DNA of 64,000 nt, from assembly GCF_002197755.1 (NCBI RefSeq), contig NZ_NHOT01000003.1, forward strand, positions 124,001 through 188,000. The letters run 5' to 3'. Source of the stretch: Pedobacter sp. AJM. GTDB lineage: Bacteria; Bacteroidota; Bacteroidia; Sphingobacteriales; Sphingobacteriaceae. Below the pieces are notes generated by a model. It was not told the origin of the DNA, did no database searches, and was given only the letters and a program-made list of their open reading frames with translations. Position numbers and translations under genes: made by a program. This document shows, in pieces, positions 1 through 64,000 of the stretch. Positions within the stretch are counted from its first letter, which is position 1. Each line of letters opens with the position of its first letter.

Positions 1-2
1 GG

Positions 3-71
3 GAAAAAGAAAGAATATCCTTATTGATTGAAAAATTTGAACGGATTAGCCAGCAGATAGCTACACCATAA
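3..71 (+). CDS. 3' end of an unidentified gene
   Basis: The frame starting at base 3 stays open to a TAA at 69-71 and reads as a short, charged, helical tail (it includes LLIEKFERISQQ). The gene would begin left of the window. Only 22 codons are visible, so neither the product nor coding status is certain. It points the same way as the next gene, about 35 bases downstream. Confidence 0.35.
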   Translation, partial: EKERISLLIEKFERISQQIATP

Positions 72-105
72 AATTTAGGCACGGTTTTTTCATAATAAAA
101 GCAGA

Positions 106-675
106 ATGAAAAAACTGATTATACCTATTCTTTTTTTGCTTGTGCTCCCCTTTAACTTTGGGTTTAAAACAGATTTTACTGAACCTGTTCAGATTAACTG
201 GGAAACGCATTTCAAGGGCCAAGCCGATATGAATTCTCCTTTTTTTGCATTAACTGCAATGACCTGGGAATACAGTTATGAATCTGTTGTTTACAGAAAC
301 CGCGTTACTATTAAGCTGAAAAACGAAGTCAGGATTGACAAAGATCGTTCTTGGGTAAAATGGGATAGAATCAGAAATCCGCAGGTCAATGCTGATTTGC
401 TTCACCATGAGCAGGGCCATGTAAACATTCAATATATTTTGCTTTCTGAAGCTGAAAGGGTTTTAAAGAACAGAACTTATTCTGTAAATAATTATAAGGC
501 ACAAATTTCACAATTGGCAAATGAAGTAAGTACTTACTTTGACACCATGCAGCGCAATTACGATGATGAAACCGAGCATGGTAGCAACCACAAAATGCAG
601 GCCCGCTGGGATCAGATTATTCAAGATAAAATGGAAGAATCAAGAGCGGCCACTTTAGCCGATGCAGGCAAATAA
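106..675 (+). CDS. DUF922-type secreted putative zinc protease
   Basis: The 189-residue protein starts with a hydrophobic signal peptide (MKKLIIPILFLLVLPF, cleavage around residue 20), so it is exported. A HEQGH motif near residue 102 fits the HExxH zinc-metalloprotease signature. Near the C-terminus there is a YDDETEHG...Q..W stretch typical of DUF922 proteins, a family annotated as predicted Zn-dependent proteases. Substrate and role are unknown. The ATG at 106 gives a good signal peptide. The last 21 bases overlap, tail to tail, the minus-strand kinase gene. Confidence 0.75.
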   Translation: MKKLIIPILFLLVLPFNFGFKTDFTEPVQINWETHFKGQADMNSPFFALTAMTWEYSYESVVYRNRVTIKLKNEVRIDKDRSWVKWDRIRNPQVNADLLHHEQGHVNIQYILLSEAERVLKNRTYSVNNYKAQISQLANEVSTYFDTMQRNYDDETEHGSNHKMQARWDQIIQDKMEESRAATLADAGK

Positions 676-1038
676 TTTTGGTAAAAAAATAATCAATCCG
701 ACCGCAACGGCCACAAAAGCTGCAACCAATACGCCTGCAGCAGCCAAATCTTTTACAGTTTTAATTTTAGGATGATATTCGGGAGAAACGACATCTGCCA
801 GCTTTTCTATTGCTGAATTAATGATTTCAGCAATGATAACCATAGCGATAACCAGCAGAACAGCAATCCATTCATAAGCAGATAGCCTTAAACAGAAAGA
901 TAATGCAATGGCCACAATGGCTGCAAATAAATGAATCCTGCCATTGTGCTCGTTTATAAAGAATAATTTCAATCCATTGAACGCATATTTAAAACTTTTA
1001 GCCCGATCAATAATGGAGAATTTCTGATTTTCGTTCAT
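655..1038 (-). CDS. dgkA: Diacylglycerol kinase family protein (DgkA-like)
   Basis: A 127-residue integral membrane protein with three predicted membrane segments, the size usual for the DgkA/undecaprenol kinase family. The family signature is visible: E-I-I-N-S-A-I-E-K in the second helix and an acidic/KD-L-A-A-A-G stretch before the third. These enzymes phosphorylate diacylglycerol or undecaprenol to recycle lipid intermediates at the inner membrane; the substrate cannot be told from sequence alone. It is convergent with the DUF922 gene and overlaps its 3' end by 21 bases, so no separate terminator fits between them. Confidence 0.8.
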   Translation of the reverse strand: MNENQKFSIIDRAKSFKYAFNGLKLFFINEHNGRIHLFAAIVAIALSFCLRLSAYEWIAVLLVIAMVIIAEIINSAIEKLADVVSPEYHPKIKTVKDLAAAGVLVAAFVAVAVGLIIFLPKLFACIG

Positions 1039-1165
1039 TTCATATTTATCGATTAGCTCGGAGAAGTCCAGGAATAATTTTTATTGTATTTTCAATTACC
1101 TTATTCCATCACCCATCAGTGCAGGATGGCTCTTTCAGCCAATAAAGTTATCATATTTTCTGGTA

Positions 1166-1765
1166 CTATTTTTTCACTTCATTCGCAGAGAAGCTATTGC
1201 CACTCAATTTATATTGATAGGTTTTCGTCGCAATTTTCGTTGAATCCGCTGCATCTTTAACAGGAAATGACCTGAATAGATCTCCATTCTTTATGAAAAA
1301 CTTATCATTCCCGGAATATCCCTTTTTCTGGTTTGAAGTCAGCGATGGGAAACTGATTTTATTAAAACCACCACCAGCATACTCAAACACATTTAAATCC
1401 AGCATATTCTTTTTCCGCTGCAGTTGCACATAAATCTCCGGGCTGCCATCATTATCAAGATCCATATTCCAGGCATCGTTTAAAATGCCATTTCTTTCAA
1501 CAGATTGAGATTTGTAATTATTTCGAACTGAATCCGACATTAGAATCTGGTAGCCACCAACTGAATCTATGCCTTTACCCCAGCTTAATACTTCGAAATT
1601 CAAACCTGGCTTTACTTCGATGTCTTTATAGAATCTGAAAGGACTTTTTTCCACTTTTACAGGCTCAATTTTAGCAGTAACGGACTGTTCATCCGTACAG
1701 GCAAAACAAAACAGCATCCCTGCAGTGAGCAAGAGATGCTGTAACGTATATCGATATGGTTTCAT
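1166..1765 (-). CDS. Hypothetical lipoprotein with a DxDxDG motif
   Basis: A 199-residue protein with a lipoprotein signal peptide (hydrophobic core followed by FCFAC, lipidated Cys near residue 23), so probably anchored in the outer or inner membrane. Around residue 92 there is a DLDNDGSPEIYVQ stretch resembling the calcium-binding loops of FG-GAP/VCBS-type repeats. No family could be named. It lies 63 bases upstream of the end of the hexosaminidase gene in the same direction, but its own start faces a 127-base gap on the other side, so it may be transcribed alone. Confidence 0.6.
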   Translation of the reverse strand: MKPYRYTLQHLLLTAGMLFCFACTDEQSVTAKIEPVKVEKSPFRFYKDIEVKPGLNFEVLSWGKGIDSVGGYQILMSDSVRNNYKSQSVERNGILNDAWNMDLDNDGSPEIYVQLQRKKNMLDLNVFEYAGGGFNKISFPSLTSNQKKGYSGNDKFFIKNGDLFRSFPVKDAADSTKIATKTYQYKLSGNSFSANEVKK

Positions 1766-1828
1766 TTTATCAGGTTATATTTAACCCTTCCAAAATAATA
1801 AATTTAGCATTTTATTACAAGCTATATT

Positions 1829-3739
1829 TTATTTCTTCGCTTCTGTCTTTATTTCAGGCGCGCCATTATTTAAAAGTGTTTCCGTGGTGACACTTCTTTT
1901 TCCACTTGGTGCAATCACGATGGTTTTCAATACTCTTTTCTCTCCTTTTGGTACCACTACTTTAAATGGAACGCTATACAAAAATGCATTTTCTGATGGC
2001 CGCGATGAATCCAAAGAGTAATAAATTTTACCACCCTGAACAGGCACTTTCAGATCGATCATAAAATCGTCGCCATTTAAGGCTTTGTCACGCTGACCAA
2101 TTGGTGTAGGCACCCAGAAGTTAACACCCATTTTATCCAGGCGGGCCAGGTGAACGGGCAAACGGTCTTCAGAGAAGTTTTTTAAATCTTTACGCTCAAC
2201 CGGGCTCCATGCAATTTCAGCAAGCGCCATCAAACGTGGGAAAGCGTGATTTTCTATTTTATTAGTGGTTTTGATGTATTCGGTCCACATATTTGCCTGA
2301 ACACCTTTTATGTATTTTTTTTGATCAGCAGTCAGCACTTTTGGAACAGGATCATAAGCGTAAATTTTTTGGTAAGGTGCCAAACCACCGATGGTTACAG
2401 GTTCATCAGGCGATTCGGATTGCTGATGATCGATATATAATCCCATAGAACCCGGCGTCATAATTACATCGTGGTTTTGTTGTGCAGCTGCAATTCCACC
2501 AGCCTCGCCTCTCCAGCTCATTACCGTTGCATTTGGCGCGAGGCCACCTTCCAGAATTTCATCCCATCCAATAATGGATCGACCTTTTTCATTCACATGT
2601 TTCTCAATAGTCTGAATGAAATAACTCTGCAGTTCATGCTCATCCTTTAAGCCCTTCTCTTTCATTAAGGCCTTGCAAAATGGAGATTCTTTCCAATAGG
2701 TTTTGGGTGCTTCATCGCCGCCGATGTGAATGTATTTAGATGGAAAAATGGCAATTACTTCGTCCAGAACGTCATTCAGCATTTTAAATGTATTTTCTGA
2801 TGGCACAAAAATATCGTCAAAAACGCCCCAGGTTTGCTGTACCTGTTTGCCTTTTCTTGATCCGGCCCAGGCAGTTTTATCACTTACAAAAGTATCACGG
2901 TCTGGAAAACAGCTTAAAGCAGGGTAAGCGGCAATTGCTGCTGATGCATGTCCGGGCAATTCAATTTCAGGAATAATGGTGATATAACGTTCAGCTGCAT
3001 ACTTCACAAGTTCCTTTGCTTCATCCTGCGTATAAAAACCTTTTACTTCTGTAAGATAATTTCCCGTTCCGGGATAACGACCAATAATAGATCCATTTCT
3101 TACTGAACCCACGGATGTTAATTTTGGATATTTTTTAATCTCTATCCTCCAGCCCTGGTCATCCGTTAAATGCCAGTGGAAAGTATTGATTTTATAATAA
3201 GCAAGCTGATCAATATATTTTTTGATGAAAGAAATCGGAAAGAAATGACGACAAACGTCCAGCATCGTTCCACGATAGCTAAAACGTGGATAATCATTAA
3301 TGGTAACTGCCGGAATCGTAATTTTATCACCGGTTTTTTCAGGCATCATTTGCATCACAGATTGAACAGCATAAAATAAACCTGCACCTCTGCCTGTGAT
3401 AACAATCTGATTAGAATTAACTTTAATGGTGTATCCTTCATTTGGTAACTGATCTGCTCCAACAGAAGTTAACAGAATACTTTTTTGATTGGGCTGAATA
3501 ATTTTACTTTCTCTTAAAGCAAAACCTGCTTTGTTAACAATAAAGGCATTTAATAAATCATTCATCCTGGGGCCATCAATGCTCTGGTTGACCAATACTG
3601 TTGTTTTGTCCAGGATGAAATTTCCATTGGCCCTGGTAATGGACACCGGTGCCGGAATGATGCCCAGGTTTGGATCACTTTGTGCAAATACACTTATGCT
3701 CATTAATACACCAATAAAAACGTGTAATGCTTTGTTCAT
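1829..3739 (-). CDS. Beta-N-acetylhexosaminidase, GH20
   Basis: A 636-residue secreted glycosidase with a signal peptide (MNKALHVFIGVLMSISVFAQ). Residues about 20-155 form the GH20b domain. The catalytic GH20 barrel follows, with the hallmark HIGGDE (residues about 337-342) carrying the Asp-Glu pair for substrate-assisted catalysis. A C-terminal segment of about 100 residues resembles the chitobiase C-terminal domain (KIYYSLDSSRPS). Such enzymes release terminal GlcNAc or GalNAc from glycans or peptidoglycan fragments, here probably in the periplasm or outside the cell. It is a single gene with no glycan-uptake partners beside it. Confidence 0.92.
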   Translation of the reverse strand: MNKALHVFIGVLMSISVFAQSDPNLGIIPAPVSITRANGNFILDKTTVLVNQSIDGPRMNDLLNAFIVNKAGFALRESKIIQPNQKSILLTSVGADQLPNEGYTIKVNSNQIVITGRGAGLFYAVQSVMQMMPEKTGDKITIPAVTINDYPRFSYRGTMLDVCRHFFPISFIKKYIDQLAYYKINTFHWHLTDDQGWRIEIKKYPKLTSVGSVRNGSIIGRYPGTGNYLTEVKGFYTQDEAKELVKYAAERYITIIPEIELPGHASAAIAAYPALSCFPDRDTFVSDKTAWAGSRKGKQVQQTWGVFDDIFVPSENTFKMLNDVLDEVIAIFPSKYIHIGGDEAPKTYWKESPFCKALMKEKGLKDEHELQSYFIQTIEKHVNEKGRSIIGWDEILEGGLAPNATVMSWRGEAGGIAAAQQNHDVIMTPGSMGLYIDHQQSESPDEPVTIGGLAPYQKIYAYDPVPKVLTADQKKYIKGVQANMWTEYIKTTNKIENHAFPRLMALAEIAWSPVERKDLKNFSEDRLPVHLARLDKMGVNFWVPTPIGQRDKALNGDDFMIDLKVPVQGGKIYYSLDSSRPSENAFLYSVPFKVVVPKGEKRVLKTIVIAPSGKRSVTTETLLNNGAPEIKTEAKK

Positions 3740-3824
3740 ATTCAGGTTTAATTTTAAGGTTTATATTAAATTTATCTAATATAGAAATTACCTAAAGAAT
3801 CTCCATCACACTTTTTTGTTACGC

Positions 3825-3856
3825 AAAAAAAAAGAGAAACCTGAAAGGGCTTCTCT
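3825..3856 (-). terminator. Terminator of trxB
   Basis: On the minus strand a 9-bp stem (arms 3833-3841 and 3848-3856, one G-T pair) is followed by an unbroken run of nine T. It lies 23 bases beyond the trxB stop codon. Confidence 0.75.
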
Positions 3857-3878
3857 GCATAAATATTGCTAAATAATT

Positions 3879-4835
3879 TTAGGCTTCAACAGGGTGTTCC
3901 TTAGCGGCCAGGTATCTTTCTGCATCCAAAGCAGCCATACAACCAGATCCTGCAGCAGTAACGGCTTGCCTGTAATACATATCCTGCACATCTCCACAAG
4001 CAAAAACCCCTTCAATATTAGTCAAAGTTGAACCTGGCTTGGTTAACAAATAACCGGTTTCATCCATATCCAGCTGACCTTGAAAAATATCAGTATTTGG
4101 TTTATGACCTATAGCTACGAAGAAACCTTCTACAGCAATTTCTGAAACTTCATTAGATTGGTTATTAACCACCTTAACTGCGGTCACATTTTTACCGTTA
4201 CCCAGAATTTCCTGTGTTTCGGTATTATAATGTACTATAATATTTGGTGTGGCCAATACACGGGCTACCATGGCTTTTGAGGCCCTGAATTCATCCCGGC
4301 GAACCAATAAGTGAACCGTTTTACAAAGTTTAGCCAGATAGGTGGCTTCTTCTGCAGCAGTATCACCGGCACCAACAATGGCTACGTCCTGCCCCTTAAA
4401 AAAGAAACCATCACAAACTGCGCAAGCGGATACGCCAAAGCCATTATACTGTTGTTCGCTTGGTAGGCCCAGCCATTTTGCTGTGGCACCTGTTGCGATA
4501 ATAACAGTATCAGCCGTCATGGTTTTAATTTCATCAACCACTACCTTGTGCGGCGTTGAAGAAAAATCTACAGAACTGATAAAACCGAAACGGATATCTG
4601 TACCAAAACGTTCTGCTTGTTTACGGAAATCTTCCATCATTTCCGGCCCCATGATGCCTTGTGGGTATCCAGGGAAATTTTCTACATCTGTAGTTTGGGT
4701 TAACTGACCACCAGCTTGCATGCCAGTGTACATTATAGGCTTTAAATCAGCTCTGGCGGCGTATATTGCTGCTGTATATCCTGCAGGACCAGAACCAATG
4801 ATTAAACACTGAACGTGCTCGTTTTCTTGTGACAT
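3879..4835 (-). CDS. trxB: Thioredoxin reductase
   Basis: A 318-residue FAD/NADPH oxidoreductase, full length for low-Mr thioredoxin reductases. The N-terminal GSGPAGYTAAIYAAR is the FAD-binding Rossmann motif. The redox pair is in ACAVCDG (Cys at about 137 and 140). GAGDTAAEEA is the NADPH-binding motif, and the C-terminal GVFACGDVQD contacts FAD. It transfers electrons from NADPH to thioredoxin in the cytoplasm. It is monocistronic by layout, with its own terminator and a -7 box about 63 bases upstream. Confidence 0.96.
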   Translation of the reverse strand: MSQENEHVQCLIIGSGPAGYTAAIYAARADLKPIMYTGMQAGGQLTQTTDVENFPGYPQGIMGPEMMEDFRKQAERFGTDIRFGFISSVDFSSTPHKVVVDEIKTMTADTVIIATGATAKWLGLPSEQQYNGFGVSACAVCDGFFFKGQDVAIVGAGDTAAEEATYLAKLCKTVHLLVRRDEFRASKAMVARVLATPNIIVHYNTETQEILGNGKNVTAVKVVNNQSNEVSEIAVEGFFVAIGHKPNTDIFQGQLDMDETGYLLTKPGSTLTNIEGVFACGDVQDMYYRQAVTAAGSGCMAALDAERYLAAKEHPVEA

Positions 4836-4897
4836 TATAGTGTGTTTTTGAAATTCTTAAACTGAGGAACAAATTTAATGCTTTAAACATTTGTTAA

Positions 4898-4905
4898 CAA
4901 ATATA
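4898..4905 (-). promoter_or_regulatory. -7 box upstream of trxB
   Basis: The minus strand reads TATATTTG, a perfect match to the Bacteroidota -7 consensus TAnnTTTG. It would give a 5' leader of roughly 55 bases before trxB. No convincing -33 element was seen. Confidence 0.5.
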
Positions 4906-4992
4906 CATTGTCAACATAGTTTACTTATTAACATTGCAATAATCAGGTAGATTAAATCAAAGACAAACCATTACACTAAACCTGTTTAATTT

Positions 4993-5382
4993 TTATTTTA
5001 TTTTAGTGACATAACTTGCCGCTCCGGAAACTCTTGAAATGGCCTTACCATTTTTATTTGGGCTTGACGTATAGGTAACACCAGAATCAGCTCCCTGTAC
5101 ATGGATTACTTTGACGCCCTGCGCTTTAACCTTTATACCTGCCCCGGTTACCTTAATGCTATTACAGTTTCCGGTAATTACCACATTAATGCTACTGCCC
5201 ACGATATTGATATTTTCCTTTCCTGTAGCTTCTATATTCTTGTTAAGACTACTACCTGTAACGTTGATGGTTTCGCCTGTCTCCTGTGTTCCTGTGCTTA
5301 CTTTTTGGGCTTTGGTCAACAGCGGCGTGGTGAATAAAAGGGCAAGAGCTAAGCCTACAATCGTTTTTTTAAAGTTTTTCAT
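4993..5382 (-). CDS. DUF3060-type secreted protein
   Basis: A 129-residue exported protein with signal peptide (GLALALLFTTPLLTKAQ). The mature part is a repetitive beta-rich chain with alternating V/I/T/G residues (INVTGSS, NIVGSSINVVITGN, IKVTGAGIKV) as in DUF3060 proteins, which are thought to form small beta-solenoids or beta-sandwiches. No catalytic residues are evident and its function is unknown. It is followed on the same strand by the carboxylase gene, 55 bases away at that gene's end, so it is probably a separate transcript. Confidence 0.65.
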   Translation of the reverse strand: MKNFKKTIVGLALALLFTTPLLTKAQKVSTGTQETGETINVTGSSLNKNIEATGKENINIVGSSINVVITGNCNSIKVTGAGIKVKAQGVKVIHVQGADSGVTYTSSPNKNGKAISRVSGAASYVTKIK

Positions 5383-5437
5383 ATTTAGTCATTTTAGCTT
5401 TCCCAATCAACAAAGATTATACCACTGATGCTCTAGC

Positions 5438-7066
5438 TCAAGTTTGTATAACCCCAACAGTAAATTTCCTGGTAATTGGTGATTGATTCGCCGCTTCAAT
5501 CCCCATGGAAATTACCTTCCTGGTTTCCAGTGGATCGATAATTCCATCAACCCAAAGTCTGGCAGCAGCATAATAAGGCGTAGTCTGGCTATCGTATTTA
5601 TCTGTAATTTCTTTCAGCAATTCAGTTTCTTTTTCTGGTGTGATTACCTCACCTTTTGCCTTTAAAGATGCCTGTTGTATCTGCAACAGCGTTTTTGCCG
5701 CCTGTGAACCACCCATCACTGCAATTTTAGCAGTTGGCCAGGCATAGATTAGTCGTGGATCGTAAGCTTTTCCACACATGGCATAATTACCAGCACCGTA
5801 AGAATTGCCAATCACAATGGTAAATTTAGGTACGACGGAATTGGCTACTGCATTCACCATTTTAGCACCATCTTTAATAATGCCACCATGTTCTGAGCGA
5901 CTTCCTACCATAAATCCAGTAACATCCTGTAAAAATACTAGCGGAATCTTTTTTTGATTGCAGTTCATAATAAATCGGGTCGCTTTATCTGCACTATCAG
6001 AATAAATCACACCGCCAAATTGCATCTCTCCTTTTTTAGATTTCACTACCTTCCGTTGGTTAGCAACGATTCCGACAGCCCATCCATCAATGCGAGCTAA
6101 ACCACAAACAATGCTTTGCCCGTATCCTTTTTTATATTCTTCAAATTCCGAATGATCAACCAAGCGGTTGATGATGTCCATTATTTCGTATTGCTTATCC
6201 CGGTTTTCCGGAATAATTCCATAAAGTTCTGCTTCATTTTCTTTAGGTTTTGCAGGCTGAATGCGATCGAAACCCGCATTTTGTGGTGCGCCTAACATAC
6301 TCATGATGTTCCTGATGCTATCCAAACAAGCCTGGTCATTTGGATGCTTATAATCGGTAACACCGGAAATTTCGCAATGTGTGGTGGCTCCACCTAAGGT
6401 TTCATTATCAACGTCCTCTCCTATTGCTGATTTTACCAGATAAGAACCGGCTAAAAACACCGAACCTGTTTGATCAACAATCATGGCTTCATCACTCATG
6501 ATGGGAAGGTAGGCCCCTCCAGCTACACAAGCCCCCATAATGGCCGAAATTTGTACAATTCCATCTGCAGACATCATCGCATTGTTGCGAAACATCCTTC
6601 CAAAGTGTTCTTTATCCGGAAAAATCTCATCCTGCATGGGCAAATAAACGCCAGCACTATCCACTAAATAGATTACTGGAAGTCGATTTTCCATCGCGAT
6701 TTCCTGCGCCCGAAGATTTTTCTTGGCGGTTAATGGGAACCAGGCACCAGCTTTTACGGTTGCATCATTGGCCACAATCATGCATTGTCTACCTTTCACA
6801 TAACCAATTCCACAAACTACACCAGCAGATGGACAGCCACCTTGTTCTGCATACATGCCGTCGGCAGTAAAGGCACCAACTTCCAGAAATTCTGAATCTT
6901 TATCAATGAGATAGGCAATTCGTTCACGAGCCAATAACTTCCCTTTCTCTTTTTGTTTGGCAGCATTTTTTTCACCGCCACCCTGATAGATTTTTTTGAG
7001 TCTGGTTTTCAGTTCGTAAACCAACTGTTTGTTTACATCTTCGTTCTTGTTGAATTCGATATCCAT
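5438..7066 (-). CDS. Acyl-CoA carboxylase carboxyltransferase (beta) subunit
   Basis: A 542-residue biotin-dependent carboxyltransferase. The ANDATVKAG stretch, LVDSAGVYLPMQDEIFPD, and GSCxAGG-like GACVAGGAYLPIMSDE follow methylcrotonyl-CoA carboxylase beta chains more closely than propionyl-CoA carboxylase. The C-terminal half has GSRSEHGGIIKDGAKM and GNSYGAGNYAMCG, the acyl-CoA binding oxyanion-hole region. It carboxylates an acyl-CoA, most likely 3-methylcrotonyl-CoA in leucine breakdown. The biotin carboxylase/carrier alpha subunit is not next to it, which is unusual for this enzyme. Confidence 0.85.
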   Translation of the reverse strand: MDIEFNKNEDVNKQLVYELKTRLKKIYQGGGEKNAAKQKEKGKLLARERIAYLIDKDSEFLEVGAFTADGMYAEQGGCPSAGVVCGIGYVKGRQCMIVANDATVKAGAWFPLTAKKNLRAQEIAMENRLPVIYLVDSAGVYLPMQDEIFPDKEHFGRMFRNNAMMSADGIVQISAIMGACVAGGAYLPIMSDEAMIVDQTGSVFLAGSYLVKSAIGEDVDNETLGGATTHCEISGVTDYKHPNDQACLDSIRNIMSMLGAPQNAGFDRIQPAKPKENEAELYGIIPENRDKQYEIMDIINRLVDHSEFEEYKKGYGQSIVCGLARIDGWAVGIVANQRKVVKSKKGEMQFGGVIYSDSADKATRFIMNCNQKKIPLVFLQDVTGFMVGSRSEHGGIIKDGAKMVNAVANSVVPKFTIVIGNSYGAGNYAMCGKAYDPRLIYAWPTAKIAVMGGSQAAKTLLQIQQASLKAKGEVITPEKETELLKEITDKYDSQTTPYYAAARLWVDGIIDPLETRKVISMGIEAANQSPITRKFTVGVIQT

Positions 7067-7129
7067 GGAGGCAATTTAAATCTTATTTTGGAATTAAACA
7101 TAGCGACCAAATTGGTTTCTGGTCTATAC

Positions 7130-7395
7130 CCGATTTTAATCGCTAAGAAAGCAGAGAGGAAGATACAAGGAACACCAAGTTGGTGTTAACACAGCGCATT
7201 AGATTCTTGCATCTACTTTATGTGATCTATAAATCTCAGCCTTCTTTGTGGTAAAACCTAATGTCTTAATTGCGATTAGAAATAAAAATAACCACTGATG
7301 AAACAGCGAAAAAAGCTCCAAGTAAACACAGAGATAAAGGTTAGAATCTCTGTGCTCTTCGGTAAACTCGGTGGTTAAAAATTTACACACCCACC
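7130..7395. repeat. Interspersed intergenic repeat-like sequence
   Basis: The gap between the carboxylase and the MaoC gene has no credible gene. The minus strand carries a 63-codon frame (7199-7390) translating to phrases such as TTEFTEEHRDSN. I recognise this kind of phrase as the by-product of a widely scattered non-coding repeat in Bacteroidota, not as a protein family. It looks like a mosaic of short phrases, e.g. CCACTGATGAAACAG and TCTCTGTGCTCTTCGG. Copy number cannot be judged from one window. Confidence 0.4.
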
Positions 7396-7442
7396 TTAGC
7401 GAAAAACGATCTGAATTTTAGATTTTAAATCAACTTACTATT

Positions 7443-7907
7443 CTATTCCGCAATAAAGTGATACAAGAAAACCACTTCACCTGTAAAAGCAGGTTTTTTC
7501 TGACCTTCAATTTCCATTTCAATCGCCATGTGTACCTTTGTTACTCCTCTTAAGTTGACAATAGAAGCCAGTTTAGCTTTAAGCCTGATTTTTGCATTTA
7601 CGAGTACAGGTTGTGCAAATCTTAAACTTTCGATACCATAATTGATCTCCATTTTCAGATTCTGAATATCTACAATCTCTTTCCATAAATATGGAATAAG
7701 TGAAAGTGTCAGGTAGCCATGAGCAATAGTAGAGCCGAAAGGCCCCTCATTTTTGGCTTTATCTTCATCGGTATGAATCCATTGAAAATCAAGCGTGGCG
7801 TCTGCAAACTTGTTGATCTGTTCCTGAGTGATCGTATGCCACGAAGAAACACCAAGTTCTTTACCCAAATGTTGTTCAAATTCTGCGTGAGATGTAATAA
7901 TTTGCAT
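7443..7907 (-). CDS. MaoC-family (R)-specific enoyl-CoA hydratase-like protein
   Basis: A 154-residue hot-dog fold protein. The hydratase-2 motif is present around residues 37-63: D-A-T-L-D-F-Q-W-I-H-T-D, then GPFGSTIAHGYLTLSL, containing the catalytic Asp and His. Members hydrate trans-2-enoyl-CoA to (R)-3-hydroxyacyl-CoA, or serve in related acyl-thioester chemistry. It is a complete single-domain form. The LOG gene lies upstream on the same strand with a 65-base gap, so the two may be co-transcribed, though no functional link is known. Confidence 0.88.
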   Translation of the reverse strand: MQIITSHAEFEQHLGKELGVSSWHTITQEQINKFADATLDFQWIHTDEDKAKNEGPFGSTIAHGYLTLSLIPYLWKEIVDIQNLKMEINYGIESLRFAQPVLVNAKIRLKAKLASIVNLRGVTKVHMAIEMEIEGQKKPAFTGEVVFLYHFIAE

Positions 7908-7972
7908 TTTTATGAATTATTTTATTACTAAATTTTAATTGATAACATTTTAAACCTTAAAATAAAACCATC

Positions 7973-8566
7973 TTATATGAGGTCTTTTTCTTTAAACCAA
8001 ACTTCATCCGGAACAGCCGAAAAATGATCCATTTTTTCAATTAATACGGTGGCATCCGATTCATTGAAAACCAAATCACGATTTGCAGGTTTTAAAAATT
8101 TACGTTGGACCATTATTTCCATCTGAGCAAACAGTGGATCATAAAATCCATTGACATTCAATACCCCGATAGGTTTATTGTGTAAGCCTAACTGCAGCCA
8201 GGTAAGTACTTCAAAAAATTCTTCGAGGGTACCAAAACCGCCAGGTAAAATCATAAAACCATCACTTAAGTCGGCCATTTTCTGCTTCCGCTGATGCATG
8301 TTTTCAGTCAGGATCATTTCGGTAACGCCTTTATGTCCTACTTCTTTATCCATCAGAAACTGAGGAATTACCCCTGTAACCAGCCCACCTAAATCCAATA
8401 CATCATTGGCTAAAAGCCCCATCACACCTACACTTCCTCCGCCATAAACGAGTCTGATTTCTTCTTTAACTAATATCTCTGCTAACTGTTTAATGGCATT
8501 ACGTAACTGTGCATCACCATTAAAGTTTGAACCACAGTATACGCAAACTGCTTTAAGCTTATTCAT
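7973..8566 (-). CDS. LOG family phosphoribohydrolase
   Basis: A 197-residue Rossmann-like protein of the LOG (LONELY GUY) family, annotated as cytokinin riboside 5'-monophosphate phosphoribohydrolase; in bacteria it probably acts on nucleoside monophosphates. The diagnostic PGGFGTLEE motif is at about residues 106-114, and KMADLSDGFM precedes it. The N-terminal VYCGSN.. and YGGGSVGVMG complete the nucleotide pocket. The length is usual. Its in vivo role is not clear. Confidence 0.9.
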   Translation of the reverse strand: MNKLKAVCVYCGSNFNGDAQLRNAIKQLAEILVKEEIRLVYGGGSVGVMGLLANDVLDLGGLVTGVIPQFLMDKEVGHKGVTEMILTENMHQRKQKMADLSDGFMILPGGFGTLEEFFEVLTWLQLGLHNKPIGVLNVNGFYDPLFAQMEIMVQRKFLKPANRDLVFNESDATVLIEKMDHFSAVPDEVWFKEKDLI

Positions 8567-8747
8567 TTGATTCTAAAAATTTACCGAAGTTAATATTTTC
8601 CGGGCGCTCTGTAAATTTTTATTCTGCAAAAAACTGTTGCAGGTATATTTAAGCCTACGCATGTCAATTGTAGCAACAGTAATTATAGAAAATTTAGTTT
8701 TATCTTATAAATTTAATTAGCACATACCTGAAGTGAAATCAATAAAA

Positions 8748-8770
8748 AAGCGCCAAAAAATTGGCGCTTC
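8748..8770 (-). terminator. Terminator of the TonB receptor gene
   Basis: A perfect stem (AAGCGCCAA paired with TTGGCGCTT, four-base loop) followed on the minus strand by a run of T, 23 bases past the receptor stop codon. Confidence 0.85.
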
Positions 8771-8792
8771 TAGCAAGTGCAAAAAGAGAAAA

Positions 8793-11372
8793 TTAAAAAC
8801 TGTATCGGAAAGTAGCACCGTATGTTCTTGGATCACCTAATACCCCGGCGTATAAACCTGAATTACCTGCTGCAGCCTGTAACTGCTCGTAATAGTTTTT
8901 ATTGGCTAAGTTTCTGCTCCAAACAAAAACCGAAAACTTATCCGATTTAAAGCCAAGTCTCGCATTCAAAAGTGAATAGCCCTGTACATTTAGTACGCTT
9001 GATGGTGTTGGATTAGAAGAATAAGTAGAACGGTAGCTGGCGTCACCGGCAATAAAATAGCGACCTGCTTTAGTAGCCAAATTTCCGGGTGTGCTAAACT
9101 CTGCACCACCAGAAACATTCCATTTTGAGATCCCGGGCAACCTTCCACCAGATGCATCTTTAAAAGCTACTTGAGTAGCCACGCCATTCACTAATTCGGT
9201 ATGACCGGTTTCTTCCAGCGGAAGCGGTGCATTGGTAAACGTTACATATTTTCCGTCAAGATAAGCCAATGCCGCATTTAATGTTAAGAAACGTTCCAGC
9301 TGATAGGTTCCATCAATCTCCAAACCTTTAACGTTCACTTTCTCCGCATTGGCCAGGTACCCCCTGTTTACACCCAATTGCGGCGATTGCACATTGGTTT
9401 GATAATCTTTAATATCGGTATTGAAAGCGGTTACATTCAGGATTGCGCCTTTGAAAGGTTTCGTTTTAACGCCAAGTTCATAGTGCTCCACATATTCAGG
9501 TTTTACTACCGCTAATGATAAATCGGCTTGTCCGTTAGGTGTGGTTGGCAAACCACCTACATTTACGCCAACTGGTTTGTAAGCAGTAGAAAAGGTTCCA
9601 TATACATTTAATTTAGGGTTTGGTCTGTAGGATACTGTGATGTTACCTGATAAATTATTATTTTCCGTACTGGTATTAAATTGCTGGTTGCTGTAAACAG
9701 CTGCTTTCAGCGCCAGCAGTGCAGCATCAGTAGTTTGTAAACCACCGTAAGTATTTCTGTCATAGTCAACGTCTTTTTTATCATAGGTAAACCTTAACCC
9801 TGGGAGCACATGTAAATGATCAATCACTTCCCAATCTACCTGACCAAAAACGGCGGTGCTTAATGATTTAATGGTTGAATTGGTTCTGATTCCATAACCA
9901 TCCAACAAACCTGGTGTCGAGTATAGTGCCTGAGCACCTGTGTTACCTGTTTGTACAAACCTCCACTGATCTTTACCCACTTCTTCCGTCTGCCCTAAAC
10001 CCTGAAGATTTTGACTTAACGCGAAAACTCCAATAACACCACTCAGCTTTTCTGTGATGTTACCTGCATACCTGATTTCTTGAGAATACTGATCGTGTCG
10101 CGAATTTCCCTGCGATTTTGTTAACGCTGAAAGTTCAGAGAAATCTCTGTCATTGGTTGGATCCCAGTTCCAGAATCTCCAGGCTGTTGTTGATGTTAAT
10201 GTTCCATTTCCTATTTTATAATCAACGTTTAAAGATATTCCTCCTATAGATTGATTGTGTCGCCAAGGCGTATTGGTATTAATTTCTCTGGAAAAAGGAT
10301 CAATTTTAGGTTGCTGATAACCCAGGTCTGATACGATCCTGGCATATTGGCGATATGCACTTCTTTCAGTGGGGCTTACCCCGGCAATTACTAGCGGATA
10401 ACCTGCAGGATGCTGAATACTGACATCACCACTCAACAAAATTTTCAATTTATCTGACGGTGTGAAATACAATTGTCCTTTAAAACCAAGGTTATTCTGC
10501 CCGCTGTATCTTCGCTCCTCTCTCGTATTGTAAATGGTACCATCTCGCTGTGTACCGGAGATGGAGATTTTTGCAGCGAGATTTTTTGCCACACCTCCGG
10601 AAACTGATGTTTTAGCTTGTATGAAATTATAGTTACCTACACTCATTTCCACTTTAGCGGTAGGTGTTTGCATTGGTTTTGTTGTGGTGATATTGAAGGC
10701 ACCCGCAGTAGTGTTTTTGCCAAAAAGCGTCCCCTGAGGTCCGCGGATAACTTCTATTTGTTCAATATCAAGAAAATCTGTCGACGTGGCAGCTGGACGG
10801 GCATGATAAACGCCATCAACATAAAAACCCACTCCTGGGTCAATCCCATCATTGGTTAAACCAAAGGTAGAACCCAAGCCTCTGATATTTAACGTCGTAT
10901 TTCGGGCGTTTGAAGCATATAGCTGTACAGATGGCACCAGTTCCTTTAAACGGTTTACGTTAAAAGCGCCGGCGTTTTCTGCAGCCTGACCGCCAATCAC
11001 CGTAATGGGGATAGGTACATCCTGCAGAACCTCAGATCGTCTTCTGGAAGTTACCACAATCTCGTCTAGCTGAGTATCTTCTACCAAAATCAGTTCAATA
11101 GGTGTTTCCTGGAAATTTAAAATCTGAAAATCCTGCGGTTTGTAGCCCACATAACTGATTCTGAGATAAAATGGCGGTTGTTGCCTGGCATCAATAGTAA
11201 AGGCACCGTTTGCATCGGTTAGGGTGGCAGTTTTGGTCCCCCTGATGGTAATGGTAGCTCCAGGAATGGTCATATTATTGGCGCCTTTGACAATACCCTT
11301 TACCGTATTTTGAGCGAATATTGTACTTGTGGAAATGATGATGGTAAATAAAATAAGTAAACTTTTCTTCAT
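8793..11372 (-). CDS. TonB-dependent outer-membrane receptor
   Basis: An 859-residue receptor with signal peptide (LLILFTIIISTSTIFAQ). A carboxypeptidase-regulatory-like domain follows at about residues 22-95 (IPGATITIRGTKTATLTD), then the plug (DVPIPITVIGG, LNIRGLG, RGPQGTLFGKNTTAGAFNI), then the 22-strand barrel ending in Phe (TYGATFRYSF). It is not a SusC type: it lacks a SusD partner and is shorter. Its ligand, perhaps an iron chelate or vitamin, cannot be told. It has its own promoter and terminator and stands alone. Confidence 0.9.
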   Translation of the reverse strand: MKKSLLILFTIIISTSTIFAQNTVKGIVKGANNMTIPGATITIRGTKTATLTDANGAFTIDARQQPPFYLRISYVGYKPQDFQILNFQETPIELILVEDTQLDEIVVTSRRRSEVLQDVPIPITVIGGQAAENAGAFNVNRLKELVPSVQLYASNARNTTLNIRGLGSTFGLTNDGIDPGVGFYVDGVYHARPAATSTDFLDIEQIEVIRGPQGTLFGKNTTAGAFNITTTKPMQTPTAKVEMSVGNYNFIQAKTSVSGGVAKNLAAKISISGTQRDGTIYNTREERRYSGQNNLGFKGQLYFTPSDKLKILLSGDVSIQHPAGYPLVIAGVSPTERSAYRQYARIVSDLGYQQPKIDPFSREINTNTPWRHNQSIGGISLNVDYKIGNGTLTSTTAWRFWNWDPTNDRDFSELSALTKSQGNSRHDQYSQEIRYAGNITEKLSGVIGVFALSQNLQGLGQTEEVGKDQWRFVQTGNTGAQALYSTPGLLDGYGIRTNSTIKSLSTAVFGQVDWEVIDHLHVLPGLRFTYDKKDVDYDRNTYGGLQTTDAALLALKAAVYSNQQFNTSTENNNLSGNITVSYRPNPKLNVYGTFSTAYKPVGVNVGGLPTTPNGQADLSLAVVKPEYVEHYELGVKTKPFKGAILNVTAFNTDIKDYQTNVQSPQLGVNRGYLANAEKVNVKGLEIDGTYQLERFLTLNAALAYLDGKYVTFTNAPLPLEETGHTELVNGVATQVAFKDASGGRLPGISKWNVSGGAEFSTPGNLATKAGRYFIAGDASYRSTYSSNPTPSSVLNVQGYSLLNARLGFKSDKFSVFVWSRNLANKNYYEQLQAAAGNSGLYAGVLGDPRTYGATFRYSF

Positions 11373-11505
11373 GATTAATTTAGTGGTGTTTGGTTTATAT
11401 TTTTAATTGCCGTGCCGTGGGAAAAATTTCCAAGAGTGTTTAAACAACAATAATAATTAGCGCAATTCATTATACATTTTATATTAAATCTATAGATTTA
11501 GTAGA

Positions 11506-11535
11506 CAAATATATTAAAAAAAAGCATTCTTCAAA
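11506..11535 (-). promoter_or_regulatory. Promoter of the TonB receptor gene
   Basis: On the minus strand a TTTG (-33) lies 18 bases from TATATTTG (-7), close to the Bacteroidota housekeeping consensus. It lies about 135 bases ahead of the ATG, implying a long leader. The rest of the gap 11373-11732 is AT-rich and shows no gene. Confidence 0.6.
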
Positions 11536-11732
11536 TTTTATGCTGCAAAAATTGTGATTTGACGTTTTGCTGCAGAAAAAGCTATGTTTCATAAACATGT
11601 AGTAACGTAAACAATTTTGTAGCTAGATAATGAATTAATTTGCATGTAATGGCCGCAGATTTAGATAACTCATCATTTCAGTACGTGATGAATTCTATGC
11701 AGATTTGACTTATTGATGGGAGAAAAAAGTAT

Positions 11733-11765
11733 AAAAAAGTGGGGCTATCTTTTAGGATGCCCCAC
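11733..11765 (-). terminator. Terminator of guaB
   Basis: A 7-bp GC stem (GTGGGGC with GCCCCAC, 13-base loop) is followed on the minus strand by TTTTTT. It lies about 85 bases beyond the guaB stop. Confidence 0.8.
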
Positions 11766-11850
11766 GTAGTAATATTGTTCGTTTAGAAGATTTCCCAATG
11801 CCGCTGAATATGCAATTGAATGGAAAGCTTTAACGCTTTTGGCTTTCAGC

Positions 11851-13320
11851 TTATCTCGTATAATTAGGTGCTTCTTTGGTAATGGTGATGTCGTGTGGAT
11901 GACTTTCACGCATCCCGGCTGCTGTAATCTGAACAAATTGTGCTTCCTGTAATGCCTCAATCGTAGCTGCACCGCAGTAGCCCATGCTTGCGCGAAGTCC
12001 GCCGATGTACTGATACATCACCTCTGCCAAAGTACCTTTAAAAGGAACACGACCAACAATTCCTTCCGGAACTAATTTCTTAATATCATCTTCCACATCC
12101 TGGAAATAACGGTCTTTAGAACCTTGCTCCATGGCCTCAATAGAACCCATTCCACGGTAAGATTTAAATTTACGTCCTTCGTAGATAATGGTTTCACCTG
12201 GAGACTCTTCTACTCCGGCGAATAACGAACCAGCCATTACCGTATCTGCACCAGAAGCAATTGCTTTTGCGATATCGCCAGTGTGTTTAATACCACCATC
12301 GGCAATTACCGGAACACCTGTTCCTTTTAATGCCTTAGCACATTCGTAAACGGCATATAATTGTGGCACACCTACACCAGCAATAATTCTGGTGGTACAA
12401 ATTGAGCCCGGACCAATACCCACTTTAACGGCATCAGCACCAGCATCTGCTAAAAACTTAGCTGCTGCACCGGTAGCAATATTACCAACAATTACCTGCA
12501 AATCAGGATATTTTGCTTTTACTTCTTTTAATTTATCAACAACACCTTTCGAATGCCCGTGAGCGGTATCAATAGTAATGACATCAACACCCGCACTAAC
12601 CAAAGCATCAACTCGCTGAAGGGTATCGGCAGTTACGCCAACCGCGGCACCAACACGTAAGCGACCACGTTCATCTTTACAGGCAGCAGGGTAATTTTTT
12701 ACTTTTGAAATATCTTTGAAAGTGATTAAACCACTTAAATAACCATCTTTAGAAACAACTGGCAATTTCTCGATTTTATAATTTTGAAGAATTTCTTCTG
12801 CCTGTACCAGGTTTGTTCCTTCCGGGGCAGTGATCAGATTTTCTTTTGTCATGACTTCAGCAATTGGCCTCGCCATATTTTTCTGGAACCGCAAATCACG
12901 GTTGGTGATAATGCCAACCAATTTATTATCGCTACTCACTACCGGAATGCCACCAATTTTGTGTTCTTTCATAATTTTGAAAGCATCGGCAACTACCGCG
13001 GTTTCTAACAAAGTAACCGGATCCTGAATCATTCCGCTTTCTGAACGTTTAACCTTACGAACTTCTTCGGCTTGTCTGTCGATCGTCATGTTTTTGTGCA
13101 ACATCCCGATACCACCATTTTGCGCAATGGCAATGGCTAGTTCAGCTTCTGTTACCGTATCCATTGCAGCAGAAATCAATGGGACGTTAAGCTTAATTTT
13201 TTTAGTTAAGAAAGTGGCTGTATTTACATCGCGGGGAAGAATTTCAGAATATGCGGGTACCAGAAGTACGTCGTCATAAGTTAAACCTGTTGCAATAAAT
13301 TTTGTGGAGTCGAGTTGCAT
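11851..13320 (-). CDS. guaB: Inosine-5'-monophosphate dehydrogenase
   Basis: A 489-residue enzyme that oxidises IMP to XMP, the committed step of GMP synthesis. The catalytic loop GSICTTR puts the nucleophilic Cys at about residue 306. Two CBS domains lie between about residues 95 and 215 ([38 protein letters not shown]). The flap motif is [11 protein letters not shown]. The frame is open upstream to 13491, but homologues start at MQLDSTKF, whose ATG is at 13318-13320 behind a good promoter; that start is used here. Confidence 0.96.
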
Positions 13321-13352
13321 AGCAAATAAATTACGATTTATTATTTGCCAGG

Positions 13353-13383
13353 CAAAGATAAGATAAATAAGTTGATTTCTAAA
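13353..13383 (-). promoter_or_regulatory. Promoter of guaB
   Basis: The minus strand has TATCTTTG (-7) with TTTA, one base off the TTTG -33 box, 19 bases further upstream. It would give a leader of about 25 bases, supporting the start at 13320. Confidence 0.55.
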
Positions 13384-13417
13384 ACTAGATTGTGTTTTGG
13401 AAATGTAAAAAGGAAAT

Positions 13418-13445
13418 AAAAAAGCCCCGCAGATAGGCGAGGCGC
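13418..13445 (-). terminator. Orphan minus-strand terminator
   Basis: On the minus strand GCCTCGC pairs with GCGGGGC (one G-T pair) and is followed by TTTTTT. It sits upstream of the guaB promoter, and no minus-strand gene now lies to its right, because the next gene is cas9 on the plus strand. It may be the leftover of a displaced gene. Confidence 0.55.
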
Positions 13446-13509
13446 TAAATGTTTTCACAACGGAATAATCCTTATTGTGATTTGCTTTCAAGTCAAAGAT
13501 ATAATTAAT

Positions 13510-13641
13510 TTTAATATACCATATACGGGAAACCGTAATGAATTAGAATTAAATGAATTTAAGTTTGATTATGATATTAACGATGTTGGTTTGTTGGGAT
13601 TGAAAAAATTAAACCAGATATTGTTAAGATATTTAAAATAA
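13510..13641 (+). pseudogene. Possible 3' gene remnant ahead of cas9
   Basis: A plus-strand frame without a start codon ends in TAA six bases before the cas9 ATG. It reads protein-like (e.g. NRNELELNEFKFDYDINDVG, then LLGLKKLNQILLRYLK). No family was recognised. It may be the tail of a gene truncated when the CRISPR locus arrived, or chance open frame in AT-rich DNA. Confidence 0.3.
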
Positions 13642-13647
13642 TCGCTC

Positions 13648-16600
13648 ATGAAGAAAATATTAGGACTTGATTTAGGAACAACATCTATTGGTTTTGCATA
13701 TGTAAAAGAAAGTGATGATTTATCAAATTCTTCTATTGAAAAAATTGGTGTTCGAGTAAATCCACTAATTACAGATGAGCAAACCAACTTTGAAAAGGGC
13801 AAGCCTATTACTATTAATGCAGACAGAACATTAAAACGAGGAGCAAGGAGAACACTAGACCGTTACCAACTCAGGCGTTCTAATTTAATTTATGCATTAG
13901 CCAAAGCAAATATCATTACTAATGATACCATCCTGGCAGAAGATGGAAAAAATACTACTCATTCTACTTTTGCACTAAGGGCAAAATCTGCTGTTGAGAA
14001 AGTAGAAAAAGATGAGTTTGCAAGGATTCTATTAGCCATAAATAAAAAGAGAGGTTACAAAAGTAGTCGTAAGGCTAATAATGAAGATGAGGGCCAGGCG
14101 ATTGATGGAATGTTAAATGCTAAAAAATTATATGATGAAAATTTAACTCCTGGTCAACTCTCCTATCAATTACTAATAGAAGGAAAGAAACAATTACCAG
14201 ACTTTTATCGATCTGATTTACAGGCAGAACTTGATAAAGTGTGGGAATTTCAGAAACAATTTCATCCTGAAATTTTAACAGATCAATTTAAAAAAGAATT
14301 GATTGGAAAAGGGCAACGAGCAACATCTGCTATTTTTTGGAAAACATACAATTTCAATACTTCAGATATAAAAGGCAGTAGAGAAGAAAAAAAATTAAAA
14401 GCTTACGAATGGCGAAATAACGCGATCAGTCAACAATTAGATAAAGAAGAAGTTGCCTATGTAATTACGGAGATCAACAATAATTTAAATAATTCTAGTG
14501 GTTATCTTGGTGCAATTAGCGACAGAAGTAAAGAATTATATTTTAATAAACAGACTGTTGGTCAGTACTTGTATAAACAAATTCAGGATAATCCACATGC
14601 AAGATTAAAAAATCAAGTGTTCTATCGCCAGGATTATTTTGATGAGTTTGAAACCATTTGGGAAACGCAATCAAAGTTTCATCCCGAGTTAACGGAAGAA
14701 TTAAAAAAAGAAATTCGGGATATTATTATTTTTTATCAACGAAAATTAAAATCACAGAAAGGTCTGGTTAGTTTTTGCGAATTTGAAAATAAAGAGATTG
14801 AGATTGATAGAAATGGACAAAAAGTTAAAAAAACTATTGGTTTAAAAGTTGCGCCGAAATCTTCTCCCCTATTTCAGGAATTTAAGATTTGGCAGGTACT
14901 TAACAATGTGCTCATCAGAAAAAAAGGCAGCAAAAAGCGTGTACTTAAAGATGCCAATCAAGAAGAAATTTTCAGCTTAAGCTTAGAAGATAAACAAGCT
15001 TTGTTCAACGAATTAAACATCAAAGGAAATTTAAAAGCCAATAAGATTATCGAATTACTGGGCCGGGATACCAAAGAATGGGAGATCAATTATAGTGAGA
15101 TTGAAGGCAATCGAACCAATAAAGCTTTTTATGATGCATATCTTAAAATATTGGAAACAGAAGGTTATAATGAAGATTTATTAAAACTATCTGACAAAGA
15201 TGAAATTAATATTACCGAATTAAGCACACCCGTGGCAGAAATCAAAGATATGATTAAGCGTATTTTTGAAGTTTTAGAAATCGACCAAAATGTTTTAGAA
15301 TTCGATGCAGAGTTAGATGGTAAGGATTTTGAACAACAGCCATCTTATCAGTTGTGGCACTTACTATATGCTTATGAGGGAGATAATTCTGCAAGTGGTA
15401 ATGATAAATTGCACGATTTACTCGTAAAAAAGTTCTGTTTTAAAAAAGAGCATGCTAAAATTTTAGCTAACGTAAGTTTATCTGATGATTATGGGAACTT
15501 AAGTGCTAAAGCGATACGAAAAATCTATCCATATATAAGAGAATTACAATATGATAAGGCTTGCTTTCAGGCTGGCTATAAACATTCTGCCTCATCATTA
15601 ACTAAAGAAGAAATTGCCAATCGACCATTAAAAGACAAGTTAGATTTACTAAAGAAAAATAGCTTACGTAATCCTGTTGTTGAGAAAATCCTTAATCAGG
15701 TAGTTAATGTAGTAAATACTTTAATTGAAACGAACAGTGAAAAAGATGCAGATGGCAAAATTATTAAACACTTCAAATTTGATGAAATAAGAATTGAGCT
15801 GGCTAGAGATTTAAAGAAAAATGCAAAAGAGCGGGCAGAAATGACCACAAATATCAATTCGGCAAAAATTGCTCATGAAAAGATTTTCAAACTATTGCAA
15901 ACAGAATTCGGCGTAAAAAATCCAACCAGAAATGATATAATTAGATACAAGCTTTACGAAGAATTAAAAAACAATGGATACAAGGATTTATATACAAATA
16001 CCTATATCGCAAGAGAAATCTTATTTAGTAAACAAATAGATATTGATCACATTATTCCTCAATCCAAAGTATTTGATGATAGCTTTTCTAATAAAACGGT
16101 AATTTTTAGAAAAAATAATTTAGATAAAGGAAATAAAACTGCTTATGATTATGTAGATAGCAAATTTGGAAAAGATAAACTAGCTGATTTTGAGCAGAGG
16201 ATAGAATTTCTTTTTGAGCAAGGTAAAAAAAATAAAGAAGAGGGAATTTCAAAAGCTAAATATCAGAAATTATTAAAAATGGAAGCTGAAATTGGTGATG
16301 GCTTTGTTGAACGTGATTTAAGAGATAGCCAGTACATTGCAAAGAAAGCAAGAAACATGCTTTATGAAATCTGTAGAGTTGTTACACCCACAACCGGAAG
16401 TATAACTGATAAACTTCGATCAGACTGGGATTTAATCAATATTATGCAAGAACTCAATTTCGATAAGTTTAAGAAATTAGGTTTAACTGAACAGGTAGAG
16501 AAAAAAGATGGCAGTTTTAAAGAACGTATTATCGATTGGAGTAAACGAAACGACCATCGGCACCATGCCATGGATGCCTTAACCATTGCTTTTACGAAAC

Positions 16601-17919
16601 AAAGCCATATTCAATACCTCAACTTTTTAAATGCCAGAAAAAATGAAAATCACAAAGAACATAACGCCATTATTGGTATTGAAGGCAAAGAAACTACTTG
16701 GAGATACGATGATGAGGGAAACAAAAAGCGTGTATTTAATTTGCCATTACAAAATTTCAGAGAAGAAGCCAAAAGGCATTTAGAAAATGTATTGGTTTCG
16801 TTCAAAGCAAAAAATAAGGTAGTCACCAAAAACAAGAACAAAACTAAATCTGCCAAAGGCGAAAAAACAAAAATTGAACTTACTCCAAGAGGGCAATTAC
16901 ATAAAGAAACGGTTTATGGGAAGTATCAATACTATGTTAGCAAAGAAGAGAAAGTAAGCATTAAATTTGATCAGGACACAATTAATAAAGTGTCGAATCC
17001 AACTTATAAAAAGCTTTTATCACAACGTTTAGCAGAACATAGTAACGATCCTAAAAAGGCTTTTACTGGAAAAAATACATTAGTCAAAAACCCTATTTAT
17101 TTAGACAATAATAAAACGGAAATCTTACCCGAAACGGTAAAGCTAATCTGGTTAAAAGATGATTACTCAATAAGAAAAGACATCACTCCTGATAATTTCA
17201 AGGATACTAAAATTATTGAGAAGATTTTAGATGAGGATATAAAGCGCATTTTAAAACAAAGATTAGAAGAATACAATAATAACACGAAAGATGCTTTTTC
17301 TGATTTAGATAAAAATCCAATTTGGCTGAATAAGGAAAAGGGTATTTCAATTAAAAAGGTTAAGATTAGTGGCGTTAACAATGCAGAAGCTTTACATTAT
17401 AAAAAAGATCATTTAGGTAATGAGATTTTAGATGAGAATAACAAACGAATACCTGTTGACTTTGTAAGTACTGGTAATAATCATCATGTAGCAATTTACA
17501 AAGACGAAAAGGGCAATTTACAGGAAAGAGTAGTTTCGCTTTTTGATGCCATTCAATTAGTAAACGATAGAGAACCAGTTATATCTAAAGATTATAACCA
17601 AGGTTTAGGATGGCAATTTTTATTTACCATGAAACAAAATGAATACTTTATTTTCCCTAATGAACAAACTGGTTTCGATCCTAAAAGTATTGATTTATTA
17701 GACCCTAAAAACAATAAGGAAATTAGCCTTAACTTATTTAGAGTACAGAAAATTGCCACAAAAGATTATTTTTTCAGACACCATCTTGAAACTAATGTTG
17801 AAGATAACTCAAAATTAAAAGGGACAACCTGGAGAAGAGAAGGTTTAGGAGGAATTGGTAAAATTATTAAGGTTCGTATAAACCATATCGGTGAAATTGT
17901 AAAAATAGGAGAATATTAA
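13648..17919 (+). CDS. cas9: CRISPR-associated endonuclease Cas9, type II-C
   Basis: A 1423-residue RNA-guided DNA endonuclease. RuvC-I is at the N-terminus (ILGLDLGTTSIGFA, catalytic Asp8). An arginine-rich bridge helix follows at about residues 53-75 (LKRGARRTLDRYQLRR). RuvC-II has IRIELARD (Glu717), and the HNH domain has DIDHIIPQS (Asp800, His801) with KNNLDKGNKT. RuvC-III has DHRHHAMDALTIAF (His973, Asp976). The rest is the C-terminal PAM-interacting region. All nuclease residues are intact, so it should cut both strands. The length is typical of large Bacteroidota Cas9 proteins. The gene is more AT-rich than cas1 and cas2. With no csn2 or cas4 nearby, the locus is type II-C. Confidence 0.97.
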   Translation: MKKILGLDLGTTSIGFAYVKESDDLSNSSIEKIGVRVNPLITDEQTNFEKGKPITINADRTLKRGARRTLDRYQLRRSNLIYALAKANIITNDTILAEDGKNTTHSTFALRAKSAVEKVEKDEFARILLAINKKRGYKSSRKANNEDEGQAIDGMLNAKKLYDENLTPGQLSYQLLIEGKKQLPDFYRSDLQAELDKVWEFQKQFHPEILTDQFKKELIGKGQRATSAIFWKTYNFNTSDIKGSREEKKLKAYEWRNNAISQQLDKEEVAYVITEINNNLNNSSGYLGAISDRSKELYFNKQTVGQYLYKQIQDNPHARLKNQVFYRQDYFDEFETIWETQSKFHPELTEELKKEIRDIIIFYQRKLKSQKGLVSFCEFENKEIEIDRNGQKVKKTIGLKVAPKSSPLFQEFKIWQVLNNVLIRKKGSKKRVLKDANQEEIFSLSLEDKQALFNELNIKGNLKANKIIELLGRDTKEWEINYSEIEGNRTNKAFYDAYLKILETEGYNEDLLKLSDKDEINITELSTPVAEIKDMIKRIFEVLEIDQNVLEFDAELDGKDFEQQPSYQLWHLLYAYEGDNSASGNDKLHDLLVKKFCFKKEHAKILANVSLSDDYGNLSAKAIRKIYPYIRELQYDKACFQAGYKHSASSLTKEEIANRPLKDKLDLLKKNSLRNPVVEKILNQVVNVVNTLIETNSEKDADGKIIKHFKFDEIRIELARDLKKNAKERAEMTTNINSAKIAHEKIFKLLQTEFGVKNPTRNDIIRYKLYEELKNNGYKDLYTNTYIAREILFSKQIDIDHIIPQSKVFDDSFSNKTVIFRKNNLDKGNKTAYDYVDSKFGKDKLADFEQRIEFLFEQGKKNKEEGISKAKYQKLLKMEAEIGDGFVERDLRDSQYIAKKARNMLYEICRVVTPTTGSITDKLRSDWDLINIMQELNFDKFKKLGLTEQVEKKDGSFKERIIDWSKRNDHRHHAMDALTIAFTKQSHIQYLNFLNARKNENHKEHNAIIGIEGKETTWRYDDEGNKKRVFNLPLQNFREEAKRHLENVLVSFKAKNKVVTKNKNKTKSAKGEKTKIELTPRGQLHKETVYGKYQYYVSKEEKVSIKFDQDTINKVSNPTYKKLLSQRLAEHSNDPKKAFTGKNTLVKNPIYLDNNKTEILPETVKLIWLKDDYSIRKDITPDNFKDTKIIEKILDEDIKRILKQRLEEYNNNTKDAFSDLDKNPIWLNKEKGISIKKVKISGVNNAEALHYKKDHLGNEILDENNKRIPVDFVSTGNNHHVAIYKDEKGNLQERVVSLFDAIQLVNDREPVISKDYNQGLGWQFLFTMKQNEYFIFPNEQTGFDPKSIDLLDPKNNKEISLNLFRVQKIATKDYFFRHHLETNVEDNSKLKGTTWRREGLGGIGKIIKVRINHIGEIVKIGEY

Positions 17920-18145
17920 TCAGAAAATATTGCTAAACAAATAACAAGCCACTCCTAAAACTTCTTCCACAAAAAAACCGCGAATTTCGACGAGGGAAGA
18001 TTTAATCAGAATGGTTGCACCTGGAAAGAGGTGTTTCCTATGCTTTTTAATACGCTCGGTTCTTCGCGGTACCATCTGTCGTATGTTTAAGCAAAGGGCC
18101 ACCTTTTTCTGGGTGTTTAATTTAAAACATTAAACCCCAACGCTC
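17920..18145. other. Gap between cas9 and the adaptation genes
   Basis: 226 bases with no recognisable gene, hairpin terminator or anti-repeat. It is visibly richer in GC than cas9. Cas operons are usually tightly packed, so this gap suggests that cas9 and the nuclease-cas1-cas2 unit could be transcribed separately or were joined by recombination. Confidence 0.4.
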
Positions 18146-18454
18146 ATGCCCTCACTACACTGGATTGGAAAAGAAAAGGTCATCAACCATCATCATGATG
18201 TACCTTTCAATGTTTTATACAAATCAAATCACTATCCTGACTATATTTTATATACACAATCCGGACAAATCATTTTATTAGAAACTAAAGGCGATGACAG
18301 GGATAATTCTGACAGTCAATCTAAATGTAGATTAGGAAATAAATGGGCTGAGCTGGCCGGAGAAAGGTTTAACTATTTCATGGTTTTCGAAAATAATCAG
18401 GTAGATGGCACATTTAGTGTCAGCAAAGCATTAACACTGATAAAAGAATTATAA
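18146..18454 (+). CDS. PD-(D/E)XK nuclease-like protein in the cas operon
   Basis: A 102-residue ORF ending one base before the cas1 ATG, so it is almost certainly co-transcribed with cas1 and cas2. Residues 30-48 form a PD-(D/E)XK core: Y-P-D32-Y, then a beta strand, then L-L-E46-T-K48. The following KGDDRDNSDSQSK and LGNKWAELAG...YFMVFEN resemble the C-terminal nuclease end of type III restriction/helicase proteins. The first 24 residues (MPSLHWIGKEKVINHHHDVPF) instead resemble the N-terminus of type III DNA methyltransferases. It may be a fused relic of a restriction-modification locus, or a real small nuclease adopted by the CRISPR operon. The reading frame is intact. It is not a standard type II-C gene. 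Confidence 0.6.
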   Translation: MPSLHWIGKEKVINHHHDVPFNVLYKSNHYPDYILYTQSGQIILLETKGDDRDNSDSQSKCRLGNKWAELAGERFNYFMVFENNQVDGTFSVSKALTLIKEL

Positions 18455-18455
18455 G

Positions 18456-19484
18456 ATGATCAAAAGGACACTTCATTTTAGCAATCCGGCCTATTTAAGT
18501 CTGCAAAAAAATCAGCTAGCTATCGATTTACCACACTTAAAATCGCTTGGAGAGCAGGAATCAAAAAAATCTATTCCGATAGAAGACATTGGCATTATCA
18601 TTTTAGACAATCAGCAAATAACCATTACCCACGGATGCATTGCGGCTTTATTGGAAAATAATGCGGCCATCATCACCTGTAATCAAAGTCGTCATCCTAC
18701 CGGGATGATGCTGCCTATAGACGGTCATAACACCCAAAGTGAACGGTTCCGCTATCAGATTGACGCTTCGCAACCGCTTAAAAAACAACTGTGGCAACAA
18801 ACCGTTCAAGCTAAAATTCTAAATCAGGCAGCTGTACTTTTCAATCGAGGCATTGCCTGCGACAATATGGTGCATTTGGCCAAATCAGTTCGTTCTGGAG
18901 ACCCTGATAATTATGAAGGCCGGGCCGCAGCCTATTACTGGAAAAATGTATTTCCTAAAAAGTTAGACTTCTTTCGTGGCCGGGAGGGCGATCCACCTAA
19001 TAATCTACTTAATTATGGCTATGCAATTTTAAGAGCTATTGTTGCCCGTGGATTGGTTTGTTCGGGCCTGCTCCCTACTCTGGGCATACACCACCGGAAT
19101 AAATACAACGCCTATTGTCTGGCGGATGATATTATGGAACCTTATAGGCCTTATGTTGATGAGATCGTTTTAGGAATTATAGATAGAGGCGAAAACTTTT
19201 TAGAATTGGGAACTTCTATTAAAATGCAGCTTTTGGGGATTGCTACCGCTGATGTACAATTTCAGAAAAGCAAAAGTCCGCTGATGGTTGGATTACAGAG
19301 CACAACTTCTTCTCTGGCGAGATGTTATGAAGGAACGACTCGAAAAATCATCTATCCAATGATGAAAAACTTCGATACCAGGCGGCCATATAATTATAAT
19401 TTTTCTAATGAGCTTTCCATCATGAATAGTGAAAATTTGGAAGCTACCGGTCAAAATACTAGCGAAGACAAATTACCTTTTTAA
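18456..19484 (+). CDS. cas1: CRISPR integrase Cas1
   Basis: A 342-residue type II Cas1, the catalytic subunit of the Cas1-Cas2 spacer integrase. The metal-binding residues are Glu154 (YEGRAAAYYWKNVFP), His212 (LGIHHRNKYNAYCLADDIMEPYR) and the acidic pair near residue 226. It is longer than the roughly 300 residues usual for type II-C, because of a C-terminal tail of about 40 residues after the last helix. It begins one base after the nuclease-like ORF and ends three bases before cas2, so the three genes form one unit. Confidence 0.95.
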   Translation: MIKRTLHFSNPAYLSLQKNQLAIDLPHLKSLGEQESKKSIPIEDIGIIILDNQQITITHGCIAALLENNAAIITCNQSRHPTGMMLPIDGHNTQSERFRYQIDASQPLKKQLWQQTVQAKILNQAAVLFNRGIACDNMVHLAKSVRSGDPDNYEGRAAAYYWKNVFPKKLDFFRGREGDPPNNLLNYGYAILRAIVARGLVCSGLLPTLGIHHRNKYNAYCLADDIMEPYRPYVDEIVLGIIDRGENFLELGTSIKMQLLGIATADVQFQKSKSPLMVGLQSTTSSLARCYEGTTRKIIYPMMKNFDTRRPYNYNFSNELSIMNSENLEATGQNTSEDKLPF

Positions 19485-19817
<333 letters not shown>

Positions 19818-19852
19818 AAAAAGCACATTACAATTTAATAAATACTTAGAAT

Positions 19853-19886
19853 AAAAATCCTGGCGCAATTGCACCAGGATTTTTTT
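19853..19886 (+). terminator. Terminator of the cas operon
   Basis: A near-perfect long hairpin (AAAATCCTGG paired with CCAGGATTTT, with the inner palindrome GCAATTGC) followed by TTTTTTT on the plus strand, between cas2 and the array. Confidence 0.85.
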
Positions 19887-19939
19887 AATTCTAATTTTTG
19901 AACTAACCTACTGACGGATAGTTATTTGAAACCATGTAT

Positions 19940-20214
19940 GTTGTTGTAAATATCAGTAGTTCAAAGAATGAAAGCAAATCACAACTGGAAAAACCAATTG
20001 TCCGCACGGTGGCGAGTTGTTGTAAATATCAGTAGTTCAAAGAATGAAAGCAAATCACAACAAGTTACTTTAATATCCGCACCAGCAGATCGTTGTTGTA
20101 AATATCAGTAGTTCAAAGAATGAAAGCAAATCGCTACCAAGGACCAACCGGAAAGCACGGTATTGCAGTTATTGTAAATATCAGCAGTTCGGCAGCATTC
20201 AAGCAAATTACGAC
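19940..20214. CRISPR. Short type II-C CRISPR array (3 repeats plus 1 degenerate)
   Basis: Repeats of 46 bases begin at 19940, 20016 and 20092, exactly 76 bases apart, with 30-base spacers at 19986-20015 and 20062-20091. The third repeat loses its last bases after 20132. A fourth, strongly diverged copy begins at 20168, again in the 76-base register. On the plus strand the repeats start GTTGTTGTAAATATC; on the minus strand they start GTTGTGATTTGCTTTC, which looks like typical Bacteroidota type II-C repeats. The decayed end faces away from cas2, so the leader side is probably the cas2 side. Confidence 0.95.
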
Positions 20215-20249
20215 CAATGGTCAGAACATATAACGAACATGTTTGTTGT

Positions 20250-20390
20250 TTGCAAAAAATAAGTGCTTCAAAGAATTAAGTTTGCAAATTCATGCATATC
20301 TATAAAAATTTGAGTGTTTTTTTAAACCAACAGTTAGAATTATAGCTTCAAGCAAAAAGGGTCTCAGCATTAACCAAGACCCTTTTTGTT
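20250..20390 (+). ncRNA. Candidate tracrRNA
   Basis: Just beyond the array, 20266-20290 reads TTCAAAGAATTAAG then TTTGCAAATTC. This pairs with the first 24 or so bases of the repeat read on the minus strand, as two helices (TTCTTTGAA and TTTGC) separated by a bulge, the usual repeat:anti-repeat shape. A GCTT/AAGC mini-hairpin follows near 20345, then the terminator at 20354-20388. A weak -7-like box (CATGTTTG, 20238-20245) would start the RNA near 20250. This orientation implies that crRNAs are transcribed from the minus strand. Confidence 0.6.
20354..20388 (+). terminator. Rho-independent terminator (tracrRNA 3' end)
   Basis: A perfect 11-bp stem, AAAAAGGGTCT (20354-20364) with AGACCCTTTTT (20377-20387). 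It has T runs on both strands, so it can also end the minus-strand H1-like gene, whose stop is 20 bases away. Confidence 0.85.
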
Positions 20391-20406
20391 TCATACTCAC
20401 GAAATA

Positions 20407-20586
20407 TTATTTTTCAGAGTTTTTCTTTTCAGTTACTTCTGCACGGATTTCTTGTGCTAATACTTTAAGATCTTGCATCGCTTTACGTACACGAGTACCA
20501 GCAGCTGCATTGCCAGCATTATAAAATTTTTCCACATCTGCTTCGATAGCAGCAACAGCAGCTTTAACTTTTGAGAATTTTTCCAT
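20407..20586 (-). CDS. Histone H1-like protein
   Basis: A 59-residue helical protein: MEKFSKVKAAVAAIEADVEK at the N-terminus, then FYNAGNAAAGTRVRKAMQDL, ending in a Lys/Glu-rich tail. This is the short Hc1/H1-like form common in Bacteroidota, thought to be a DNA- or nucleoid-associated protein. The AAAGTRVRKAMQDLK segment is its most conserved part. The gene is single and shares a bidirectional terminator with the tracrRNA candidate. The DNA-binding role is inferred from the family. Confidence 0.8.
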   Translation of the reverse strand: MEKFSKVKAAVAAIEADVEKFYNAGNAAAGTRVRKAMQDLKVLAQEIRAEVTEKKNSEK

Positions 20587-20768
20587 CGCTAATTGATGTT
20601 TTTAAGGTTTAAAAAATTTATTTTTTTCCAATAATACATATTTACCTTGAATTAACAAGAGAAAGCATATTTTAATTTAAAATAAGTTTTACACATATTC
20701 ACAATCTAAAAATGCCCCTGGCGTATTATACAAGTATTTTATTTAATAATGTGAGAAAATATGTTCAC

Positions 20769-21353
20769 TTAATTTATTTGTTTCGAAAGCCTGATCAGAT
20801 TATCAAAAGTTTGATTAGCGCTATTTACACAAACTTCATAATCAGCTTCCTCAACCTTTTCATTTATTATACTTACAAATTTTTTCCATTTAGCACCTAA
20901 TTCTGCCCCATAAACACCGTAATAATGCAAACCATCCCCATTATCTTTAAAATTTGGATTAGCTAAGATATGTTTCTTAATTACGTTTCCGCCTAATGTA
21001 GCTCCTTCTAAAACATATAATGCACCCAAAATCGCTGCATTGTTCTGGTCAGGAATAAATAAGTCAAAATCTAAAGCCGGTAAGGTTAAGCTGTCAATAT
21101 TCCAATATGCTAAATCTTTTTCCAGTGCATTAAGTTTTAATCGGCTATTCATATCCAATTCCTGCGCGAGATTGGTTTCAAGCATGTTGGCCAGCTTATT
21201 TTCCAGCCTTTGATGGATAATATAATTGATGGTAAGGAGTTTCTTATAATCATTTACACTTAGCGTGTGATTCATAATGTCGTGAACAAACATTAACGAT
21301 TCCAGTTTTTTATGTTTTTCTGCTGTTTCTGTTCTTAATATATCGGCAATCAT
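20769..21353 (-). CDS. bphO: Heme oxygenase (biliverdin-producing), BphO-like
   Basis: A 194-residue helical protein of the heme oxygenase fold. The proximal His is in AEKHKKLE (about residue 14), and the distal helix has YVLEGATLGGNVI, matching the flexible glycine-rich distal helix. It would open heme to biliverdin IX-alpha, iron and CO. It lies in the same direction behind the receiver gene and the bacteriophytochrome, the usual partner that needs biliverdin as chromophore. The 91-base gap to the regulator allows co-transcription. Confidence 0.85.
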   Translation of the reverse strand: MIADILRTETAEKHKKLESLMFVHDIMNHTLSVNDYKKLLTINYIIHQRLENKLANMLETNLAQELDMNSRLKLNALEKDLAYWNIDSLTLPALDFDLFIPDQNNAAILGALYVLEGATLGGNVIKKHILANPNFKDNGDGLHYYGVYGAELGAKWKKFVSIINEKVEEADYEVCVNSANQTFDNLIRLSKQIN

Positions 21354-21444
21354 TCTATTCGTTATTTTTAAATTAAAATGGATATAAAAATAAAAGATTC
21401 GAATAAACCATCCGAATCTTTTATTTTTATTTTATTATATTGAA

Positions 21445-21864
21445 TTAATTCATTCTCAGGTGCTTGTTAAACCAGAAATCGTGTACCGAATGTACACATT
21501 TCACCAGGTTATCATAGCCATCAGGCTTAGTAAGATATGCATTGGCACCAAATTCAATAGATGCTTTTACATCATCCGGATTATCCGAAGTAGAAAATAA
21601 AATTACTGGTATAGATTTTAAATAAGGAATATCGCGTATAAATTTCAGCAAATCCAATCCGGACAATCCCGGCAGGTTTAAATCCAATAAAATTAATTTG
21701 GGTTTGATTTTACTTTCTGCAAACTGTTGCAGTTTGGCCAAAGCTTTGGCGCCGTCTTCAACAATTGCAATATTCAATGTATCTCCTACCTCCTTGATGG
21801 CACTCTGCATAAAAAAAGCATAATCTTCATCATCCTCAACGTAAAATATATCTGGTGTACTCAT
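21445..21864 (-). CDS. Receiver-only response regulator (phytochrome partner)
   Basis: A 139-residue CheY-like receiver with no output domain. The acidic pocket is EDDED, the phospho-acceptor Asp is in LILLDLNLPG (about residue 61), the Ser/Thr switch is in FSTSDN, and the conserved Lys is in LTKPDG. Its ATG overlaps the last base of the phytochrome gene, so the two are translationally coupled and the kinase is its likely phosphate donor. This Rcp1-type arrangement is typical of phytochrome systems. The downstream target is unknown. Confidence 0.9.
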   Translation of the reverse strand: MSTPDIFYVEDDEDYAFFMQSAIKEVGDTLNIAIVEDGAKALAKLQQFAESKIKPKLILLDLNLPGLSGLDLLKFIRDIPYLKSIPVILFSTSDNPDDVKASIEFGANAYLTKPDGYDNLVKCVHSVHDFWFNKHLRMN

Positions 21865-24119
21865 TATTGTAAATTTTTAAAAGCTACGTAAAACGTAGAC
21901 CCGGCATTCAGCTTGCTTTCAAACCAAACGCGGCCGTGATGCCGCTCAACCACTCGTTTAACAATGGCTAAACCAACACCAGTCCCTTCAATTTCCTTAA
22001 CATTATCCATGCGCTTAAACAGTTCAAAAACCCTGTCGTAATACCTGTTATCAATTCCTATACCATTATCTTTAATGGCATAAACCGTTTCTCCTCCCTC
22101 AATATACGCAGAAATCTCTATGACAGGTTTTTCTACCATTAAAGAGTATTTGACCCCATTACTCATCAGATTGGTAAATACTTGCGCAATCATGGTCCTA
22201 TCTCCCTTTATATTTGGCAAATGGCCTAAAATCAATTCGGATTTGTCTGCTTTGAAAGCCGCCCATACTTCAGATTTGATTTCTTGTATCAAGGATGGCA
22301 TATCAATGGTTTCAAAATTAATTTCAGAACGCCCTACCCTTGCTAAATTTAAGATTTCCTTAATGAGGAAATTCATTTTATCAGCACCAATTAAAATCCT
22401 GCTCAACATCTTGATTGCATGATCATCAAGACTTTTGTTTTTCAGCATTAATTCTGCATATGTTTTGATAGAAGTTAATGGTGTTCTTAAGTCATGAGAG
22501 ATGGTATAACTGAAAGTATCAAGCTCTTCATAAGCAGATTGCAATTTTTCATTCAATAACCTGATTTCATTGGCCTTTTTATTTACATCCGTAATGATAA
22601 TTTCACGAATCCTTAAAACGGAGGCAATTTCTTCTGCCATCCATTTTTCAGAGGTATTGCTGACCACTTCCGACCAGGCTTCAAAAGATTTTCTGGGTGA
22701 TAGATTAAGTAAACCATTTTCAGACAATACAACTTCTTTATCTGGATTTCCAGCCCAGTTTATGGTTGTTATGAGTTCAGGCTTAAACCAAATAATCATT
22801 TCGCCAAGATCTTTACTGATATTACAGGCCAAGATTCCTGAAGCAATGTCTTTATATTTCTTTGCCGGCGAATGTATTTCTGATAAACGATGGGTATAGT
22901 AGATGGATTCATCGTTGCTGGTTTTCAACCATTCTGCCAATTCTAAAATATCTTCATCAACCGGAACCTGCCCAATTGTTTTTAGTCTCTTTTCAAAAAT
23001 TATAGCTGCACCCGTTGCATTGGTAATAGATAAAATATTTCTTTGATGATCGGTAAGGGCATCAATCAAATACTTATCCTGGCTGAGGTATTCAGAAAGT
23101 ATGGCTGCAGTGCTTTTAAACTGTTCAACCATTTCAGAATCTTCTTCGTCCTGGCGATATTCCAATGCGGATGACAAGATCTGACCAATCAGTTTCGCAC
23201 CTTCCCTTGCTTTATAATCAATAAATTTAGGTGAATAATTATGGCAGGCAATTAATCCCCATAGTTCACCATGAGAGATCAGCGAAATACTGAAACTGGA
23301 ATACACACCCATATTTTTTAGATATTGGATATGAATCGGTGAAACTGCCCTTAAATTAGATTTTGTTAAATCTAATGGCTGATCGGTTAAATAAGTTAAG
23401 ATATCGGAATCCTGCTCATTAACATCAGCTATTAACCTGGTTAAATTTAGTTTATATAATTCCCTTGCCTGTTTTGGAATATCGGATGCCGGATAATGAA
23501 GCCCGAAAAAAGGTTCAAGCTCATCATTTTTTTCTTCTGCAACTACTTCTCCATGACCATCATTTAAGAACTTATAAATCATGACACGATCATAATTGAT
23601 GAGTTTTTTAACTTCAAGCGCTGCACCTTTTAATAAAGAGGAAACACTCCTGCCCTGCAACATGGCAGATGCCGAACGTCCGATTATGCCTTGAATGTCA
23701 TATTGTAAGGTTACAGGTTCAAATTCTATCAACCAGTTATTTTCAGATTCGGAAATTGTAATATAATACGGCTTTTTATCAATATTTATCGGATGAGGAT
23801 TAATGGCATCAAAATTTTTCCTGATTATACCTAGTTTAAGTAAATCCTCTATGTTGAATTCTGGTTCCTGCTGCGTTAAAAGATGGTCCAGTGCCGAAAG
23901 CGGCTGATCAAGAAGACCACTCGCCTGTTTGCTCAAAAAATAATTAATATTCTCACTTACATAGGTAATGTGAAAATCGTTTTTATGTACGGCAATTAAA
24001 AAACCATGTGCCTGAATTTTTCCAGGGATATGAATGGGCTCTTTATCGCAATTTGTAAGATCTACAGAAAATTGATTCATATTAAATTTAGATGCTACAA
24101 AAATATTAGAATTTTTCAA
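21864..24119 (-). CDS. bphP: Bacteriophytochrome histidine kinase
   Basis: A 751-residue red/far-red photoreceptor kinase. N-terminal PAS: LTNCDKEPIHIPGKIQAHG, with the biliverdin-attaching Cys at residue 24 of this start. GAF: PASDIPKQARELY carries the chromophore-contacting DIP motif. The PHY domain follows to about residue 500, then HisKA with phospho-acceptor His in YTISHDLRTPL (about residue 543) and HATPase (DNGIGID, GTGVGLAIV). Light would switch its autophosphorylation and the coupled receiver. All key residues are present. Confidence 0.93.
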   Translation of the reverse strand: MKNSNIFVASKFNMNQFSVDLTNCDKEPIHIPGKIQAHGFLIAVHKNDFHITYVSENINYFLSKQASGLLDQPLSALDHLLTQQEPEFNIEDLLKLGIIRKNFDAINPHPINIDKKPYYITISESENNWLIEFEPVTLQYDIQGIIGRSASAMLQGRSVSSLLKGAALEVKKLINYDRVMIYKFLNDGHGEVVAEEKNDELEPFFGLHYPASDIPKQARELYKLNLTRLIADVNEQDSDILTYLTDQPLDLTKSNLRAVSPIHIQYLKNMGVYSSFSISLISHGELWGLIACHNYSPKFIDYKAREGAKLIGQILSSALEYRQDEEDSEMVEQFKSTAAILSEYLSQDKYLIDALTDHQRNILSITNATGAAIIFEKRLKTIGQVPVDEDILELAEWLKTSNDESIYYTHRLSEIHSPAKKYKDIASGILACNISKDLGEMIIWFKPELITTINWAGNPDKEVVLSENGLLNLSPRKSFEAWSEVVSNTSEKWMAEEIASVLRIREIIITDVNKKANEIRLLNEKLQSAYEELDTFSYTISHDLRTPLTSIKTYAELMLKNKSLDDHAIKMLSRILIGADKMNFLIKEILNLARVGRSEINFETIDMPSLIQEIKSEVWAAFKADKSELILGHLPNIKGDRTMIAQVFTNLMSNGVKYSLMVEKPVIEISAYIEGGETVYAIKDNGIGIDNRYYDRVFELFKRMDNVKEIEGTGVGLAIVKRVVERHHGRVWFESKLNAGSTFYVAFKNLQ

Positions 24120-24191
24120 TTAATAAGTATGAAGCATAGGTTTAGCAGTAGTGCAATTTAAATGATTGAGCTTAACATTTATTTTTTATTT

Positions 24192-24199
24192 TATATTTG
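24192..24199 (+). promoter_or_regulatory. -7 box for the divergent receiver gene
   Basis: TATATTTG matches TAnnTTTG exactly. It lies downstream of the first ATG of the open frame (24166), which means that ATG would not be in the transcript and a TTG at 24220 or 24229 is the more likely start. Confidence 0.45.
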
Positions 24200-24228
24200 T
24201 TAAAATTTTAAAAAATCAATTGCAAAAC

Positions 24229-24597
24229 TTGGCAAAAAAAAACATTCTGGTTGTTGAAGATAACCATGCTATTTTAGATGTAATTACGCTCATTCTAGAA
24301 AGTGAAGCTTTCCATGTTGAAGGCTTAAATAATGGAACAAATTTTCTAAATCATGTACAGGAATTCAAACCTGACGTGATCATAATGGACATTATGCTTC
24401 CTGATATTGATGGTCGGGTGCTCCTTAAAGAATTAAAAAAAGCAAAGGCTACAAGTCATATACCTGTATTGATGATTTCTGCACGTTATCACTCAAATAA
24501 TTATATTCTCGATAATGTTTCTGCGGACGATTTCATGGCAAAGCCATTTAATATTGATGAGTTAATGGATAAAATTTACGCATTATTAAAAGCTTAG
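24229..24597 (+). CDS. Receiver-only response regulator
   Basis: A CheY-like single-domain regulator: ILVVEDNHAIL gives the acidic pair, VIIMDIMLPDIDG the phospho-acceptor Asp, and FMAKPFNIDEL the Lys. No output domain follows. The open frame reaches back to an ATG at 24166, but that would add an unrelated hydrophobic leader and precedes the -7 box. Homologues begin just before the first beta strand, so a TTG start at 24229 (or 24220) is preferred. It is divergent from bphP, separated by roughly 100 bases, and may belong to the same light-response circuit. Confidence 0.8.
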   Translation: MAKKNILVVEDNHAILDVITLILESEAFHVEGLNNGTNFLNHVQEFKPDVIIMDIMLPDIDGRVLLKELKKAKATSHIPVLMISARYHSNNYILDNVSADDFMAKPFNIDELMDKIYALLKA

Positions 24598-24720
24598 CAC
24601 ATAAATTTTATTCCAAAAAGGCGTAATTTACTCCTTTTAGTTTAGGTGTTCAGTTATCGGCAAGAAATAAACCTTGCAATAATCATTTATTTCCTGCCTG
24701 CATAATTACAATTTTACAGA

Positions 24721-24855
24721 TTAATCCTTCTTTTTAGCTACATCAACTTTCTTGGCATCTTTTGCTGAAGTTACCTTTTCATCTGCACTTTTAGCTTTCC
24801 CATTTTTGGGTGCTGTTGCTTTATTTTTTTCTGCTGCTGTTTTTGAATCTTTCAT
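24721..24855 (-). CDS. Small lysine/alanine-rich protein
   Basis: A 44-residue ORF made almost only of Lys, Ala, Asp, Ser and Thr (MKDSKTAAEKNKATAP ... KKVDVAKKKD). Composition is like the basic tails of histone H1-type or stress proteins, but no motif identifies it. It is preceded by an AT-rich leader and followed 24 bases upstream, in the same direction, by the SpoIIAA-like gene, so it may be co-transcribed with it. Coding status rests on a clean frame and biased composition. Confidence 0.5.
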   Translation of the reverse strand: MKDSKTAAEKNKATAPKNGKAKSADEKVTSAKDAKKVDVAKKKD

Positions 24856-24878
24856 AATAATATTTTAATTAATGTAAT

Positions 24879-25247
24879 TTAATCTTCAGTGGCAATCCAG
24901 GCTTTGGCTTCATCTATTTCATCAGGTTTAAATCCCCTGGAGTTGCCTGGTGTTAAAAAAGTAAAAAAATCAGAAAACCATTCTACACTTTTTTCAGCAC
25001 TTATCACAGCAATTTTCTTCCACTTGGTAAAGTTTTGCAAACCTGCTTTAGCATCCTGAATCCATGCGCCTGTAGTGAAATTTTTAACTTCAGTATCCAG
25101 TACCAGTAAATACCTGATTTCTCCGAAACGATCTGATGTTCTGGCCAGGCCAGGAAGCAGAACGTCTTTCAAATCATCGGCACTTACCACACCAGTAGCC
25201 CGAACGCCAAAAATATGATCGGGTAATCCCGTAATTTCAGTTAACAT
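24879..25247 (-). CDS. SpoIIAA-like (STAS/CRAL-TRIO fold) protein
   Basis: A 122-residue protein of the SpoIIAA-like family: GVRATGVVSADDLKDVLLP near the N-terminus, YLLVLDTEVKNFTTGAW in the middle, and KIAVISAEKSVEWFSDFF followed by a PGNSRGF turn. These STAS-related domains bind small molecules or partner proteins in regulation; no enzymatic site is evident. It is full length for the family. It is divergent from the esterase gene, with a 144-base intergenic region between them. Confidence 0.75.
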   Translation of the reverse strand: MLTEITGLPDHIFGVRATGVVSADDLKDVLLPGLARTSDRFGEIRYLLVLDTEVKNFTTGAWIQDAKAGLQNFTKWKKIAVISAEKSVEWFSDFFTFLTPGNSRGFKPDEIDEAKAWIATED

Positions 25248-25391
25248 ATAAAATGGTTTTACTTAGAACAGCACGAACACTTAAGAAGTTTGAATAATAT
25301 TAAAAATCTGGAAAGTTGTAAAGCATTTAAAACTCTTATCTTCCTGATAACGTTATTAAAACAACTTTAATAAAAACAATAAATTAAAACT

Positions 25392-26510
25392 ATGAAAAGC
25401 AATTTAAATAGGCTACTGATAGCCGCACTGTCTGTAGCCATTACAGTTTCCGCCTGTACAAACACGACCAAGACCAACACTTCTACTGATTCTTTAACTG
25501 CAGATTCAACAGCGAGTACCGGTTTAAAACCTGCTGGTCCGCCACCAGAATGGGGACAAAGCATTAAGCCGGAAATGCAGTCAGTGATTGAAAAATTAGC
25601 AAGCTATGGTGATAAACCCATAGAAACACTTAGTGCTGCAGATGCCAGAAAAAATCATACGCCTACTGATGCCGTTATGGATCTGATCAAAGTAAATCAC
25701 ATAAAATTACCTGCTCCAATGGTTGATACTACCGGAAAAGACATTGATGTTCCAGGTGGAAAAGTTCATTTACGCATTTATACACCGAAATCAGGCAATG
25801 GTCCCTTTCCTGTAATTGTTTATTATCATGGCGGTGGTTTCGTTATTGCAAATCTTGATGTTTACAATGCTTCTGCTCAAGGCCTTGCAGAACAGGTTAA
25901 TGCAGTTGTGGTGTCAGTAGCCTATCGTTTGGCACCAGAAAACAAATTCCCCACCGCACATAACGATGCCTTTGCCGCATATGAATGGGCGATTAAAAAT
26001 GCAGTGAGCCTGAAAGGAGACCCGGCTAAAATTGCTGTTGTTGGAGAAAGTGCTGGTGGAAACCTGGCTGCAAACGTTTCCATTATGGCCAGAGATAAAA
26101 ATATTATGGTTCCGGTACACGAAGTTTTGGTATATCCTATTGCACAAGCCAATATGAATACGGAATCTTATAAAATGTACGCCAATGCCAAACCACTAAA
26201 TAAAGCCATGATGGCCTGGTTTACGGAAAAATACCTGACCACAATGATTGAAGCACAAAACCCTAAAATTTCCTTGGTAAATGCCAAATTAAAAGGATTG
26301 CCACCAACCACTATTATTACTGCAGAAATAGATCCTTTGCATGATGATGGCACCATGTTGGCCAATAAACTGGCTGAGGCAGGCGTAAATATAAATAGCA
26401 GAAATTATGAGGGCGTAACACATGAATTTTTTGGAATGGCAGCTGTTGTACCGGAAGCTAAAGCGGCCCAGGCATATGCTGCAGAACAATTGAAAGCAGC
26501 CTTTAAATAG
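25392..26510 (+). CDS. Secreted alpha/beta-hydrolase (HSL-family esterase)
   Basis: A 372-residue exported lipoprotein (AITVSACTN lipobox, Cys at about residue 22) with a Thr/Ser-rich linker and then a hormone-sensitive-lipase type hydrolase. The oxyanion motif is YYHGGGFV, the nucleophile is in GESAGGNLA (GxSxG), the acid is in EIDPLHDDG, and the catalytic His is in GVTHEFFGM. It should hydrolyse short-chain or aryl esters at the cell surface or in the periplasm. A terminator follows 15 bases after the stop codon. Confidence 0.9.
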   Translation: MKSNLNRLLIAALSVAITVSACTNTTKTNTSTDSLTADSTASTGLKPAGPPPEWGQSIKPEMQSVIEKLASYGDKPIETLSAADARKNHTPTDAVMDLIKVNHIKLPAPMVDTTGKDIDVPGGKVHLRIYTPKSGNGPFPVIVYYHGGGFVIANLDVYNASAQGLAEQVNAVVVSVAYRLAPENKFPTAHNDAFAAYEWAIKNAVSLKGDPAKIAVVGESAGGNLAANVSIMARDKNIMVPVHEVLVYPIAQANMNTESYKMYANAKPLNKAMMAWFTEKYLTTMIEAQNPKISLVNAKLKGLPPTTIITAEIDPLHDDGTMLANKLAEAGVNINSRNYEGVTHEFFGMAAVVPEAKAAQAYAAEQLKAAFK

Positions 26511-26525
26511 AACTTCATTAAAGTT

Positions 26526-26553
26526 AAAACGCCTGTAAAATTACAAGCGTTTT
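26526..26553 (+). terminator. Terminator of the esterase gene
   Basis: AAAACGC pairs with GCGTTTT, extended inside by TGTA/TACA, 15 bases after the esterase stop codon; a short T tract follows. Confidence 0.65.
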
Positions 26554-26561
26554 ATTTCACT

Positions 26562-26810
26562 TCATTGTCTAGTCCTGAAATAGCGATGCAAAAACGCATC
26601 GTTATGACAATTATTACAAATTGGGATACCAAAAGCATACCCAAAAAGACTATTCTTATCCTTTAAACATCAGATTGTTTTCGAGATTGAACAGGGTGAA
26701 CTATCTACAACAGGCGCTTTAAAGAAATAGGTCATCCAGTCTCGCTCGACCATAGTGGGCTGGTTGGATACAAGGAATCGGCATTACGACTGAAAGTTAT
26801 CATCAGCGTG
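26562..26810 (+). mobile_element. Remnant of an IS3-family-like element (orfA fragment)
   Basis: A broken frame from about 26648 reads KRLFLSFKHQIVFEIEQGEL, then a TAG at 26728-26730 where a Tyr codon would be expected, then QSRSTIVGWL. This is the helix-turn-helix of IS3-type OrfA (...EIEQGEL...YGIQSRSTIVGWLRKYG). The rest of orfA and all of orfB are missing. A hairpin GCGATGC/GCATCG at about 26583-26601 lies just upstream, where an IS end might have been. Confidence 0.5.
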
Positions 26811-26981
26811 GAGGATGCTATCAAGCGTATTGATGGAAATTCATATGAATTTTATGTCAGCACTCCCCAGGGTACTGCTTATGTTAAAGTCGAACGCCCT
26901 GCGGGCAGAAGGGCTTACATCAGAACAGTTCCGGACAGAACCCAAAAGGATAACCTTTTAAGTTTACCGCAGTGTAAATAA
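26700..26981 (+). pseudogene. DUF3892-like gene fragment
   Basis: The frame is open from 26700 to the TAA at 26979-26981 but has no ATG. Its second half reads VEDAIKRIDGNSYEFYV, then AYVKVERPAGRRAYIRTVPD and NLLSLPQC, which matches the C-terminal two thirds of DUF3892 proteins. The expected N-terminus is replaced by sequence overlapping the OrfA remnant, so the gene appears decapitated by the insertion event. Function of DUF3892 is unknown. Confidence 0.55.
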
Positions 26982-26990
26982 CGATTAAAT

Positions 26991-27025
26991 AAAAGGGCTA
27001 CCGATGGTTGATCAGTAGCCCTTTT
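26991..27025. terminator. Bidirectional terminator
   Basis: A perfect 11-bp stem, AAAAGGGCTAC with GTAGCCCTTTT, between the DUF3892 fragment and the end of the helicase gene. It serves both directions. Confidence 0.85.
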
Positions 27026-27081
27026 ATTATCTTACATTACCCAAAGCCCCGTATACCCGCAAAGTGAAAAAGCCAATGAGA

Positions 27082-29223
27082 TTATTGTATATCCAAAGTC
27101 AGGTTGCTTACCCAAGTCATATTCTTAAAGTGCCCGGCTCCCTCAAAATCAAAATACCGCTGTTTTAATAACCGCAATCTATATTTGACTGGGAGATAAA
27201 CTGCCCATTTCGATGCTGTCAATGCTCCGGGATTTGCATAAAGAAAATTCTCCAGGTGAAAATCCAGATCGTCTGATGAGGGAATGAGAAGCTTGTCAAA
27301 TTCTCCGGTATCCAGCACCTCACTTTCAATTTTAAAACGGCTCTGATCATCATTGAGACTAACATCAATACCGCTCAGATTCCAAAAGAAAGAAAGCGTC
27401 CTATTGATACGTGATCCACTGAATGAATACAGGCTGATTTCTTTTGCTTCAATAAGCATAGGACGCTGTAAATTGGGATCCACGATAAGAAAAACACTAA
27501 ATTCTGTTCTTAATTTTTCGATCTCTTTTGCACTGTTTTCATCGAGCATCGGATATATTTCCTTGCTGTAAAGGATCTCCATCATTTTTTCACGGATCCG
27601 CGGATGTACATCTCCTCCTTCACCAAAAAACAAAGGTCTTCTGCCATCATTTGCCGGAACTACCTCGATCTTTTTGGCATCATGGTCCACAAACCTGATC
27701 TTCCAGATTTTAGCCGCCAGTAAAATGTTCTCATTTTCCCTCACCTGGGCAGTAAACGGGATCTGGCCGATCCCGGTACCGGAACTGACGACCTTATAAT
27801 AGGTCTGCGCATTGAAAACGGTATAAAAATCACGTCCGTTCACAATCTTCTCCCCCTCTACCCCAATAATCAGCTCCCTTCCGAGTTCTTCTAAAAAATC
27901 TATCGAAATCAGGTAATCTACAATCTCTACAATTTCAACCTCCGCTATTAATTTAAAAGCATAATTGGATTTTAAACTCCCGACCAGCTCTTTTTTTGTG
28001 TTTCCTGAATGCTCCTTGGTGATCGAAAGCGCTTGGTGGAGCAGGATATCATAGGGGTAGTCAATGATTTCAGGAGGTTCGATAAAGCCTTCCAGGTATA
28101 AAAGCCAGCCTGCAAGTGATTGCAACAGGCTCCAGGGATTCGTTGCATATAATAAAAGCCTGCTTTTCGCCCCTTCCCTACGCCCACTTCTGCCTACACG
28201 CTGTATGAGCGACGCAATACTATGCGCCGCATCTAGCTGCACCACCTGGTCAACCGATCCGATATCAATTCCAAGTTCAAGCGTTGAGGTACAGGCAATG
28301 GTAAAATTCCTCCGTAACTTGCTCTTCGCAAATTCCTCCACATATTCCCTTACCTGTTTATCAACGGAAGAATGGTGAGAAAAATAATTCGCATGTCCGC
28401 CTACCCGCTCCGCTATTTTCATCAGGCTGACCGCGACCTCTTCGGCCCTTCCCCTGCTATTGGGAAAAACCAATACTTTGGAATCCCTGCTTTCCCTATA
28501 AAGATCCTTTAGCAGTTCCAGCGGCAGGGTATTACCAGTCTGCTCAAAATATTTAAAAACGGTATCCAGGTCCTTTGCGGCCGGATCCTTCAGCACAACC
28601 GTTCTTTCGGCTTCACCGGTAAACTTTTTGGCCTCGGCGAAATCGCCCAATGTGGCCGATAGACCAACAACCGAAAAGCTGCCCGAATTGATATCCTGAA
28701 TCCTGGAGAGCAACGATTTCAAATGAACACCCCTGTCCGAACCAATGAACGAATGGATCTCATCGATCACCACATATTTCAGCTGCGAGAAGAGATTCTT
28801 AACATCGTATGGTTTATTGACAAACATGGCCTCCAGTGATTCGGGCGTAATCAGCACTATACCCTGCGGAGCCTTGAGCAATTTGTTTTTGAGCGATTTG
28901 TTTGCTTCTCCGTGCCATTTGGTCACTGTAATCTCCATATCAGAGCAGAGGTCTTCCACCCTCATGAACTGATCGTTGATGAGCGCGATGAGCGGGGAAA
29001 TGTAAAGCACGGCAACCCCGCCCTGGTTGAAATCCAACTTGGACAATATCGGCAGAAAAGCCGCTTCGGTTTTCCCTGAAGCAGTCCTGGATGCAAGGAT
29101 ATAATGTCGGTCATCGCCCATGATCTTTTTGATCGCGACTGACTGGATATCACGGAAGCTTTCCCAGCGTTTATCCCTGACAAATTTTCTTACCGCAGGA
29201 GATAACAGGTCGAATGCTGTCAC
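27082..29223 (-). CDS. sngC: Shango-type DEAD/DEAH helicase (SngC-like)
   Basis: A 713-residue superfamily 2 helicase of the Lhr-like type. Walker A is ASRTASGKTEAA (Lys51), motif II is DEIH (154-157), motif III is SAT (GLSATLGD), and motif VI is QRVGRSGR. After the two RecA domains there is a C-terminal region of about 300 residues of unknown fold. Its ATG overlaps the stop of the ATPase gene by four bases. The order TerB-protein, ATPase, helicase fits the Shango anti-phage system, known to need all three. Base composition is richer in GC than the flanking genes, suggesting transfer. Confidence 0.8.
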   Translation of the reverse strand: MTAFDLLSPAVRKFVRDKRWESFRDIQSVAIKKIMGDDRHYILASRTASGKTEAAFLPILSKLDFNQGGVAVLYISPLIALINDQFMRVEDLCSDMEITVTKWHGEANKSLKNKLLKAPQGIVLITPESLEAMFVNKPYDVKNLFSQLKYVVIDEIHSFIGSDRGVHLKSLLSRIQDINSGSFSVVGLSATLGDFAEAKKFTGEAERTVVLKDPAAKDLDTVFKYFEQTGNTLPLELLKDLYRESRDSKVLVFPNSRGRAEEVAVSLMKIAERVGGHANYFSHHSSVDKQVREYVEEFAKSKLRRNFTIACTSTLELGIDIGSVDQVVQLDAAHSIASLIQRVGRSGRREGAKSRLLLYATNPWSLLQSLAGWLLYLEGFIEPPEIIDYPYDILLHQALSITKEHSGNTKKELVGSLKSNYAFKLIAEVEIVEIVDYLISIDFLEELGRELIIGVEGEKIVNGRDFYTVFNAQTYYKVVSSGTGIGQIPFTAQVRENENILLAAKIWKIRFVDHDAKKIEVVPANDGRRPLFFGEGGDVHPRIREKMMEILYSKEIYPMLDENSAKEIEKLRTEFSVFLIVDPNLQRPMLIEAKEISLYSFSGSRINRTLSFFWNLSGIDVSLNDDQSRFKIESEVLDTGEFDKLLIPSSDDLDFHLENFLYANPGALTASKWAVYLPVKYRLRLLKQRYFDFEGAGHFKNMTWVSNLTLDIQ

Positions 29224-30533
29224 AGCTCTTCGATCCCGTCCAGGATCAGGTCATCAGGCCTCTCATCGGAAATCTGCACCTGGGAGAACAGGCGGTTTTT
29301 ATCCAGTCCCGGGTTCTGCCGCAGTATATTGAGGATATTCAGGAAATCGCGGATTACCTCCCTTGGCGTCAAAAATTCATCTGCCCCGGGCTTATTGAAC
29401 AGCTCTTCCATAAAACTTAAAATGTCCTCATCAGTGATCGCTATTTCCGATTTATAGTTAAAATCAAAGATCAGCTTGAGCTTCTTTAAAAGCACAAATA
29501 TCTCATTGTTATCCAGCGGCAATAGCCTGATCACCGGTTGGGCAAAATCCCTGATCCCTACAGTCTCGAACTTATTGGTTTCAAGCCTTGTTTTCAGCGC
29601 ATTATAGCTGAATAGTCCCCGGCGCTCGTTCTGAAGGAATTCAAAAGTGCCGGCAAAGTTGAAAAACAGGTGGGAAACCTTTCCCTGAAAACAGTCGTTA
29701 TAAATACTTAATATCTTTTCATAGTTTTTCTCCCTCATGGCAGCAGTGGAAATCTTATAAAGGTTAATCGCCTCATCAAGATTGATCATAAAGCCGCTAT
29801 AACCTATGCTCACAAAAAGTCTGGTAAAGTTCTTGAGCATATCATAATAGTTCAGGTCATTGATGATCTCGCGCACACCCAGGTCTTGTCTGGCCTCGGT
29901 CCTGGTGCTATATTCACCCTTTAGCCATTTTAACGCATTTCTCCTGAGCATATCATCGCCTGAAATATAGGCCTGGTAATACTTTAGCACTACTGTCCCA
30001 AAATCAAATCCACCGCTATCCGAAAGTTCATTGATCGTTTTCATAATCGCATTCTGCACAAGCGGCAGGTTGGCCTCCTCACGCATCGAATGGATCGGTA
30101 GCTGGTTTTCTTCTGCCGTTCTGCTCACCACCTGCTCAATCCATTTCTCAAGCAATGTCGGCAATGCGCCCCCTTCGGGTTTGGTCTGGATGGCGATGTT
30201 ATCCATGATGGCAGCATAAAGTGCAAGTCCCTTCCCATCATTGGCATACAGCCTGTTATCTGGGGTAAAATCGGCTTTTGCTACCACAAATTTTTGCTTC
30301 AAGGCGACCGTATTGAGCAGGTGCAGGATAAAGGATTTCCCCGAACCGAAATCCCCAATCCAGAACTTTACCATACTGTGTCCATTCTTTACATCTTCAA
30401 GTGCAGCAACAACTGCATCGATCTCTTCGGACCTTCCCACAGTAATATGCTGTATCCCGATCTTTGGGACTACACCGCCAATAAGTGAATTGATGATCGC
30501 TGTAGCCTCTTTTGGCTTTAAATTTTCTATCAT
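29220..30533 (-). CDS. sngB: Shango-type P-loop ATPase (SngB-like; DUF2791/BrxD-related)
   Basis: A 437-residue AAA-type ATPase. Walker A is GDFGSGKS (Lys66) and Walker B is FMINLDEA (Asp253, Glu254). The GRSEEI segment at residues 33-38 and the general layout resemble the BREX-associated BrxD/DUF2791 ATPases. It overlaps by four bases both the upstream TerB-C gene and the downstream helicase gene, so the three proteins are probably made in fixed proportion and act as a complex. BREX partners (PglX, PglZ, BrxC) are absent, which argues against a BREX locus and for Shango. Confidence 0.78.
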   Translation of the reverse strand: MIENLKPKEATAIINSLIGGVVPKIGIQHITVGRSEEIDAVVAALEDVKNGHSMVKFWIGDFGSGKSFILHLLNTVALKQKFVVAKADFTPDNRLYANDGKGLALYAAIMDNIAIQTKPEGGALPTLLEKWIEQVVSRTAEENQLPIHSMREEANLPLVQNAIMKTINELSDSGGFDFGTVVLKYYQAYISGDDMLRRNALKWLKGEYSTRTEARQDLGVREIINDLNYYDMLKNFTRLFVSIGYSGFMINLDEAINLYKISTAAMREKNYEKILSIYNDCFQGKVSHLFFNFAGTFEFLQNERRGLFSYNALKTRLETNKFETVGIRDFAQPVIRLLPLDNNEIFVLLKKLKLIFDFNYKSEIAITDEDILSFMEELFNKPGADEFLTPREVIRDFLNILNILRQNPGLDKNRLFSQVQISDERPDDLILDGIEEL

Positions 30534-31927
30534 TTTGCTAAAATATTTTGATAATAATTTTTGTAAATCACGTAATTGTCCTCCTCTTCCTCAATCAGGA
30601 CATCATCGATAAAATCATAACAGCTTTCATTGATACTGTCTATAAGCTGGTTTTTAAAAACACCTTTTTTCCTGGCTATCTCTTCGATCTCATCCTGCGG
30701 TACCGCAAAATTATTCCTTTCAAAATGAATAAGAATTTCACTTTGAATAGCAGAGAGTTTAACCTCATCTGTAAACACCTTGGTTTTGTCCTGGGCAACA
30801 GATACCAGCACAAGGTCCGGCAGATCAGGCACGGTCAAAACCGGCATGACAACCTGTTCATCTTCATCCTGTAGATATTTTTCCAGCAGTTTTACTGTAC
30901 CGGAATGCTTTTGCTTGATCGCCTCGATTGCATCAGCGTTGAGTGAGATTTTCCTGCGTTTGGGAAGCAATACCGTTGATACTGCAGAAAGGGCCTGTGC
31001 TAAATCCCTGTTTGCAATAAGGTTTTCGATCACCACCTGGAAATCATGCAATTGCTCATCGGTTTTAAACAGCTTTTTGATATTGGTTTTGTTCAATGGC
31101 CTGTTATCAAAAGTTTCTGATAACAGATCGCAATGGATATAATGCACATATAACCTCAATGCCGCCTGTGGGTCTATGGTAGCGATGTCCTTGGACGCCT
31201 CATAATAGATCATCTCTTTAGATGGATTGGAGCTGTTCAATTCCGCCAGGTCCAGTACCATGTCAATATAACGCTGCGTATCTTTTTTAAAATCCCTGCT
31301 GATCACCTCAAAAGCCTGCTTCCATCTTCCGGGGCTCTGGGCATACAGTAACCGCTCTGTTTTCCGATCGGGCATATCGACCCGGGGAATCCATACCTGC
31401 AGGACCTGCGAGAGCTTATCGCTTATCCGGGAATTGTATTCACGCAAGACCTCTTCATCATTGATATCCAGATCGGTATTGATCTTGCGGGTGTGCCCGT
31501 AATGAGCACGCAGTGCATTCTCGGCATGCTTGAAAATATTATAGTGGATATCCAATAGGGAAGATAGCATCGTAAGTTTATAGCTATAATCATTCAGTCC
31601 GGTTTTAAAACGATTCCGGGTCATCAGGTCGGCTACCGTGTTGAATTCAACTTCGATGGCCGTCCCCTGTTTCCTGTATTTATAGGACAGATCTTCCAAA
31701 ATGAGCACGAAAAGCTTAACGATTTCTTTCCTGCAGAAAGGAATGCTGCTGAAATTGTTGCTGGGATACCATAACTGGTTCAGGATATGTACCTGCTGGT
31801 CATTAAGGTTTAACTGTTTTTGATATTCGTCACCCAACTTATCTAGCTGCATGGTACCGTTGTATCCAGGATTTGAAAACGGGATCCGTTCACCGGCACC
31901 GGTAACGTCGATTATGGATAGTTCCAT
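30530..31927 (-). CDS. sngA: Shango-type TerB-C domain protein (SngA-like)
   Basis: A 465-residue protein whose last 75 residues form a TerB-C domain: EILIHFERNNFAVPQDEIEE, GVFKNQLIDSINE, then DDVLIEEEEDNYVI. The N-terminal 350 residues are helical and not assignable by eye; the classical TerB-N motif is not apparent. A TAA lies directly before the ATG at 31925-31927, so there is no hidden upstream extension. It is the first gene of the three-gene defence operon, and its stop overlaps the ATPase start by four bases. TerB proteins link to membrane-associated stress and defence; the exact role is unknown. Confidence 0.7.
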   Translation of the reverse strand: MELSIIDVTGAGERIPFSNPGYNGTMQLDKLGDEYQKQLNLNDQQVHILNQLWYPSNNFSSIPFCRKEIVKLFVLILEDLSYKYRKQGTAIEVEFNTVADLMTRNRFKTGLNDYSYKLTMLSSLLDIHYNIFKHAENALRAHYGHTRKINTDLDINDEEVLREYNSRISDKLSQVLQVWIPRVDMPDRKTERLLYAQSPGRWKQAFEVISRDFKKDTQRYIDMVLDLAELNSSNPSKEMIYYEASKDIATIDPQAALRLYVHYIHCDLLSETFDNRPLNKTNIKKLFKTDEQLHDFQVVIENLIANRDLAQALSAVSTVLLPKRRKISLNADAIEAIKQKHSGTVKLLEKYLQDEDEQVVMPVLTVPDLPDLVLVSVAQDKTKVFTDEVKLSAIQSEILIHFERNNFAVPQDEIEEIARKKGVFKNQLIDSINESCYDFIDDVLIEEEEDNYVIYKNYYQNILAK

Positions 31928-32418
31928 TTATGTTAATGATGAAGAGTCCTTAATTTAGCGTCTGACAATTGTAGAAAGATAAAAGCATCCTACATTACCA
32001 TAGCCACTAATATAGCCAAATTCTGACCGGATTTCCAAATCAAATCAGCTATTATTTACCCTCACAATGTAGCTCTAAACCAGCTATCAGAATGGGCAGC
32101 TGAAATACTATTGATTGTTATTGTTACTTACGAGCCAATTGAATATGCTAAGACAGTTATTTCCATTGTAAATACACTAGCTGATTGGGGGAATAATCAC
32201 AGAAATAAATTACAGAATGACTGTCATTTGTAAAGGAATCAAAATGAAAAGAACTTTATTTAATAATGCCCATCATCATTCTTCATAAGAGCATAACTAA
32301 TGTCCGTTTAAGGTACTGAATGATCAATGTGCTTTTATTCCTGCCGTAATATGGCCAACTGCAGGTTTAGATTCCCTATTGCAATTGTGTATAACCAATC
32401 CTAAAAATCCTGTTCCAA
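31928..32418. other. Gap upstream of the Shango operon
   Basis: No complete gene. The plus strand has one 68-codon frame without a start codon (32027-32233) that reads protein-like (LSEWAAEILLIVIVTYEP and VISIVNTLADWGNN); it could be a gene remnant. No clear Bacteroidota -7 box was found ahead of the operon. Confidence 0.35.
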
Positions 32419-32450
32419 AAAAAAGAGACAGAACTCCGTTCTGCCTCTCT
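32419..32450 (-). terminator. Terminator of the ferritin-like operon
   Basis: On the minus strand an imperfect stem (AGAGGCAGAAC with GTTCTGTCTCT, three-base loop) is followed by eight T, 45 bases past the stop codon. Confidence 0.75.
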
Positions 32451-32494
32451 ACCTCAAACTAAACATTACCTAATCAATAATGTAAATGTTTTTA

Positions 32495-33355
32495 TTATGC
32501 TAATTTCTTACCCGCCTTGATAAATAAATTCGCTATTTTCTTCACATCAGAACCTGTTAAGAATTCATCGAAACATTCTGCTGCGTGAGATTGTGTAACT
32601 GCTGTACCATTAATACCTGTAATCTGAACGCCAGCCTGAGTTGTATTTTGCTCTCCTGCATAAACTGCGTCTACTGCCGAAACACCAGTATCATTACCAT
32701 TTGAAGTGTAAGCGATCCAAGGCTTTAACGCAGATGCACCTGATACATTCGCAGCCACCATTTGGCGGATATGTGATGCGTGACGAGCCTCTACAGAGTG
32801 AATTTGTAAAGCAGTTGTTAATACTGGCATACCTTTCAAAATTGGTGCCTGACCTTTGTAAGCCCTAACACCTGTATCTTCAAAAGCCAATGCTACTTTT
32901 AAAAATGTTTGATAATTGGTATCTACGTCTGCAAAACCACCACCGGCTGTGAAATCAAAATCAGCATATACATATTGATCAGCACCACTGATGTTCAAAG
33001 CACCTTTCAATAAATCTACGTGTGCACGTTCATGGTTACGAATGGTTGTGATTGCTTGTCTTGCAGGTCCGTCAGGGATATAAGTAGAATTGGCCAATGT
33101 TAAGGCATGGTTATAATAATTATATTCCAGGTATTCTAATGCTAAAGCAAAATTTAGTACATCATTAACAGAAGATGGATTAGTTTGTCCATAAGCTTTT
33201 TGAAATAATGAACCCATTGCTAATGGTAATGCAGCCATAGAAATTTTCTTTCCAACATTGAAAAAATCTTTCATTGCACTGCGTCGCGGACTTAATCTTT
33301 CATAGATCTCTCCATCCACTTTTTCTATTTGGTCTAATATATTTAAGATATTCAT
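32495..33355 (-). CDS. Ferritin-like domain protein
   Basis: A 286-residue protein of the ferritin-like (desiccation-related) family. Helical metal-site motifs are visible: NFALALEYLEYNYYNHAL, IRNHERAHVDLL, ALAFEDTGVRAYKG and HSVEARHASHIRQ, each giving Glu or His ligands of a possible di-metal site. A hydrophobic segment at about residues 37-55, after SPRRSAMKDF, suggests export. Iron storage or oxidative protection is inferred from the fold only. It is co-transcribed with the next gene (19-base gap). Confidence 0.82.
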   Translation of the reverse strand: MNILNILDQIEKVDGEIYERLSPRRSAMKDFFNVGKKISMAALPLAMGSLFQKAYGQTNPSSVNDVLNFALALEYLEYNYYNHALTLANSTYIPDGPARQAITTIRNHERAHVDLLKGALNISGADQYVYADFDFTAGGGFADVDTNYQTFLKVALAFEDTGVRAYKGQAPILKGMPVLTTALQIHSVEARHASHIRQMVAANVSGASALKPWIAYTSNGNDTGVSAVDAVYAGEQNTTQAGVQITGINGTAVTQSHAAECFDEFLTGSDVKKIANLFIKAGKKLA

Positions 33356-33374
33356 GATTGCTGAGTTTTAAAGA

Positions 33375-34103
33375 TTAAAGGTTAATTACGTTAATTTTTG
33401 TTTTGATATATTTTCCGGCCGCGGCTAACACTTTATCTGGCGTAAGTGCCCCGTCTAATCCACCAGCAACGTTAGCACCTAATGAAGTCAATTCATTTAA
33501 ATTTGCAAAACTTCCATTAGAAATGATGTCTCTGATATAAGCGGCGTGACGTGCTTCTACTGATACGATTTTACCTGCCGCTACCAGGTAAGCGTCTGTT
33601 GTAATCCGTACACCAGCACCATTATATGCGGCTACACCTAAATCTTCAAATGTCATTGCTGCACCCAAAACGCTGCTAGCACTTGTGAAATCAATAGAAG
33701 AGAAATCTACTTCAAGGCTTCCAATCGCAGCTGTACTTAATACATTTTTCAAAAACTCTCTGTGTGCAATTTCGTGGAATTGAATATCCTGGAAATAAGC
33801 TTTTTGAGCAGTAGTGAATGACGATGGTGGTGCAGATGCCACTTTAACATAAAATGCAGCTTCTAGTTGTTCTAATGCATAAGCATAATTTAAAACACCA
33901 ATTTCATTTTTAAAATCTAAGGTCGCCCCAGTCATTACGTTTTCAACACCACGGTCTTTTCTACAACCGGCCGCAACCAAGGCAATACCAGCTGCACTTG
34001 CTCCGGCATACTGAAGAAAAGATCTTCTGCCTAGTGAGCCTTTAAATAAACTTTCTTCCTGAAGTTCACTTTTTGTTTCTAGTTCATTGTTTTTCATAGT
34101 CAT
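33375..34103 (-). CDS. Tat-exported ferritin-like lipoprotein
   Basis: A 242-residue ferritin-like protein with a Tat signal (GRRSFLQYAGASAAGIAL) that ends in a lipobox (VAAGC, Cys near residue 47), so it is exported folded and lipid-anchored. The metal-ligand helices match its neighbour: NYAYALEQLEAAFY, IQFHEIAHREFL, MTFEDLGVAAYNG, SVEARHAAYIRD. The pair probably forms one functional unit at the cell surface or in the periplasm. It is divergent from the LytTR regulator gene across a 117-base gap. Confidence 0.85.
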   Translation of the reverse strand: MTMKNNELETKSELQEESLFKGSLGRRSFLQYAGASAAGIALVAAGCRKDRGVENVMTGATLDFKNEIGVLNYAYALEQLEAAFYVKVASAPPSSFTTAQKAYFQDIQFHEIAHREFLKNVLSTAAIGSLEVDFSSIDFTSASSVLGAAMTFEDLGVAAYNGAGVRITTDAYLVAAGKIVSVEARHAAYIRDIISNGSFANLNELTSLGANVAGGLDGALTPDKVLAAAGKYIKTKINVINL

Positions 34104-34220
34104 CTATGTTTTAGGTTTTTGAATTCGTTTGATGATACATACGTGACAATTAATCCGCTGGTTTTTCATTTTTGATTTTTTTTTATTAAGTGATTTTAAT
34201 ACATTCACCAACCTATAGCT

Positions 34221-35006
34221 ATGATTACACTAAAAGCCATTATTGTTGATGATGAAGAGTTCGCGCGATCGTCGTTATTTTTTTTATTACAACAAAATTG
34301 TCCGCAGGTAGAAATCACAGGAATCGCTAAATCGGTAGCCGAGGCCAGGGAATTTTTAGCCCATCATCCCATCAATCTCATTTTTCTGGATATTGCGATG
34401 CCGGGTGGTAATGGTTTTGAACTCATTCCTGATGCCCAAAAACACCATGCTGTAGTAATTTTCACCACCGCATATGATCAGTATGCCTTAAAGGCTATTA
34501 AGGCAAATGCACTGGATTACCTGTTGAAGCCCATCGACATTGATGAATTAAAAATAGCTGTTGATAAAGTTGCCGAATACCTCAAACGTTTTCAAAACCA
34601 GAATGAAATTGATGAACGGATTTCTAATCTGGCCTCAACCCTCAACAATAAATCGGAAATTAAAAAGTTAACCCTACCCTACGGACAGGGCTTTAAAATG
34701 GTTGATGTTGATGATATCATTTATATTGAGGCAGACAGCAACTATTCTGTACTTCATTTTGCCGATCAGGATAAAATTACCGTTTCGAAAGTTTTAAGGG
34801 AGTTTGAAGAACTTCTTCCTTCTGATCAGTTTGTACGCATCCATAAATCGAGTATTATTAACCTCAATCATTTAAAAGAATATAATTCTAAAAACGGATT
34901 GCAGGTTTTCTTAAAAAACGGAGAGAGCATTAATATATCAAGAAGAAGAGCAAGCGATTTTTTTGAGAAAATTAAACTTTTTATCAAGGCTGGAAGTGAC
35001 CACTAA
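34221..35006 (+). CDS. LytTR-type response regulator
   Basis: A 261-residue LytR/AlgR-type regulator. The receiver (residues 1-120) has VDDEEFAR, phospho-acceptor Asp in LIFLDIAMPGGNG, and a Lys in YLLKPIDIDEL. A LytTR DNA-binding domain lies at about residues 150-255 (DIIYIEADSNYSVLHF, FVRIHKSSIINLNHL, LKNGESINISRRR). It is followed, 31 bases away, by the propeller kinase, its evident partner. Targets are unknown; the divergent ferritin-like operon is one candidate. Confidence 0.92.
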   Translation: MITLKAIIVDDEEFARSSLFFLLQQNCPQVEITGIAKSVAEAREFLAHHPINLIFLDIAMPGGNGFELIPDAQKHHAVVIFTTAYDQYALKAIKANALDYLLKPIDIDELKIAVDKVAEYLKRFQNQNEIDERISNLASTLNNKSEIKKLTLPYGQGFKMVDVDDIIYIEADSNYSVLHFADQDKITVSKVLREFEELLPSDQFVRIHKSSIINLNHLKEYNSKNGLQVFLKNGESINISRRRASDFFEKIKLFIKAGSDH

Positions 35007-35037
35007 TTTCCTTTCAACACTATTAAAAGCAGATCAA

Positions 35038-37998
35038 ATGGTTAAGAAAATGCAGGTTTTTCATCATTATTCTTTCATTTTCGCCTTGCTGTTATTGCTT
35101 TTGCAGCCTGCTGACCTATTTTCTCAAACAACCTACCTGCCACATTATACTTCGAAAAACGGCCTGGCCAGTAATAATTGCTATTATATTCTGCAAGACA
35201 AAAAAGGCTTCATCTGGATTGCTACCGACAATGGGGTTAGTCGCTTTGATGGAACCAACTTTCAAAATTTCACCATTGAAGACGGCTTGCCTGATACACA
35301 GATCCTGCAGATGAAGGAAGACAAAAGTGGCCGGCTATGGTTCTTTTCACTAAACGGGCAACTCAGTTATTTAAAGGATGGTAAATTTTATAATAAAAAT
35401 AATGACCAGCTGCTCAGAAAACTTAATTTCAATACCGTAATTGTATCTTTTCTGATTGACAAAAGCGGAAAAATATGGCTGGGTACCAACTCCAATTTAA
35501 TTGTTTGCTGGGATGGAAAAATGATCAGAAAGTACATTTCTCCTAACCCTGATGATAAATTTATCAATGCTTTTATTCATGAAGACGAACAGGGAAATAT
35601 CCTGGCCTATAGTGATTTAAGCGTTCAACGGTTTAATGGCAAAACATTTTCAATCCTCCGGTCAAAAGTACGCCCCATTTCATATATGACGGCCTGTAAC
35701 ATGCCTGACCAATCTCTCATTTATCTTGATCAGGAAGGACTTAAAGTGTTAAAATCGGGCAAAATAAATAACCTGATTTCCATTCCACAGAACCTGATTA
35801 AAAACATGTCAGGCTATTTTTATTATGATCAGTCATTAAAAGAAGTATGGTTGGCCAATGCGAATGGCACTTTTGCTTTGAATAAAAGCGGAAAAACAAT
35901 ACAATACCTTCAGGATATTGCGGTAAATCAGGTAATGAAGGATAGTAACCAGAATATGTGGTTTGCCACAACCACAGGAATTTATATGTTGCCGAATGCC
36001 AGTAACAGACTTTCCATTATAGATGCAGAATCCGGCCTGAGCAGCAATGTCATCAAGAGCATTACCAAAGATGCGAAAAACCGCTTATGGCTGGGCACTG
36101 ATGACGCTGTTATTGATATTCTGAATATTCATAATTACCAGATTATGGAAGTAGGTTTAGATGATTTTAAAAAGTACAAAACCATCAAGCAACTCTCCTT
36201 CGATGCACAGAATGAATCGATTTATTTTGCATCTGATTACGGAATGGGTGTTTTTAAAAACATTTATAAAAATACAGATGATGTCAGCTACCTGAAAGAA
36301 GCAAATAATTCCATGTTTGTGATTAAGCATTTTAGTTTAAGTGGAAATAATAATCACCTGGCTTTGGCATTATCATCCGGTGTTGTTTTCTTATCCGATA
36401 AAGCACGAAAATTTGAATTTAATTCACTGAAATATAAAGAAAAAGAAGATTTTTTTAAAGACAGGTCTTACCACGTTTTTTATGACCATAAAGGAAATTT
36501 ATGGTTTTCGAATATTAATGGTTTATCTGAATTTTCGAATGGCCGCCTGATTAAACATTATGAACATGAACCGCTTTTAACCAAACGGATTAATGATATC
36601 CAGCAACTGGCTGACGGCACGCTGATTCTGGCAACAGATGGCTATGGCTTAATCTTCTATCACGAAGGCAAAATAACCAAACAGATTACCCAGGAAAATG
36701 GGTTAACCAATAACATCTGTACCAAACTTTTTATTAAAAACAACGAAATCTGGGTACTTACGAATAAAGGCGTAAACAAGATTACCAATTACCCGCAGGC
36801 CCCGGCAGTAGCCAATTTCGATTATGGGAAAGATTTGCTGAGTGATGACATCAATAGCTTATTTATTGATGATAGTACCGCCTATTTCGCTACGAATAAA
36901 GGGCTGATATTATTTAAATACAACAATAAAAATATTAGCAGGAATTTACCAAAGGTTTACGTTACCTCTGTAATCAAAGATAATGAACGCTTACCTATTG
37001 ATAAGGAAAACTTCACCTTCGAAACCGGAAACAGCACTATCCTATTTACCTTTAGCGCTGTAGATTTTACCACCAGCGATATTACCTATCGCTATCGCTT
37101 AAACGATCATTCTGCCTGGTTGGAAACCAGAACCAGAAGGTTAGATTTTTCATCCCTGCAATCCGGAGATTATGTTTTCGAAGTATGTGCAAAAAGCCAA
37201 AACGGAAACTGGGGCCCGTCAGCCAAGATCGCTTTTACGATTAAAAAGCAATTCTGGCAAAGCCTATGGTTCCTGTCAGTTCTGATTTTATTAGTGGCAT
37301 ATATCTTTTATAAGGTGGCTGTTTACATTACCCGCAAGCAGAAAGATAAAGAACAGGAACAATTACTCCTGAAAAATAAAGTGCTGATGCTCGAACAACA
37401 GGCACTTCAGGCCATGATGAATCCGCATTTTGTTTTCAATGTAATGAACTCCATCCAGCATTACATCAATACGCAAAATACGGCATCGGCAAATAAAGTG
37501 CTAACTGGTTTTGCACGCCTGATCAGAAAAAATCTGGAAATTTGTACCAAAAGCTATATCTCACTGGAAGAAGAGCTCGAATACCTTAATCTTTACCTGA
37601 AACTGGAAAAAAACCGTTTTGGGGATAAACTACATTATATTTTTTCAATTGACCCGGAAATAGACCTTGGCGATACTTTTATTCCCTCCATGCTGTTGCA
37701 GCCTTATGTAGAAAATGCCATCTGGCATGGTATTATGCCAAAGGAAACGGAAGGCCAAATCCAGATCAACATTAAAATGCTTGATTCCTTTTATCTGAAC
37801 ATCGAAATTATAGATGATGGTATTGGAATCGAAAACTCTTTAAAAAATAAAAAGGATACCCATATCAGTAAAGGTATGCAACTGACGAAAGAACGACTGA
37901 ACCTGTTGGCGCAGATTGAAGCAAAACCTATACACTTAAATGTGCACCAAAATGCTATAAATGGTACAACCGTGTCAATTTCCATATCGTTAAAATAA
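35038..37998 (+). CDS. Two-component regulator propeller histidine kinase (LytS-like)
   Basis: A 986-residue sensor kinase. After a signal peptide (FIFALLLLLLQPADLFSQ) come tandem propeller repeats (DKKGFIWIATDNGVSRFDG, DKSGKIWLGTNSN, DSNQNMWFATTTG) to about residue 640, then a Y_Y_Y domain (DITYRYRLNDHSAWLETR), one membrane helix, and a LytS-type His kinase core (MMNPHFVFNVMNSIQHYI with the phospho-acceptor His, then LQPYVENAIWHG and DDGIGIE). The frame is open back to 34963, but the ATG at 35038 gives the signal peptide and avoids overlap with the regulator. Confidence 0.92.
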   Translation: MVKKMQVFHHYSFIFALLLLLLQPADLFSQTTYLPHYTSKNGLASNNCYYILQDKKGFIWIATDNGVSRFDGTNFQNFTIEDGLPDTQILQMKEDKSGRLWFFSLNGQLSYLKDGKFYNKNNDQLLRKLNFNTVIVSFLIDKSGKIWLGTNSNLIVCWDGKMIRKYISPNPDDKFINAFIHEDEQGNILAYSDLSVQRFNGKTFSILRSKVRPISYMTACNMPDQSLIYLDQEGLKVLKSGKINNLISIPQNLIKNMSGYFYYDQSLKEVWLANANGTFALNKSGKTIQYLQDIAVNQVMKDSNQNMWFATTTGIYMLPNASNRLSIIDAESGLSSNVIKSITKDAKNRLWLGTDDAVIDILNIHNYQIMEVGLDDFKKYKTIKQLSFDAQNESIYFASDYGMGVFKNIYKNTDDVSYLKEANNSMFVIKHFSLSGNNNHLALALSSGVVFLSDKARKFEFNSLKYKEKEDFFKDRSYHVFYDHKGNLWFSNINGLSEFSNGRLIKHYEHEPLLTKRINDIQQLADGTLILATDGYGLIFYHEGKITKQITQENGLTNNICTKLFIKNNEIWVLTNKGVNKITNYPQAPAVANFDYGKDLLSDDINSLFIDDSTAYFATNKGLILFKYNNKNISRNLPKVYVTSVIKDNERLPIDKENFTFETGNSTILFTFSAVDFTTSDITYRYRLNDHSAWLETRTRRLDFSSLQSGDYVFEVCAKSQNGNWGPSAKIAFTIKKQFWQSLWFLSVLILLVAYIFYKVAVYITRKQKDKEQEQLLLKNKVLMLEQQALQAMMNPHFVFNVMNSIQHYINTQNTASANKVLTGFARLIRKNLEICTKSYISLEEELEYLNLYLKLEKNRFGDKLHYIFSIDPEIDLGDTFIPSMLLQPYVENAIWHGIMPKETEGQIQINIKMLDSFYLNIEIIDDGIGIENSLKNKKDTHISKGMQLTKERLNLLAQIEAKPIHLNVHQNAINGTTVSISISLK

Positions 37999-38185
37999 TA
38001 ATTTACCGTTTACTCAATTATTAATACCACTCACTAAATAGAACTTCCCGGGATCATGGTTTAGCCTTAAACTTGTGTTAGAAATAAACGATAGTGTTTA
38101 TCAAAGACGTTCTTATAGGATTGATATAGATATTTAATAACCTAACCTAAAGCTATATCTTAATTCAGGTTTCATTTGTGTGTTG

Positions 38186-38225
38186 AAAGCGGTCTTGTTT
38201 TTTAAAAAGCGAGACCGCTTTTTTT
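38186..38225 (+). terminator. Terminator of the LytTR/kinase operon
   Basis: AAAGCGGTCT and AGACCGCTTT form a stem followed by seven T. It lies about 190 bases after the kinase stop and ends 25 bases before scpB. Confidence 0.8.
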
Positions 38226-38239
38226 ATGCCTGAAAATTA

Positions 38240-38247
38240 TATTTTTG
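38240..38247 (+). promoter_or_regulatory. -7 box of scpB
   Basis: TATTTTTG matches TAnnTTTG and ends only three bases before the ATG at 38251, so the transcript may begin at or near the start codon. Confidence 0.45.
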
Positions 38248-38250
38248 TAT

Positions 38251-38817
38251 ATGCTCCAGCAAGACATTAGCAAACACATTGAAGCCCTTATTTTTTCTTC
38301 TGTTCAGAGTATCAGCATCCAGGAGATTAATCTGGCTTTAAATTCGGTATTACAAGAGGAATATACTGAAACGTATATCCTGGAGTGTATAATGATGATT
38401 GAGGAAAAATATAAGCAGGATGAATTTGCGATTGAACTGGTAAATTTAAACAATGGATACCAGTTTCTCACTAAAAAGGATTTTCATGAAACCGTTAATC
38501 AGCTTCAGTTACACCGTTCCAAGAAAAAATTAAGTCAGGCCGCTATGGAAACCCTGGCAATTATTGCTTATCGCCAACCCATTACCAAGCTGGAAATCGA
38601 ACAAATCAGAGGTGTAAATTCAGATTATTCTGTGCAGCGTTTGCTGGAAAAAGAACTCATCAGCATGGAAGGAAAAGCGGAAACGCCCGGCCGTCCAATT
38701 CTTTACCGGACCAGTTCATTATTCATGGATTATTTTGGTTTAAACCATTTAAACCAACTTCCACAGTTAAAAGATATCGCAAAAGATGAAAATGCAGTCG
38801 GTGAAAACATAGAGTAA
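38251..38817 (+). CDS. scpB: Segregation and condensation protein B
   Basis: A 188-residue winged-helix protein that binds ScpA and SMC in the chromosome condensin. The core motif SQAAMETLAIIAYRQPITKLEIEQIRG (two pieces: METLAIIAYRQP and EIEQIRGVNSD) is diagnostic, followed by LEKELISMEGKAETPGRP, the second winged-helix. The ATG at 38251 (MLQQDISK) is chosen over a TTG six bases earlier. scpA is not adjacent, unlike in many bacteria. Confidence 0.93.
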   Translation: MLQQDISKHIEALIFSSVQSISIQEINLALNSVLQEEYTETYILECIMMIEEKYKQDEFAIELVNLNNGYQFLTKKDFHETVNQLQLHRSKKKLSQAAMETLAIIAYRQPITKLEIEQIRGVNSDYSVQRLLEKELISMEGKAETPGRPILYRTSSLFMDYFGLNHLNQLPQLKDIAKDENAVGENIE

Positions 38818-38894
38818 AATAATTTAATTTCTTTGCTGTCAGATTGTTATTAAAAAAGTTTTTTTTTGTATTTTTAAACTATAAAATCAATCTT

Positions 38895-38902
38895 TATTTT
38901 TG
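38895..38902 (+). promoter_or_regulatory. -7 box of the acidic-protein gene
   Basis: TATTTTTG, four bases before the ATG at 38907; consistent with a leaderless or nearly leaderless transcript. Confidence 0.4.
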
Positions 38903-38906
38903 TGTT

Positions 38907-39098
38907 ATGAAAGCGCCAAAGAAACTCCCAAACAAGCCAACTACCAAAAAACAGGTAGACGAAGATGACGATCTTGAAGATGACGACATTCAAACAAAGA
39001 AAGTAAAGTCTCATGATGATGATGAAGATGATTTTGATGTTCCATTAGATGACCTGGACAATTTTGACAACTTTGATGATGATGATGACGATTATTAA
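38907..39098 (+). CDS. Small acidic Asp-rich protein
   Basis: A 63-residue protein: a basic N-terminal quarter (MKAPKKLPNKPTTKKQ), then an Asp/Glu-rich tract (DEDDDLEDDD, HDDDEDDFDVP, NFDDDDDDY). It is disordered by composition. Similar tiny acidic ORFs are conserved in Sphingobacteriaceae, but their function is unknown. The open frame extends upstream to 38844 through AT-rich sequence; the ATG at 38907 fits the -7 box and the composition change. A terminator follows 22 bases after the stop. Confidence 0.65.
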   Translation: MKAPKKLPNKPTTKKQVDEDDDLEDDDIQTKKVKSHDDDEDDFDVPLDDLDNFDNFDDDDDDY

Positions 39099-39120
39099 TA
39101 TTTAAAAAATGATATATTTG

Positions 39121-39155
39121 AAAAAGCATCCTGCCTGTTGGTTGGATGCTTTTTA
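39121..39155 (+). terminator. Terminator of the acidic-protein gene
   Basis: A perfect 11-bp stem, AAAAAGCATCC with GGATGCTTTTT. Confidence 0.85.
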
Positions 39156-39171
39156 ATTTTAAAAACATTTC

Positions 39172-40302
39172 ATGCAAATTATACAGGTAAATAATTCAGC
39201 CCTTAAAAAAGATTTCTTAGACGTTCCGAAAGTGCTTTACAAAAATGATAAGAATTGGATCTGTCCTTTAGATAGTGAAGTTGAAAATGTTTTTGATCCG
39301 CAGAAAAATGTTTTTTTCACCCATGGTAAATGTACCAGATGGGTTTTAAAGGATGAGTCAGGAAAACTGATTGGTCGAGTGGCTGCCTTTATCAATGAAA
39401 AAAAAGCATTTCAATATGACCAGCCAACAGGTGGAATGGGCTTCTTTGAATGCATTGATGATCAGCAGGCTGCTTTTTTGTTATTTGATACCGCAAAAGC
39501 CTGGTTAATGGAAAATGGGATGAAAGCCATGGACGGACCAATTAACTTCGGAGAAAATGATTCTTTCTGGGGCTTACTGGTGGAAGGTTTTACTCCTCCT
39601 TCTTTTGGAATGAATTATAATTTCCCATATTATAAAAAGTTTTTTGATGCCTATGGTTTTACAACGGCATACGAACAACTGACCAATCACATCAATTTAA
39701 CCGTTCCTTTTCCGGAGCGATTCACCAAAATTGCAAATTGGGTAAGAAATAAACCAGGTTACACTTTTGAATATTTCAGTAAGGCAAATGCTGAGAAATA
39801 CATTAATGATCTGATGGAAATCTATAATGACGGCTGGCAAGACTTTGAAAATTTTGTCCCCATTAAAAAAGAAACATTAGAGGCGAGTTTTAAAAGCATG
39901 GAACCTATCATGGATGAACATTTGATCCAGTTCGCCTATTTTAATGGGGAGCCTGCTTCTTTTGTGGTATTAATTCCGGATGCAAACCAAATGATTAAGG
40001 GTTTTGACGGGAAACTGGGTTTGATTGAAAAACTAAAATTTGCTTACCGCAGATGGGTTGGGGTAACCAGGATGCGTGCCATTGTAATGGGAACCAAACC
40101 CAAATTTCAGAAACATGGCTTAGAATCGGTTTTATTCATCAGATTAGGAGAATACGTACTGCCTAAAAACCAATATAAAGAACTAGAATTAAGCTGGGTG
40201 GGAGATTTCAACGCGCAAATGATTGCCATCCATAAAGCTACAGGTGCTACTTTTGGCAAGAAGCATTTAACCATGCAAAAGGTTTTTAATAAACAGGATT
40301 AA
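39172..40302 (+). CDS. GNAT-fold acetyltransferase-like protein
   Basis: A 376-residue cytoplasmic protein with two GNAT-like halves. N-terminal half: GKLIGRVAAFINEKKAF and GMGFFECIDDQQAAFLLFDTA, typical GNAT strands and helix. C-terminal half: GEPASFVVLIPDANQ, FQKHGLESVLFIRLGEY, LSWVGDFNAQMIAIHKATGA. Such proteins are often annotated as acetyltransferases or wrongly as GTP cyclohydrolase. The substrate is unknown. It begins 17 bases after a terminator, so it has its own promoter. Confidence 0.7.
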   Translation: MQIIQVNNSALKKDFLDVPKVLYKNDKNWICPLDSEVENVFDPQKNVFFTHGKCTRWVLKDESGKLIGRVAAFINEKKAFQYDQPTGGMGFFECIDDQQAAFLLFDTAKAWLMENGMKAMDGPINFGENDSFWGLLVEGFTPPSFGMNYNFPYYKKFFDAYGFTTAYEQLTNHINLTVPFPERFTKIANWVRNKPGYTFEYFSKANAEKYINDLMEIYNDGWQDFENFVPIKKETLEASFKSMEPIMDEHLIQFAYFNGEPASFVVLIPDANQMIKGFDGKLGLIEKLKFAYRRWVGVTRMRAIVMGTKPKFQKHGLESVLFIRLGEYVLPKNQYKELELSWVGDFNAQMIAIHKATGATFGKKHLTMQKVFNKQD

Positions 40303-40307
40303 AGATC

Positions 40308-40370
40308 AAGGAACAATGAGCAAGGAGCAAATTAAACCATAATATCTTCACTCCTTGCTCATTGTTCCTT
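40308..40370. repeat. Perfect 20-bp inverted repeat
   Basis: The arms AAGGAACAATGAGCAAGGAG (40308-40327) and its exact complement (40351-40370) flank a 23-base AT-rich loop. It fills the gap between the convergent GNAT and XRE genes and can fold on either strand. No T run follows, so a plain terminator is not the full explanation. Confidence 0.85.
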
Positions 40371-40380
40371 ATGCTTCAAT

Positions 40381-40710
40381 TCACATTCCCAATTTATCAT
40401 ACAAGTCGATGACCTTCTTGCGAAGTTTATTGATTTCCTCGTCTTTTGCTGTCAGTTGCTCGCGTAATTCATTTGAATTGACAGATGAACCCTGATCTAC
40501 GGTTTCACCAGTCAATAACATCATTACAGGCACTTTAAATGTTTTGGCGATTTGCAGTAACCTGGAAATATTAAGATCCGTTTGGCCAGTTTCAATTTTG
40601 CAAAAAGCAGGAGTTGAAATATTCAGCTGTTTGGCAGCTTCTGCCTGACTTAAACCAAGTGCTACCCTGCTCTTTTTAATCCGATCTCCAATGCTATTCA
40701 TGTTTTTCAA
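40381..40710 (-). CDS. XRE-family helix-turn-helix regulator
   Basis: A 109-residue DNA-binding protein. Residues about 8-64 form an HTH_3 domain (RIKKSRVALGLSQAEAAKQL, then STPAFCKIETGQTDLNISRLLQIA), with recognition helix in the second part. The C-terminal 35 residues are charged and heptad-like (LREQLTAKDEEINKLRKKVIDL), suggesting a coiled-coil dimerisation tail. Two Met codons lie near the start (M1 and M4); either is possible. It is upstream of mpl on the same strand only in a loose sense (52-base gap), with no known target. Confidence 0.85.
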   Translation of the reverse strand: MKNMNSIGDRIKKSRVALGLSQAEAAKQLNISTPAFCKIETGQTDLNISRLLQIAKTFKVPVMMLLTGETVDQGSSVNSNELREQLTAKDEEINKLRKKVIDLYDKLGM

Positions 40711-40762
40711 ATTAGAGGTGAAATAAGAGAACCTGATCCGTCTAATATCTCACGTCTTCTAT

Positions 40763-42115
40763 CTATTTCTCTAAAGCAGCAGCCAATTCAGGCAGATCGA
40801 AACCCGCATAATTTCCTGAACTCATCATCAATAAATTACTATTTCTATAATTCAGGCTCAACAAATAATCTTTTAGTTTTTTTGCATCATTAAAAAATTT
40901 AAGCTTTGGGTTAGCAAAAGCTTGCTGTACGTCTTCTTCAGAAAATGGCTCCATCCTCTTCTGTTCAAAACTTTTTAAATCGATAAAAACAATGGCTTCA
41001 TCCGCCTGATTCATCGCACCAGCATACTCTTTCAGGAAATCTTTATTCAGGCTGCTGAAAGTATGTAATTCTATGCAAGCAACTAATTTTCTGGCTTCAA
41101 ACTGAGCTTTAACCGCATCAATAGTGGCTTTCAGTTTAGATGGTGAATGTGCAAAGTCTTTATAAACATTTGTTGATTCATCAGCAGAAATGACCTCTAA
41201 TCTTTTAGCTGCACCAGTAAAAGATGCTATCGCAGTATCAAAGTCGGCCTGGCTGATATTCAGTTCTGCACAAACCAGTTTGGCAGCATTTAAATTCATC
41301 AGGTTATGATCACCAAATATTTTTAAAGCCGTTTGCTCTGGCAATAAATAAGTAATTCCATTGTTAATTTTGTGATCAGGAATAGCATAACCGATCTTTT
41401 TGACTTTTGCTTTCGATTGATCTACAATATTGTTCAAATCCTGATCAGCTTTGCAATAAATCAAAGTACCATTTTCTTCAATGGTATCTATAAATTTATC
41501 AAACTGAGAAGTATAATCAGCATAGGTAGGGAAAACATTAATATGATCCCAGGCTATACCACTAATTACAGCCACATTGGCCTTGTAAAGATGGAATTTT
41601 GGTCTTCTGTCAATTGGCGAAGATAAATATTCATCGCCTTCTATGATCATAACAGGTGCCTCTTCGGTCACTTTCACCATGGTTTCAAAACCAGCCAATT
41701 GGGCGCCAACCAGGTAATCAAAATCACGATTATAATAATTCAGCACATGCAGAATCATACTGGTAATGGTGGTTTTACCATGACTGCCGCCAATTACTAC
41801 GCGCAACTTATTTTTGCTTTGCTCGTAAATATATTCGGGGTATGAGTAAATTTTTACGCCAAGTTCCTGAGCTTTTAACAACTCCGGGTTATCAATTCTG
41901 GCGTGCATTCCTAAAATAACGGCATCTAAATCTGCAGAAATCCGGCTTTCCTCCCAGCCCATTTCAGCAGGTAGTAAACCATATTGATCCAAACGTGATT
42001 TAGCAGGTTCGAAAATCACATCATCAGCACCTGAAATCTGATATCCTTTTTTATGTAAGGCAATGGCCAGGTTGTGCATCGCACTGCCACCAATTGCTAT
42101 GAAATGTATACGCAT
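40763..42115 (-). CDS. mpl: UDP-MurNAc:L-Ala-gamma-D-Glu-meso-DAP ligase
   Basis: A 450-residue Mur ligase family enzyme that recycles the murein tripeptide by joining it to UDP-MurNAc. The N-terminal Rossmann has HFIAIGGSAMHNLA. The ATP loop is GGSHGKTT (109-116). IIEGDEY and GDHNLMNLNAA are the metal/ATP and Mur-ligase signature segments, and KDFAHSPSK lies in the C-terminal domain. The length and MurC-like but shorter layout point to Mpl over MurC. It is followed downstream by no paired gene; prmA and tpiA lie upstream on the same strand. Confidence 0.88.
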   Translation of the reverse strand: MRIHFIAIGGSAMHNLAIALHKKGYQISGADDVIFEPAKSRLDQYGLLPAEMGWEESRISADLDAVILGMHARIDNPELLKAQELGVKIYSYPEYIYEQSKNKLRVVIGGSHGKTTITSMILHVLNYYNRDFDYLVGAQLAGFETMVKVTEEAPVMIIEGDEYLSSPIDRRPKFHLYKANVAVISGIAWDHINVFPTYADYTSQFDKFIDTIEENGTLIYCKADQDLNNIVDQSKAKVKKIGYAIPDHKINNGITYLLPEQTALKIFGDHNLMNLNAAKLVCAELNISQADFDTAIASFTGAAKRLEVISADESTNVYKDFAHSPSKLKATIDAVKAQFEARKLVACIELHTFSSLNKDFLKEYAGAMNQADEAIVFIDLKSFEQKRMEPFSEEDVQQAFANPKLKFFNDAKKLKDYLLSLNYRNSNLLMMSSGNYAGFDLPELAAALEK

Positions 42116-42127
42116 ATTAATTAATTA

Positions 42128-42215
42128 TTGAATGAGGGAATTAGTGAATGATTGAATGGTAGTGCGTCATAAACTAAAACATTCTATCAATAACTCATTC
42201 AAAAATTCAATCATT
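42128..42215. repeat. Paired inverted repeats between prmA and mpl
   Basis: TTGAATGAG (42128-42136) matches CTCATTCAA (42194-42202) in inverse, and AATGATTGAAT (42147-42157) matches ATTCAATCATT (42205-42215). The arms occur in the order 1-2-1'-2', not nested, so they cannot both form a simple hairpin at once. Confidence 0.6.
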
Positions 42216-43053
42216 ATTTCTTTTCAAACTGAGCCGCAACCCAATCGTCATTTTGTTTGTGATCAAGATATTTAATGCCATACTTGGCACATTCAGCGGT
42301 AATCATGCTTAAGTCGGGTTCCAGGTAAAAGCCACTAAAGAAAATTTTTCCTTCAGCTTTCAATACTTCTGCATAACGATGGATCTGATCAAGCAAAATA
42401 TTTCTATTGATATTTGCAAAAATGAGATCATATGTTTCATCCGGAATCACTTCCTTACTGCCGCAAAGTGCTTTTAAGTTGATGACGTTATTCAAAGTAG
42501 CGTTTTCTATGGTGCTTTCATAGCAAATGTCATCATAATCAATGGCCATTAAACTTTTAGCACCAAGCTTACCTGCCAGGATAGCTAAAATTCCTGTACC
42601 ACAACCCATATCAAGAATATTTTTGTCGAGCAGATCGGCAGATAAAATATACTGTATCATCATGGTTGTAGTTTGATGGTGACCAGTTCCAAAAGCCATT
42701 TTCGGATCAATGATTATCTCATACGGATAGGATGGTTTCGGCTCATGAAAAGTTGCCCGCACATAACAAACGTCATCAATAATCAGCGGACTGAAGTTTT
42801 TTTCCCATTCGGCATTCCAATTCTCATCTGCCACATCTTCTAAAATGTATGTGGTCGCAAAATCGTCAGCATACCCGCCAAGCAAATCTTTTAATTCTTG
42901 CTCGTTGAAGTTATCTTTAATGACGAAGGCCGTAAAACCACCCTCACTGTCTTCGAAAGTATCAAAACCTAAATCAGCAAGATCACTGATGAGTAGATCT
43001 TGCTGAAATTCTTCAATACTGTTGAATTTAAATATTGCTTTTATATATTGCAT
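42214..43053 (-). CDS. prmA: Ribosomal protein L11 methyltransferase
   Basis: A 279-residue SAM-dependent enzyme that trimethylates lysines of ribosomal protein L11. The central methyltransferase domain has the SAM motif LDMGCGTGILAILAG, preceded by the PrmA-specific DPKMAFGTGHHQTT. Downstream, DLIFANINRNIL carries the NPPY-like catalytic region (here N-I-N). The N-terminal 90 residues are the substrate-binding domain. It directly abuts tpiA: its ATG follows the tpiA stop with no gap, indicating coupled expression. Confidence 0.94.
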   Translation of the reverse strand: MQYIKAIFKFNSIEEFQQDLLISDLADLGFDTFEDSEGGFTAFVIKDNFNEQELKDLLGGYADDFATTYILEDVADENWNAEWEKNFSPLIIDDVCYVRATFHEPKPSYPYEIIIDPKMAFGTGHHQTTTMMIQYILSADLLDKNILDMGCGTGILAILAGKLGAKSLMAIDYDDICYESTIENATLNNVINLKALCGSKEVIPDETYDLIFANINRNILLDQIHRYAEVLKAEGKIFFSGFYLEPDLSMITAECAKYGIKYLDHKQNDDWVAAQFEKK

Positions 43054-43815
43054 CTAGCTGTTTAATGCTTTAATAATGTCTGTAAAATCGCGTGATTTCA
43101 AAGATGCACCACCTATCAAACCACCATCGATATCCTTTTGTGAAAATAAACTTGCAGCATTACCCGGGTTGCAACTTCCTCCGTAAAGAATGGTCGTATC
43201 ATCTGCAGTGTTAAAACCATAGTTGGCTTCAATTTCTGAACGGATAAATGCATGAATATCCTGTGCTTGTTCTGGTGAAGCGGTTAAACCTGTACCAATG
43301 GCCCAAACCGGTTCATAAGCAATAACAATTTTAGCGAAATCAGTATCGCTTAAACTAAATATACCTTCAACTAATTGCTTTTTCAATACTTCGTAATAAC
43401 TTCCGTTGTTACGTTCATCTAAAGTTTCGCCGATACAGAAAATTGGTGTTAAGCCATTGGCTAAAGCCACCTTAGTTTTTTCAGCCAGTAAAGCATCACT
43501 TTCTGCAAAATACTGCCTGCGCTCTGAGTGGCCTAAAATAACATATTCTGCACCAACAGACTTTACCATCTTAGCGGATGTTTCGCCGGTATAAGCACCA
43601 TTTTCCTTATCACTGATATTTTGAGCCCCAATTTTAACATCATTTCCACCCAACTTTACCAGGCTGTTTAAATGAATAAAAGGTGAGCAAATAATAGCAA
43701 TTTGATCGCCTTTGCGTTCATCTTTAACCATATTTACAATTTCACTAAATAACGAAACACCTTCATTATAGTCTAAATTCATTTTCCAGTTACCGGCTAC
43801 TATTTGTTTTCTCAT
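43054..43815 (-). CDS. tpiA: Triosephosphate isomerase
   Basis: A 253-residue TIM barrel interconverting dihydroxyacetone phosphate and glyceraldehyde 3-phosphate. Substrate Asn/Lys are in GNWKMN, the catalytic His in ILGHSERRQ, and the catalytic Glu in [11 protein letters not shown]. The phosphate loop is [10 protein letters not shown] and GGASLK. All active-site residues are intact and the length is standard. It heads a two-gene unit with prmA. Confidence 0.97.
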
Positions 43816-43865
43816 TTTATTTAATTTATTGGTTTGAAGATCCCATTAAAAAGATCTTATTAATA

Positions 43866-45035
43866 TTAATAGTTTCTATGAGCGGATGTTAATTCAAAAA
43901 CTTTCGTTAAAATATCTTTTTCTAGGCTACCAAACGGCAAAGATTTCCTTGCAAACACTTTTTCTGCCGTTTCGAACATTTTTTCTAATTTATAAGATTC
44001 GAAGCAATTTCCGCCACCCCAGCTAAAATCAGGGATATGATTTGGAGGAAGGCCGGCTCCGAAAACATTGGCACTTACGCCAACTACGGTTCCTGTATTA
44101 AACATGGTGTTGATGCCACTCTTGGAATGATCGGCCATGATTAAACCGCAAAATTGAAGCTGTGTATTTCGCATAGATTGGCTTTCATAATCATAAAGTT
44201 TCACTTCTGCGTAATTATTTTTGAGGTTGGAGTTATTGGTATCAGCACCGATATTGCACCATTCGCCCAATACAGAATTACCTAAATAGCCCTCATGGCC
44301 TTTTGCCGAGTTCCCCCAAATCACTGAATTATTAATTTCACCACCTGCACGGCTATTGGGGCCGATCGTTGTTCCTGAATAGATCTTCGCGCCCATTTTG
44401 ATGGATGAATTTTCACAAAGTGCAAAAGAACCGCGGATAAGGCTACCTTCCCAGATTTCAGCATTCTTGCCCATGTAAATCGGGCCATAAGTGGTATTCA
44501 GCACACTGCATTCAACTTTCGCCCCTTCTTCTAAAAAGATATCATGGCCTATTAATTGATTGGTACTGCTGATTGCCGCTGAACTCCGTCCTTTAGTTAA
44601 CAACTCAAAGTCTTTTCTGATCTCCGTTGGATTATTTGAAAAAATCTGTTCCGGATAGGTCATTTTTAAAAATTTCGAATTAAATTCGATAGGTTTTAAC
44701 TGATGTCGGGCCTGCTGATAAGTGAAGACATCACTGGAATTAAAAGCAAGAACGATATCACCAGCTAAAAGGACCTCACCGTTTTTAAGTGCTGCTATAG
44801 ATTGAAGTAAATCTTCATCCGGACATAAGGCACCATTGATATATAAAGAAGCTTCAACCGAAGCAAATTTTGCAGTTAAATAGTTTTGAGTGATAAAACC
44901 ATAATCGGCTTTCAGGTACTTTCCCCATTTTTCGGCAATGGTTAAAATACCAATGCGCAAATCGGCCACGGGCCGGGTAAAGGTTAGCGGACGTAAAGAC
45001 ATCCAGCTGGCATCATCAAATAAATTGATTGTCAT
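43866..45035 (-). CDS. GlmU-like sugar nucleotidyltransferase family protein
   Basis: A 389-residue protein with an N-terminal nucleotidyltransferase-like half (MTINLFDDASWMSLRPLTFT, then PVADLRIGILTIAEKW) and a C-terminal left-handed beta-helix (NTTYGPIYMGKNAEIWEGS, SSIKMGAKIYSGTTIGPNSR). This family is conserved in Bacteroidota next to tpiA or rpmE and is thought to act on sugar nucleotides; activity is not proven. The frame is open to 45074, but homologues start at MTINLFDD (ATG at 45033-45035), and the extra residues would overlap the upstream terminator. Confidence 0.8.
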   Translation of the reverse strand: MTINLFDDASWMSLRPLTFTRPVADLRIGILTIAEKWGKYLKADYGFITQNYLTAKFASVEASLYINGALCPDEDLLQSIAALKNGEVLLAGDIVLAFNSSDVFTYQQARHQLKPIEFNSKFLKMTYPEQIFSNNPTEIRKDFELLTKGRSSAAISSTNQLIGHDIFLEEGAKVECSVLNTTYGPIYMGKNAEIWEGSLIRGSFALCENSSIKMGAKIYSGTTIGPNSRAGGEINNSVIWGNSAKGHEGYLGNSVLGEWCNIGADTNNSNLKNNYAEVKLYDYESQSMRNTQLQFCGLIMADHSKSGINTMFNTGTVVGVSANVFGAGLPPNHIPDFSWGGGNCFESYKLEKMFETAEKVFARKSLPFGSLEKDILTKVFELTSAHRNY

Positions 45036-45047
45036 AAGCAGCAAAAA

Positions 45048-45082
45048 TAAAAAAAGTCCCGATGCTTTTGGCAAAGGGACTT
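45048..45082 (-). terminator. Terminator of rpmE2
   Basis: On the minus strand AAGTCCC pairs with GGGACTT, followed by TTTTT. It lies 25 bases past the rpmE2 stop and just ahead of the next start codon. Confidence 0.75.
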
Positions 45083-45107
45083 CAAAAAATGCTTTTTGTT
45101 GCTAAAA

Positions 45108-45356
45108 TTATTTCTTAGCGTAACGGTTTTTGAATTTATCGATACGTCCTGCTGTATCAACCAATTTCATTTTACCGGTATAGAAAGGGTGTGAAGTATG
45201 AGAAATCTCTAATTTATAAAGAGGATACTCGTTACCATCTTCCCATTTAATTGTTTCTTTAGTATCTACGCAAGATTTTGTTAAGAAGGCATATTCGTTA
45301 GACATGTCTTTAAAAACAACTGGTCTGTAGCTTGTTGGGTGCAAATCTTTTTTCAT
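45108..45356 (-). CDS. rpmE2: 50S ribosomal protein L31 type B
   Basis: An 82-residue L31. It lacks the CxxC zinc pairs of type A and has the type B insert ([22 protein letters not shown]) and C-terminal [11 protein letters not shown]. Type B forms are the main L31 in Bacteroidota. It sits at the bridge of the two ribosomal subunits. It is expressed alone, with a 319-base upstream gap and its own terminator. Confidence 0.95.
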
Positions 45357-45663
45357 TTGAATATTATTTTAAGTTATTTGTGTGAAAGCATCAAGAACAT
45401 TTTTGCAATTTGCTGGCAACAACGCTTATGACAATTTCTATTAATCTTTCTACTTCTATTTTAGAGGATGCAAATATCCTAATTTTATTTTTGATTTACA
45501 AGCCAAAATTGAGAATTTTAATTTATAGGCCCATCCCTTACAGAGAACACGATAATTATCTTTGATAGAAGCAATGCCAACTCCTTAACTATTAACTCAT
45601 CAGGCTACAAACTTAAACTTTTTTGAATTCAAAATTGTTTATCCGATATTTAAAAAATATAAC
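45357..45663. other. Intergenic region between rpmE2 and the small-ORF pair
   Basis: AT-rich divergent region holding the presumed rpmE2 promoter. No gene, RNA or strong hairpin was recognised here. Confidence 0.4.
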
Positions 45664-45671
45664 TAAATTTG
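45664..45671 (+). promoter_or_regulatory. -7 box of the 55-residue ORF
   Basis: TAAATTTG matches TAnnTTTG and ends four bases before the ATG at 45676. Confidence 0.4.
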
Positions 45672-45675
45672 AAAT

Positions 45676-45843
45676 ATGAGAAAAGACGGCGCATTTGATG
45701 GCATTATCCACTCAAATAGTAGTGGGAAGCTTTATATTAAAAGTCCTGATTTTTTTGCACAGCCACGCATTAAAGAAATGGTTGGCGCATTAATGGAATC
45801 CAGTATTTTTAAAAAAATAGAAAAAGATAAAAATAAGAAATAA
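45676..45843 (+). CDS. Small hypothetical protein (55 aa)
   Basis: A 55-residue ORF (MRKDGAFDGIIHSNSSGKLY, then IKSPDFFAQPRIKEMVGALM, ending in a lysine-rich tail). No family was recognised. Its frame is clean, it has a -7 box immediately upstream, and its stop lies seven bases before the next start, so it is probably real and co-expressed with the membrane protein that follows. Confidence 0.5.
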   Translation: MRKDGAFDGIIHSNSSGKLYIKSPDFFAQPRIKEMVGALMESSIFKKIEKDKNKK

Positions 45844-45850
45844 CCTGTAG

Positions 45851-46537
45851 ATGCCTTTTAACCTGCTTTTGTTTCCGCTTGTGGGTGGCTACTATATTCT
45901 AATCAGGTTTAGATACCTCCGTTATATTCAATACCGGCTTGAGAGTCAGCGTGTATTACTAAATTCTGCTATTGCCGGCATCATGCTATTAGCTGTGTGT
46001 TTTCTGTTAAGAACACTATTCATCGCAATATTTCCTGAAACAGTTGCTTATTTAAGCACATTATTACCCATTCGCACACCATATTTTGGTACCACCAGTA
46101 TGTCATTGTTTGTTGCGGTAGGTGCAACTGAGTTTGCCAACCTGTTTATTAACCGGCTTGACGCGATCAAAAAGGCCATATTTACCTCAGGCAATGAGTT
46201 TGAACTTTTATTGAGTTCATCCTTTTTTGATGCACACCTTTTACAATTTACGATGGATAGTGGTAAATTTTATATTGGCTGGGTGAAAGAGTTACCAAAA
46301 CCCTTTACTACCAGTTATATCCGCATTACGCCCGCCTTTAGTGGTTACAGAAACAATGATAAAGAACTCGTTTTTACCACTCAGTATTTAACCGTTTACG
46401 CCAGTTATATTGAAGATGGTTCTGTTGCCAACACCAATGAACTGAAAACTGATCTTGTACTTAAAGCGGATAAAATCAATTCCGTTTCATTTTTTGATAT
46501 GGATATGTACAACCGATTTAATCCTGTACAGGAGTAA
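45851..46537 (+). CDS. Hypothetical membrane protein
   Basis: A 228-residue protein with two N-terminal membrane segments (LLLFPLVGGYYILIRF and AIAGIMLLAVCFLLRTLFIAI) and a cytoplasmic part of about 140 residues (SSFFDAHLLQFTMDSGKFYI, WVKELPKPFTTSYIRITP, YLTVYASYIEDGS). No family could be named. The membrane anchor and preceding 55-residue ORF suggest a two-gene unit. No enzyme motif is visible. Confidence 0.6.
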   Translation: MPFNLLLFPLVGGYYILIRFRYLRYIQYRLESQRVLLNSAIAGIMLLAVCFLLRTLFIAIFPETVAYLSTLLPIRTPYFGTTSMSLFVAVGATEFANLFINRLDAIKKAIFTSGNEFELLLSSSFFDAHLLQFTMDSGKFYIGWVKELPKPFTTSYIRITPAFSGYRNNDKELVFTTQYLTVYASYIEDGSVANTNELKTDLVLKADKINSVSFFDMDMYNRFNPVQE

Positions 46538-46545
46538 TACTTAAG

Positions 46546-46827
46546 CTAATTCTTTCGGCTATATTTTTCCCAGGTTTCTACCTTGGCTTTTTGCCTCGCC
46601 ATGTAGGTGTCCGCTATTACCTCTGCAGCACTTGAACCTTCAACCGTTTCCAGCAATTCTTTTAATTTATACTGATCTACATCTGCTTTATAAAGGATTT
46701 GAATCAGTTTTGGAAAATCGTTATCGATCAGGTAAGCGAATGCATCAATCAGCACATTGCGCAATTCCTCTTCAGATAAACGCTCTTCGATATCAAAATC
46801 TTTGCTGATGATTTTAAGAATAGACAT
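46546..46827 (-). CDS. Conserved hypothetical protein (93 aa)
   Basis: A 93-residue, acidic, helical protein (MSILKIISKDFDIEERLSEE, LIDAFAYLIDNDFPKLIQIL, AAEVIADTYMARQKAKVETW). It looks like a conserved Bacteroidota family of unknown function. It is convergent with the membrane-protein gene (stops 8 bases apart). Confidence 0.6.
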   Translation of the reverse strand: MSILKIISKDFDIEERLSEEELRNVLIDAFAYLIDNDFPKLIQILYKADVDQYKLKELLETVEGSSAAEVIADTYMARQKAKVETWEKYSRKN

Positions 46828-46966
46828 TTTTTTTTGATCGTTTTTTCGTATTAGTTGATTGTTGTTTTAGCTAACTGTTTATTGTCTTTCTTTCTAACCG
46901 ATAGTCATTACTTCTCTTTGCTCCTTAATCTTTGTTCCCTTATCTTTACCTCTCACTCCTTACCCA

Positions 46967-47374
46967 CTACACCCATTTAATTTCCTGGCAAAGCTCGATC
47001 AAAACGCCATTGGTACTTTTTGGATGAATAAAGCAGACCATCTTATTATCCGCACCTTTTTTCGGAACATCGTTTAGAAGCACAAAACCTAAGGATTTTA
47101 ACCTTTCCATCTCTTCCAGAATATTATCTACTGCGAAAGCAATGTGATGAATTCCTTCTCCTTTTTTCTCCAGAAATCTGGCAATTGCACAATCATCATC
47201 TGTTGCCTCAAGTAGTTCTACTTTATTCTCTCCGGTTTTAAAAAATGCGGTTTTCACCTGCTCTGAATCAACTATTTCCGTTTTATAGCAGGAAGTATTC
47301 AACAATAACTCATAGTGTGGAACGGACCTGGAAAGGTTATTTACCGCTATTCCGATATGTTCTATCTTATTCAT
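46967..47374 (-). CDS. mce: Methylmalonyl-CoA epimerase
   Basis: A 135-residue vicinal-oxygen-chelate protein. MNKIEHIGIAVNNL begins the first beta-alpha-beta-beta-beta unit and supplies a His ligand. GEGIHHIAFAVDNI and GADNKMVCFIHPKSTNGVLIEL hold further metal ligands and the catalytic region. It interconverts (R)- and (S)-methylmalonyl-CoA in propionate metabolism. Full length for the family. The mutase genes are not in the window. The 46828-46966 gap contains a T/C-rich phrase like the arms of the repeat at 40308. Confidence 0.9.
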   Translation of the reverse strand: MNKIEHIGIAVNNLSRSVPHYELLLNTSCYKTEIVDSEQVKTAFFKTGENKVELLEATDDDCAIARFLEKKGEGIHHIAFAVDNILEEMERLKSLGFVLLNDVPKKGADNKMVCFIHPKSTNGVLIELCQEIKWV

Positions 47375-47462
47375 CGTTTACAAAGGTTGGTTGAATGTAA
47401 AAATGCGGCTTTTCTCTATAACCTCATAGCTATTATTTATAATTCTTAGGAAAGTTTTTTTG

Positions 47463-47470
47463 TATCTTTG
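47463..47470 (+). promoter_or_regulatory. -7 box of iscS
   Basis: TATCTTTG matches TAnnTTTG, 22 bases before the iscS ATG at 47493; it supports that start over in-frame codons further upstream. Confidence 0.5.
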
Positions 47471-47492
47471 TATTATAATTAACAGAATAGAG

Positions 47493-48704
47493 ATGAAACA
47501 GCCGATATATTTAGATAATAACGCCACAACACCTTTAGATCCAAGAGTGTTGGAAGCGATGCTACCTTACTTTACTGAGAAATTTGGAAATGCCGCAAGC
47601 CGTAATCACGCTTTTGGTTGGGTGGCTGAAGAAGGAGTAGATTATGCTCGTGAGCAGGTAGCCAAATTAATCGGCTGTACTGAAAAAGAAGTCATTTTTA
47701 CATCAGGCGCTACTGAAGCCGATAACCTGGCGATTAAAGGTGTGTTCGAAATGTATAAAGAAAAAGGTAACCACATCATTACTGCAGTTACTGAACATAA
47801 AGCCGTATTGGATACCTGTAAGCACCTGGAGAAAAACGGTGCAAGAGTAACTTATTTAGGCGTTAAAGAAGATGGTTTAATCGACTTAGCTGAATTGGAA
47901 GCAGCGATGACTCCTGAAACTATTTTAGTTTCGATCATGTATGGAAATAATGAAATTGGCGTTATTCAGCCGGTTAAAGAAATTTCTGCTATTGCACATA
48001 AGTTTGGTGCATTATTCATGACTGATGCGACTCAAGCGGTAGGTAAAATTCCGGTTGATGTAAATGCAGATGGAATAGATTTAATGGCTTTTTCTGCGCA
48101 TAAAATGTATGGTCCGAAAGGCGTTGGTGCACTTTACGTTCGTAGAAAAAACCCAAGAGTTAAAGTAACTTCACAAATGGACGGCGGTGGCCATGAGCGT
48201 GGCATGCGTTCCGGTACCTTAAATGTTCCAGGTATTGTGGGTTTAGGTAAAGCCTGTGAACTTTGCCGCTTGGAAATGGAAAGCGAAGCCATTCGTTTAT
48301 CTGGCATGCGTGATCGTTTAGAGTCGACTTTAAATAAAATGGAAGAAAGTTATGTGAATGGTAATACACAACACCGTTTACCACATGTGGCTAATATTTC
48401 TTTCAAATACGTGGAAGGTGAAGGCTTAATGATGGCCATGAGCGATTTAGCGGTATCATCAGGCTCAGCCTGTACATCTGCTTCTTTAGAACCATCGTAT
48501 GTATTAAAGAGCTTAGGTTTATCAGATGATTTAGCACACTCTTCTATCCGTTACGGATTAGGACGCTTTACCACTGAAGAAGAAATAGATCAGGCGATTG
48601 CAGTTACTGAAAAAGCGGTAAATCACTTAAGAGAACTTTCTCCACTTTGGGAAATGTTTAAAGAAGGAATCGATTTGAGTAAAATTGAATGGGCTGAACA
48701 CTAA
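47493..48704 (+). CDS. iscS: Cysteine desulfurase
   Basis: A 403-residue PLP enzyme that takes sulfur from cysteine for Fe-S cluster assembly. It has the N-terminal [15 protein letters not shown]-binding [11 protein letters not shown], the Schiff-base Lys in [11 protein letters not shown], and the persulfide Cys in [13 protein letters not shown]. It is the class I (NifS/IscS) type. ATG at 47493 matches homologues; the frame is open 33 bases further. It is first in an iscS-iscU-iscA set. Confidence 0.95.
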
Positions 48705-48709
48705 ATTAA

Positions 48710-48808
48710 TTTACGATTGTAGATTGACGAATTGCGATTTGAAAGCTACAATCCAATAAAATAAAAAATTTAATAATTTACGGTGGAGGGGCAATCTAAA
48801 ATCGTAAA
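48710..48808. repeat. Imperfect dyad in the iscS-iscU gap
   Basis: TTTACGATTGTAGATTG (48710-48726) pairs with CAATCTAAAATCGTAAA (48792-48808), 16 of 17 positions. It fills most of the 122-base gap between iscS and iscU. Confidence 0.65.
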
Positions 48809-48826
48809 TCTAAAATCTAAAATATC

Positions 48827-49240
48827 ATGGCATATTCAGAAAAAGTAATTGACCATTACAATAACCCACGTAACGTAGGTACACTAAATAAAGACAGTAA
48901 ATTTGTCGGAACAGGATTAGTTGGCGCACCTGAGTGTGGCGACGTAATGCGTTTGCAGATTGAAGTAAGTGAAGATAATGTTATCACTGACGCTAAATTT
49001 AAAACATTTGGTTGTGGTTCTGCTATTGCATCTTCATCTCTGGCAACAGAATGGTTAAAAGGTAAAACCATTGATGAGGCTTTATCTATCGACAACATGG
49101 ATATTGTTGAAGAATTGGCTTTACCTCCGGTAAAAATTCACTGCTCTGTATTGGCAGAAGATGCAATTAAATCGGCCATTAACGATTACCGTGTAAAAAA
49201 TGGCTTAGAGGCAATTGTTTTAGAAAAATCACATCATTAA
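48827..49240 (+). CDS. iscU: Fe-S cluster scaffold IscU
   Basis: A 137-residue Fe-S scaffold. The three cluster Cys are in GAPECGD, KTFGCGSA and KIHCSVLAED. MAYSEKVIDHYNNPRNVG is the standard N-terminus. It takes sulfur from IscS and builds 2Fe-2S/4Fe-4S clusters. It lies between iscS and iscA; the gaps on both sides hold dyads. Confidence 0.96.
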   Translation: MAYSEKVIDHYNNPRNVGTLNKDSKFVGTGLVGAPECGDVMRLQIEVSEDNVITDAKFKTFGCGSAIASSSLATEWLKGKTIDEALSIDNMDIVEELALPPVKIHCSVLAEDAIKSAINDYRVKNGLEAIVLEKSHH

Positions 49241-49257
49241 AATAGATGTGAGAATTC

Positions 49258-49318
49258 AGATTTGAGATGTGAGTATGACTTCACAAGTCTCAAATCTCAT
49301 ATCTCATATCTCAAATCT
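49258..49318. repeat. Imperfect dyad in the iscU-iscA gap
   Basis: AGATTTGAGATGTGAG (49258-49273) and CTCATATCTCAAATCT (49303-49318) are complementary at 15 of 16 positions. The region also repeats the phrase CTCATATCTC. Confidence 0.65.
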
Positions 49319-49326
49319 ATATCATT

Positions 49327-49653
49327 ATGATTACGATAACCGATAAAGCAAAAGATAAAATCGACCACTTAATGCAGGATTCTGAAATGGGTTCTGATTA
49401 CTTTTTACGCGTTTCTGTAAAAGGTGGTGGTTGTTCTGGTTTATCTTATAATTTGGATTTCGATAACGAAGAACAAAAAGGTGATCAGTTTTTTGAAGAT
49501 AGAGGAATCAAAATTGCATTGGATATGAAATCATTCCTTTATCTGGCCGGAACGGAATTAGATTTCACTGATGGCTTAAATGGAAAAGGATTTAATTTTG
49601 TAAATCCCAATGCCAGCCGCACCTGTGGTTGTGGTGAAAGTTTTTCAGTATAA
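49327..49653 (+). CDS. iscA: Iron-sulfur cluster carrier IscA/HesB family
   Basis: A 108-residue A-type carrier. The three conserved Cys are in GGGCSGLSY and the C-terminal CGCGESF. It delivers clusters to target apoproteins. It closes the iscS-iscU-iscA set and is followed by a strong terminator 19 bases after its stop. Chaperones HscA/HscB, ferredoxin and IscR are absent from the neighbourhood. Confidence 0.94.
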   Translation: MITITDKAKDKIDHLMQDSEMGSDYFLRVSVKGGGCSGLSYNLDFDNEEQKGDQFFEDRGIKIALDMKSFLYLAGTELDFTDGLNGKGFNFVNPNASRTCGCGESFSV

Positions 49654-49672
49654 ATTTAACAGCAAAAAGAAA

Positions 49673-49704
49673 AAAGCGGCTTGAGAGATTTTTCAGGCCG
49701 CTTT
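49673..49704. terminator. Terminator of the isc set
   Basis: AAAGCGGC pairs with GCCGCTTT, followed by CTTTG. It lies between iscA and the convergent lipoprotein gene (ends 49710) and could serve both. Confidence 0.7.
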
Positions 49705-49709
49705 CTTTG

Positions 49710-50420
49710 TTATTTGAGTTGGGATGGCTTACTGCTCATCGTGTTTCTTTCGATAATCGCAGTGGTTTTGCTATTAAAATCTGTAGGTTCAGAAGTATAA
49801 TCGCCATCAAAGGCAACTCTGCCTTGTCCCTCTCCAATGGTAAAAGGTCCGCTGTGAGAATCGTCGATGTTTATGATGCCACCAATTCCGTTTTTAATAT
49901 TACTTCCATCTTTTTCTCCAGACATTAAAAAAGCGTAAAAATTATAACCACCATTTCTGTACGCTTTTACCTTTCCGTAAACGGTAAATTTATTTCCACT
50001 TCCGCTAATGGCGGTTACGACACTGGTATCTGCTGCACCAATAAAGTTTTTGCCCAACATTTTAATACTGAAATCGCTAGTACTTTGCTCATAAAATTTA
50101 ACTACGCCATCCATAAGTACATAACCAGGCGTATAAGAGTCGTTGGGTATATTACTATTTTTTATGGTGAAAGGCTTAAATAAGTAAGAGCCATCAATAT
50201 TTGGGGGCGTAGTACCCTTATTGATAGTAAAACCCAGTTTGGTTAAGCTATCTACATACTGTTGAGGAATAATATCTTCTATTTTCTTAGTCAAGATATC
50301 TTCATCGCTTGGATTAATATCTTTGTTTTTGGAGCAAGCTGCAAATTGCAGCACTACACCTACTATTAAAGCAAATGCACATCCCTTGGCTACCATTGTT
50401 AAGTTTGTTGTTGTTTTCAT
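49710..50420 (-). CDS. Hypothetical lipoprotein
   Basis: A 236-residue lipoprotein: signal peptide ALIVGVVLQFAAC with lipidated Cys near residue 29. The mature part has a linker (SKNKDINPSDEDI) and a beta-rich domain (IDGSYLFKPFTIKN, FTVYGKVKAYRNGGYNFYAF, GEGQGRVAFDGDY). No family was recognised. The frame is open to 50510, but the ATG at 50418-50420 gives the signal peptide. It is probably exposed on the cell surface. Confidence 0.6.
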   Translation of the reverse strand: MKTTTNLTMVAKGCAFALIVGVVLQFAACSKNKDINPSDEDILTKKIEDIIPQQYVDSLTKLGFTINKGTTPPNIDGSYLFKPFTIKNSNIPNDSYTPGYVLMDGVVKFYEQSTSDFSIKMLGKNFIGAADTSVVTAISGSGNKFTVYGKVKAYRNGGYNFYAFLMSGEKDGSNIKNGIGGIINIDDSHSGPFTIGEGQGRVAFDGDYTSEPTDFNSKTTAIIERNTMSSKPSQLK

Positions 50421-50720
50421 TATGCAATTTTTAATTCTAAGTTTATTAAAATGCCCAATTGCAACTGTAGTGCCAATAGCCATAATCTGTCTCAAATAGA
50501 TTAAAAACAACTATAAACTACTATATAGATCTACCTAAAATCAGGTATTTCCATTAATTTTTAAACAAAACTGCTGTCCTTTTTTCTTATGGTCTTTTTG
50601 TAGTCGCCATAAATTTTACATTTTTTTATTTAATTTTAGAATAGGTTTATCATACTGTTGCCATTATTAAAGCTAAAAGTATTATTATTGTTAATTATAA
50701 CGAACACCAAATAACGAGCA
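50421..50720. other. Divergent intergenic region
   Basis: 300 AT-rich bases between the lipoprotein gene and the acyl-CoA ligase gene. It must hold both promoters, but no convincing pair of -7 and -33 boxes, RNA or hairpin was seen. Confidence 0.35.
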
Positions 50721-52637
50721 ATGCCATTAATTAATGAATTTTCAACAGTCCCTACCCTGTTGAGAAATGTTGTAAAAAACATTCATAAACCTGCGGATAC
50801 TTTTTTAATCCACAAACAGGGAACTGAATGGGTTGAAATTTCGTATGAAGATACCCTCAAACGCGCTGATGCCGTATCTGCATACTTTTTAAGCAAGGGT
50901 ATCAAAAAAGGTGATTGCTTAGGTTTGATGATTGAAAATTCGCCAGAATATGTTTATTACGATCAGGGCATTCAGCAAATAGGTGTTGTTAATGTTTCCA
51001 TTTATCCAACGCTTTCTGAACAGGAAGTTGCCTATATTATTAACGATTCAGGAATAAAAGGAATTCTTGTAGGGAATAATTTTTTATATCGAAAGGTGCT
51101 TAAGGTAGCTTCGAACTGCAAAGCCTTAAAATATATCATTCCGGTATTTAAAGATTTTGAAAAAGTGACCATCCCGGCAGATGTGAATGTTGAGGTGATT
51201 GCATTTTCAGATATTCTTGCACTTAAGCACCAGCTTACCGCCGCTGAAAAAGCAGAGATTGAACAATGCCGAAATTTGGTCGAGCCGGATGACATTTCCT
51301 CACTCATCTATACTTCCGGTACAACCGGCACGCCTAAAGGAGTTATGCTCACCCATTATAATTTTGTTAAGAATGTTGAAGTTTGCTTGCAGCAGATTCC
51401 TGTAATCGATCAAACAGAAACTTTTCTTTCTTTCCTGCCCCTATCTCATGTGTTTGAACGTACGGCTACCTATCACGTATGTTGCGCTCAAGGATGTAAA
51501 ATTGCTTTTGCGCAAAGTTTAGAATTGCTGGCTAAAAATATGGGTGAAGTTCGCCCGACCGTGATGAGTTGCGTACCCAGACTATTGGAACGCATTCATG
51601 ATAAGGCCATAAAATCCGGAACTGCAGCAGGTGGTACTAAAGCTAAAATATTTACATGGGCATTAGAAACAGGAAAAAACTACCGTGTGATCAAAGAAGC
51701 AGGTAAAAGCCCGGGCTTAATTTTATCCGGGAAAAAAGCCCTTGCAGAAAAACTGGTTTTTAGTAAAATCAAAGAGAAAACCGGTGGCCGCTTAAAGTTT
51801 ATGATTTCGGGTGGCGCAGCATTGCCTAAAAATGTAGGTGAATTTTTTGGCGATTTAGGTATTAAAATTTTAGAGGGTTTTGGCTTAACAGAAACTTCAC
51901 CCGTTATGTCGGTTACCGAATATCACCGGCAGGTTTATGGCACTGTTGGCCGTGTGATCCCTGGCATTGAAGTTGGCATACAGGATGTAGAAACGAAAGA
52001 AATTATCAATATCCAAACGCATGATACGTTTGATGAAACATTTGATTGTGAAGAGGGAGAAGTGATTGTTCGGGGCCACTGTGTGATGAAAGGTTATTTT
52101 AATAAACCTGCAGAAACAGCCGAAGCTATAGATAAAGACATGTGGTTCCATACCGGAGATATTGGCCGGTTTTATAAAGGAAATCTTCAAATTACTGATC
52201 GCCTAAAAAACATGATTGTTAATGCCTATGGAAAAAACGTTTATCCTACTCCAGTTGAAAATATTTATTTAAAAAGTCCGAAAATTGATCAGCTATTTTT
52301 AATAGGCGATAAACGTGAATTCATTACGGCAATCATTATTCCCAACAAGGAAACACTGGAAGAAACATTTAAACTAAAGCCAACGTTTTTTGAACAGCCC
52401 GAAGCTTTCATCAGTGAGAAGGAAATTATCGACTGGATGGAACTTGATATCAAGAAAATTTCAGGTGAGTTGGCAAAGTTTGAACGGATTAAAAACTTCA
52501 AAATCAAACGTAATCCATTTAATATTGATGAAGGTGAAATTACCCCTACCATGAAAGTGAAACGCCGCGTGGTAGAAAAAAAATATGCTGAAGCCATTAA
52601 CGAAATGTATGAGGAAGGTATTGAAGTCGAATCATAA
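50721..52637 (+). CDS. fadD: Long-chain fatty-acid-CoA ligase
   Basis: A 638-residue AMP-forming acyl-CoA synthetase. The P-loop motif is SLIYTSGTTGTPKG, the acyl-binding linker region is GFGLTETSPV, and the adenylate motif is FHTGDIGRFYKGNLQITDR. The C-terminal domain has KVKRR. It activates long-chain fatty acids with ATP and CoA, feeding beta-oxidation or lipid synthesis. It is complete and on its own, followed 21 bases later by an AraC-type regulator in the same direction. Confidence 0.88.
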   Translation: MPLINEFSTVPTLLRNVVKNIHKPADTFLIHKQGTEWVEISYEDTLKRADAVSAYFLSKGIKKGDCLGLMIENSPEYVYYDQGIQQIGVVNVSIYPTLSEQEVAYIINDSGIKGILVGNNFLYRKVLKVASNCKALKYIIPVFKDFEKVTIPADVNVEVIAFSDILALKHQLTAAEKAEIEQCRNLVEPDDISSLIYTSGTTGTPKGVMLTHYNFVKNVEVCLQQIPVIDQTETFLSFLPLSHVFERTATYHVCCAQGCKIAFAQSLELLAKNMGEVRPTVMSCVPRLLERIHDKAIKSGTAAGGTKAKIFTWALETGKNYRVIKEAGKSPGLILSGKKALAEKLVFSKIKEKTGGRLKFMISGGAALPKNVGEFFGDLGIKILEGFGLTETSPVMSVTEYHRQVYGTVGRVIPGIEVGIQDVETKEIINIQTHDTFDETFDCEEGEVIVRGHCVMKGYFNKPAETAEAIDKDMWFHTGDIGRFYKGNLQITDRLKNMIVNAYGKNVYPTPVENIYLKSPKIDQLFLIGDKREFITAIIIPNKETLEETFKLKPTFFEQPEAFISEKEIIDWMELDIKKISGELAKFERIKNFKIKRNPFNIDEGEITPTMKVKRRVVEKKYAEAINEMYEEGIEVES

Positions 52638-52658
52638 AAAAACAGGAATTTTATTTCA

Positions 52659-53393
52659 TTGGCATATTTAGAAATACAGCCCCACCCGGCATTGCAACCT
52701 TATATCGATGCCTATTGGATCTCTGAAATTACAGAATATACACTTAACCAAACCAAAATCCTTCCTGATGGCTGTGTGGACATCATTTTTAATATTGAAA
52801 ATGAATACCGAACCGAAGCAGGCCGTATATTAATGAAAAGTGAAGCCATTTACCTTATAGGCACCATGATGCGCTTCAAAGAATACAAAACGATAGGTAA
52901 AGCCAAACTATTAGGTATCCGTTTTAAACCCGGAGCGTTTTCTTATTTTTTTAACCTTTCTTCATTACACGAATTTACAGATCAAAGCATTGAACTTAAA
53001 AATATTGCACTTCCTGTAATTCATCGCATCGACGAATATACGCCTGCATATCTTGATCAATTTCTTCTTCATAAATTATCTCCACCTAAATATTCAATTA
53101 TCCACATCATTAAAGAAATACAGAATCAAAATGGCCAGTCAAGAGTAGGTGATATTGCTAAGAAACACTTTACCACACCAAGGCAATTGGAAAGACACTT
53201 TAAAAATTCAGTTGGCGTAAGTCCAAAAGACTTTATCAGCCTGGTGCGCTACCGGTTTGTCAGCTCGAAAATTAAAACCAATACTTCAGGCAAGTGTTTA
53301 GCCGAACTCGCATTCGAATCTGGTTACTACGATCATGCGCATCTTACAAAAGAAATCAAAAGATTTACCGGATCGGTTCCTTCACAACTATAG
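52659..53393 (+). CDS. AraC-family transcription regulator
   Basis: A 244-residue regulator. The N-terminal part (HPALQPYIDAYWISE, LPDGCVDIIFNIENEYR) is the DUF6597-like effector domain often paired with AraC HTHs. The C-terminal 90 residues have two helix-turn-helix motifs (IAKKHFTTPRQLERHFKNSV, and CLAELAFESGYYDHAHLTKE). No ATG lies at the N-terminus; a TTG at 52659 fits homologue length. It may be co-transcribed with the upstream ligase gene. Confidence 0.8.
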   Translation: MAYLEIQPHPALQPYIDAYWISEITEYTLNQTKILPDGCVDIIFNIENEYRTEAGRILMKSEAIYLIGTMMRFKEYKTIGKAKLLGIRFKPGAFSYFFNLSSLHEFTDQSIELKNIALPVIHRIDEYTPAYLDQFLLHKLSPPKYSIIHIIKEIQNQNGQSRVGDIAKKHFTTPRQLERHFKNSVGVSPKDFISLVRYRFVSSKIKTNTSGKCLAELAFESGYYDHAHLTKEIKRFTGSVPSQL

Positions 53394-53435
53394 ATTTTGT
53401 CGCTTTTTTACAAAGTGAAATCCTTGACCACGCCG

Positions 53436-53443
53436 TATATTTG
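53436..53443 (+). promoter_or_regulatory. -7 box of the VOC gene
   Basis: TATATTTG matches TAnnTTTG, 12 bases before the ATG at 53456. It lies after the AraC gene stop and argues against the earlier in-frame start at 53294. Confidence 0.4.
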
Positions 53444-53455
53444 ATAAAAATAACT

Positions 53456-53848
53456 ATGGTAAAATTTAGCTACACAATACTTTACGTTAAAAACGTATCC
53501 GAATCGATTGAGTTTTATGAAAAAGCATTCGGTTTTAAAAGAAAATTGATTACTCCCGAAAATAATTATGGTGAATTATTAAGTGGTGATACAATTATTT
53601 CATTTGCTGATGTGCAACTTGCCACTTCAAACCTATCAAGTGGCTTTAACTTAAGTAAAAGAAACCAAAAACCATTTGGCATAGAACTGGGTTTCACAAC
53701 GGAAAATGTAGAAATTGTTTTTAATCAGGCAGTGAAAATGGGCGCGACTCCACTGGAAAAAATGAAAATAAAACCCTGGGGGCAAGCTGTAGCTTATGTT
53801 CAGGATATTAATGGATTTCTAATTGAAATCTGCTCTCCTATGGCTTAA
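53456..53848 (+). CDS. VOC-family (glyoxalase-like) protein
   Basis: A 130-residue vicinal-oxygen-chelate fold protein (MVKFSYTILYVKNVSESIEF, GYENAFGF-like YEKAFGFKRKL, then WGQAVAYVQDINGFLIEICS). Related to bleomycin-resistance and dioxygenase folds; substrate unknown. The metal ligands are partly replaced: the His expected at the N-terminus is Tyr/Ile, so the metal site may be lost. The 163-base-upstream ATG in the same frame would overlap the AraC gene and is rejected. Confidence 0.75.
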   Translation: MVKFSYTILYVKNVSESIEFYEKAFGFKRKLITPENNYGELLSGDTIISFADVQLATSNLSSGFNLSKRNQKPFGIELGFTTENVEIVFNQAVKMGATPLEKMKIKPWGQAVAYVQDINGFLIEICSPMA

Positions 53849-53910
53849 TGAGTAGTCTCACGAAATAAGAAATAATGTGAAAGAAACTGCTTGTCAAAAA
53901 TTAAAATAAG

Positions 53911-53934
53911 GAGGGGTGAACCACTACCCCTCCA
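53911..53934. terminator. Hairpin after the VOC gene
   Basis: GGAGGGGT pairs perfectly with ACCCCTCC, eight-base loop, between the convergent VOC and GH28 genes. The T run is weak on both strands, so termination efficiency is doubtful. Confidence 0.5.
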
Positions 53935-54108
53935 CTATTAATCAACTAATTAACCTAATAAACTCATCAAAAATAAAGATCACAATTGGTTATTCCAAAC
54001 AAATGCAACAAAATTGCTTTAAAAAATAAAAGCAGAGTTTTGGATGGTCTTAATGATTAAATTATGCAAATACCCGATAATCAGAGATAGGAAAAACTTC
54101 AAATCTGT

Positions 54109-55524
54109 TTATTGAGCAGCTGTATTTTCCTGAAAGTTTGATAAAACAATCCTTTTTACGTTTTTCTGCACCAGTGCTTTTCCAGCGTAAGATGGTTTGT
54201 TTGGTCCCCAAATAACTTCACTGTTATTCAAACTGATGTTTCCGGTATTTTCAAAGTAAAAGCCAGCAATTGCACTTTTCACCAAACCTTCCACATTACT
54301 TGGCCGGCGGTCATAAATACCACCTGTTTCTTTCGTGGTTTTATTTATCTTCACACTCACCTGGTCGAAATGAATATTGGACACTTTATCCTGACTTTCA
54401 GCACTGATATAAACGCCGCTTTCTCCTGTACAACGGATATTGCTGAAATAAATATTACTTACCGCTCCAACATTTCCTTTGGTTTGTCCCTTAGGTAAAC
54501 GCCAGCCCGCATCTTTGTTATTGGTGGTTGCTCTCGGGTAAGCAGTAATATAAATGGGTTCAGATTTCCCCCACCAAACATCTGTAAAAAGCCTTGATTC
54601 AATAATTAAGTTTGAAAAAATAACGTCACTTACCGTTCCTTCATCTCTGTTTTGGATACCCACACCCCGATTACTGTTTACAATATTACAGTTATTGATC
54701 AGAACCTTACTGATCCGATCCATATTCTCTGAGCCAATTTTAATGGCACAAGAACTGGAAGTCATGGTGCAATTACTGATTACAATATTTTCACAAGCAC
54801 CATATTCCTCAAACTCACGCCTGTTTTTAAGACAAATGCAATCATCACCTGATTCGATGTAACAATTTGTGATTCTTACATTTTTACTATGATCTAAGTC
54901 TATCCCATCGCTATTTCTGATTTTGATGCTGTTCAATAAGGTAATATTAGAGATCGAAACATCATTACAACCAATGAGGTGAACGGTCCAGTAGGCTGAA
55001 TTTTGAAAGGTAACGCCATCAATATTTAGCTTTTTACAATCAGTAAGCGTAAGCAGATGTGGCCTCGGGTCTACGATTTCAAAAGGCTTTAATACATAAG
55101 AGTCTTCAATTTCTGTTCCCATAAAGGATATGCCATTACCATCCAAAATTCCGGTCCCGGTAATACTCGCTTGTTGTAGTTTTTCGCCTCCTATCCAAAT
55201 GGTTCCTTCTCCTTTATTTTCCCTGAACGCACTTTTGGTATATAATTTCTCATCCGGACTGGCAAGAATTTTTGCTCCACCTTCAATTTTTAAATCCACA
55301 AACGATTTTAGATCGAAGGGGCCAGCAAGGAAAACATGACCGGCGGGAACCAATACCTGACCACCACCAGCAGCAGAACAGGCATCTATAGCTTTTTGAA
55401 TGGCTTTGGCATCATTCGTTTTGCCATCGCCGATAGCACCATAATTTTTGATATTAAACTTTTGTTGGGCAGTGGCATAGAAGGAAATCAACAGCGAAAA
55501 AATAATCAGGATCTTAAATTTCAT
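54109..55524 (-). CDS. Polygalacturonase-like glycoside hydrolase, GH28
   Basis: A 471-residue secreted parallel beta-helix enzyme. Signal peptide: LLISFYATAQ. The pectin-lyase-like start FNIKNYGAIGDGKTNDAKAIQKAI is standard. The GH28 catalytic Asp residues are in IRNSDGIDLDHS and SGDDCICLK; AIKIGSEN and RGVGIQNRDEG follow. The canonical GHG is not seen in that form. It would cleave galacturonan or a related uronic glycan. The ATG at 55522-55524 is chosen because the longer frame would overlap the symporter gene. Confidence 0.85.
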   Translation of the reverse strand: MKFKILIIFSLLISFYATAQQKFNIKNYGAIGDGKTNDAKAIQKAIDACSAAGGGQVLVPAGHVFLAGPFDLKSFVDLKIEGGAKILASPDEKLYTKSAFRENKGEGTIWIGGEKLQQASITGTGILDGNGISFMGTEIEDSYVLKPFEIVDPRPHLLTLTDCKKLNIDGVTFQNSAYWTVHLIGCNDVSISNITLLNSIKIRNSDGIDLDHSKNVRITNCYIESGDDCICLKNRREFEEYGACENIVISNCTMTSSSCAIKIGSENMDRISKVLINNCNIVNSNRGVGIQNRDEGTVSDVIFSNLIIESRLFTDVWWGKSEPIYITAYPRATTNNKDAGWRLPKGQTKGNVGAVSNIYFSNIRCTGESGVYISAESQDKVSNIHFDQVSVKINKTTKETGGIYDRRPSNVEGLVKSAIAGFYFENTGNISLNNSEVIWGPNKPSYAGKALVQKNVKRIVLSNFQENTAAQ

Positions 55525-55571
55525 TTTAGTTAAAGTTGGTTCATTTTTAAAGATTATCATTATGAGAAAGA

Positions 55572-57200
55572 CTACCAGAACACGGTATAAAGTGCAGCCA
55601 AAATACCACAAATGATTACCGCAGCAACTGTAAAAGCAGGTGTTACTTTGAACATGCTGCGATCAATCTCAAGACCCTGTGGATTGTCTTTACTTTTGGG
55701 ATCAGTTAAGGTTACCAGTACCATTAGTATCATAATAATGACAAATACCCATGACATTCTGTTCAGAAATGGAATCGGAGCGATCCATCCTTCAGTTAAT
55801 ACGGGTAAAAATTTAAATAGCATTGACAATGGAATGGTGACAAGTGCTGCTGATAATGCGGCACGTGAAGTGGTTTTTTTCCAAAAAAAGCCAAATAGAA
55901 AAATCGCAAAGATGCCTGGAGAAATAAACCCTACGTACTCCTGAATAAACTGATAAACCTGATCAAAACTACGTAATGCCGGTGCCACAACTATTGCAAT
56001 TAAGGAAGCCACCACAACCGACCACCGTCCGATGGCAACCAATCTTCTCTCAGAAGCATCTGGTTTAATAAATTTTTTATAGATATCAAGCGTAAAGATA
56101 GTCGCTATACTATTTGATTTTCCGGCAAGTGAAGCTACAATAGCGGCCGTTAACGCCGCGAAAGCCAGACCTTTTATACCCACCGGCAATAAATTCATTA
56201 ATACAGGGTAAGCATGGTCTGGCTTGACAATGCCACTCGCATCAAGCATTTCCTGTTGAAAATAGCCGCGCTGATAGAGTACAAAAGCAGCAATACCTGG
56301 AATAACCACAATTACAGGAATCAGAAGTTTTAAGAATGCGGCAAAAATTAATCCACTCCGGCCGGTTTTTAAATCTGCACCCAATGCCCGTTGTACAATA
56401 TATTGGTTGCATCCCCAGTAGTTCAGGTTATTGATCCAAAGTCCACCAACTAATACTGCAATGCCTGGCAATTCATGATAAAACTTATCTCCTTTAGAAA
56501 AAATCATGTGAAAGTGATCTGAAGCTTCTGATCGCAAAAGCGGAAGTGCACCCAGCACCGTTTGCGTATCCAGTTTTTCAGCAACGAGTTTCAATGCCAT
56601 GTAACAGGTAATCAATCCGCCAGCCACCAAAACAATCACCTGTATCACATCTGTGTATCCTATCACCTTCATTCCGCCAAGGGTGATGATGGCAGAAAAA
56701 ATCGCCAGAAATATGATGCAGGTACTAAAAGGGATTCCGGTAATGGTTTCAATGGCAATTGCACCCAGAAAAAAGATAGATGTTAGATTAACAAATACAT
56801 AAACCAAAAGCCAGAAAACAGCCATTAGCGTACTTACGGTATTGTTATAGCGCTGAGACAAAAACTGCGGCATGGTATAAATCTTGTTCTTCAGGTATAT
56901 GGGCAGAAAAAATACCGCAACAATAATCAATGTTGCTGCAGCCATCCATTCGTAACTGGCTATAGCCAGCCCCATAGCAAAACCAGAACCAGACATCCCG
57001 ATAAAATGTTCAGCCGAAATATTGGAAGCGATAATGGAAGCACCGATTGCCCACCAGGTTAATGAACCTTCTGCCAAAAAATAATCTTTCGTATCTGTCT
57101 GCTTCTTTTTCTTACTTCTGTAAACCCAATAACCGTAGGCCGATACGATAATAAAGTATATAAAAAATACGGCACAATCAAGTGCAGAAAGGTGATTCAT
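55572..57200 (-). CDS. Sodium/solute symporter, SLC5 family
   Basis: A 542-residue membrane transporter with about 14 predicted helices (e.g. AAATLIIVAVFFLPIYL, TLGGMKVIGYTDVIQVIVLV, SIATIFTLDIYKKF). The SSS/SGLT fold signature is present: FLAEGSLTWWAIGASIIASNISAEHFIG and GLAFAALTAAIVASLAGKSNS. It would import a sugar, inositol or uronate with sodium. It sits between GH28 and LacI genes in the same direction, 47 bases upstream of GH28's start, forming a likely operon. Confidence 0.9.
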   Translation of the reverse strand: MNHLSALDCAVFFIYFIIVSAYGYWVYRSKKKKQTDTKDYFLAEGSLTWWAIGASIIASNISAEHFIGMSGSGFAMGLAIASYEWMAAATLIIVAVFFLPIYLKNKIYTMPQFLSQRYNNTVSTLMAVFWLLVYVFVNLTSIFFLGAIAIETITGIPFSTCIIFLAIFSAIITLGGMKVIGYTDVIQVIVLVAGGLITCYMALKLVAEKLDTQTVLGALPLLRSEASDHFHMIFSKGDKFYHELPGIAVLVGGLWINNLNYWGCNQYIVQRALGADLKTGRSGLIFAAFLKLLIPVIVVIPGIAAFVLYQRGYFQQEMLDASGIVKPDHAYPVLMNLLPVGIKGLAFAALTAAIVASLAGKSNSIATIFTLDIYKKFIKPDASERRLVAIGRWSVVVASLIAIVVAPALRSFDQVYQFIQEYVGFISPGIFAIFLFGFFWKKTTSRAALSAALVTIPLSMLFKFLPVLTEGWIAPIPFLNRMSWVFVIIMILMVLVTLTDPKSKDNPQGLEIDRSMFKVTPAFTVAAVIICGILAALYTVFW

Positions 57201-57277
57201 ATTAGATCCTTATATATTTGGTTTTTTCTAAAAATCAGAAAAAAATTGAATGTTAACTGCCGAATGCTTTTATTTAA

Positions 57278-57300
57278 TTACTTAAACGTTTTCGGTTAAG
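57278..57300. promoter_or_regulatory. Candidate LacI-type operator (symporter)
   Basis: TTACTTAAACG followed by TTTTCGGTTAAG, an imperfect palindrome upstream of the symporter gene. Its first 11 bases are identical to the inverse of the element at 58630-58649. Confidence 0.5.
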
Positions 57301-57327
57301 CGATGATAAATTTTACTATTCAGGTAT

Positions 57328-58335
57328 TCAGCAACTGGTAGATTCCCTTTTAATCAATGTTGATTTAAGGATAATATCCTGGTTATCACCATGGCCTTTT
57401 TTATTTAAAATTTTAAACAAACAAATGGCAGCTTCACGCCCAATCTCAAAGGCGGGTTGTGTAATCGTTGTCAATGCGGGGTTGAGCAAGTGCGCCGTAG
57501 CCTGGTTAGAAAAACTGATAATTTTAATATCTTCCGGAATCCGGAACCGGAGTGCCTTACATGCCGTGTAGGCAGGAATGACAAACTCTTCTATTGATGA
57601 AAAAAGGGCATCTGGCTGATGCAGACTTAATAATGCCCTGATCTGATGCAGATTTTGTTCCTCATCATTTACATATTTAATAATCAAATTCGTATCTACC
57701 GTTAATCCCTTGGCTTCAAGGGCATCTTTGAAACCTGAAAACCTGGCTTTACCGGCAGGCAAATTTTCTAAACCATACAGATAAGCTATTTTTTTACAAC
57801 CGCACTCAATTAAATGAACGGTTGCGTCGAATGAAATTTCATAATCATCAGTGGTCACATTGTAGGCATCAAGATTTTTATAAACCCGGTCAAAAAAAAC
57901 CAAAGGTACTTTCTTAACCAGGTTTTTGTAGTAATCGCCATTGTATTCGCTGCTTGATACTGATGTTAAAATCCCATCTACCCTCCCATTCAGCAAACTA
58001 TTAATGAAAGACATTTCCATTTCAATGTCTTCGTGGGTTTGATAAATCAGTACATGATGGCCATATTTTCTGACAATTTCTTCAATCCCCTTGATGGCGC
58101 GCGAAAAGAAATTATTCGCCACAAACGGAATGATTACGGCAATGGTTTTAGTTTTATTACTTCTTAAATTACTGGCTGCAGGATTTGGCGTATAGTTGAG
58201 CTGCTTGGCCAGATCCCAAACCCTGTTTTTTGTTTTTAAACTGATTTCGTAGCTATCATTAAGTGCCTTTGAAACAGTTGCAATAGAAATATTGAGTTCC
58301 TGTGCCAATCGCTTAATATTAACCTCTCCAGACAT
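57328..58335 (-). CDS. LacI-family transcription regulator
   Basis: A 335-residue repressor. The N-terminal HTH (VNIKRLAQELNISIATVSKALNDSYEIS) and hinge helix (PAASNLRS) are typical. The rest is the periplasmic-binding-like sensor domain (KTIAVIIPFVANNFFSRAIKG, DGILTSVSS, YNVTTDDYEISFDATVHLI). It would bind an operator when no inducer is present; the inducer may be a sugar or inositol from this locus. Same strand as the symporter and GH28 genes, with 127 bases between it and the symporter start. Confidence 0.92.
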   Translation of the reverse strand: MSGEVNIKRLAQELNISIATVSKALNDSYEISLKTKNRVWDLAKQLNYTPNPAASNLRSNKTKTIAVIIPFVANNFFSRAIKGIEEIVRKYGHHVLIYQTHEDIEMEMSFINSLLNGRVDGILTSVSSSEYNGDYYKNLVKKVPLVFFDRVYKNLDAYNVTTDDYEISFDATVHLIECGCKKIAYLYGLENLPAGKARFSGFKDALEAKGLTVDTNLIIKYVNDEEQNLHQIRALLSLHQPDALFSSIEEFVIPAYTACKALRFRIPEDIKIISFSNQATAHLLNPALTTITQPAFEIGREAAICLFKILNKKGHGDNQDIILKSTLIKRESTSC

Positions 58336-58629
58336 TCTTTATTATTTATGTTTTGTTTGATTTATTATTCAGATAGTTCCAAAATCCATTCTTGAAGTGC
58401 CGAATATGAAATGAACTTATCAGCGATAACCGGCTGAACTTCATAAAAATACTAATTCCCTTAACCTTATCTGATTTCAATTACGAAAATATAAAATAAT
58501 TGTCACAATAATACTTCAACCAAAACAGGAAAGACATTATTAAAACCCACTGACTATAAGCAAACTAACCATAAATTCAACAATATTTATCTAACAATTA
58601 ATTTCCTTACTAGTAGGTTTGATCTGATT
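58336..58629. other. Divergent region upstream of lacI and inositol oxygenase
   Basis: AT-rich with no gene or RNA recognised. Together with 58630-58734 it must hold the promoters of both flanking genes. Confidence 0.35.
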
Positions 58630-58649
58630 TTACGTAATCGTTTAAGTAA
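58630..58649. promoter_or_regulatory. Candidate LacI-type operator (inositol oxygenase)
   Basis: TTACGTAATCGTTTAAGTAA, a near-palindrome around a central CG (TTAC.TAA.CG.TTA.GTAA), about 85 bases ahead of the inositol oxygenase start. The inverse shares TTACTTAAACG with the element at 57278. Confidence 0.55.
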
Positions 58650-58734
58650 ATAAAAACCCTTGATCATGAAAATTTAAGCATTCAAAAACTCAATTTTATA
58701 CCATAAAAAATTTAACCAAATCATTTCTAATCTT

Positions 58735-59622
58735 ATGGGAAACGAAAATATAGTTTCGAAGGATGATCACAATCCTTTAAAAAACCTTGATCAATGGGAA
58801 GAAGATTTATTAGTCCGTTATCCTGATCCAACCAGCATTAATGCAGATAAAAAGGAAGATCAGTTCAGAAATTATGAAGAAACTGAAAAAGATGGTGTAA
58901 GAGAATTTTACCGGTTGAACCATACTTACCAAACCTATGATTTTGTGCAGCAGAAAAAAGCTGATTATTTGAAGTTTGATAAAGAAGAAATGCCCATCTG
59001 GAGTGCTTTTGATTTCTTAAATAAACTCGTTGATGATTCTGATCCGGATACAGATTTAGATCAGATGCAGCATCTTTTACAAACTTCTGAAGCCATACGC
59101 AATGATGGGCACCCGGACTGGATGGTTTTAGTGGGATTGATCCACGATATGGGAAAAGTACTTTGCTTATATGGTGAACCACAGTGGGCAGTGGTTGGAG
59201 ATACCTTTCCGGTGGGCTGTGCCTATTCAGATAAAATTGTTTATTCAGAATTTTTCAGTGCAAATCCGGATTTTAACAATCCCGTTTATCAAACCAAACT
59301 GGGTGTATATACCCAAAACTGTGGTTTGGATCAGGTGCATATGTCGTGGGGCCATGATGAATATGTATACCACATGATGAAACCATACCTTCCGGAACAG
59401 GGATTATATATGCTTCGTTACCACTCCTTTTATGCGCAGCACCGCGAAAATGCCTATGATCATCTGATGAATGAAAAAGACCATGAGCTATTTAAATGGG
59501 TAAGGTTATTTAATCCATATGATTTGTATTCCAAAAACCCGAACCAAAAAAGCTGGGAAGAGTTAAAGCCGTATTATCAGGCATTGGTGGCAAAATACCT
59601 GCCTGCTACCATTAAATTTTAA
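58735..59622 (+). CDS. miox: Myo-inositol oxygenase
   Basis: A 295-residue non-heme di-iron oxygenase that converts myo-inositol to D-glucuronate. It has the HD-type motif GLIHDMGKVL, the downstream GHDEYVYHMMK, and the LRYHSFYAQHRENAYDHLMN segment with more iron-ligand His. DWMVLVG.. and GAFPVG-like DTFPVGCAYSDKIV match the family. Full length. In a Bacteroidota carbohydrate locus it suggests use of inositol or linked uronate. It is divergent from the LacI gene and is followed by SusC 58 bases later. Confidence 0.92.
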   Translation: MGNENIVSKDDHNPLKNLDQWEEDLLVRYPDPTSINADKKEDQFRNYEETEKDGVREFYRLNHTYQTYDFVQQKKADYLKFDKEEMPIWSAFDFLNKLVDDSDPDTDLDQMQHLLQTSEAIRNDGHPDWMVLVGLIHDMGKVLCLYGEPQWAVVGDTFPVGCAYSDKIVYSEFFSANPDFNNPVYQTKLGVYTQNCGLDQVHMSWGHDEYVYHMMKPYLPEQGLYMLRYHSFYAQHRENAYDHLMNEKDHELFKWVRLFNPYDLYSKNPNQKSWEELKPYYQALVAKYLPATIKF

Positions 59623-59680
59623 GTAAAAAACAATATAAACAAATAAAACAAACCATTTATGAACTTAATTTTACCCTACC

Positions 59681-62600
59681 ATGCGCATTAAAATGATCAG
59701 CTTAAAACGTAGTAGCATATTTTTGTTGCTATTTTTCATTGGGCAGTCTTTTAATATTGCATATGCTCAATCAGAGCGAAAAATCTCTGGAAATTTATTA
59801 GACAACACTAACCAACCGATTATTGGCGCTTCAGTTTCCGTAAAAGGAACGGAAAAAGTTACCTCTACAGGAGCCGGCGGTTCATTTAGCATTTCTGCTA
59901 AAACCGGCGATAAAATCCTTTTTAGTTTTTTAGGTTACCAAACAAAAGAACTTACCGTAGGTGCACCGTCAACCTATCAGGTAATGATTACCGAATCAAC
60001 CGCTTCATTAACTGATGTGGTGGTAGTAGGTTATGGTAAAAGTTCAAGAAAAGCATTAACCAGCTCTATCTCTACGGTTAAAGGTGATGATTTAAATAAA
60101 GGTGCAATTAGTGATATTGGCCAGATGTTACAAGGTAAAGTACCGGGATTAAACATTACCAGAAGTGGAGATCCAAGTCAAAATGCAGCAATCATTATGC
60201 GTGGTGCATCAACCCTTCGTGAAGGTGCGCAATCGCCATTATTTGTTATTGACGGCGTAGTTGGTGCAGATATTTCTATTCTTGCGCCAGATGATATTGC
60301 TTCAATCGATGTACTGAAAGATGCTGCCGCTGCCGCTATTTATGGTAACAGGGCTGCAAATGGTGTAATTATGGTCACCACCAAAAGAGGTGTTGCAGGT
60401 GCAACACAAATTACTTACAATGGGTACTTTGGTATTGAAAACGTATCTAATCGATATGACATGATGAATGCTGATCAATTGAAGGCATTTCTGGCAAAGA
60501 ACAATTCTGCCCTTACCCCAGCAAATGATAAAGGTGCCAATACCAATTGGCAAAATGAGGTTCAAAGAAGCGATGCTTTATCATATAATCATAATATCTC
60601 TTTAAGTGGAGGTACCGACAAGACTACTTACAATGCCAGCTTAAATTATTTTAAACAAGATGGAATTATTAAAACTAGTGATTTAAATAGATTTATCGGC
60701 CGCATCGGAATTGAACAAAAAGCATTAAATGATAAGTTAAAAATTGGATTGAACATTAGCAATTCTATAACCAACGCTAATCTGGTTCCGTATCGCAATA
60801 CGGTACTTTCGCAAATGCTTACCTACCTGCCAACATCGCCGGTAAAGAATGCAGATGGGTCTTATTTCGATAACTTAATCCAGACCAGTTATTACAATCC
60901 GGTTTCTATGCTTGAAAACGGTAGAGAGAACTTAAAGAATAAAAATATCTTAGGGAATTTAACTGTTAACTTAAAATTACCATTCGGCTTCTCTTACGAT
61001 GTTTCAGCATCATACCAGAATAGCCAAAACGTTTACGGTGCATTTTATAATAGCATTTATACTTCCAGGTATAACAATGTTAGAAATACGCCAGAGCCAC
61101 CTGCAACTCCATCCTTTGTAACCTTGGTGGGTAAAGATGGTTTGGCAGTAAGAAATGCCTATCAAAACACCAATAAAATTATAGAAACGTATTTAACCTG
61201 GAATAAAAAATTTGGCGACCATGACATTAATGCCGTGGTTGGGTATTCTTATCAGCAATCGTTAAATAATGATGGTTTTCAGGCTACCTCTACAAATTTT
61301 CCAATTAACCAGGTTAGTTATAATAATTTAAGTTTGGGAAACCCGTATGCGGTAACTGATTTTAGAGTCGATTTTAATCCAAATGTAACGTATCAGGAAA
61401 TTTTGATGATTTCTGATTTTGCAAGGGTAAATTATAATTATAAAAACAAATACCTCATTCAGGGATCGATCAGAAGAGATGGGTCTAATGTATTCGGAAT
61501 AAATGAAACTTGGGGCTATTATCCCTCTGTTGGTGCAGCATGGAACATTGATCAGGAAAATTTCTTTAAAAACGCAGGCGTTATCAAAACCCTTAAATTG
61601 AGAGGTAGTTATGGTATTGCCGGTAACTCGCTTGGTTTTGCCCCGTTGACTACTAAACTCATTTATGGACAGGTAGGACAATTTTATTATAACGGTTCGC
61701 CAAGAGAAGGTGCCTATGGTGCAATCCAAAATGAAAACCCTGATTTAAGATGGGAAAGAACCGCTACAACCAATCTTGGCTTAGATTTCGGACTATTTAA
61801 TGGCAGATTAACCGGATCAGTAGACGTGTATGATAAAAAAACAACAGACCTGATTTTGACATTTCCTGTAGATAATAACTTGTATCCAGGGCCACTTTAT
61901 ACTGCCAATGTGGGTAAACTGAGTAATAAAGGGATTGAAGTGGTTTTAAACGGTACACCAGTAAGCACTGATAACTTCAGCTGGACTACCGGATTTAATC
62001 TGGCACATAATCAAAATAAAATCATCACCTTATCTGATGATAGTAGATTCAATATCGAAGATCGGCTTACCGTTTCTCCTGACGGCGCAGGACAAAGTGG
62101 TGCTACCTTGCAAATACTTAAGCCAGGCCAACCAATCGGAACTTTTTTCACTTATAAATATGCAGGTAAAAATGCCAATGGTGTTTCACAGTATTATGAT
62201 GCTGCAGGAAACATAAAAACACAGAACCTGCTTAATAAAACAGACTATTATATTCTTGGAAATGCACAACCGAAAGCTTTATTGGGTTGGTCAAACAATA
62301 TCAGATATAAGAATTTTGATTTAAGTGTATTTATGAGAGCGGCATTAGGCGTTAAAATTATGAACGTTACACGTGCTGATTTATTCAGACCGAGCACTGC
62401 CCAATTCACCAATATTCCTGTAGAGGTTGAAAATGAGTCAACAGCTGATTTCAACTCTTATAAATATTCAAGCAGATTTATCGAAAACGGAAGCTACCTG
62501 CGTCTGGATAATGCTACACTAGGTTACACTTTTAAGAAGGGAGTTATTCCTGGTGTAAATTCTATCCGTTTGTATACTACAGCTAATAACTTGTTTGTAA

Positions 62601-62725
62601 TTACGGGCTATAAAGGCATCGACCCGGAGATCAACCAGGGCGGTACTGCTCCAGGGGTAGATACCAATAACTTTTATCCTAAAACCAGAACATTTTTATT
62701 CGGGTTAAACGTATCATTTAATTAA
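59681..62725 (+). CDS. SusC/RagA-type TonB-dependent outer-membrane transporter
   Basis: A 1014-residue outer-membrane transporter. Signal peptide (SIFLLLFFIGQSFNIAYAQ), carboxypeptidase-regulatory-like domain (IIGASVSVKGTEKVTSTGAGG), TonB box/plug (DVVVVGYGKSSRKALTSSIS, VFVIDGVVG-like LFVIDGVVGADIS, VLKDAAAAAIYGNRAANGVI), then the SusC barrel ending in Phe-Asn (LFGLNVSFN). It imports a glycan or related nutrient with its SusD partner, which begins 12 bases downstream. Confidence 0.95.
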   Translation: MRIKMISLKRSSIFLLLFFIGQSFNIAYAQSERKISGNLLDNTNQPIIGASVSVKGTEKVTSTGAGGSFSISAKTGDKILFSFLGYQTKELTVGAPSTYQVMITESTASLTDVVVVGYGKSSRKALTSSISTVKGDDLNKGAISDIGQMLQGKVPGLNITRSGDPSQNAAIIMRGASTLREGAQSPLFVIDGVVGADISILAPDDIASIDVLKDAAAAAIYGNRAANGVIMVTTKRGVAGATQITYNGYFGIENVSNRYDMMNADQLKAFLAKNNSALTPANDKGANTNWQNEVQRSDALSYNHNISLSGGTDKTTYNASLNYFKQDGIIKTSDLNRFIGRIGIEQKALNDKLKIGLNISNSITNANLVPYRNTVLSQMLTYLPTSPVKNADGSYFDNLIQTSYYNPVSMLENGRENLKNKNILGNLTVNLKLPFGFSYDVSASYQNSQNVYGAFYNSIYTSRYNNVRNTPEPPATPSFVTLVGKDGLAVRNAYQNTNKIIETYLTWNKKFGDHDINAVVGYSYQQSLNNDGFQATSTNFPINQVSYNNLSLGNPYAVTDFRVDFNPNVTYQEILMISDFARVNYNYKNKYLIQGSIRRDGSNVFGINETWGYYPSVGAAWNIDQENFFKNAGVIKTLKLRGSYGIAGNSLGFAPLTTKLIYGQVGQFYYNGSPREGAYGAIQNENPDLRWERTATTNLGLDFGLFNGRLTGSVDVYDKKTTDLILTFPVDNNLYPGPLYTANVGKLSNKGIEVVLNGTPVSTDNFSWTTGFNLAHNQNKIITLSDDSRFNIEDRLTVSPDGAGQSGATLQILKPGQPIGTFFTYKYAGKNANGVSQYYDAAGNIKTQNLLNKTDYYILGNAQPKALLGWSNNIRYKNFDLSVFMRAALGVKIMNVTRADLFRPSTAQFTNIPVEVENESTADFNSYKYSSRFIENGSYLRLDNATLGYTFKKGVIPGVNSIRLYTTANNLFVITGYKGIDPEINQGGTAPGVDTNNFYPKTRTFLFGLNVSFN

Positions 62726-62737
62726 AAAATACAAAAG

Positions 62738-64000
62738 ATGAAAAATCTTATTAAATACATAGCAGGTACAGCTTTATCTCTAAGCCTGTTAACATCTTGC
62801 CATAAACTGGATTTGAAAGTGGAAACACAGCTAACGCCTGAAACATTTCCTCAAACAGACCAACACTTTATACAGCTAACCGGTCAGGTATATGTACAGC
62901 TTCGCCAAAACTGGAGTACCGATTATTTCTTTATGCAGTCCTTAAGTACTGATGAAGCGATTATGCCGGCCAGGGGCGGTAACTGGTACGATGGTGGCGT
63001 ATTTGAAAACCATCATAAGCATACCTGGAATAAGGATAACGGCCATGTGAATAGTGGCTGGTCGTGGCTTTCCGCAACCATCAGTAAAGCAAATCAAAGC
63101 TTGTTCTTACTGAAAGACGCGCCTGAATCTCAGGGAAAAACAGCAGCAGTAGCAGAAGTTAGGGCTACCAGAGCCCTGGCATTTTTCATGATGATGGATT
63201 TATGGGGCAATATTCCTGTTGTAACCACTTTCGGGCAAACAACGCCGCCTGAAACCAAATCTCGCCTGGAAGTTTTCAACTTTATTGAAACAGAACTCAA
63301 AGAAGTATTGCCTAATTTAAGTAATGTTGTTGGAGCTGCTACCTATGGCCGCCCGAATAAATATACAGCCTATGCTATTCTGGCCAAAATGTACCTGAAT
63401 GCAGAAGTTTATATTAATACACCAAAATACAATGAAGCGGTAGCCATGTGCGATGCCATTATTGGTGCTTCAGGTTCTCCTTATAGTTTAGAAAGCGATT
63501 TTAAAAAGATGTTCTTTATTGATAATGGGCCGCAAATCAAAGAATTTATATTCGCAATCCCTTTCGATCCGGGTTTTAGTAATGGTACCATGATTTTTTC
63601 GCGTTACTCCATGCCTCGTTCCCTACAGAAAAAATACAGCTTAAAATTTACGCCAAGTGCACCAATGAGTACCTTGCCTGAATATTATGCTAATTTCAAT
63701 GATCCTAATGATAAAAGAAATGGACAATGGATAAAGGGATTGCAGACTTATTATGATGGCTCACCGGTAACAGTACCTACCACAAAAAAAGGATATGACC
63801 AATTTTATGCAGGTTCTGATGGTTCAGCTGCACTTACCTATCAGGTGAATATCACACCTGATGTTACCCTAAGAGATGCATCGAGGCCTTTTGACGCAGG
63901 AAATGATGAAATTGCCTGGAATATGGGATACAGAAATAATAAATTTTACTGTGACAGCACCTCATCCAGCAGAAACCAGAATAATGATGTACCGGTTTTC
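62738..64000 (+). CDS. SusD/RagB-type surface lipoprotein (partial)
   Basis: The reading frame starts at ATG 62738 and is cut by the window end after 421 codons. A lipoprotein signal (LSLSLLTSC, Cys near residue 20) places it on the outer membrane. The N-terminal TPR-like helices (EVRATRALAFFMMMDLWGNIPVV, then KYTAYAILAKMYLNAEVYIN) identify SusD/RagB. It forms the lid of the SusC transporter and binds the ligand. Confidence 0.93.
   Translation, partial: MKNLIKYIAGTALSLSLLTSCHKLDLKVETQLTPETFPQTDQHFIQLTGQVYVQLRQNWSTDYFFMQSLSTDEAIMPARGGNWYDGGVFENHHKHTWNKDNGHVNSGWSWLSATISKANQSLFLLKDAPESQGKTAAVAEVRATRALAFFMMMDLWGNIPVVTTFGQTTPPETKSRLEVFNFIETELKEVLPNLSNVVGAATYGRPNKYTAYAILAKMYLNAEVYINTPKYNEAVAMCDAIIGASGSPYSLESDFKKMFFIDNGPQIKEFIFAIPFDPGFSNGTMIFSRYSMPRSLQKKYSLKFTPSAPMSTLPEYYANFNDPNDKRNGQWIKGLQTYYDGSPVTVPTTKKGYDQFYAGSDGSAALTYQVNITPDVTLRDASRPFDAGNDEIAWNMGYRNNKFYCDSTSSSRNQNNDVPVF

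Follow-up and report, generated by a model that had tools for sequence, protein, structure and literature searches.

A 102-codon open reading frame between cas9 and cas1 of a Pedobacter type II-C CRISPR locus is the probable stump of a type III restriction-modification pair

What is a 102-codon open reading frame (ORF) with PD-(D/E)XK nuclease residues doing between the cas9 and cas1 genes of a type II-C CRISPR-Cas locus? The question is raised by a 64,000-nucleotide stretch of the genome of Pedobacter sp. AJM (contig NZ_NHOT01000003.1, positions 124,001 to 188,000), hereafter the window, whose initial annotation considered the ORF either a fossil of a restriction-modification (R-M) locus or a small nuclease recruited to handle spacers or to aid interference. 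We conclude, with a probability of roughly 90%, that the ORF is what remains of a type III R-M pair (mod-res) that ancestrally lay between cas9 and cas1, from which about 3.96 kb was lost and whose ends were fused in frame.

Results

The ORF joins the two ends of a mod-res pair

The ORF spans 18146-18454 on the plus strand, from an ATG to a TAA that a single base separates from the cas1 ATG at 18456, which confirms the intact frame and the position reported in the initial annotation. The cas9, cas1 and cas2 genes of the window are intact and match TIGR01865, TIGR03639 and TIGR01573, respectively, in profile searches (Table 1). With the gene order cas9-cas1-cas2-array, 46-bp repeats and neither csn2 nor cas4, the locus resembles other type II-C systems, from which it differs by the R-M stump directly upstream of cas1, where relatives add a full R-M pair. 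The window array is the smallest among the close relatives where an array was found in the examined stretch.

A search with PADLOC profiles agreed with the split similarity to the Mod N-terminus and the Res C-terminus described at the outset. A type III methyltransferase profile (542 aa) is matched over its positions 1-27 by residues 1-27 of the ORF (E 3e-8), and a type III restriction enzyme profile (898 aa) over its positions 823-885 by residues 28-88 (E 3e-4); each half matches its own end of Mod or Res only. When 99 relatives were searched, both halves were found about 4 kb apart in Pedobacter psychrotolerans DSM 103236, with weaker matches in two further genomes (G033 and G008). The P. 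psychrotolerans locus reads guaB, cas9, mod (549 aa), res (871 aa), cas1 and cas2 and, since guaB adjoins cas9 in both genomes, it is orthologous to the window locus. This species is the nearest relative found with an intact mod-res at this site. The two halves of the ORF show 79-82% amino acid identity to the two ends of this genuine pair, well beyond what chance would give, aligning to mod codons 1-27 and res codons 794-871, and a single base separates the res stop from the cas1 start, exactly as it separates the ORF from cas1 in the window. By arithmetic on the alignment coordinates, 3,959 bp are absent from the window relative to P. psychrotolerans.

A Mod start followed by a Res end is the remnant expected after an internal deletion of an adjacent mod-res pair, and a genome search found no further mod or res match in the window's own genome. 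The fossil envisaged in the initial annotation thus has an intact counterpart at the orthologous place, of which the ORF represents the first ~26 and the last ~77 codons. The ancestor would have held mod-res between cas9 and cas1, as P. psychrotolerans does today; deletion or recombination between short matches near the mod start and the res end would have removed the intervening DNA, and in-frame joining of the two ends would have given the 102-aa ORF.

Table 1. Features of the window and of related loci (window positions unless a locus is named).
Feature	Position	Strand	Evidence or remark
guaB (IMP dehydrogenase)	11851..13491	-	98.9% aa identity to the gene adjoining cas9 in P. psychrotolerans; name from its own sequence
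cas9, 1423 aa	13648..17919	+	TIGR01865 E 8.5e-131, HNH_4, RuvC_III; 92% aa identity to P. psychrotolerans Cas9
Non-coding leader of former mod gene	17938..18145	+	contains conserved imperfect hairpin, about 17963-18085
mod start (codons 1-26), type III DNA methyltransferase	18146..18223	+	PDLC03644 positions 1-27/542, E 3.1e-8; 85% identity to L029:8203-8283 (P. psychrotolerans)
Fusion junction	18214..18232	+	crossover within AAA common to mod (TTTTAAACAAAC) and res (TTTTAAATCAAAC); window/mod/res alignment with P. psychrotolerans
res end (last 77 codons), second half of PD-(D/E)XK nuclease domain with Asp32, Glu46, Lys48	18221..18454	+	81% identity to P. psychrotolerans Res residues 794-871; PDLC03650 positions 823-885/898
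cas1, 342 aa	18456..19484	+	TIGR03639 (type II Cas1) E 2.9e-91
cas2, 109 aa	19488..19817	+	TIGR01573 E 7e-20
CRISPR array, four repeats (last degenerate), three spacers, 76-bp period	19939..20190	.	repeat families D1 and D3 (repeat search)
Hairpin	17963-18085; L029:8020-8142; L057:5507-5630; L042:5512-5635; L127:14246-14369 (-)		window and four related loci
Six intact mod-res loci			P. psychrotolerans, M. pineti, Mucilaginibacter sp. RYN_320, M. straminoryzae, G236, G396
Cargo loci, cas9-cas1 gap, Bacteroidota type II-C			L035, L037, L039, L045, L047, L048, L051, L055, L056, L063, L067, L069, L079, L107, L109

Though non-coding, the leader upstream of the stump shares 95% identity with the P. 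psychrotolerans mod leader. Its imperfect hairpin (AACCGCGAATTT ... GGTTCKTCGCGGTACCATCTGT) is conserved ahead of mod or its remnant in five of the seven cas1-linked loci; besides the window and P. psychrotolerans, M. pineti, M. straminoryzae and G396 have the hairpin core there. Covariation in the hairpin is weak, with an unfavourable covariation term. We regard it as a candidate regulatory leader of the R-M module, or a DNA element belonging to it. A known RNA was rejected as its identity, the sole Rfam matches (Leu_leader) being below threshold and lying around cas2 and the array, outside the leader.

The stump lacks most of both enzymes

Like a type III R-M system of the EcoP15I type (Mod2Res1), the ORF is built from both ends of a mod-res pair, but it retains only about 103 of some 1420 residues. 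All methylase motifs, the recognition domain and the entire helicase are gone; where a full type III system has methylase motifs, helicase motifs and a nuclease in two full proteins, the window ORF has the ends only. The nuclease domain is itself incomplete, with neither the helix nor the first strand that precede the PD motif (P. psychrotolerans Res segment ...ALQNIVFWHRNLSKGKGFNING). In the alignment, everything in Res upstream of ALQNIVFWHRNLSKGKGFNING, and ALQNIVFWHRNLSKGKGFNING itself, is missing from the window and Mod residues stand in its place, so that a PD-(D/E)XK core complete with first helix and full sheet is not found in the ORF. Asp32, Glu46 and Lys48, the residues singled out by the initial annotation, are all there and do not vary across the aligned Res tails.

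Structure prediction with AlphaFold gave a poor model of the ORF from a five-sequence alignment (mean pLDDT 60, residues 1-20 below 50), and a second model, from a four-sequence alignment, reached a pLDDT of 42. There was no fold match for the ORF model at E<=0.001, and no PDB chain matched Res by sequence. The endonuclease domain of EcoP15I is disordered in its structure (PMC4490356). With every methylase motif, the helicase motor and the domain for DNA recognition gone, and the nuclease core short of its first helix and strand, we infer that the 102-aa protein neither restricts nor methylates DNA and is probably not an active nuclease. Its remaining role, at most, would be that of an open frame through which ribosomes pass from the former start of mod to cas1, whose start follows the ORF stop by one base.

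The stump is found in a single genome and lies near a possible recombination boundary

We found the 102-aa form in the window genome alone, that is, in 1 of 145 genomes of the genus and 1 of 400 genomes of the order. Every other match is part of a full-length Mod or Res or, in one genome (G450), of a deleted mod. Recurrence between cas9 and cas1 in other genomes was the check proposed in the initial annotation, which had itself named absence from other cas operons as evidence against a recruited nuclease. That suggestion is unsupported on this count and also in view of the missing helicase and first core helix and strand. An independent small nuclease family was rejected because there was no recurrence in these genomes, and a phage origin because viral contigs contained no relative.

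The mod gene of G450 (L157) stands alone, away from cas genes, and has its own in-frame internal deletion that joins ~48 N-terminal to ~20 C-terminal residues. This would be an independent stump of the same kind, and it may be an artefact, the genome being 79% complete.

Selection on the frame was assessed by comparison with intact Res. The comparison with P. psychrotolerans covers 76 codons and gives a dN of 0.10, its synonymous sites being saturated. A codon model for seven sequences, likewise saturated at synonymous sites, gave a dN/dS of 0.24 for the window and 0.02 for the background; with this saturation the branch test had no power, its likelihood ratio statistics of 0.02 against 1 and 1.9 against the background rejecting neither value. 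At columns that do not vary among the six intact Res, the window carries three changes of its own; intact M. straminoryzae also has three. With its frame open, its three catalytic residues kept and only three private changes, the stump is not obviously decaying, and these data would suit a recent deletion as well as a frame under weak maintenance.

Divergence from P. psychrotolerans is uneven along the locus. Synonymous divergence (dS) is 0.40 for cas9, 0.34 for the mod start and 0.60 for guaB; it exceeds 1.1 for most flanking genes and is above 1.2 or saturated for the res tail, cas1 and cas2. The jump separates 13648-18223 (cas9 and mod start) from 18224-19817 (res tail, cas1 and cas2), and a shift in identity was located near 18256 (maximum chi-square 35.6, 0 of 2000 permutations), while identity between the two genomes is uneven within cas9 too. 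This pattern suggests recombination, with a boundary close to the fusion: a P. psychrotolerans-like donor may have supplied the left part, whose right edge would be the fusion.

Intact mod-res pairs lie beside cas1-cas2 in relatives

By scanning for Cas1 relatives (80 loci) and searching whole genomes, we found mod-res directly upstream of cas1-cas2 in six Pedobacter and Mucilaginibacter species. In all six pairs, Mod has an N6_N4_Mtase domain with DPPY and FxGxG motifs, and Res has ResIII/DEAD helicase motifs, a Walker A, a DExH and a C-terminal PD-(D/E)XK motif; the motifs DPPY, FAGSGT, PTAGGKT, DESH, GRVLRQP and PD..ETKG are kept throughout. The two genes are 1-2 nt apart in every pair, and all six pairs show the motifs of type III R-M. 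We measured dN/dS for one pair, M. pineti/RYN_320, where mod gives 0.055 and res 0.065. The recognition region in the middle of Mod is only 6-39% identical between P. psychrotolerans and M. pineti, against 53-85% for most flanking blocks, the contrast that functioning type III systems should show when their specificity switches. Together, catalytic motifs, low dN/dS in one pair and exchanged recognition domains indicate that the six pairs are working R-M systems. As in ordinary type III R-M, Mod would presumably recognize and methylate sites, and Res would translocate and cut unmodified DNA. Unlike EcoP15I-type systems, the relatives' pair sits inside a cas operon, probably on one transcript with cas1-cas2.

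All loci but that of P. psychrotolerans have a divergent cas9, and since the Cas9s fall in different groups, mod-res keeps to cas1-cas2 and not to cas9. The six Res form one clade (support 100/99) relative to 24 other Bacteroidota Res, among which those of three genomes and a Pontibacter plasmid are 62-64% identical, with no cas genes found adjoining. In contrast, the Cas1 proteins of the same loci are not a clade, requiring at least four changes on the Cas1 tree (AU p 0.0006). The pair has therefore been gained or lost here repeatedly, or has moved between cas loci. In a separate Res lineage (G602), R-M genes lie directly upstream of cas9, in the order mod-res-cas9-cas1-cas2-array (L186:4126-13830).

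The gap between cas9 and cas1 is a slot where defence and toxin-antitoxin-like genes are tolerated or drawn in. Among the 80 Cas1 loci, about 30 hold something there, including DUF6155, nucleotidyltransferases, HIRAN, PemK, PIN, RhuM, DUF3800, PRiA4_ORF3, AAA/DUF4143 and RAYT-like proteins. The RAYT-like proteins resemble REP-associated transposases judging by their sequence; one of them, when searched, had no Pfam match. Such varied cargo weakens any specific link between R-M and adaptation. In a close relative without an insert (G019, L032:11697-12656), in-frame stops follow cas1 within the stretch that aligns to the C-terminus of the window's Cas1.

Discussion

Could the fused ORF be a working mini-nuclease, domesticated for CRISPR, whose Mod-derived start replaces the missing first strand and which trims prespacers for Cas1-Cas2? 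Its PD...ETKG motif is intact in an open frame one base from cas1, and the low-confidence model puts a strand at residues 21-26, ahead of both motif strands. We nevertheless consider this very improbable for an ORF that occurs in only one of the genomes searched, has no Pfam match and only weak, below-cutoff NCBIfam matches, lacks the first helix and strand of the nuclease core and yields weak fold matches only, while the intact P. psychrotolerans neighbour explains it without any function. An assembly error is less credible still, with the fusion inside a 1.2-Mb contig, no other mod or res match in the genome, and sequence on either side that differs from P. psychrotolerans in residues and at synonymous sites, which argues against contamination with that species. 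A tentative proposal, compatible with the stump reading, is that the protein is inert and its frame kept open because cas1 translation needs ribosomes from the ORF (translational coupling or avoidance of polarity). The one-base spacing to cas1, common to the window and P. psychrotolerans, fits such coupling, as does an in-frame fusion of genes that occupy different relative frames; yet a third of random fusions would be in frame anyway, and the gap between res and cas1 is 10 to about 140 bp in some relatives.

Beyond the stump itself, the R-M enzyme and Cas1-Cas2 might be linked in the species with a complete pair, cuts made by Res in unmodified phage DNA supplying ends or fragments for spacer capture, a coupling that the window lineage would have lost. 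Six species have mod-res directly upstream of cas1-cas2 with different Cas9s, and one Res clade on at least four Cas1-tree changes means that the pair meets this position repeatedly. Restriction cleavage is reported to stimulate type II spacer acquisition (Maguin et al. 2022, as cited in PMC12629431). Against this, unrelated cargo also enters the slot, which may simply tolerate insertions, and mod-res is not accompanied by longer arrays (11-109 repeats with it, an overlapping range without). We hold the link to be doubtful, and we are equally reserved about the bolder reading that mod-res-cas1-cas2 works as one composite cassette: its type III restriction enzyme, expressed together with the spacer integrase, would feed the integrase foreign DNA ends and so join innate to adaptive immunity within a single operon, and the window lineage would have lost the restriction half.

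In the literature covered, which was mostly open access, no description of R-M genes within a type II-C cas operon came to light. Large CRISPR surveys (e.g. PMC10910872) likewise describe genes newly linked to CRISPR beside adaptation modules, but the word "restriction" is absent from the main text of that survey, and R-M beside cas1 is not described there. The initial statement that no type II-C locus has such a gene holds for the truncated gene, unique so far, but not for the complete R-M pair, which lies beside cas1 in six relatives.

The ORF itself is an ordinary stump; the wider mod-res-cas1-cas2 arrangement in relatives is less so. It is built of known parts in what would be a new arrangement: in one Bacteroidota family, cas1-cas2 of several backgrounds is directly preceded by a complete type III R-M system, and two immune systems share one gene cluster. 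A functional link of mod-res to spacer acquisition is possible on these sequence data. Such a link is known from separate systems acting in trans; here it could be tested in cis in cultured species that carry the pair (P. psychrotolerans, M. pineti and M. straminoryzae), the window species serving as a natural case of its loss.
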